Source of the DNA: a virus
Length of the DNA: 28,845 bases
Strand: one strand, 5' to 3'
Virus record (IMG/VR): IMGVR_UViG_3300013372_003692
Location: 1-28,845 of that record
In this document: positions 1 through 28,845 of the stretch, piece by piece
Layout of the letters: every line of letters begins with the position of its first letter
How positions within the stretch are numbered: position 1 is the stretch's first letter
Position numbers and translations under genes: made by a program
The notes under the pieces: generated by a model
Seen by the model: the letters and a program-made list of their open reading frames with translations, nothing else
What the model was told of the DNA's origin: nothing
Database searches by the model: none

Positions 1-2
1 AT

Positions 3-569
3 TCTTATTCTGCTCTGTGTACAGAAGCAGAAATTACAAGCGATATGGATAAAATGCAACGTGCTGACGGAGCAAAACTATTAGCAAAATTTTGTCGTAA
101 AGTAGCAAATGTAATTCCAGTAAATAAGAATATAGTTATTGGTATTACGCATTTGATGGGTAATCCAACGGGATATGGAGCAGAGTTTAAAGAGAAGAGC
201 GGTCAAGCTATTGCGTATCAAACAGATATTAAACTTAGAGCTAAAACTTTTAAGCCTTGGGTATTAAGCGCTGACAGTAATCAAATAGGCCAAGAGATAG
301 AATGGCAAGTTGTTTGTTCTGCTCTTGGTCCTCCTGGTGGGGTAATAACATCTTATATTAGATACGGTGAGGGTATAGATAAACATACAGAGTTATTAAC
401 TTTTGCTGTTGATATTGGCCTTATCAATAAGGGCGGCGCTTGGTACACTTATGATAAAGAAAAATTTCAAGGTATGGAAAAACTTAGACAATATTTTGTT
501 GATAATCCTCAAGAATATAAAAAATTAGAGCTATCTGTTAAAGAAACCATGGGTATTAAATGCAAATAA
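3..569 (+). CDS. recA: RecA/UvsX-type recombinase, C-terminal part (5' end outside window)
   Basis: ATP-dependent strand-exchange protein for recombinational repair and recombination-dependent replication. The frame is open to the left edge, so the first ATG at 45 is internal; the visible part is 188 residues of a protein usually near 350. The residues before that ATG (SYSALCTEAEITSDM) align with the RecA stretch DSVAALTPKAEIEGEM. Next come the strand before loop L2 (IVIGITHLMGNP), a loop with EKSGQAIAYQTDIKLRA where RecA has GGNALKFYASVRLDIRR, and the C-terminal signature YGEGI...ELLTFAVDIGLINKGGAWYTY, which matches RecA closely. RecA's L2 Asn-Gln pair is replaced by Thr-His, and the loop looks partly UvsX-like, so the subfamily is uncertain although the superfamily is not. 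The stop overlaps the next gene by 10 bases, suggesting translational coupling. The Walker A region is out of view. Confidence 0.9.
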   Translation, partial: SYSALCTEAEITSDMDKMQRADGAKLLAKFCRKVANVIPVNKNIVIGITHLMGNPTGYGAEFKEKSGQAIAYQTDIKLRAKTFKPWVLSADSNQIGQEIEWQVVCSALGPPGGVITSYIRYGEGIDKHTELLTFAVDIGLINKGGAWYTYDKEKFQGMEKLRQYFVDNPQEYKKLELSVKETMGIKCK

Positions 570-976
570 AATCATTAGATGGTTTTATTCAAAACTGGCA
601 ACTTACTGGACATTATTCTCACGCTAATTTATTACACAAGTCTTCGCTTCATATTGAGGCTAGACAAGTAATAAAAGATAGTTACCCTACTTTACAGCTT
701 CTTGAAGAAGTTCCAATACCATTAAGAAAAAATGAAACATTATATCTAGATTTTTACCTACCTTTAAAAAAAATATGCATAGAAGTTCATGGAGAGCAAC
801 ATTATAAGTTTGTTCCTTTTTATCACAGCAATCAACTTAATTATTTAAAATCTCAAAAGAGAGACAGAGAAAAAAAGGAATGGTGCGAAATCAACGGAAT
901 CAAATATATAGTATTGCCATATGACCAGAAGATTGAAACTTGGAGGGATATAGTTACAAATGACAATACAAACTAA
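560..976 (+). CDS. Small Vsr/EDxHD-like endonuclease
   Basis: A 138-residue protein that looks like a single-domain nuclease of the Vsr/restriction-endonuclease-like fold. Visible are E33 in an N-terminal helix, D64 in the strand LYLDFYLP, then ICIEVHGEQHY with E75 and H81, a helix with KRDREKKEW (101-108), and a final strand NGIKYIVLPY. In this superfamily, spacing of E, D and E..G..H residues like this marks the catalytic site used by patch-repair nucleases and by EDxHD homing endonucleases such as I-Bth0305I. The gene starts inside the recA end and itself overlaps the next gene by 17 bases. It could be a free-standing homing enzyme exploiting the conserved recombinase locus, or a true recombination or repair nuclease. 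The fold call is fairly safe; the biological role is inference. Confidence 0.6.
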   Translation: MQIKSLDGFIQNWQLTGHYSHANLLHKSSLHIEARQVIKDSYPTLQLLEEVPIPLRKNETLYLDFYLPLKKICIEVHGEQHYKFVPFYHSNQLNYLKSQKRDREKKEWCEINGIKYIVLPYDQKIETWRDIVTNDNTN

Positions 977-1457
977 AAACACATCGTCTGATCAAGTTAA
1001 CTATTGGGATAAAGTTCTAGATGAATATGAGTCTTCTTTAGGCTTGCCGGCTTATGCAAACAAGGTATTACCAGAAGAAGAACTAAATCAATATTTAACA
1101 ATGGATAGAAATGTTATAGAAAAATTAACACCAGAAGATTGTGCTCAAATATCCTACAGACTTGCTCAATTTTCTTTTCATATTCAAAGAACTATTAATA
1201 GAGAATTAGCAAGATATAACTGGGCAGAAGAGACTTTGAAAGAAACTATTGCTGATGAAATTAATAACTATAAAGGCTATGGATATATAGAAAAATCTAC
1301 GCAAGCAATTAAACATAACGAGAAGGCATCATCTTTAAATAAGATTAAAAAATACGCTAAACAGAGATCGGACAGATTAAGCTATATATCAGCATCGGTA
1401 AAAAATTTATCTGACATTATTCTATCAATTCAAAAAATGAAAGTTAAACATGGATAA
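960..1457 (+). CDS. Helical protein of unknown function next to recA (possible recombination mediator)
   Basis: I do not firmly recognise this 165-residue protein. Its composition is that of an all-helical soluble protein: long charged runs, no cysteine cluster, no signal peptide, no membrane segment. The middle (about 55-105) reads as a long amphipathic helix with YRLAQFSFHIQRTINREL, and the C-terminus (125-163) as another basic helix. Size, helicity, a basic C-terminal half and position two genes after the recombinase fit a UvsY-like recombination mediator or loader, but no diagnostic motif is visible, so this is only a hypothesis from context. The start overlaps the preceding nuclease gene, and the stop codon overlaps the next ATG (ATGGATAA), so it is part of the recA-helicase operon. 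Confidence 0.5.
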   Translation: MTIQTKNTSSDQVNYWDKVLDEYESSLGLPAYANKVLPEEELNQYLTMDRNVIEKLTPEDCAQISYRLAQFSFHIQRTINRELARYNWAEETLKETIADEINNYKGYGYIEKSTQAIKHNEKASSLNKIKKYAKQRSDRLSYISASVKNLSDIILSIQKMKVKHG

Positions 1458-1839
1458 TCTAACTAATCCAGAGCAAATTAAAGCATTGATTCAAGCACTA
1501 CAATCTCTTTTACCCAAAGAAGAATCCACAACATCTTCAAAAGAAGAATCCGTTGAAAAACCAAATTCTAAGGTAAAAACTAAAACAAGACAAAAAAAAC
1601 AAACTAATAATTCTACTAATAAATTTTTAAATATGCCAGAAATTAACATGTTTAAAAGCGATATAGAAATTGATAAAAAGTTATCAAGGTATCCGCCAAC
1701 ACCAAGAAATAGACAATATCAGCCAATAGAAGTCAAATGCAGATCTTGTGGTAAGCAAGAAGAAATAAATCCAGCAATCTTGCCAGACTCTGCTGATAGA
1801 TATAGATGTAATAAGTGTTCATCAAGCTCAGGAGGTTGA
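1450..1839 (+). CDS. Small protein with C-terminal zinc ribbon
   Basis: A 129-residue protein. Residues 1-25 form a short helix rich in Leu/Ile/Gln, 26-60 is a Lys/Ser/Thr-rich linker that is probably disordered, and the C-terminus carries two CxxC knuckles (C97-C100 and C120-C123, separated by 19 residues) typical of a zinc ribbon. The layout of a short helix, flexible linker and zinc ribbon fits a nucleic-acid-binding or protein-bridging accessory factor. It overlaps the gene before it and ends four bases before the helicase gene. The helicase SD sequence (GGAGG) lies inside its last codons, so the two are likely co-translated. Helicase loading or primosome assembly is a guess from position only; no family is recognised. 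Confidence 0.6.
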   Translation: MDNLTNPEQIKALIQALQSLLPKEESTTSSKEESVEKPNSKVKTKTRQKKQTNNSTNKFLNMPEINMFKSDIEIDKKLSRYPPTPRNRQYQPIEVKCRSCGKQEEINPAILPDSADRYRCNKCSSSSGG

Positions 1840-1843
1840 TTTA

Positions 1844-2965
1844 ATGATTTTGGCTGACCCGTCGGCAGAAAGAGCCGTATTGTCTGGTATCTGTAAATTT
1901 GGCGAAGAAGTTTATCTTGATATAGCAGATATTCTACAAGAGTCATCGTTTACCGTTGATAGTAATGGTATCATATTTAAGTGCATCAAAGAGATTTGCG
2001 AAAAGAATCAATCTAAATCTATAGATATAGCATCAATTTATTCTGTTGCTCAAGACTTTGGAGTGTCTCATGTATTATCAAGAAAAGAAGAGGCTCAACA
2101 TTTAAAGGCTATTATTGATTTTCCTGTTAATATAGAGAACATTCCCAAGTTCGCTGCTAAAATTAGAAAATTACAAATAGCAAGATTACTGTATGAGCAA
2201 CTAGATAAAGCTAAAGAAAAATTATTAGATGTAACTGGTAGCGAACCAGTAACAAGTATAATATCAATTGCTGAAGACACAGTATTTGATTTTACATCAT
2301 TAATTAATGATACAGATAATAATCCTGTGTGTATAGGTAATGATTTAGAAGCATATATTCAAAATTTAATTGATAATCCAATTGATCAAGTTGGTATTCC
2401 TACAGGATTTCCTGTTTATGATCAGGCTATTGGTGGTGGTTTAAGAAGAAGCACAGTTAATGTTATTGCCGCCAGACCTAAAACCGGAAAAACATTATTG
2501 GTTGATAATATGGGATTTTATATTGCAAATAAATTAAAAATACCTGTATTGAATATGGATACAGAAATGACTAAAGACGATCATATTAATCGTATTTTAG
2601 CAATGATAACGGAAACAGAAATCAATAATATAGAAACTGGTAAATTTGCAAATTCTCAAGACAAGAAAAAGAAGATTGAAAATGCTGTAAAAGAACTATT
2701 AAATACAAAATTATTTTATAAGTCTATTGCTGGAAAGCCTTTTGAGGAGCAATTGGCTTTAATGCGTAGATGGATTGTGAAAGAAGTTGGTCTTGAGGAT
2801 GATGGAACAGCAAAGCCATGTGTTATTTTTTATGATTATTTGAAGCTTATGGATAGTTCTGGAATGAGTCAAGATCTTAAAGAGTATCAAGTTCTAGGCT
2901 TCATGATGACCTCATTACATAATTTTGCAACTAGATATAAAGTACCGGTTGTGGCTTTTGTCTAA
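1844..2965 (+). CDS. dnaB: DnaB-family replicative helicase, N-terminal and core part up to an in-frame TAA
   Basis: Replicative 5'-3' helicase. The start follows a strong GGAGG site 8 bases upstream. Residues 1-110 are the DnaB N-terminal helical domain, opening with SAERAVLSGI. The RecA-like core follows: Walker A ARPKTGKT (210-217), the catalytic-glutamate strand NMDTEMT (E241), Walker B VIFYDYLKLMD (D331), and the H3 region ending VPVVAFV at residue 373. The next codon is TAA (2963-2965), then LNRDG in the same frame. DnaB proteins have QLNR here, so the stop stands exactly at the conserved glutamine; CAA to TAA is a single C-to-T change. A 373-residue product would lack the H4 motif and the arginine finger and should not work alone. 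Possible explanations are a real nonsense mutation, suppression or readthrough, or a base error in the assembly. Confidence 0.9.
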   Translation: MILADPSAERAVLSGICKFGEEVYLDIADILQESSFTVDSNGIIFKCIKEICEKNQSKSIDIASIYSVAQDFGVSHVLSRKEEAQHLKAIIDFPVNIENIPKFAAKIRKLQIARLLYEQLDKAKEKLLDVTGSEPVTSIISIAEDTVFDFTSLINDTDNNPVCIGNDLEAYIQNLIDNPIDQVGIPTGFPVYDQAIGGGLRRSTVNVIAARPKTGKTLLVDNMGFYIANKLKIPVLNMDTEMTKDDHINRILAMITETEINNIETGKFANSQDKKKKIENAVKELLNTKLFYKSIAGKPFEEQLALMRRWIVKEVGLEDDGTAKPCVIFYDYLKLMDSSGMSQDLKEYQVLGFMMTSLHNFATRYKVPVVAFV

Positions 2966-3310
2966 TTAAATAGAGATGGTATTACTAAAGAAAGCACAGA
3001 TACAGCAAGCGGCTCGGACAGAATTATTTGGCTATGTAGTAATTTTACCATTTTCAAAAGAAAGTCTGATGAAGAAATTGCAGAAGATGGTCCTAATGAG
3101 GGTAATAGAAAATTAATTCCAGTGATAAGCCGTCATGGTGGTGGTCTTGATGATAACGACTATATTAATTGTCACATGAAGGGCTGGTGTGCAAAAATTA
3201 CCGAAGGACGAACTAAACTAGAAATTGCTAATAATATTAACCAACAAAACACAAGTAATGGATTTATTTTAGATGACAACTCAAATGACAAAAACATCCC
3301 CTTCGTATAA
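2966..3310 (+). pseudogene. dnaB: C-terminal part of the DnaB helicase, in frame after the TAA
   Basis: Continuing the helicase frame past 2965 gives an uninterrupted 114-residue C-terminus. It starts LNRDGITKES (rest of the QLNR motif), continues TASGSDRIIWLC (the H4 strand, equivalent to DnaB EQDADVVLFL), and contains LIPVISRHGGG, equivalent to the AKNRNG arginine-finger strand. The protein would be 488 residues in all, a normal DnaB length. There is no ATG or TTG restart or SD near the TAA; the first possible in-frame start is a GTG at 3122, in the middle of the fold, so this does not look like a bona fide separate gene. It stays conserved in sequence, with no other stop and no frameshift, which argues for a very recent change, a sequencing error or active readthrough rather than old decay. 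Confidence 0.75.
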
Positions 3311-4424
3311 TCAACATCAATTAAAAGTTATATGCGATAATTTATGTGATAATATCGATAGGCTGTTAGAAACTTTAGACCTAACAGAAATTAATGATAA
3401 TGGTAAAATGTATGTTGGAGAATGCCCTATACATAATGGAGATAACAAAACAGCGTTCAATCTCTATCCAACAGGAGACTCTTATAGAGGCAACTGGAAG
3501 TGTAGAACACACCAGTGTGATAAAATATTTAAGGGATCTATTATTGGTTTTATTAGAGGCGTATTATCTACTAAAAAATATAATTGGCAAAAAGATGGAG
3601 ATAAAACGGCTACTTTTAAAGAAACAATAGAATTTATACAAAACTTCTTAGGGGATAATTTATCTAATATAAAAATATCAAAAACAGAAATAGAGAAAAA
3701 AACATTTTCAAATATTGTTAAAAATATAACTGAGGAATCATCTAATAATATTAAACAAAAAATTAATAGATCTAGTATTAGACAATCATTAATTATTCCA
3801 TCCGATTATTTTATTGACAGAGGTTTCGATAAGGAAATCTTAAATAGATACGATGTTGGGCTATGCAATAAGCAAGATAAAGAAATGTATAACAGAGCTG
3901 TTGCTCCAGTATATGATAATAATCACAAATATTTAGTTGGATGTACAGGTAGAAGTATTTTTGATAAGTGCGAAGTTTGTAAACATTATCATGATAAACA
4001 GAGGAGTTGTCCAAATAGTGAAGAGTTATGGAAATATCCTAAGTGGAAACATAATAAAGACTTTAAAAGCCAAAATCATTTATATAATTTTTGGTTCGCA
4101 AAAGAACATATTCTACAATCGGCAAAAGTTATTCTTGTTGAAAGTCCAGGTAATGTTTGGAAACTAGAAGAAGCTGGAATTCATAATTCTGTTGCTCTTT
4201 TTGGTTCAAACTTAAGCGATAGACAAAAAATAATGTTAGATGGATCTGGCGCTATGACTATAATAGTATTAATGGATAATGATGATGCCGGAAGAAAAGC
4301 AGCCACGACAATTAATCATAAGTGTAAAAATACATACAATATTATAAATCTAAATATAGATAAGGCAGATGTTGCCGAGATGTCCATAGAGGAAATTAAT
4401 CAACAAATTAAGAAATATATATGA
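3273..4424 (+). CDS. DnaG-type primase with CHC2-like zinc finger and Toprim domain
   Basis: Makes RNA primers for lagging-strand synthesis, working with the DnaB-type helicase encoded just upstream. The 383 residues show an N-terminal zinc finger (C51-P-I-H54, then C77-x2-H80-x-C82), a middle RNA-polymerase basic region (about 170-230, YFIDRGFDKEILNRYDVGLC), and a Toprim domain with E290 in VILVESPG and the metal-binding MDNDDAG (D335, D337). Between the basic region and Toprim sits an insert with CEVCKHYH and C246, a possible second metal site. The start overlaps the helicase end by 38 bases; another ATG at 3285 is possible. The gene ends with ATGA, shared with the kinase start. It is shorter than bacterial DnaG (about 580 residues) and shows no obvious helicase-binding domain. 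Confidence 0.88.
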   Translation: MTTQMTKTSPSYNQHQLKVICDNLCDNIDRLLETLDLTEINDNGKMYVGECPIHNGDNKTAFNLYPTGDSYRGNWKCRTHQCDKIFKGSIIGFIRGVLSTKKYNWQKDGDKTATFKETIEFIQNFLGDNLSNIKISKTEIEKKTFSNIVKNITEESSNNIKQKINRSSIRQSLIIPSDYFIDRGFDKEILNRYDVGLCNKQDKEMYNRAVAPVYDNNHKYLVGCTGRSIFDKCEVCKHYHDKQRSCPNSEELWKYPKWKHNKDFKSQNHLYNFWFAKEHILQSAKVILVESPGNVWKLEEAGIHNSVALFGSNLSDRQKIMLDGSGAMTIIVLMDNDDAGRKAATTINHKCKNTYNIINLNIDKADVAEMSIEEINQQIKKYI

Positions 4425-5017
4425 CAAAAATTATAGCTTTTGCTGGGACCAAACAATCTGGCAAAACCACATGCTCCGAGGCTGTTGCTACTTATTTTAA
4501 TGGATCTTTTGAACCATTCAATTCCTCAAAAATATATAATTTTGCAGATCCCCTAAAAAAAGATGTTTGCATGAATATTCTTGGATTAACATATGAACAG
4601 TGCTATGGATCAGACGAGGATAAAAACCAATTAACAAATAATTATTGGCAAGGTGTTCAACTAACCGCTAGAGAAGTCATGCAATTTGTTGGCACAGATA
4701 TATTTAGGAAAATGCAACAGGACGTTTGGGCTGGTGCAACAATACTAAAAATTAATAAAGAAAAACCACCATTAGCAATAATCGCAGATTGTAGATTCCC
4801 AAATGAAGTTGATGCTGTTAAGAAAGCCGGTGGTATTGTTATTAGATTAACACGCAAACCATTTGATTCTGATCATCCTAGCGAAAATGCTTTGGAACCC
4901 ATGGTCTATGATTGGAAAAATTTTGATTTTATATTACATAATGCAACAATGACTATAGATGAACAAAAATCGTTTATTATAGGCTATCTCCAAAGTAAAG
5001 GAATTTTACCATTATAA
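4421..5017 (+). CDS. Deoxynucleoside monophosphate kinase
   Basis: A phage T4 gp1-like kinase that phosphorylates deoxynucleoside monophosphates to diphosphates, feeding the DNA precursor pool. The 198 residues begin with a P-loop, GTKQSGKT (9-16). The family pattern follows: DPLKKDVC, the LTAREVMQFVGTDIFR segment, which resembles dNMP-kinase family sequence around the acceptor-binding region, and IADCRFPNEVDAVKKAGG with an arginine-containing strand IRLTR. Length is normal for the small phage version. It shares ATGA with the primase stop. Its stop lies inside the likely start region of the following nuclease, so this part of the operon is tightly coupled. No unusual residues are seen. Confidence 0.9.
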   Translation: MTKIIAFAGTKQSGKTTCSEAVATYFNGSFEPFNSSKIYNFADPLKKDVCMNILGLTYEQCYGSDEDKNQLTNNYWQGVQLTAREVMQFVGTDIFRKMQQDVWAGATILKINKEKPPLAIIADCRFPNEVDAVKKAGGIVIRLTRKPFDSDHPSENALEPMVYDWKNFDFILHNATMTIDEQKSFIIGYLQSKGILPL

Positions 5018-6054
5018 TTACTTATTTTCGCAGTAGTTCTTTTAATACTCATAATATGTGCGAGCAGCAATATTTTTTTGAGTATGTGCTAGGATGGAGA
5101 GGTCCGTCAAATCAAAAGGCCGACAAAGGGACTATTTGTCATAAAGTATTAGAAATTTTAGCAATTATAAAAAAGAATATTCAAGATGGTATACCAGAGT
5201 TTGAAGATGATTTAATTGGTAAAGTTAGTACAAATAACTATAATTTAGACAATATCATTGAATTAACATATAAATTTTATACAACTAATTTTAATCATCA
5301 TAAGTGGTCCGATAAAGATTTTAAAGATTGTAAATCATGGGTTTACAAAGCTATAGAATATAATAATCGAATGTTTGATCCAAGAAATAGAGACATATTA
5401 TGTCCAGAACAACACTTCGATATACTAATCGAAAAACCTTGGGCAAAGTATAGTTATGATTCACCAGATGGTCTGCTAGAAGGATACCTTGGTCTTAAAG
5501 GCACTATTGACCTTGTTACTAAAATAGATAACAATACTATAGAAGTGATAGATTGGAAAACCGGAAAAAGATTAGATTGGGCCACAGGACAAGAAAAAAC
5601 ACCAGAGAAGTTACAAAACGATCCTCAGTTAATGATTTATTATTATGCTATAAGTCGTTTATTTCCAGAATACGAACATATCATACTAACCATATATTTT
5701 ATTAACGATGGTGGTGCGTTCTCAATATTATTTGATAAGAGCGACTTGCTAAGAACAGAAGAAATGCTAAGAAAGAAATTTGAAATAATAAAACAAACTA
5801 AAAAACCAAGGTTGCATCAAACATGGATGTGTAGTAAACTATGTCACTTCGGAAAAACAAGTTTCGCTGACACCCACATCACACCAACTATTGAATATAG
5901 AGACAATCAACATTGTAAAAAAGATTCAATCATGACAAAGTGTGAACAAGTTAAGCATGATATAGAACTAAAAGGAATGAACGAAGTTATTAAAGAATAT
6001 AGATATCATAAACACTCATTTGGAAAATATAAGGCACCCGGTAGCACAGAATGA
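5011..6054 (+). CDS. Cas4/RecB-like PD-(D/E)XK nuclease with probable Fe-S cluster and non-ATG start
   Basis: Predicted single-strand exonuclease of the Cas4/AddB-like family, acting in recombination or DNA-end processing. Numbered from the ATG at 5056, the core has H29 (GTICHKVLE), D152 (LKGTIDLV), D166 and K168 (EVIDWKTG) and Q191-Y195 (QLMIYY), the full RecB-type set. C2, C259, C263 and a later Cys (C287 or C296) could hold a 4Fe-4S cluster; WMCSKLCHFGK is typical. The ATG at 5056 has no SD and cuts the family's N-terminal segment. Upstream in frame, open back to 4999, the sequence reads TYFRSSSFNTHNMCEQQYFF, the expected beginning. No ATG, GTG or TTG lies there, so I infer an ATT start at 5011, about 8 bases after AAGGA, or ATA at 5014. 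The gene ends with ATGA, shared with the polymerase. Confidence 0.82.
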   Translation: MIITYFRSSSFNTHNMCEQQYFFEYVLGWRGPSNQKADKGTICHKVLEILAIIKKNIQDGIPEFEDDLIGKVSTNNYNLDNIIELTYKFYTTNFNHHKWSDKDFKDCKSWVYKAIEYNNRMFDPRNRDILCPEQHFDILIEKPWAKYSYDSPDGLLEGYLGLKGTIDLVTKIDNNTIEVIDWKTGKRLDWATGQEKTPEKLQNDPQLMIYYYAISRLFPEYEHIILTIYFINDGGAFSILFDKSDLLRTEEMLRKKFEIIKQTKKPRLHQTWMCSKLCHFGKTSFADTHITPTIEYRDNQHCKKDSIMTKCEQVKHDIELKGMNEVIKEYRYHKHSFGKYKAPGSTE

Positions 6055-7934
6055 AAAATTATAATCCTTTACATTGTCACTCAATGTATTCTTTGCTAGA
6101 TGGCTTATCTAAGCCGTCTCAAATAGCAGATCGTTGTCAAGAAATTGGAGCAACTGCATGTGCGTTAACAGATCACGGTTCAATAGCCGGAGCTATTAAA
6201 TTTCACAAAGAGATGACTAAGGTTGGAATTAAGCCAATTTTAGGTTGTGAGATTTATCTCTGTAAGGATAGTCCAAATATTCAAAGTAAAGAAAATAGAC
6301 ACTTAACACATTTTTTGGTATTGGCCAAAAACCTTGAAGGATGGAGAAAACTCATTGGTTTAGTTTCAGAGTCTAACCGTCCAGATTTTTATTATCACAA
6401 GCCCAGACTTGATCTGGAAAATCTAGGGAGGTTCTGCGACGGCAATTTGATTGGAATTTGTGGACATCTAGGATCGTTAATTGCCGATAATATAATAGAT
6501 AATGGACAAATAATCTCAGACTGGAAAAACCAAGGAGAAAAAATTATTGGTCAATTAAGAGATATTTTTGGTAAAAATAATATTTTTCTAGAATCCCAAA
6601 TGATGGATCATATAAACACACCCATACAAAAAGAATTGACTGGTTGTATCAGAGAGCTTGGTAGAATAACAGACACTAAAATTATTTGTACTCCAGATGC
6701 ACATTATGTTAGAAAAGAAGATGCCTCTGATCAAAGAATACTTTTGTGTAATAATCTAAAAACAACCATGCCTGAAATTAGTCGCAAGATCAATATGAAC
6801 CAGCCAGTGCCAATGGACTGTTTTTTCTTATCAGATAATTTTCATATACTATCACAAGAAGAGATTAACAATCTTCACACAGAAGAAGAAATTGAAAATA
6901 CACAGTTGGTTTCTAATATGTGCGAGTCTTACGATATAAATAGTAGACCAAGATTACCGCCATTTGATTGTAAACCAAACCCAGATGAGTTCTTAAGACA
7001 ATTATGTAGAGATGGCTGGAGAGATAAGATAGCCAATAATATAGATAAGCAAAATCAACAAGAATATATAGATCGTATTAAATATGAATTAGATATTTTA
7101 CAGGGGGCTGGTCTTAGTAGTTATTTCTTGATTGTGCAAGATATCGTGAACCATGTTAAAATGAACGACTGGCTACCCGGACCAGGAAGAGGATCTGCTG
7201 CTGGTTGTTTAGTTTCATATCTAATAGGTATAACTAATATTGATCCTATAAAATACAGTTTATTGTTTGATAGATTTTATAATTCTGGTCGTAATACAAA
7301 AGATAGAGTTAGTATGCCAGATATTGATGTTGACGTACCAATAGAAAAAAGAGAAGACATTATTACGTATATTAAAAATAAGTATGGTAATAATCAGGTT
7401 TCTCAGATGGTTACTTTTAATACGATTAAGGGTCGTGGTGCTATAAAGGATGTTCTCAGAGTTTATGGTAACATATCTTTTGAGGAAATGAATAGAATTA
7501 CCAAAAATATACCAGACGAAGCTAAAATAGCAGACGAGTTGCAAGAAATGAAGGACGAATACGGCGAAGCCTCTATCATAAGATGGGCTTTAGAAAACCA
7601 AGGAGAAAAACTCAAAGATTGGTGTCATATTGACGAAAATAATGAATTACAAGGACCACTTGCAAAAAGATTTGAGCAGGCTATAAGATTAGAGGGTACT
7701 AAAGTTAACCAATCTAAACATGCCGCTGGGGTAGTTATAGCAGATACAGATTTGTCAACAATTTGCCCAACTATTTATGACACAAAAACAAAAACAAAAA
7801 TTGCTGGTATGGAAATGGAAGACTTAGAAAGTATTGGAATTGTTAAATTTGATATTCTAGGTGTTGCGATGCTGGATAAAATTATGTATATTTCTAAATA
7901 TCTTAAAGAAGGAGTTACAGATGAAATTTCATGA
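6051..7934 (+). CDS. dnaE: DNA polymerase III alpha, N-terminal half (PHP and palm)
   Basis: N-terminal half of a C-family replicative polymerase encoded in two pieces. The 627 residues open with a PHP domain: HCHSMYSLLDG (H8, H10), LTDHGS (D41, H42) and GCEIYL (E67). The palm includes LPGPGRGSAAG (375-385), the catalytic triad region PDIDVDV (D424, D426, D428), GRGAIKDVLRVYG, and the last catalytic aspartate in IVKFDILG (D601). It stops about 25 residues after that aspartate, at the border between palm and fingers in bacterial DnaE. All three catalytic acidic positions are therefore here, while fingers, clamp-binding and OB domains are encoded downstream at 8789. The end shows no intein motifs. 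The last 14 bases overlap the next small gene, whose AAGGAG site lies inside this one. Confidence 0.9.
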   Translation: MKNYNPLHCHSMYSLLDGLSKPSQIADRCQEIGATACALTDHGSIAGAIKFHKEMTKVGIKPILGCEIYLCKDSPNIQSKENRHLTHFLVLAKNLEGWRKLIGLVSESNRPDFYYHKPRLDLENLGRFCDGNLIGICGHLGSLIADNIIDNGQIISDWKNQGEKIIGQLRDIFGKNNIFLESQMMDHINTPIQKELTGCIRELGRITDTKIICTPDAHYVRKEDASDQRILLCNNLKTTMPEISRKINMNQPVPMDCFFLSDNFHILSQEEINNLHTEEEIENTQLVSNMCESYDINSRPRLPPFDCKPNPDEFLRQLCRDGWRDKIANNIDKQNQQEYIDRIKYELDILQGAGLSSYFLIVQDIVNHVKMNDWLPGPGRGSAAGCLVSYLIGITNIDPIKYSLLFDRFYNSGRNTKDRVSMPDIDVDVPIEKREDIITYIKNKYGNNQVSQMVTFNTIKGRGAIKDVLRVYGNISFEEMNRITKNIPDEAKIADELQEMKDEYGEASIIRWALENQGEKLKDWCHIDENNELQGPLAKRFEQAIRLEGTKVNQSKHAAGVVIADTDLSTICPTIYDTKTKTKIAGMEMEDLESIGIVKFDILGVAMLDKIMYISKYLKEGVTDEIS

Positions 7935-8097
7935 ATTGCAGATAAATGCTAAGTTCAAACATAATGGCACTATTTATGTTAAAATCCCAGCAGAAAAAGC
8001 AAACTGCTGTAAGACAACTGCTAATTGTCAAAATTGGGAAACAAAACAAAAGGCAAAAATATCACCAGAAGATGAAGTTGAAGAGGTACAATCCTAA
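7921..8097 (+). CDS. Small conserved-looking protein between the polymerase halves
   Basis: A 58-residue protein too small to assign. It reads MKFHELQINAKFKHNG, then TIYVKIPAEKA, then a cysteine-containing stretch NCCKTTANC, and ends in an acidic tail (EDEVEEVQ). The opening, with a 'K-F-x-x-L-x-x-x-x-x-F-x-x-N-G-x-x-Y-V-K-I' pattern, is that of small beta-barrel-like phage proteins of unknown role that I have seen near replication genes. It has a good AAGGAG about 7 bases before its ATG, better than most neighbours, and overlaps the end of the polymerase N-half by 14 bases. An in-frame ATG further upstream (7861) is unlikely because it would overlap the polymerase much more. Function unknown; co-expression with polymerase and exonuclease is clear. 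Confidence 0.65.
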   Translation: MKFHELQINAKFKHNGTIYVKIPAEKANCCKTTANCQNWETKQKAKISPEDEVEEVQS

Positions 8098-8103
8098 TTA
8101 TTT

Positions 8104-8799
8104 ATGTTAACTAAAAAAATTTGTGTTTTTGATTTTGAAACTGATGGCTCTGATCCAGAATCATGTAGTCCTGTTCAATTAGCCGCAGTCATGATTGATC
8201 CTGTCAAGTTAGAAATAATTGATGGATCAGAATTTAATGTTCATTGTAAGCCAGAAGTAATAGAAAAAAATCCCGACTATATTTATGAAACTGATATTAT
8301 AGATTTTCATTCTAGAGTGAAAGGATGTAGTCAAGAAGATATTTATAAAGAGTGGAGACAATATCCTTCTCAACAAATAGCATGGAATTCTTTTATTTCA
8401 TATTTAGACAAGTATCATTGCTTTGGTAGAAAGAAAAAAAATATATTTACAGCACCTATAGCTGCTGGATATAATATTAATAGATTTGATTTAAAAATTA
8501 TCAATAGACTAAGCCAGAAATACAAGACTATTGAACCAAAAGAAAAAACATCATCTCTGTTTTATCCAAGAGATGTTCTTGATATTATGAATTTAGTTTT
8601 TTATTGGTTTGAAAGTTCGGATCTAAAAAGTTATTCTTTGGATACTGTTAGAGAATATCTTGGTATTTCAAAAGATGGTGCTCACGATGCCTTGAAAGAC
8701 GTTAAAGACTGTGCTATGATACTAACTAGGTTTATGAGATTGCACAGGAAATTATGTCCAAAAATTTCATTTAAAGGATCTTTTTTGAATGACGATTAA
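8104..8799 (+). CDS. DnaQ-like 3'-5' proofreading exonuclease (DEDDh)
   Basis: Proofreading exonuclease, the expected partner of the DnaE-type polymerase encoded on both sides. The 231 residues carry Exo I VFDFETDG (D10, E12), Exo II AGYNINRFDLKII (D129) and Exo III AHDALKDVKD (H194, D199), the DEDDh arrangement of the epsilon subunit. An insert of about 50 residues between Exo I and II contains DIIDFHSRVKG, resembling the epsilon region that precedes a 'thumb' helix. No clear QxxLxLF-type clamp-binding motif is seen. The gene starts six bases after the small protein and overlaps the polymerase C-half by 11 bases, so alpha-N, epsilon and alpha-C are made from one message. That order suggests assembly of a phage polymerase core. 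Confidence 0.9.
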   Translation: MLTKKICVFDFETDGSDPESCSPVQLAAVMIDPVKLEIIDGSEFNVHCKPEVIEKNPDYIYETDIIDFHSRVKGCSQEDIYKEWRQYPSQQIAWNSFISYLDKYHCFGRKKKNIFTAPIAAGYNINRFDLKIINRLSQKYKTIEPKEKTSSLFYPRDVLDIMNLVFYWFESSDLKSYSLDTVREYLGISKDGAHDALKDVKDCAMILTRFMRLHRKLCPKISFKGSFLNDD

Positions 8800-10387
8800 G
8801 TTTAATTGCGGTTGTGAATTCAATAGTAATAGTGATAGTAAATTACATATTGATTATGATATAAATAAAATAAAGTTTGATTGCCCAAAAACTTGGGATA
8901 TGATTTCTGAAGGAAACACTAAAGGTGTTTTTCAATTAGAGTCTAGGTTAGGGCAGAGTATGGCTAAAAAACTTAAGCCCGAAAATATTGAGCAATTAGC
9001 CGCGCTAATTAGTATCATGAGACCGGGTTCTCTAGAAGCTTTTAGAGAAGGTAAAAGTGTTAGTAATCATTATATAGACAAAAAGAATGGTCAAGAAAGT
9101 CTTGATTATTTTCATCCTACATTAGAGCCATGTTTAAAGGCTACTTATGGAGAAATGATTTATCAAGAACAGGCTATGGAAATTGCCAAAGTGGTTGCTG
9201 GATTTGATCTACAAGAAGCTGATATGTTAAGAAAAGCTATTGGTAAGAAAAAACCAGAAGAAATGGCCAAAATCAAAAATAAATTCATTAGCGGATGCAA
9301 TAATCTTGGCAAGGTTACTAATAATGAAGCGGAGCAGTTGTTTGGTTGGATAGAAAAAAGTCAAAGGTATTCATTTAATAAAAGCCATGCTGTTAGTTAT
9401 GCTGTAAATGCCTTTATGTCCGCTCATGCTAAGGCTCATTTTCCTACTATCTTTTTCTTATCATATCTTAGACTAGCCAAAGATAAAATAGATCCTCAAG
9501 AAGAAATTCTTGAATTGATCATTAATGCTAAGTCTATGGATATAGATATTTTTTGTCCCACTATGGTGCTTAAAAATAAAGATTTTAAAATTCAAAATAA
9601 AAAGATATATTTTGGATTAACTAATATCAAGGGTGTTGGTCAATCTGTGTTTGATAAATTATATGGAATTATTGCCGATATAGATTTAATTAAATACACT
9701 TGGAGCGAAACATTATTTTATATATTATTAAATATTAATTCGACAGCAGCCAAAGCATTGATTCAGTCTGGTGCGTTAGATTACTTAAAAGTCTCAAGAA
9801 ATCAAATGCTATATGAGTTTAATCTGGTCTGCGAACTGACAAAAAAAGAAACTGAAAATACAATTAAATTAATCAAAGATAATCCAAAATTACAAATCAT
9901 TGACTTAATAAGGCAGTTAATCGCTAATACCAAAATTTCTAAGAATAGACAGCAAAAAGTCCTAAGTATAGTTAATCAACTATCAGAACCACCATATTCT
10001 CTTGTAGATAGTCCAGAATGGATATCTGATAACGAAAGAGAATTACTGGGTGCTCCAATAACCTGTACTAAAACAGATTCTTATGATTCATCATACGCAA
10101 ATACTGATTGTAAAGATATTCGTAATTTTCCAGATACTAAACAGTTTTTTATTATAGCAGAAATTCAATCTGTTAATATTATTGTAACTAAGCGTGGAAG
10201 ATCTCCTGGAAAAGAAATGTGTTTTATACAAATATCAGACTCTTATGGCAGTCTAGATTGTGTATTATTTCCAGAAGAATTTACCGAGAATAAAGCATTA
10301 TTACAGGCTGGTAGAGTATTGATGTTTAATGGACAGAAGTCAAAAAAGGATAGTTCTGTGATCATAAAAAAAATCTTTGTTGTATAG
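8789..10387 (+). CDS. dnaE: DNA polymerase III alpha, C-terminal half (fingers, HhH, OB)
   Basis: C-terminal half of the split polymerase, 532 residues. A short N-terminal extension with FNCGCEF (C7, C9) and DCPKTWDMISEGNTKGVFQLESR leads into the fingers domain. The DnaE landmarks follow in order: ISIMRPGSLEAF, TYGEMIYQEQAMEIA, GFDLQEADMLRKAIGKKKPEEM (starting near 138), and YSFNKSHAVSYA (194-203). A helix-hairpin-helix region follows (about 275-340, GLTNIKGVGQSVFDKL), then an OB-fold domain over the last 85 residues (FFIIAEI to IIKKIFVV). The N-half ends at the palm, so together they equal one DnaE with nothing essential missing. The start overlaps the exonuclease by 11 bases. The gene ends with TAG, 2 bases before the ssb promoter. 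Confidence 0.9.
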   Translation: MTIKFNCGCEFNSNSDSKLHIDYDINKIKFDCPKTWDMISEGNTKGVFQLESRLGQSMAKKLKPENIEQLAALISIMRPGSLEAFREGKSVSNHYIDKKNGQESLDYFHPTLEPCLKATYGEMIYQEQAMEIAKVVAGFDLQEADMLRKAIGKKKPEEMAKIKNKFISGCNNLGKVTNNEAEQLFGWIEKSQRYSFNKSHAVSYAVNAFMSAHAKAHFPTIFFLSYLRLAKDKIDPQEEILELIINAKSMDIDIFCPTMVLKNKDFKIQNKKIYFGLTNIKGVGQSVFDKLYGIIADIDLIKYTWSETLFYILLNINSTAAKALIQSGALDYLKVSRNQMLYEFNLVCELTKKETENTIKLIKDNPKLQIIDLIRQLIANTKISKNRQQKVLSIVNQLSEPPYSLVDSPEWISDNERELLGAPITCTKTDSYDSSYANTDCKDIRNFPDTKQFFIIAEIQSVNIIVTKRGRSPGKEMCFIQISDSYGSLDCVLFPEEFTENKALLQAGRVLMFNGQKSKKDSSVIIKKIFVV

Positions 10388-10388
10388 C

Positions 10389-10416
10389 TTGACACTCAGA
10401 CCACAATCTGTATAAT
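10389..10416 (+). promoter_or_regulatory. Sigma70-type promoter of ssb
   Basis: TTGACA at 10389-10394 and TATAAT at 10411-10416, both perfect consensus, with a 16-base spacer. It lies just after the polymerase stop and gives ssb a leader of roughly 40 bases. It is the only consensus promoter I noticed in the window and should be read by a standard housekeeping bacterial RNA polymerase. Confidence 0.85.
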
Positions 10417-10461
10417 AAAGTAGAATGTGTTTCTTCTTTTAGCAACTTAAGGAGTTTTGAA

Positions 10462-10827
10462 ATGAATATTGTTTTACTACGAGGAAATTTGACAAGAGAC
10501 CCAGAGCTAAGAACAGTTAATAGTGGAGAAAAGCAAACATCTGTTGTTTCTTTTACTGTTGCTGTTTCTAGAGATTTTACCAGAGCTAATGGAACCAAGG
10601 ATAAAATCGTATCTTATCTTCTATGTGAAGCATGGGATAGTGGAGCAGAGATAATCGGAGAATCCTTTAGGAAGGGTGATTTGGTTATGGTTGAAGGAAG
10701 TCTTCGTAATGATTCTTGGGAAAAGGATGGTGTCAAACATTCCACACTAAAGGTAAGAGTTAATAATTTTTCTAAGATCACAAAGCTTAAGAAAAAGGAA
10801 GTTTCAGAAGAAAGCGTTTCTTTCTAA
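10462..10827 (+). CDS. ssb: Single-stranded DNA-binding protein
   Basis: Coats single-stranded DNA during replication and recombination. The 121-residue protein is a typical bacterial-type OB-fold SSB: NIVLLRGNLTRDPELR at the start, VVSFTVAVSRDF, LLCEAWDSGAEIIGESFRKGDLVMVEGSL and a final strand around LKVRVNNFSKI. The C-terminal tail is very short and ends EESVSF. It keeps the acidic character and terminal Phe of the SSB tip but lacks the usual long disordered linker and the DDDIPF form. It has its own promoter, a good AAGGAG 8 bases before ATG, and an intrinsic terminator after the stop, so it is a monocistronic unit, probably made in large amounts. Confidence 0.93.
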   Translation: MNIVLLRGNLTRDPELRTVNSGEKQTSVVSFTVAVSRDFTRANGTKDKIVSYLLCEAWDSGAEIIGESFRKGDLVMVEGSLRNDSWEKDGVKHSTLKVRVNNFSKITKLKKKEVSEESVSF

Positions 10828-10859
10828 GATAATTAATCACACAACCATTAACACAAACT

Positions 10860-10882
10860 AGGGGCGACAACGCCCCTTTTTT
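10860..10882 (+). terminator. Intrinsic terminator after ssb
   Basis: GGGGCG-ACAA-CGCCCC hairpin (10861-10876), extended by one A-T pair at 10860/10877, with a tetraloop and a run of six T (10877-10882). This is a textbook Rho-independent terminator, 32 bases after the ssb stop and 10 bases before the next ATG. Confidence 0.93.
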
Positions 10883-10892
10883 GTAAAATTAT

Positions 10893-12485
10893 ATGAAAAA
10901 AAAACGAATATTAATGTGTGCAGAAGCACATGATATAAATTCTGGATTTGGTAGATATACCAAGGAAATACTACAAAGATTATATAATAATCCTAATTAT
11001 GAGATCGCAGAATTTGCTTCTTATTTTAACTATGGTAAAACAAAAACAGTACCGTGGAAAGTTTATGCAAATGCTGTAGATGACTCTCATCCGGAAGCCG
11101 AGAACTACAAAAAAAATCCACTTAATCAATTTGGTTTATGGCGTTTCGATAAAGTGGTATCTCATTTCAAGCCAGATATTGTTTTTGATATTAGAGATTA
11201 TTGGATGTTTGCTTATCAAGAGATGTCTGCGTTTAGAAAATATTTTCATTGGGTAATTGCTCCTACTGTAGACTCTATACCTCAAAGAACAGAGTGGTTG
11301 AAAACTTTTGAAAACGCAGATGTTGTTCTTACTCATACAGACTGGGCTGGCGATTATTTGAGATCATTAAATAGAAAAATAAATGTTGGCGGTTGTGTGT
11401 CTGATTCTGTTGATCCAGACACTTTTAAGCCCGTAAATTGGACAAAAAACTTTCATAAGACTAGGTATAATATACCATCAAATTCTGTTGTTATTGGTTC
11501 TGTTATGAGAAATCAGAAACGCAAATTAATAGCAGAATTATTCTCAAGTCTTAAAAAATTATTATCCATATCTAGTAATAAAAATATATATTTGTATCTA
11601 CATACGTCTTTTCCAGAACCTGCTGGATGGGACATACCGCAATTACTACAAGAATATGGGGTATATAACAATGTTTTATTTACCTATTATAATCCACAAT
11701 CTAAGAATATTCTAGTTTCTCCATTCAAAGGAGCAATTTTTGCAAACGACAAGAACGAAACTTATATATTTCCTAATGTGGTAAATGGCGTAAACAACGA
11801 CCAACTATGTGAAATTTATAATTTATTTGATATTTATGTTCAGTATGCAATTTGCGAAGGTTTGGGCATACCACAATTAGAGGCAGCGGCTTGTGGAATA
11901 CCATTATTTTCTGTTAATTATAGTGGAATGGAAGAAATTACCTCTAAAGTAGATGGAGTAAAACTCCGCTATTTATTAAGTAAAGAATTGGAGACGGGTT
12001 CTGATAGAGCAACACCAGACAATGATCATCTAATTGCAGAAATTTTAAAATGGATGGATAAATCAACTCTAGAAAAGAAAAAAATATCTAAAAGAACAAG
12101 AGAATTATTAGTTGATAATTATAGCTGGGATATAACTGCTAATAATTTAATGAAAGTATTTGATAGTTTGGAACCAAAAAACATATGGCATGAGCCTTTA
12201 CAATTTAACACTTCCTTAAGTGCTCCTATTTCACTACCAAATCGTAGTTTTATTAATTTTGTTATTGATAATATTCTTATGGAACCAAAGTTAAAAAATA
12301 CACATTTTGCACAATCTATAATAAAAAATTTAGACGAATCGTGTTTTGGTCTTAGTCAAGACTTGGTAATTAAAAAAAGACAAGAAGCACTAAAGCCACT
12401 AGAAATGTATATGAATAGTAAAATGTCATGTGAACAAATTAGGTCGGGGCAAACTATTCTTTCTGATGACTTTTTATCTCAATGA
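10893..12485 (+). CDS. GT4-like glycosyltransferase, 530 residues
   Basis: Predicted GT-B-fold glycosyltransferase (GT4-like) using a nucleotide sugar. The N-terminal Rossmann domain has ILMCAEAHDINSGFGRYTKEIL with the glycine-rich turn (SGFGRY). The linker reads SDSVDPDTFKP, the usual 'V-D-x-x-x-F-x-P' site, and the second domain carries GSVMRNQKRK (202-211) and the E-x7-E motif CEGLGIPQLEAAACG (E322, E330). About 150 extra residues follow the catalytic domains (beyond 375), of unknown function. The gene begins 10 bases after the ssb terminator with no SD or promoter that I can recognise, so it may be translated weakly or from a transcript starting close to the ATG. It overlaps the next glycosyltransferase by 4 bases (ATGA). 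The acceptor, either a host envelope glycan or a phage component, cannot be told from sequence. Confidence 0.85.
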   Translation: MKKKRILMCAEAHDINSGFGRYTKEILQRLYNNPNYEIAEFASYFNYGKTKTVPWKVYANAVDDSHPEAENYKKNPLNQFGLWRFDKVVSHFKPDIVFDIRDYWMFAYQEMSAFRKYFHWVIAPTVDSIPQRTEWLKTFENADVVLTHTDWAGDYLRSLNRKINVGGCVSDSVDPDTFKPVNWTKNFHKTRYNIPSNSVVIGSVMRNQKRKLIAELFSSLKKLLSISSNKNIYLYLHTSFPEPAGWDIPQLLQEYGVYNNVLFTYYNPQSKNILVSPFKGAIFANDKNETYIFPNVVNGVNNDQLCEIYNLFDIYVQYAICEGLGIPQLEAAACGIPLFSVNYSGMEEITSKVDGVKLRYLLSKELETGSDRATPDNDHLIAEILKWMDKSTLEKKKISKRTRELLVDNYSWDITANNLMKVFDSLEPKNIWHEPLQFNTSLSAPISLPNRSFINFVIDNILMEPKLKNTHFAQSIIKNLDESCFGLSQDLVIKKRQEALKPLEMYMNSKMSCEQIRSGQTILSDDFLSQ

Positions 12486-13582
12486 GTAATATTCTATATA
12501 TAGGTCCGTATCGTGAATTTACAGGAATGGGTAATGCTGCCAGACAGTATATCAAAGCATTGTTAGTTGCTGGACACAATATTGGTATTCGTCCAATATA
12601 CAATATATTTAAGGCATATCCAGAAAAAGATATTGATTATGAAATACTAGAACTAGAATCTAATATTTCTAAGCCATATGATATTCTAATTCAACACTGC
12701 TATCCACACCAACTGTATTACGATAATCGTTTTCAAAAAAATATTGGTATTATACATTTAGAATCTAATAATTATTATTCTAATCTTAGTAATTATATCA
12801 ATATGATGGATGAAATTATTGTGGGGAGTAATTTCGTACATAAAACTTTGTCTTCTATTAATTTTAACAAACCAATTAAGGTTGTGCCAGAGCCTATAGA
12901 TTTAGAATTTATTAAAAAATATAGAGATAATAATGCTAGATCTATTAAAAATAACTATTCTTTTTATGCTATTGGGGATCTATCAGAAAGAAAAAATCTA
13001 TATGAGATTGTAAAAGCTTTTGTTGTAGCATACGATACCGATGATAATGTTGATTTAGTTTTAAAAATTATTAGCAATCAGGAAAGAGTAGCTACTGATC
13101 AAGAAATTGAGTATGAATTAAATAAAATATATTCACGAATCAAGAAAAACTATGAGAAGCGTCCCCGCATAGTATTTGGAGATATAGACTACCATTCAAT
13201 GCTTTATCTACACAATAATAATGACTGTTTTATAAATGTATCTAGCGGCGAAAGTTTTGGTTATTCTACTTTAGAAGCTATGGCTTTTAATAATCAACTT
13301 ATCGTAAACGATCATATTGGCAGCTCTGAGATTATTGATGAAGATTGTGGCTTATTTAATAATGTCTACAAAAGAAGTTGCGAAGATTCATCAAGACTAT
13401 ACCATATATATAATTCTTATCATCAGTCTTGGCACAAGCCAGAAATTGATAGTTTAATTGTAAATATGAACACGGCAAGAAATGAATCTAAAGAAAATCG
13501 TGAAAAAAGAGTAGAAAAACAAAATGATAGACTAAATAATTTTTCTATAGAATCAATATCTAAAACATTAATTAATATATGA
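12482..13582 (+). CDS. GT4-like glycosyltransferase, 366 residues
   Basis: Second predicted GT-B glycosyltransferase. It opens NILYIGPYREFTGMGNAARQYIKAL, where the glycine-rich GMGNAAR turn matches the GT4 N-terminal domain. VVPEPIDLEF (134-143) is the inter-domain linker, AIGDLSERKNLYEIVKAF (163-180) holds the Arg/Lys pair that binds the nucleotide diphosphate, and GESFGYSTLEAMAFNN carries E257 and E265 (E-x7-E). Length is normal for a one-domain-pair GT4 enzyme, shorter than the preceding protein. It is coupled to neighbours on both sides by ATGA overlaps, so glycosyltransferases and the following small proteins form an operon. The sugar donor and acceptor are not evident. Confidence 0.85.
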   Translation: MSNILYIGPYREFTGMGNAARQYIKALLVAGHNIGIRPIYNIFKAYPEKDIDYEILELESNISKPYDILIQHCYPHQLYYDNRFQKNIGIIHLESNNYYSNLSNYINMMDEIIVGSNFVHKTLSSINFNKPIKVVPEPIDLEFIKKYRDNNARSIKNNYSFYAIGDLSERKNLYEIVKAFVVAYDTDDNVDLVLKIISNQERVATDQEIEYELNKIYSRIKKNYEKRPRIVFGDIDYHSMLYLHNNNDCFINVSSGESFGYSTLEAMAFNNQLIVNDHIGSSEIIDEDCGLFNNVYKRSCEDSSRLYHIYNSYHQSWHKPEIDSLIVNMNTARNESKENREKRVEKQNDRLNNFSIESISKTLINI

Positions 13583-14046
13583 TATCATCAATAGTACATA
13601 GAGAGTTTACTGATATTGGAGATACTATTAATATAGCATGGACTCCTTGTGATAATATATTGTTTAAAAAATTTATTCAAGACACTTGTTCTCCTTGCAA
13701 CTTATTAGACCTAAATGAAACATACTATGGAATTAATGATATTACTTTGATTTTATGCAATAATCGGCTTACTCATTTAGAAAGATCCCTAGAACTTGCA
13801 AAATTTCTATGTTGTCCTATATTAATAGTAGATCATGAAATCAAATCTAGTCATATCAAGGATGAAATTAATACTTCTTTTTTAATTAAACAAGTTTATT
13901 CTGTTGCTTTATCAGAGCCAATTGCGGCATCTTGGGGCTCAATTCATGATAATATCATATCTTTTAATGATTTAGATATAAGCAATAAAGAAATATGGAG
14001 AAATCTAATTTTCCAACTATCTAAAACTAATATAACAATAACATAA
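13579..14046 (+). CDS. Unknown protein in the glycan cluster (possible GT-B N-domain-like)
   Basis: A 155-residue protein, not recognised. There is no signal peptide or membrane helix. The middle (about 50-85) reads NDITLILCNNRLTHLERSLELAKFLCCPILIVDHEI, an alternating strand-helix-strand pattern like part of the N-terminal domain of a GT-B glycosyltransferase, where a strand ending in 'livDHe' is common. It lacks the second, nucleotide-binding domain and the E-x7-E motif, so it would not be an enzyme by itself. It could be a partner subunit of the adjacent glycosyltransferases or a remnant. It starts with an ATGA overlap with the preceding gene and ends one base before the next ATG. Confidence 0.5.
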   Translation: MISSIVHREFTDIGDTINIAWTPCDNILFKKFIQDTCSPCNLLDLNETYYGINDITLILCNNRLTHLERSLELAKFLCCPILIVDHEIKSSHIKDEINTSFLIKQVYSVALSEPIAASWGSIHDNIISFNDLDISNKEIWRNLIFQLSKTNITIT

Positions 14047-14047
14047 A

Positions 14048-14491
14048 ATGAAAAATAAAACAAAATATAAAAAATATTATATTCATATAAATAAGCCTCA
14101 AATTGAGGTTAATGATTTTGAATTTTATGAAATAAGCAAGTTAAATAAATTAAAAGATAATTCAATCTCTGAGGTATTAATATATGATTTGCTTGAATAT
14201 ATCAATTATGTTGATATTTATGAAATTTTTAAAACAATAACCGAGAAAGTTGTGGTTGATGGAAAAATACATATTCAAGGTACAGATCTAAAGTCTTTGT
14301 GTTTGGCTGTTTTAGATAGTCAAATAGATTCTAATATTTTTCGCTCAATTCTGTTTGGGTTAAATAAAAAAAATATAATGTCGTTAAACGACACTCGCAA
14401 ACTTATTGATTCATTTACTAGCATAACTGTTAATAAAATTAAGTTTTTAAATGGAGTACAATACTATATAGAATGTTTAAAAAATGAATAA
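14048..14491 (+). CDS. Methyltransferase-like protein lacking the SAM-binding motif
   Basis: A 147-residue protein with the second half of a class I methyltransferase pattern. SEVLIYDLLEYIN (about 56-68) resembles the 'fD.v...dvLEHi' strand-helix of SAM methyltransferases. EIFKTITEKVVVDGKIHIQGTDL resembles 'l.e..RvLKPGGkl.i..pd', and the C-terminal strands VNKIKFLNGVQYYIECLKN look like the usual ending. The N-terminal glycine-rich SAM loop (E/DxGxGxG) is absent: the sequence before residue 50 is too short and has no such motif. It is probably a degenerate, non-catalytic or partner protein in the sugar cluster. It overlaps the next gene by eight bases. Confidence 0.45.
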   Translation: MKNKTKYKKYYIHINKPQIEVNDFEFYEISKLNKLKDNSISEVLIYDLLEYINYVDIYEIFKTITEKVVVDGKIHIQGTDLKSLCLAVLDSQIDSNIFRSILFGLNKKNIMSLNDTRKLIDSFTSITVNKIKFLNGVQYYIECLKNE

Positions 14492-15161
14492 TATCACTTA
14501 TGTAATATTAGCATGTAACCCAGATAAAGGGATGAAATCTTACGGCTCAAAGGGTTTATTGGAGTTTAATAAAAAAAAATTATTCCAACACCAATTTGAA
14601 TGGATACGATCAAACAGCAAAAATAAAAACTATGAAATCTTATTGATATGTAATTTTGATCTATGTAGAATTCAAAAAATTATAGATCCAGATATAAAGA
14701 TATTCTCTTCTGTAAGATCTAATCCAATATATGTGGCTTGTTCAAAGGCAAAATATAATAAGTTAATCTTTATGGATTATGGATGTTTGTTTAAACCAAA
14801 AATATTAAATAATATATCTTCTAGTGTAGAATCATCAGTTTTATATGTTAACGATAAGAAAAATCAACAATTAAAAATAGGATGCATCATAAAGGATAAT
14901 TATGTGGAGCATATATTTTTAGATTTACCAGACAATAAATTCTGTAATATCTTTGCTATATCGTCAATAGACAAACAAAAAATACTAGATAATATAGAGT
15001 ATCAGCGCTTTAATTTGTTATATTTCGAAATTTTGAACATGCTTATTAGTAGTGGATCGTTAGTTAAGTCTAGTTCTATAAATAGTAAAGATTTTTTATA
15101 TTTTACACAAATGAGACAAAAAAATGACATCAACACTTTCATCAAAAAAATTACCAATTAA
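14484..15161 (+). CDS. Nucleotidyltransferase-like (GT-A fold) protein
   Basis: A 225-residue protein whose start resembles sugar-nucleotide pyrophosphorylases. ITYVILACNPDKGMK is followed by SKGLLEFNKKKLFQHQFEWI, equivalent to 'vIlAAGkGsRm...K.Ll.i.gkpLi.h.i..l'; K23 would be the conserved lysine. KLIFMDYGCLF (about 92-102) sits where a metal-binding D-x-D or 'v..GD..f' strand is expected, but only one Asp is visible. The glycine-rich loop is degraded (ACNPDKG rather than AAGxGxR), so activity is uncertain. If active it would make an NDP-sugar donor for the glycosyltransferases upstream. It overlaps the next gene by 38 bases. Confidence 0.5.
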   Translation: MNNITYVILACNPDKGMKSYGSKGLLEFNKKKLFQHQFEWIRSNSKNKNYEILLICNFDLCRIQKIIDPDIKIFSSVRSNPIYVACSKAKYNKLIFMDYGCLFKPKILNNISSSVESSVLYVNDKKNQQLKIGCIIKDNYVEHIFLDLPDNKFCNIFAISSIDKQKILDNIEYQRFNLLYFEILNMLISSGSLVKSSSINSKDFLYFTQMRQKNDINTFIKKITN

Positions 15162-15519
15162 TATTTCCATATATTCAAACTTACTAAACGATGATATTTT
15201 AAAGGATCCTAGAGTTATTCAATTGTTGAATATTGTTCATAGTCAGGATTCGCTACATAAGTATCAGTATGCTTTTTATTCAGATAGCAATGAGTTAAAA
15301 TCAAATATTTTTATACCTGTATTTCATACTATGTACTTGGCCTGCTCATCTAATAATGTGATAATAAAAGGTCAAGAAGATTTTTGGTTACTTGAAGCAT
15401 TTTCAAATAATAGATATTTTATACTAAAAGAAAACACAGAACCCACCACAGACTATGCTGCTAAAAATATACAAATTATAGATTCAATAACAGATATGGA
15501 AAAAATATATGCACTATGA
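15124..15519 (+). CDS. Unknown small protein at the end of the glycan operon
   Basis: A 131-residue protein, not recognised. It has a mixed alpha/beta composition, no cysteine motif and no signal peptide. Residues 10-60 contain INISIYSNLLNDDILKDPRV and KYQYAFYSD, suggesting a strand-helix-strand start; the C-terminal part includes YFILKENTEPTTDYAAKNI. The start overlaps the preceding gene by 38 bases, so the true start could be further in, although no other ATG lies near that junction. It overlaps the following endonuclease by 11 bases. A role in the sugar pathway is suggested only by position. Confidence 0.4.
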   Translation: MTSTLSSKKLPINISIYSNLLNDDILKDPRVIQLLNIVHSQDSLHKYQYAFYSDSNELKSNIFIPVFHTMYLACSSNNVIIKGQEDFWLLEAFSNNRYFILKENTEPTTDYAAKNIQIIDSITDMEKIYAL

Positions 15520-16303
15520 TAAAATGAAAGATTCTGAAAAAGAAAATATTATAAATAAATTATATACAATAAATAGAAAGTCTTTTCAGCAAATAGCCGA
15601 CGAATTAAATACATATGCGAATAAAATTCGTAGAGATGCTAAAAAGTTTAATATTCCTATTAGAGATAAGAGCGAAGCACAAAAAAATGCTTTATCAAAC
15701 GGTTCGTGTAAACATCCAACAAAAGGCACAAAAAGAGACTCTGAGACTAAACAAAAAATTGGCACTGGAGTAATGAATAGCTGGGACTCATTAACAGACA
15801 AAGAATTATCTAATAGAAAAAAGAAAGCTAAACAGCAATGGGATAGTATGTCTCAGGACCAGAAGGATTTAATGATTAGCAATGCTAATAAAGCAGTAAG
15901 GCAGACTAGTAAGACAGGATCAAAATTGGAGAAGTTTATTTTAAACCATTTACTAAAGGATGGATACAAAGTAGACTTTCATAAAGAGCAAATTTTATCT
16001 AATACGAAACTACAAATTGATTTATTCATACCGACCTTAAATACCGCTATAGAGATTGATGGGCCATCACATTTTTTACCAGTGTGGGGAGAAGATGTGC
16101 TGAATAGAAATATCAAATACGACAACAAGAAAACAGGACTAATTCTTGGCAAAGGTAGCGTTCTGATTAGAATTAAGCAGACAAGGGACTTTTCTGTTGC
16201 TCGTGCAGCGGTGATTTATTCTGAACTTATTGAAGAATTATCAAAGATAAAATCTAAATTTCCGGATATAAATAATAGGATAATAGAAATAGGAGATAGA
16301 TAA
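15509..16303 (+). CDS. Vsr/EDxHD-like free-standing homing endonuclease
   Basis: A 264-residue predicted site-specific endonuclease. The N-terminus (12-58) is a helix-turn-helix: IINKLYTINRKSFQQIADEL followed by a recognition-like helix. Residues 70-92 (PTKGTKRDSETKQKIGTGVMN) resemble the NUMOD3 DNA-binding module of homing enzymes. The C-terminal nuclease domain has E141 (SKLEKFILNHLL), D171 (LQIDLFIP) and IEIDGPSHFLP (E182, D184, H188), the same layout as the small nuclease next to recA. It sits between the glycan operon and the annealing-protein gene and overlaps its upstream neighbour by 11 bases. Modular DNA-binding plus nuclease parts are the usual sign of a mobile free-standing homing gene; the target site is unknown. 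Confidence 0.72.
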   Translation: MHYDKMKDSEKENIINKLYTINRKSFQQIADELNTYANKIRRDAKKFNIPIRDKSEAQKNALSNGSCKHPTKGTKRDSETKQKIGTGVMNSWDSLTDKELSNRKKKAKQQWDSMSQDQKDLMISNANKAVRQTSKTGSKLEKFILNHLLKDGYKVDFHKEQILSNTKLQIDLFIPTLNTAIEIDGPSHFLPVWGEDVLNRNIKYDNKKTGLILGKGSVLIRIKQTRDFSVARAAVIYSELIEELSKIKSKFPDINNRIIEIGDR

Positions 16304-16304
16304 T

Positions 16305-17048
16305 ATGATGGCTAGACCCAAAAAAGATGTTGGAAACACAGAAACCATTAATGAAACAGTGTCTGTTGAGGTAACTAATAAATCTGTTACTCCTAATGAT
16401 ATAGAGTGGACAGACTACGTATTAAGCTTATTATCCGATGATGAAAAAATAAGTGGAAATCCAACTACAGATGGATTAAGAAGAATTTTTGAAGTAGCAT
16501 TAGATTGTGTTGTAATTGATTCGTTGTCAGAGGTTGTTCAGTCTCCTAGTCCAGATAATGAAAAAAGAGCAACGGTTATTCATAGATTATCTTATGTTTT
16601 AAATGGACCCGTATCGCCTGAGCAAAACTTAAATTACAGGTCTGTGAGTGGCGCAGCAGACGTTTATTGGGGTAATTGCGACAAGATCTATAGAAATCAT
16701 CCTGTGGCTGTGGCTGAAACACGAGCCGAAGGTAGGGCTCTTAGAAGAGCATTAAAATTACGCAAGGTGGTGGCTGCTGAGGAATTGGCCAAAGATATTG
16801 ATGACCATCCTGATGCTAATAGTGTTAATAAAATAAGCAGTAATCAGATTAATTTTATCGATCTAATTAGTAAAAGATTAGATATAAATGTTAATAATAT
16901 GTTAGAAAGTTTTGGCTATACCGAAAAAAATGTTTATAATATAGAGCATAGTGATGCTATTAATATTATTAAATCATTGTCGTCATATCAACAGGATATT
17001 TCCACAATCTCAGAAAATATCAAGGGGTATGACGCTAACTGGAAATAG
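16305..17048 (+). CDS. Putative single-strand annealing / recombination protein
   Basis: A 247-residue protein, probably a phage DNA-annealing protein of the broad Rad52/RecT/Erf type. Evidence: a central domain starting PTTDGLRRIFEVAL (53-66), then strands with RATVIHRLSYVL, a SGAADVYWGNC turn, and the helix AVAETRAEGRALRRALKL (135-152), of the 'AETRAxxRALR' kind common in annealing proteins. After a linker, a C-terminal helical domain (178-228, SSNQINFIDLISKRLDINV) resembles the accessory domain found in the same families. The assignment rests on motif resemblance, not a diagnostic residue. An SD (GGAG) precedes the doubled ATG at 16305/16308. It ends with TAG, and the next gene starts 10 bases later. 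With RecA upstream, it would give the phage two recombination routes. Confidence 0.5.
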   Translation: MMARPKKDVGNTETINETVSVEVTNKSVTPNDIEWTDYVLSLLSDDEKISGNPTTDGLRRIFEVALDCVVIDSLSEVVQSPSPDNEKRATVIHRLSYVLNGPVSPEQNLNYRSVSGAADVYWGNCDKIYRNHPVAVAETRAEGRALRRALKLRKVVAAEELAKDIDDHPDANSVNKISSNQINFIDLISKRLDINVNNMLESFGYTEKNVYNIEHSDAINIIKSLSSYQQDISTISENIKGYDANWK

Positions 17049-17057
17049 GAGTCGATT

Positions 17058-17381
17058 ATGAAAGTCAAATATAAGGTTGGTGATAAATTAGAGTTTGAAT
17101 TAGAGGGTGCTGGCCAAAAAGAAATTTTCAAAGAATTAGCGTTAATTCAAGAAATTTTTGCTGAAGACAAGTGCGGTTTGTGCGGTAGTACCAATCTTAG
17201 ATTTGTTGTTCGTAATGTTGAAGGCAATGACTATTATGAATTGCGTTGTGCTGACTGTGGAGCTATATTAGCATTTGGTCAACATAAAAAAGGTGGTACT
17301 CTGTTTCCCAAGCGTAAAGATGATGATGGAAACTATTTACCAAACAAAGGATGGCACAAGTGGAATAAAGACGCTAAATAA
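17058..17381 (+). CDS. Zinc-ribbon protein
   Basis: A 107-residue protein with an N-terminal strand-helix part (KVGDKLEFELEGAGQKEIFKELALIQEIF resembles a small beta-hairpin plus helix). Its zinc ribbon has C39-x2-C42 and C64-x2-C67 (KCGLCGS... RCADCGA). The conserved-looking tail, HKKGGTLFPKRKDDDGNYLPNKGWHKW, follows. Proteins of this shape often sit directly after annealing or ssDNA-binding genes in phages, which fits the upstream neighbour. A nucleic-acid-binding accessory role is likely, but the function is not established. Strong AGGAG site before the ATG. Confidence 0.65.
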   Translation: MKVKYKVGDKLEFELEGAGQKEIFKELALIQEIFAEDKCGLCGSTNLRFVVRNVEGNDYYELRCADCGAILAFGQHKKGGTLFPKRKDDDGNYLPNKGWHKWNKDAK

Positions 17382-17383
17382 AT

Positions 17384-17836
17384 ATGGTAAATGTTTATTC
17401 TCAAGGTGGTAAAATTGTATTGAGGGATGGCAAAATAGCAACAAGTAATTCATGTTGTTGTGGTACTGCTCCTAATTGCACTGGATTTTGTGAAGGGTGG
17501 AGTGTATTTGATAATTATATATTAACAATAACAAGCACCATGGGAAACTATACTCTTCAAGGAAATGGTGATGTTTGGTATGATCCAGAGTTAGGGATAT
17601 CTGTTTCTCTTGTTTGTACAACATATATACCTTGTGGTGAAGTATTAGAGGTTAGTGTTGGCGCATATGTAGATATATACTTTGGCTTTTATCCAAATCT
17701 GACACTAGCTAGAGCCATATTGGGGCGAGCAAAAGAACCAAATTGTAATACTGGTGGTAATTTAAATAATAAAACATTTAACATCTTTAGCTGTGATGAT
17801 AGTGTTACAGGAACGCTGGAGTTTACTGTTCCTTAA
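17384..17836 (+). CDS. Cysteine-rich unknown protein, possibly virion-associated
   Basis: A 150-residue protein, not recognised. It begins with NVYSQGGKIVLRDGKIATSN, a short beta-hairpin-like start, followed directly by the cysteine cluster SCCCGTAPNCTGFCEG, then beta-rich sequence with further cysteines (VCTTYIPCGE, EPNCNTGG, IFSCDD). There is no transmembrane helix and no normal signal peptide. Cysteine clusters also occur at the end of the large minus-strand tail protein (18445-22302), so a structural or surface role is possible, but this is only compositional similarity. It starts 2 bases after the zinc-ribbon gene, without a clear SD of its own. Confidence 0.5.
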   Translation: MVNVYSQGGKIVLRDGKIATSNSCCCGTAPNCTGFCEGWSVFDNYILTITSTMGNYTLQGNGDVWYDPELGISVSLVCTTYIPCGEVLEVSVGAYVDIYFGFYPNLTLARAILGRAKEPNCNTGGNLNNKTFNIFSCDDSVTGTLEFTVP

Positions 17837-17845
17837 GGAGAATTC

Positions 17846-18439
17846 ATGATAAACGCATATATTGGTACTCATAATAGTAAAATATTATCTGTAGGGGCCG
17901 CAAAATATTTAAGAAAAAATATAGTAGAAGATATAAATATTACATTAATATGTGATGAAAATAAAAAATCAGAATTAGTCGATCCTATTTTTGATAATTA
18001 TATTGAAAGTAATCTTATGCGTAAAGGCATGAGATCTGCTGGTTTTAATATTGCTTTGGGTGTTTCAGATAGGTTAGACAATGCTTTAAATCTTTATATA
18101 GACGATGATTTAAGATTAATGGAAAAAATATCTTTAAATGAAAAATATAGTAGTAATGTTTATGTACCACTTTATTGTAAAATGATATTTATATGGAGAG
18201 GATGCTTTTCAAAAGATCTATCTAATAGGATAATAATGCCAATTATTAAGGTAGAAAATATCTATCAGTGTTATGAAAAATGGGATGAAAAAATCAAAGA
18301 ATTAGCAGTGGCTAATACTTGTGAAAAAATCGATGATATATGGTTGCATATAGACAAAGGCTCTTTGTTACCATGGCCATCAGTAAAAACTGAACTGGTA
18401 AATTATTTAGATAGTTATATTGATGTGGAAAATATATAA
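17846..18439 (+). CDS. GT-A-like glycosyltransferase-related protein
   Basis: A 197-residue protein with features of a small GT-A-fold enzyme: the opening INAYIGTHNSKILSVGAAKYL and NITLICDENK (strand, helix, strand) and then LNLYIDDDLRLM (82-93), where IDDD would be the D-x-D metal site binding the nucleotide sugar. The rest includes PLYCKMIFIWRGCFS and a C-terminal acidic helix. It is shorter than usual (GT-A domains are about 220-250), so it may be minimal or a non-enzymatic relative. It has a strong AAGGAG before its ATG and is the last plus-strand gene. Its stop is 5 bases from the converging minus-strand stop. A link with the glycosyltransferase cluster is plausible. Confidence 0.5.
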   Translation: MINAYIGTHNSKILSVGAAKYLRKNIVEDINITLICDENKKSELVDPIFDNYIESNLMRKGMRSAGFNIALGVSDRLDNALNLYIDDDLRLMEKISLNEKYSSNVYVPLYCKMIFIWRGCFSKDLSNRIIMPIIKVENIYQCYEKWDEKIKELAVANTCEKIDDIWLHIDKGSLLPWPSVKTELVNYLDSYIDVENI

Positions 18440-18444
18440 CTATA

Positions 18445-21400
18445 TTACGGACTGCCGCCGTCTGTGCCACCACCACCACACTCGTCGATCTTTGCGCAAA
18501 AATCTGATTCTGATGTTTCTTCACATTCAGTAAACGGATACAATGTTAAGCAATTACTTTCATTTAGACCAATTAATCCTGGTGCTGTACCCAGAGATGT
18601 AAAACAACTAGATAATCCGCAATCATCGTTTGGGCATTCAGATTCTGATTCTGAAGAGGAAGATTCTGATGAGGAGGATTCTGATGAGCAACAACTGTTA
18701 TCTGATGACGAACCTATATTAGACTCAAGCACGATATATCTCTTATCTTCATAATAAGCATAAACTCTTGAACCTTTACAGATACTGCGCCCCAAATAAT
18801 CATATATAGTAATTTGTACAGATTTAAGGGATGTACCCAAATTTTCTCCATTATCCCCGTAGATTGGATAATCATCATAATATATTTTACTATCTGCTGA
18901 AGGATTTAACAAAATAGCTTTCGCAGATTTATAAGGCGATAATTCTTCTATTAATTGTGCGACAAGAATTCTTTCAGAGGGAGGAGATACCCATACGCCC
19001 CTATCTCTATCCCATCTTAAATCTATTGGGCCAACAGGCCATGTTTTAGGATTAGACAACCAATTTGGCATAAACTTATTTTTTGTTCCGTGTCTTTTAA
19101 ATTTGCCACTCTCTGTGTCTGAAGGAGAGTCTACAGCATTAGGAATAGGTTTACCTTCTGTGTCATAGCCCCATGATTGTAATACAAGTGGTCCTCTTAG
19201 ACCCAAAAAGCCAAAGTCTGTTTCAGCCTGTCTTTTTTCATCTGTTCCAAAAATTTCTTGAATTTTATCTCCGTAAGTAAGAAATAAAATATTAAAACCT
19301 TTTGTTGATGATCCTTTTCTATCGTCCCATTTGCTTAATAAGGCATAGGATGTTATTGGATTTATATACTCTTGATGAATATTTAATTTATTTGTAGTAA
19401 TTGGTGGCATTACTGGTCGTGATCTATGTATTGGTGTTTTATTAGTGACCGAAGATATCGTGTTCTTTGCTGTATATTCTGAAAATCTACTAAGCCTATC
19501 ATGTCTTCCATCAATAGATACTGGACTAAATAAACCATCTATAGAAATTGATCCTATGTTCCAAAAAGCCTCATTAGAAAATGACATATCAACTTCGTTC
19601 TGAGGATATAGTCCAACACTAATTGTTCTTTTAATTGTACCTGATCCTGTTACAGACTCTGTGCCAGTCGAACCAGAAGATTGTGTATATGATTTTAATT
19701 CTTCACAAGTTAATGACTCTACTGCCGTTGCAACAGATTCTGACTGACCTGAGTCTGATGAAGAATTATTTTTAGATACGGTATCGAAAAAGCCACCAAT
19801 TAATAATACTGATGGACTGTTTTTGTTATCTGCTGCTTCATTAGGATCTTTTTTGAAAGGATTTCTTTCATATTTCCTTTTTTCAAAGTCATTTAAAATA
19901 CTATTAATTTCATTTCTAGATTTTTTCCTATTCTCTTTAAATAGTTTAATAGAAGATGATCTATCTTTATTCATCTGTTGTAAAGTTGCAGAAACAGCTT
20001 GTCCATACTGACCAAATTTCGGAATATGTGTTTTAAATGAATATGTTGTCGTTGATCCTTGAGCGCCATAAACAACATTCATGCTATCAAGAATCATAGC
20101 ATAGTTTTGTATAAAATATTGTATATTCCATCCTGGTGGTTCTGCTATAGTAACAGATCCAGAAAATTCCTTATTGACTGGTCTAATTGCTTGCAATGCT
20201 AATGCTTCACCAGCAATATTCATTGCAGAATAACCTCCAAAACTCCATGGATTTAATGATGAATCAACCACAACATCTGTTGATCCAATAGACAGAGATG
20301 AACTACCCCATGGACCATAAACATATATATTACTTTTCATTGGCACGCAAGCCGCTTCTGGTCTAGCAGCAACTGGTGTTAGTTGAAATATGTTTAAAGA
20401 CTGAATAGGATTTATTCCTTGATCTTTGAGTTGATTTAATTTATCTGGAAAAAGGGCCGCAAATGTTCTCAAAGCAGTAGTCAGAATACGCTTACCACCT
20501 GGAAAATTAATAAGAGGAATCATATCAGATTCAACTAGTATTTGTGATTTATTTTTATATCTAATAATTTCTAAAGCACCATTAATTTTTATAAAAATAT
20601 TTGGAGATTCATTTAGACTATTACTATCTAGAGTATGTGAGCTAAACGTAAAATCCACTGGTTGCCGATTGATTGCAGCAGATACTTTATCCTTTGAATT
20701 AAATCTCAAAAAACCATTATATTTACCATCTGTTGTTTCAAAAAATTCTTTATTTTTTAATTGTAAAATATTACCATTTTGTTGAGATGGACTTGGATAT
20801 CCATCACTAGTGGGATAGTCTGATAAAAGATACGGACCACCCTCACCCTGTATAATTTCAGGAGGATTTGCAGGATAAACACAAGGACTATTAATTGGAA
20901 TAAACCATTTTTTACCATAATATTCTTGAACAAAATTAGTAAACCATCTCCAGCATTGGATAAATTTTAATAAATCATCAGTCTGTTGATCTGCGGGTGC
21001 TTGATTAATACCTTTTATTTTAGCAAGATTATCATTGATAGTGTCAGGATCATTAGCATTATTTATAGTTGTAAAAGCAACTAACATTTCATTCATCAAT
21101 GCGTTTATTCCTAATATAGTTTGAATTCTAGCAGATAAACTATTTGGCTTAATAGCTCCATAAAGCAACCAGATTTCTTGTGTTTTTGTTGCTAGTATCT
21201 CCGTCTCGTCAATTGCAAAACTATCTCCTAGTCCTCCTCCTAAAAGAGTATTAATAGCCGATGTATTTATCTTTACTCCTTTAAAAGGAGTTCCTTGCGC
21301 TCTAACAATAGAACCGTCCTCTAAATATCCTAACATCATATCAACATTATTTTTAAATGAAACCTCAGATAAATAATTTACATTATCTCCAATAATAATT

Positions 21401-22302
21401 CTGTTGCTTTTTTCGTATAGTTCAACCTCTCCTTCTTCGCTATTTATTAAAGTTCCAGTACTTTTGGCTTGTTTAATAAGATAAGTTATTGGGGAGCTTG
21501 TAACAGCAACTGATCTATCAACTGTCCAAATTATGATAGTATTGCCTTCTAAAGTTGTGAAAGTATCACAAGCAGCATCTCTAGATGCTTGATCTATTAT
21601 TTCTCCAATAGTCATCGATGAGCTAGATGTTATAGACCATTCTGGCGTAACAGCTATTAACCTACTAAGATCCAAATTCAACTGGTCGGCGCCTGATGTT
21701 GTAAAAATTCTTCCACCAGAATCTATCTGTAATCTTTGTAAAACCTTTAATAAAGATATTCCATTTTGTGAACTACTGGTTCCTGGTCCAGAAGTTCCAA
21801 AACCAGTACAAGATTGAACACGCGGCCAATTTTGACTATCTTCTCCAGGAGGACAAACAGCGCAAGTCACTCCTTCTTGGAAATACGCAAAATTAATAAA
21901 ATTCGGCATCGTTGCTATAGCAGCATCATTGCAGTAGTAGTCTTTCAGTAAAACAGAAACATTATCTAAAATTTTTCTTGGATCAATAATTTTAAATTTA
22001 TATGTATAGCCATTACTAGATTCTGAAACGGATGCACTATTAATTATTCCACCAAATGCAAATGCTGTTGTAGTAGAAAAGAATTTGACTGCTCTGCCAA
22101 CATCTGGTAAAGTAAATCCAACCCCAGCATCTGTGCCACACGGATCAACAACTAATTCTAAATCCAATATTGAACTATTTGAGCCTATACCAATATTAAT
22201 ATTGAAATTTAATAAATAAATTGATCCTGTAAAAACCCTACCTCCACCATTAGCATAGATCATATCAAAAGCAGAGCTAATAGTTTTACAAGTTGTGGTC
22301 AT
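18445..22302 (-). CDS. Large phage tail/tip protein (1285 residues) with Ser/Glu/Cys-rich C-terminus
   Basis: Last gene of the minus-strand virion block. The N-terminal 600 or so residues are beta-rich and resemble tail-hub or tail-tip proteins: VFTGSIYLLNFNINIGIG, YTYKFKIIDPRKIL, LRLQIDSGGRIFTTSG-like turns. A central region (about 730-800) has a long charged stretch with coiled-coil tendency (KDRSSSIKLFKENRKKSRNEI). A C-terminal region has WGYDTEGKPIPNA, GPIDLRWDRDRGVWVSPP and VQITIYDYLGRSICKGSRVY, a pattern I associate with uncharacterised phage tail proteins. The end is low-complexity (SSSESSSSESESE) with many cysteines (SCCSSE, ECPNDDCGLSSCF). I do not recognise an enzymatic domain. It starts 1 base after the previous stop. 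Tail assignment is from length, composition and neighbours. Confidence 0.7.
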   Translation of the reverse strand: MTTTCKTISSAFDMIYANGGGRVFTGSIYLLNFNINIGIGSNSSILDLELVVDPCGTDAGVGFTLPDVGRAVKFFSTTTAFAFGGIINSASVSESSNGYTYKFKIIDPRKILDNVSVLLKDYYCNDAAIATMPNFINFAYFQEGVTCAVCPPGEDSQNWPRVQSCTGFGTSGPGTSSSQNGISLLKVLQRLQIDSGGRIFTTSGADQLNLDLSRLIAVTPEWSITSSSSMTIGEIIDQASRDAACDTFTTLEGNTIIIWTVDRSVAVTSSPITYLIKQAKSTGTLINSEEGEVELYEKSNRIIIGDNVNYLSEVSFKNNVDMMLGYLEDGSIVRAQGTPFKGVKINTSAINTLLGGGLGDSFAIDETEILATKTQEIWLLYGAIKPNSLSARIQTILGINALMNEMLVAFTTINNANDPDTINDNLAKIKGINQAPADQQTDDLLKFIQCWRWFTNFVQEYYGKKWFIPINSPCVYPANPPEIIQGEGGPYLLSDYPTSDGYPSPSQQNGNILQLKNKEFFETTDGKYNGFLRFNSKDKVSAAINRQPVDFTFSSHTLDSNSLNESPNIFIKINGALEIIRYKNKSQILVESDMIPLINFPGGKRILTTALRTFAALFPDKLNQLKDQGINPIQSLNIFQLTPVAARPEAACVPMKSNIYVYGPWGSSSLSIGSTDVVVDSSLNPWSFGGYSAMNIAGEALALQAIRPVNKEFSGSVTIAEPPGWNIQYFIQNYAMILDSMNVVYGAQGSTTTYSFKTHIPKFGQYGQAVSATLQQMNKDRSSSIKLFKENRKKSRNEINSILNDFEKRKYERNPFKKDPNEAADNKNSPSVLLIGGFFDTVSKNNSSSDSGQSESVATAVESLTCEELKSYTQSSGSTGTESVTGSGTIKRTISVGLYPQNEVDMSFSNEAFWNIGSISIDGLFSPVSIDGRHDRLSRFSEYTAKNTISSVTNKTPIHRSRPVMPPITTNKLNIHQEYINPITSYALLSKWDDRKGSSTKGFNILFLTYGDKIQEIFGTDEKRQAETDFGFLGLRGPLVLQSWGYDTEGKPIPNAVDSPSDTESGKFKRHGTKNKFMPNWLSNPKTWPVGPIDLRWDRDRGVWVSPPSERILVAQLIEELSPYKSAKAILLNPSADSKIYYDDYPIYGDNGENLGTSLKSVQITIYDYLGRSICKGSRVYAYYEDKRYIVLESNIGSSSDNSCCSSESSSSESSSSESESECPNDDCGLSSCFTSLGTAPGLIGLNESNCLTLYPFTECEETSESDFCAKIDECGGGGTDGGSP
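18641..18688. repeat. Imperfect GATTCT/GATGAG hexanucleotide run (low-complexity)
   Basis: A run of imperfect six-base units (GATTCT, GAAGAG, GATGAG, GAGGAG). Read on the minus strand it encodes the Ser/Glu-rich part (SSESSSSESSSSESESE) of the tail of the 1285-residue protein. Such runs change length by slippage. Confidence 0.8.
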
Positions 22303-22303
22303 T

Positions 22304-24691
22304 TTAGTTGTCCATAATGAATATTTGGTCTTGATAAGAATTAAAAATAATATCTATAGAATAATCAAGATTATCTTCCACTAATATCCTATATTCATTT
22401 TGATATAAATTATTTTTTAATAATTCCTGCTCATCCCCCATTATTGTATACACACCGGGTAGTAGATTAATAAATAAAGTATTTTTAGCAAAGGTTTTAT
22501 TGTAGTTTTTTGGCCCATATATCGTATGTTTAATTGGTTTATCAATATTGACCAATAATTTAGCAGTATTTGTTTCATCCTCTGTTTGTTTAATTGTTTG
22601 ATATGCTTCTACAGGAGTGGTTATACTAGCTGGTATTTGTCGTGGTTGTGGAAGATATTCATCAATAGTTGTATTTTCACCAGCAGCTCTTACGTAAACC
22701 AAAATATCGCCATACAAGAATTGATCTACTACTAGTTTATTATAGTCTTGTAATATTTTTTTAGATATGGTAAAATGATTATCATAGTTCTTATTTAAAT
22801 TATTATATATAATATTATTTGGAATATTGTTATACTTATCTTTAATTCTAATAATAATATATCCATTTGATAATGCTTTTATGCTAGAACTATCAATAAG
22901 TTTATTATTTGACATAAGAGGTTTTATTGAATTAGACTTATTATCTAGTACATAAAAGTTCACAATATAGTTGTTATCGATAGTTGTACTATCTGGTAAA
23001 AGATACGAGGAATTTCCATCTATTACTATATCTATACCACCTGTGTGTGTCGCATTATCAAGATTATATACATAAATTTCTGATAAATTATTAATTTTAT
23101 TTATTGATCTCAATAAGTTTTTAATATTTAACATATAAGCGGAATCTTCTGGACTGCTATCACAAACAGTTTGACTAGTGGTAACATATTGATTTAAAAC
23201 ATTAAATTTTTCTAAAAAACTAAGAATGGTTACGTAATTCAATTGGTATAAATTTTTATAAACAAGTTTTTTTGTATTAGTGGTTTTAAATTGATAAAAA
23301 TCCTCGTTATTTGTATTGTCTCCAATAGAAACATAAACATTATCCATTCTAGATGATGTTATTTCTCTAAAACTAGAGTTTGTAAATTGAGCATGAACAT
23401 TGTCTTGAAGTATAAAACTTCCTCTAACCAGACTTGCGTTTTCATTATTTATATCTCCAAATTCTGACAATCCTAGAGATAAATCAAACGCTTCATTGGT
23501 TTTTGGATTTGAAATTTGTAAAATACTATTTAGTAAGTTTGGATTAGCGTTTGGATTTAGTCCGGGAGCGATATAAAAATAATAAAACCAATCTTCTGAT
23601 GAATTTCCTAATTTTAGAATTTCAATTTCATTATCTTGAATACTATACTTATCTAACATATTACGTACTATTAAGAATTCATATGGATTATTATCAATTT
23701 TAATTATTATATTATCTTTTAATTTTAATGTTTTAATATACTGCCAAAGAGCAGAATTATTACTAATAAGTTTATATGGTATTAGAATAGTATCATAAAT
23801 TGGTAGCGTTATCGTTGGTGAATATAATTTAGATTTTATATCTTCCGTAATTTTTAAAGAAACAGAGAGAGGATTAATATTTGGTATAATGATATCATCA
23901 ATAACTGTGGTACATCCATACATATTCTCGATGGCTAGTGAGTAGGTTCCTGGCATCAGTAAATTTGTAATTTGATATGAATATCTATTATTTATAGTAT
24001 CCACATTAGTAATATATTTTGTTTCAAACGCATCTAAAAAATATATAAGACCCTGATCATCAACATTTGTGAATAATAAACTAAATGGACCATATCCAGT
24101 TATATCAAATTTTAAAGTACCATAACCATCAAATACAGTTGGTGGTATAGAAAATTGATCTAGATATTTGGTTTCTATATTAACTATTGAAAAAGATGGC
24201 CCTGATACCGAGCATCCATTGTTATCGACAACAGATACTGAATAAGAACCAGCAGATAAATTACGAATTGTTACTGATGGTTCTGAGGAAACAAGAGTTT
24301 GCTCTTTAATATCATAAATATATGGTGGGGAGCCGCCAGAAACTTCTATATAAATATTAGCGTCATTATTGCATGAATATTCTTTATGTTGGACCCCAGT
24401 AATTTTTAATTCTGGAGGAGATTCAATATTAAAGGTGTATGGCCCAAGAATAGAATTATCTATTAAACTACGAATAATAAATTCATAATTTCCATTTTTT
24501 AAGTTAGATATCAATCTATTATCGGTAGAAATTATGGTATCATCATCAATATCGCCACTCCACTCTATTATATTATTAAAAAAACTAGTATTCTCTGCTT
24601 GTGTAATTAATATAATTTGAGTTATTTCTATAAAACCATTGCGTTGGTTTTTACATAAATTATCAACTTTCCTATAGTTTATTGTAGCCAT
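22304..24691 (-). CDS. Virion-module protein with three SprB-like repeats
   Basis: A 795-residue protein in the structural block. The N-terminal 270 residues hold three tandem SprB-like (PF13573-type) repeats. The second, about 107-170, is clear: C107...IYIEVSGGSPPYIYDI...IRNLSAGSYSVSVVDNNGC160. The first (13-92) is looser (C13 with NGFIEITQ and ISNLKNGNYEFIIRS). The third (185-270) is degenerate (GTLKFDITGYGPFSLLF, NLLMPGTYSLAIENMYGC260). SprB repeats are best known from Bacteroidetes gliding adhesins and act as beta-sandwich units in surface binding. Residues 270-795 are beta-rich and unassigned; the sequence around 720-760 (YGPKNYNKTF, NLLPGVYTI) looks like one more similar unit. A tail-surface or fibre-associated role is inferred. 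The gene ends 1 base before the next start. Confidence 0.6.
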   Translation of the reverse strand: MATINYRKVDNLCKNQRNGFIEITQIILITQAENTSFFNNIIEWSGDIDDDTIISTDNRLISNLKNGNYEFIIRSLIDNSILGPYTFNIESPPELKITGVQHKEYSCNNDANIYIEVSGGSPPYIYDIKEQTLVSSEPSVTIRNLSAGSYSVSVVDNNGCSVSGPSFSIVNIETKYLDQFSIPPTVFDGYGTLKFDITGYGPFSLLFTNVDDQGLIYFLDAFETKYITNVDTINNRYSYQITNLLMPGTYSLAIENMYGCTTVIDDIIIPNINPLSVSLKITEDIKSKLYSPTITLPIYDTILIPYKLISNNSALWQYIKTLKLKDNIIIKIDNNPYEFLIVRNMLDKYSIQDNEIEILKLGNSSEDWFYYFYIAPGLNPNANPNLLNSILQISNPKTNEAFDLSLGLSEFGDINNENASLVRGSFILQDNVHAQFTNSSFREITSSRMDNVYVSIGDNTNNEDFYQFKTTNTKKLVYKNLYQLNYVTILSFLEKFNVLNQYVTTSQTVCDSSPEDSAYMLNIKNLLRSINKINNLSEIYVYNLDNATHTGGIDIVIDGNSSYLLPDSTTIDNNYIVNFYVLDNKSNSIKPLMSNNKLIDSSSIKALSNGYIIIRIKDKYNNIPNNIIYNNLNKNYDNHFTISKKILQDYNKLVVDQFLYGDILVYVRAAGENTTIDEYLPQPRQIPASITTPVEAYQTIKQTEDETNTAKLLVNIDKPIKHTIYGPKNYNKTFAKNTLFINLLPGVYTIMGDEQELLKNNLYQNEYRILVEDNLDYSIDIIFNSYQDQIFIMDN

Positions 24692-24700
24692 AATTAATAC

Positions 24701-26218
24701 TTATTTATATATTGGTTTAGTATTAGTTGTGCAAGTAAGGTTGTTTAGGGCTCCTTGTCCACATAACACATATTCTTTTGTTATAGTATATGAGGTTGAC
24801 ATAATATTTTTTTTCTCATTTAATAATATGAGAGAATAAGCATTAGGTAATGCCGAGAACGTACTATTTACCTCAGTATCCACACAATTAGCTAATGTTG
24901 ACATTTTTTTCTTATCACAACCATTTAATGTTCCCTTGCCTGTAATAATGAGCCTTTGGGGTGTAGACGGAGCTATTTGTTGAACAATAGCTTTCGCAGA
25001 ATTAGGGATTATAAATTCTTTGTATCTAATAGCTGAAAATGTTTCTTCTATTGTAACATCTATATTTCCAACGCCTGTTGTGGTACATGAATTGATATCT
25101 CCAAACTCTGATTTAAATGATATTTCGCCAGCCACCACAGATCGTTTTACATTACTAGATAATCTTTGATAACAAAATGGCTTTGGTGTTGCTGGTGGTT
25201 CGATGCTACCTCCGTATAAAACTATACTATGATGATGCCAATCTCCATTTAATATTATATTAAGCGATGCAGCATAAGCCCTATCTGCATTAGCTATTCT
25301 TTCGTTAGCAGTTGCTTTGTTTTCTAGATAATCACTAATAGATGCTTTAGATAATCCTTTGATTACACCACTTAATACTTTATTTTTCATAGTAGTTCTT
25401 TGATCAATTTTTTCTTCAGTATTGAAATCTATCCATGCGTAAGGCTTTCCTCCACCCTGACTAAGATACATGTCAAAAGACCATGTTAAGCTACCATCAA
25501 TATTAATAGTAAGTTTTTTAGTATCTAACCATTTATTCCAGCCTTTATATTTATCTAAAATTTTAGTATTACAACCATTTAAAGATAATAAACTAGTAGC
25601 TCTTCTTTTGAGTATATCTTCAGAGTTTTTTGTTGGATTATATGATGGTTTACCACATATAGTTCTACCATATGATGAGACATTAATTTCACCAGATATT
25701 TTAATATATGATTTTGTTGCGTCTAATACATTGTCCACACTTGATATGGCAGAAGCCTCCCCTATAAGACTTAGTTTTTCGCTATAGTTTTGTAAAAATT
25801 CTATTTTTTGACCACCCTCAGACAAACAATTATCTTGTAAAAATGATTGGTCTGGATTTACAGCAGCGGCGCCATTGATAGTTTCTATGGCTATAACCAT
25901 AGAATAATTTACAGAATAAGGCCCATTTCCTTGTGAAAAAGTTACTGTTCTAATTCTGCCAGTACCATCTAAAAAATCTGATCCACCAGAACATCCTATT
26001 TTTAGCGTTACACAATCAGCATCTGCTTGTAATTGATTTATTTTTGCAACTTCATCATCTATTGTTTCACTAACTAGATTACCAGATAATGTAACTATTA
26101 AAAGACCACCAATGACATACTCTCCAGATTTATTATACTCATAAGAGGTACTAACAAATGGCGCTGGTCTAAGCGATATACCGGCAACAAAAATAGAATC
26201 AAAATTTGATGCAGCCAT
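24701..26218 (-). CDS. Tail-module protein, paralogue A of a tandem pair
   Basis: A 505-residue protein of unknown precise function, similar to the next one upstream (26220-27725). Shared landmarks in the same order: an opening with PAPFVSTSYEYNKSGEYVIGG followed by VTLSGNLVS; GRIRTVTFSQGNGPYSV near 85-100; a middle segment KVLSGVIKGLSKASI; a helix ANADRAYAASLNI; and a C-terminal TSYTITKEYVLC. These agree with the neighbour's APFANMSYEYFTSPNGEIIGG, GKITNVSIDQGPDP, RITGSIIGLASISW, ASAEEAFNKIIN and NYTVTKEFIKKC. The pattern of a short N-terminal 'surface' domain followed by repeated beta domains suggests baseplate or tail-tube-end parts, but I know no characterised member. Stop and start of the pair are separated by one base. 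Confidence 0.65.
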   Translation of the reverse strand: MAASNFDSIFVAGISLRPAPFVSTSYEYNKSGEYVIGGLLIVTLSGNLVSETIDDEVAKINQLQADADCVTLKIGCSGGSDFLDGTGRIRTVTFSQGNGPYSVNYSMVIAIETINGAAAVNPDQSFLQDNCLSEGGQKIEFLQNYSEKLSLIGEASAISSVDNVLDATKSYIKISGEINVSSYGRTICGKPSYNPTKNSEDILKRRATSLLSLNGCNTKILDKYKGWNKWLDTKKLTINIDGSLTWSFDMYLSQGGGKPYAWIDFNTEEKIDQRTTMKNKVLSGVIKGLSKASISDYLENKATANERIANADRAYAASLNIILNGDWHHHSIVLYGGSIEPPATPKPFCYQRLSSNVKRSVVAGEISFKSEFGDINSCTTTGVGNIDVTIEETFSAIRYKEFIIPNSAKAIVQQIAPSTPQRLIITGKGTLNGCDKKKMSTLANCVDTEVNSTFSALPNAYSLILLNEKKNIMSTSYTITKEYVLCGQGALNNLTCTTNTKPIYK

Positions 26219-26219
26219 T

Positions 26220-27725
26220 TTAACACTTCTTTATAAATTCTTTAGTAACTGTATAATTTTTATTAGATACTAAACTAGTATGAGAAATTAATAACCAATC
26301 CTTTGGAGTTGCAGAACCTAAATAGTCTTTAACCGCTTGGTCTAAAGGTTCGAGTACACCAGTTGGTCTAGCACTTGTTGCAACACATACATCTGAGCTA
26401 CTAGCGCTACTAGTAAAAGAAATGCGTTTAGCACTACATGCATTTATATCTTGAATTAGTGTTCCGTATGAAGGAATTATATGCTCAACAATTTGGCGCT
26501 GTGGTTCTGTTATATCTACCACAAGTTCTCTTTTATATCCATCACCATCAACACAGTCATTATTATTTGACGATGAAGATGAAGACCATTCAAAAACAAA
26601 ATTTATAGTGCCTTCTGAACGAGATTTCGATACAGACGATGTCGATGGTTTTATTACTAATTGTTGTTGAGGGTCTTGTTCAGGATCATCGTCTAAACCT
26701 TTGCAATTTCCAACAGAAGATCCGCCAACCCCACCGCCCACAGGAGGACAATTTGGTTTTTCATTTAAAATTAAGGTTTTTCCATTGCTATCAAACTCTC
26801 TTAAGTAATTATACTTATTTATAATTTTATTAAATGCTTCTTCTGCTGAAGCTAATTTTGAGCTTGATGCTGTATCTGGTAAATCAATAAGATCTGTCCA
26901 AGAAATTGATGCTAATCCTATAATTGATCCAGTAATTCTTTTTGATTCTTCTTTTTCTTGGTATGTTTTATTATGTTCAAATTCTAAATCTATAAATGCC
27001 CCTGTTGAAACAGAAGGTGGTAGCAATATTATATCAATAGAGAACGATGTTTCTGTTGAAGTAACCTCTAAAGACCTAGACTGAGCAAAAGGTTTCCAGT
27101 TTTTATATGCGCTTATAAGAGGGTGGTTAGGTATATATGCGACAAATTTTTTAATTAGTCGTAATGCAATTTCTTGAGGATTTGACGAATCACATAATGG
27201 CCTACACGATGCGGATGCTTTACAACTGAATTTTACATAAGATTTCGATATATTGTTTTGATCATTTAGAAATACAAAACCGTGAGATTCTTCCCCAATT
27301 TCTATTGTTTCCGACTTGGATATGGAGACAACATGATCATCAACAGTTATTCCCATAGAATTTGGTGGAATAGATTTTAATTTAGTTTTAATTTCTATTG
27401 TAAAAGCCCCTTGGTTGACCCACGATGGGTCTGGTCCTTGGTCTATGCTAACATTAGTAATTTTACCCATACCGCTATATAAATTTGGAATACTAACACT
27501 AACACAACCACTATCTTGACCTAAATTTCTTATTTGAGCTAGTTTAGACATTACTGTTGCGCCAGATTTAGCCGCTTGAGAAACAGAAACCGTGCCTGTG
27601 ACAGTAAATATTGTTGAGCCGCCTATTATTTCACCATTTGGACTGGTAAAATATTCATAGGACATATTGGCAAATGGTGCGTATGTTTCATCTAGCGTTA
27701 TAGAACCTATAACAATAGTAGGCAT
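26220..27725 (-). CDS. Tail-module protein, paralogue B of a tandem pair
   Basis: A 501-residue paralogue of the protein encoded just downstream (24701-26218), with the landmarks listed there. Distinctive here are a Cys-rich stretch CRPLCDSSNPQ (near 173-183), a Gly/Pro loop NCPPVGGGVGGSS, and a Ser-rich segment with WSSSSSSNNNDC near 377-388, which probably are exposed loops. No enzyme motif is seen. An AGGA site lies about 8 bases before the ATG at 27725. The gap to the fibre gene upstream is 19 bases and contains no terminator, so the structural genes are one transcript from a promoter to the right of the window. Function unknown; virion role inferred from neighbours. Confidence 0.65.
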   Translation of the reverse strand: MPTIVIGSITLDETYAPFANMSYEYFTSPNGEIIGGSTIFTVTGTVSVSQAAKSGATVMSKLAQIRNLGQDSGCVSVSIPNLYSGMGKITNVSIDQGPDPSWVNQGAFTIEIKTKLKSIPPNSMGITVDDHVVSISKSETIEIGEESHGFVFLNDQNNISKSYVKFSCKASASCRPLCDSSNPQEIALRLIKKFVAYIPNHPLISAYKNWKPFAQSRSLEVTSTETSFSIDIILLPPSVSTGAFIDLEFEHNKTYQEKEESKRITGSIIGLASISWTDLIDLPDTASSSKLASAEEAFNKIINKYNYLREFDSNGKTLILNEKPNCPPVGGGVGGSSVGNCKGLDDDPEQDPQQQLVIKPSTSSVSKSRSEGTINFVFEWSSSSSSNNNDCVDGDGYKRELVVDITEPQRQIVEHIIPSYGTLIQDINACSAKRISFTSSASSSDVCVATSARPTGVLEPLDQAVKDYLGSATPKDWLLISHTSLVSNKNYTVTKEFIKKC

Positions 27726-27744
27726 AATTAAGTCCTATTTTCCT

Positions 27745-28845
27745 TTAGTAATTAGCATTAGCGCTAGATGTTTTTATCCAGTTATTATTACCAGCATGAA
27801 TAAAACCAATATTATTATTGCTATATAAAATCTCAAGTGATGATGGTGAACCAACTTTATATATACTTATAATGTTAGATCCTATATTAAATATATGTAT
27901 TTTTTTGCCTAAATATAATCCAGTGCCATTGGGTAAATAAACATCACCAGTGCCTGTTGCATGTAAAAATTGGTATTCAGCATCGTTGCTGGATAGGTAA
28001 TTTGGATTTGATGGAACACCAGAGGTTGCTAATGTTTCATATCTAAGTTTACTGTTAACATATGGATTATTAGAATCATTTTGATAAATTATTTTATGTA
28101 TTTGATTAACTCCAGTTGGCATAACAGATGGAGTTATATTTAATCCTGTTGGCGTTGTTAGAAAATTAAAAGTTAATCCACTGTTAGTAATTAGATTACC
28201 ACTAGAAATTATATTTTGAAAAATTCCAGTTGAACCTAGCATAACATTACCAGAAGCAAAACTAAAGTTTGCATTACCAGAAGCTGTTAGGTTATTAGTA
28301 ATTATATTAGAGCTAAAAATACCAGTTCCAGAACATACTAAGTTGGTTCCTATGGTTATACCAGAATTTGTAATAATATTTCCAGAACTAATTAAATTAC
28401 CACCAATAGTAACTCCAGAGTTTATAATAGCATTACCAGATACTAGGATATTTCTATTAAATACAAAGTTTTCAGAACTGCTTTTGATAATCGATCCACT
28501 TGGATCTAGTATAATATGATTTTGATTATTAACATATAAACGAATACTGTTGTTGCCGCTAAATGAAACCGATTCATTATTAGATAATATAATATTGCTA
28601 TTACCACTAGATGTGATACCAGAACCAACTAAAATATTAGAATTTCCAATAGAATTAGATAAATTAGCAAGAATGACTGAGTTATTACCAGAAATATCTG
28701 ATGAAGAACCGAATATGAAATTAGACAATCCACTTGTGGAAGAATTATCCCCAACAAGAATATTATTATTTCCAGATGAATATAGTCTTGATCCAACAAG
28801 AAATCCTCCATCACCATATAATTCATTATTATAACCAAATAAAAT
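27745..28845 (-). CDS. Fibre/adhesin-like protein with glycine-asparagine repeats (5' end outside window)
   Basis: The frame is open to the right edge, so the TTG at 28728 is not a needed start; 366 residues are visible. From the edge to about 28525 there are repeats of about 14 residues built on 'S-G-N-x-N-I-L-V-G' (YSSGNNNILVGDNSSTSGLS, ISGNNSVILA, SIGNSNILVGSG, SSGNSNIILS), like the heads of trimeric autotransporter adhesins. From 28452 to 28165 another set repeats 'S-G-x-x-I-x-x-N-L-x-S-S-G-N-I-I-T-N'. These fit left-handed or triple-stranded beta structures of tail fibres. A C-terminal domain follows with GTGDVYLPNGTGLYLGKKIHIFNIG, similar to the ends of many phage fibres, closing NNNWIKTSSANANY. 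It probably binds the host surface. A host-derived adhesin fold is possible. Confidence 0.75.
   Translation of the reverse strand: MLFGYNNELYGDGGFLVGSRLYSSGNNNILVGDNSSTSGLSNFIFGSSSDISGNNSVILANLSNSIGNSNILVGSGITSSGNSNIILSNNESVSFSGNNSIRLYVNNQNHIILDPSGSIIKSSSENFVFNRNILVSGNAIINSGVTIGGNLISSGNIITNSGITIGTNLVCSGTGIFSSNIITNNLTASGNANFSFASGNVMLGSTGIFQNIISSGNLITNSGLTFNFLTTPTGLNITPSVMPTGVNQIHKIIYQNDSNNPYVNSKLRYETLATSGVPSNPNYLSSNDAEYQFLHATGTGDVYLPNGTGLYLGKKIHIFNIGSNIISIYKVGSPSSLEILYSNNNIGFIHAGNNNWIKTSSANANY
28165..28845 (-). repeat. Two sets of Gly/Asn-rich coding repeats in the fibre gene
   Basis: Two adjacent sets of degenerate protein repeats inside the fibre-like gene. One runs from 28525 to the right edge with the core SGNxNIxVG; the other runs from 28452 to 28165 with the core SGNxIxNSGxTIGxNL. 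At DNA level the copies are diverged (for example TTACCAGAA-type units recur), so they are best seen in translation. Confidence 0.65.

Follow-up and report, generated by a model that had tools for sequence, protein, structure and literature searches.

A lone TAA at the motif H4 glutamine codon of a phage DnaB-type helicase is very probably a private nonsense change

In crAss-like phages using genetic code 15, TAG is read as glutamine, many genes are interrupted by this codon and suppressor tRNAs are predicted, and this recoding has been experimentally validated (PMC9523058). The virus record analysed here, a stretch of 28,845 bases that we refer to as the window, resembles these phages in that glutamine is the residue at an in-frame stop, but unlike them it carries TAA and not TAG, at one codon of one gene, and no tRNA was found in the window or its 95.3-kb sister record. 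The gene itself shares with the DnaB-family replicative helicases (PF00772 and PF03796) both domains and the alignment at the motif H4 glutamine, while differing from them in that the window copy is broken at exactly this residue. A third point of comparison is provided by singleton nonsense mutations or consensus errors in metagenome-assembled phage genes, in which one private base interrupts a gene that is intact in near-identical records; this applies to the window and to a further helicase locus (L047), and the stop in the window differs from other such singletons only in that it falls, conspicuously, on a motif residue. The features concerned are the following.

1844..3310, + strand: DnaB-family replicative helicase gene; frame with one internal stop that ends with TAA at 3308-3310 (translation, Pfam, PDB comparison)
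1844..2965, + strand: truncated ORF of 373 codons under standard translation (ORF list, translation)
2963..2965, + strand: TAA in place of the conserved glutamine codon of motif H4, which is CAA in three near-identical contigs
2966..3310, + strand: remainder of the helicase frame, with few or no differences from the intact copies in the sisters
3273..4424, + strand: primase-type gene with a Toprim domain, intact, sharing 38 bases with the 3' end of the helicase gene

Translation of positions 1844-3310 yielded 488 residues with codon 374 (2963-2965, TAA) as the sole internal stop, where the DNA reads gtc taa tta aat aga gat ggt and the protein context is AFV-Q-LNRDG. Pfam analysis of the read-through frame recovered the N-terminal DnaB domain (PF00772, 1.8e-9) as well as the C-terminal domain (PF03796, 2e-26), with the score of the latter increasing from 82 to 93 bits upon reading through the stop and the match continuing past it. 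Comparison with PDB entries aligned VPVVAFV[Q]LNR to a solved DnaB chain containing VQLNR, gap-free at the stop site. Translation and alignment thus confirmed the original prediction of a helicase frame with only one stop, located at the glutamine of QLNR. Both family domains are present in the read-through frame, and the complete C-terminal ATPase domain from motif H4 onward is absent from the standard ORF and intact in relatives. The 373-residue product retains the Walker A part (ARPKTGKT), while motif H4 is missing along with the last 114 residues of the frame.

The helicase gene is surrounded by the end of a recombinase gene and by genes for a DUF7836-like protein, the primase, a dNMP kinase and a PD-(D/E)XK nuclease, and further genes encode DNA polymerase III alpha, an exonuclease, SSB and glycosyltransferases; such a set belongs to a phage that carries a replication module of its own, and the gene labels assigned beforehand from the letters alone held in domain and profile searches. 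Near this module, the two glycosyltransferase genes and the deoxynucleotide monophosphate kinase gene (10893-13582 and 4421-5017) might hint at DNA with modified, glycosylated bases. Two separate genes (6051-7934 and 8789-10387) encode DNA polymerase III alpha; the break separates the finger domain from the part with PHP and alpha NTPase (palm), and an RNase_T-type (DnaQ-like) exonuclease gene (8104-8799) lies between the halves. This arrangement is kept in about 50 related loci and leaves little room for inteins at the junction; a split polymerase III alpha is already known from some jumbo phages (PMC7824862).

To survey relatives, IMG/VR was scanned with patterns placed away from the stop codon and hence unbiased at the site, which returned 80 loci of 72-100% identity. 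Among the relatives are three near-same phages from other datasets, 99.4-99.8% identical to the window, all of which have CAA at position 2963.

L002: 99.4% identity over 8.9 kb, CAA at the site
L003: 99.8% identity over 3.7 kb, CAA at the site; ends at window position 3746
L004/G001, a 95.3-kb record: 99.8% identity across the initial 15.9 kb and 99.5% in the 11.8 kb that follow, CAA at the site

The change from CAA to TAA by one transition, as originally proposed, was therefore borne out. Altogether, 196 retrieved loci cover the site, with CAA in 116, CAG in 80 and a stop in none; many of these were retrieved by means of a CAR pattern, and overlapping copies of a single contig occur among them, so that the figures count only as relatives. 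A near-exact pattern of 38 bases across the site, with C or T allowed, matched only the three sister contigs among 2.9 million viral contigs, all with C. A collection-wide degenerate scan for TAA at the helicase motif revealed no relative; its single match (L094) was rejected as a second TAA-bearing relative, since it arose by chance on the antisense strand of a gyrase-like gene and not in a helicase. The corresponding collection-wide pattern scan for TAG at the motif gave no match. No named phage was matched by the helicase gene in blastn, and the named relatives found by protein share less than 60% identity. All relatives checked for CAA or TAA thus have CAA or CAG with the window as the lone exception, a pattern that, by the reasoning of the original prediction itself, refutes the recoding idea. 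A different singleton was encountered in the helicase of L047, in which TGA occupies the residue aligned to window codon 448, a conserved tryptophan elsewhere (MKG-W-C); this matching case shows that lone stops occur at about 1 in 80 helicase genes in this material.

Comparison of the first 9.7 kb with the sister contigs revealed 19 differences private to the window, comprising 13 synonymous changes, 5 missense changes and 1 nonsense change, the helicase TAA. For random changes in these genes, about 29% synonymous and about 3% nonsense changes are expected, so that 13 synonymous changes out of 19 are improbable (P ~4e-4), while the probability of at least one nonsense change among the 19 is ~0.46 if changes are random. 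Given this synonymous excess, most private differences are real and have passed the filter of selection, and the record is a broadly sound, selected genome with the nonsense change as the exception. The latter stands out as a change not yet seen by selection, or not in the molecule at all. The nearest upstream change setting the window apart from all sisters lies at 2404, and downstream there is no such change up to 3746, where L003 ends, making the stop the only distinguishing change between 2405 and 3746 (558 bases upstream and 780 downstream). The flanks match those of the sisters and thus show no adaptation around the stop. No other gene in the window record is visibly disrupted, so that errors are not widespread in it, and an apparent nonsense difference at 17492 in a sister proved to be two adjacent changes in one codon (GAA to TAT) and not a stop.

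Elsewhere, the window and its 95-kb sister differ by mostly synonymous change in the replication genes, whereas a gene of 1,285 aa (18445-22302, - strand) has 19 differences, all missense, and a gene of 150 aa (17384-17836, + strand) has 10 differences with 0 synonymous. Neither gene matched a PHROG or Pfam family, and the pattern of change suggests that they may encode surface or host-interaction proteins under fast, possibly positive, selection. Positions 27730-28011, the C-terminal end of a minus-strand gene (27745-28845), either fail to align with the sister, which is 99.5% identical elsewhere, or are strongly diverged from it, and look like a recombined or hypervariable region.

Taken together, we regard it as very probable that this nonsense codon stems from a C-to-T change private to the record, representing either a rare defective genotype or a sequencing or assembly error, and that it has no recoding function. 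C would have been replaced by T at the first position of the CAA codon, in one genome or in one consensus sequence. If the change is real, translation would end at 373 residues and presumably yield a product that, as a hexameric DnaB helicase deprived of motif H4 and the 114 residues at its C-terminal end, would be inactive; the mutant genome could then be maintained only if complemented, or would be a dead end within its population. Its route into the database may have been a consensus that caught a rare, defective or co-infection-dependent genotype, or one base that was miscalled or mis-assembled; a sequence error would have no biological consequence.

Very improbable, in our view, is the reading that UAA is decoded as glutamine, through a host or phage suppressor tRNA or through programmed readthrough, to give a full-length or amount-controlled helicase. 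The frame is intact on both sides of the stop, the codon is one change away from CAA, and the lesion falls on the motif glutamine just as glutamine-inserting suppression would look; however, a single random change from CAA to TAA looks equally so, and no relative conserves the stop, even at 99.8% identity. The lack of any other change between 2405 and 3746 likewise speaks against it, as does stop codon usage. With the helicase counted at its normal end, the 28 genes of the window end with TAA (19), TGA (7) or TAG (2), so that the prior remark that all three stops end genes here was right in outline, and most of the TAA-ended genes directly abut or overlap the next gene. Across 9,503 codons there is no internal stop besides the helicase TAA, and the 321 glutamine codons are ordinary CAA or CAG. 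ARAGORN detected no tRNA, and thus no phage suppressor tRNA as had been envisaged, in either the window (28.8 kb) or the sister record of 95.3 kb, both of which are possibly incomplete. The RNA 3' of the stop folds no better than shuffled sequences (z = -0.95), and an Rfam search gave no matching element. The site thus shows neither a stop and context conserved in relatives nor a 3' stimulating structure, the marks of programmed readthrough, and the stop that a recoded phage would have reassigned is neither inside many genes nor rare as a terminator. Of the three options originally offered, fresh mutation and assembly error stand, while UAA suppression or readthrough inserting glutamine lost its support with CAA or CAG in all relatives and no tRNA detected in the window or its 95-kb sister.

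Similarly improbable is a functional truncation, in which the 373-residue protein would have a separate regulatory role or the helicase would be made as two polypeptides. The analogy is that the same phage encodes DnaE as two halves, but about 50 loci share the split of DnaE, whereas the helicase gene is intact in all relatives and split in none, and we rejected the analogy on these grounds. Moreover, the 114-residue remainder (2966-3310) has no start near its beginning, the first one listed being GTG at 3122, which would leave motif H4 untranslated. An altered code for TAA was rejected on stop usage, with TAA terminating 19 of 28 genes and occurring internally once in 9,503 codons. We consider it extremely unlikely that one phage lineage has kept a recent ochre allele of its essential helicase gene thanks to a host tRNA that suppresses ochre codons by inserting glutamine; were suppression true, this phage would read UAA as Gln, in contrast to code 15 of crAss-like phages, in which TAG is the codon read as Gln.

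As a very probable private nonsense change or sequence error, the stop in this helicase mainly calls for caution with lone in-frame stops at conserved residues in metagenome-assembled phages, a question that was resolved here by comparing near-identical contigs.
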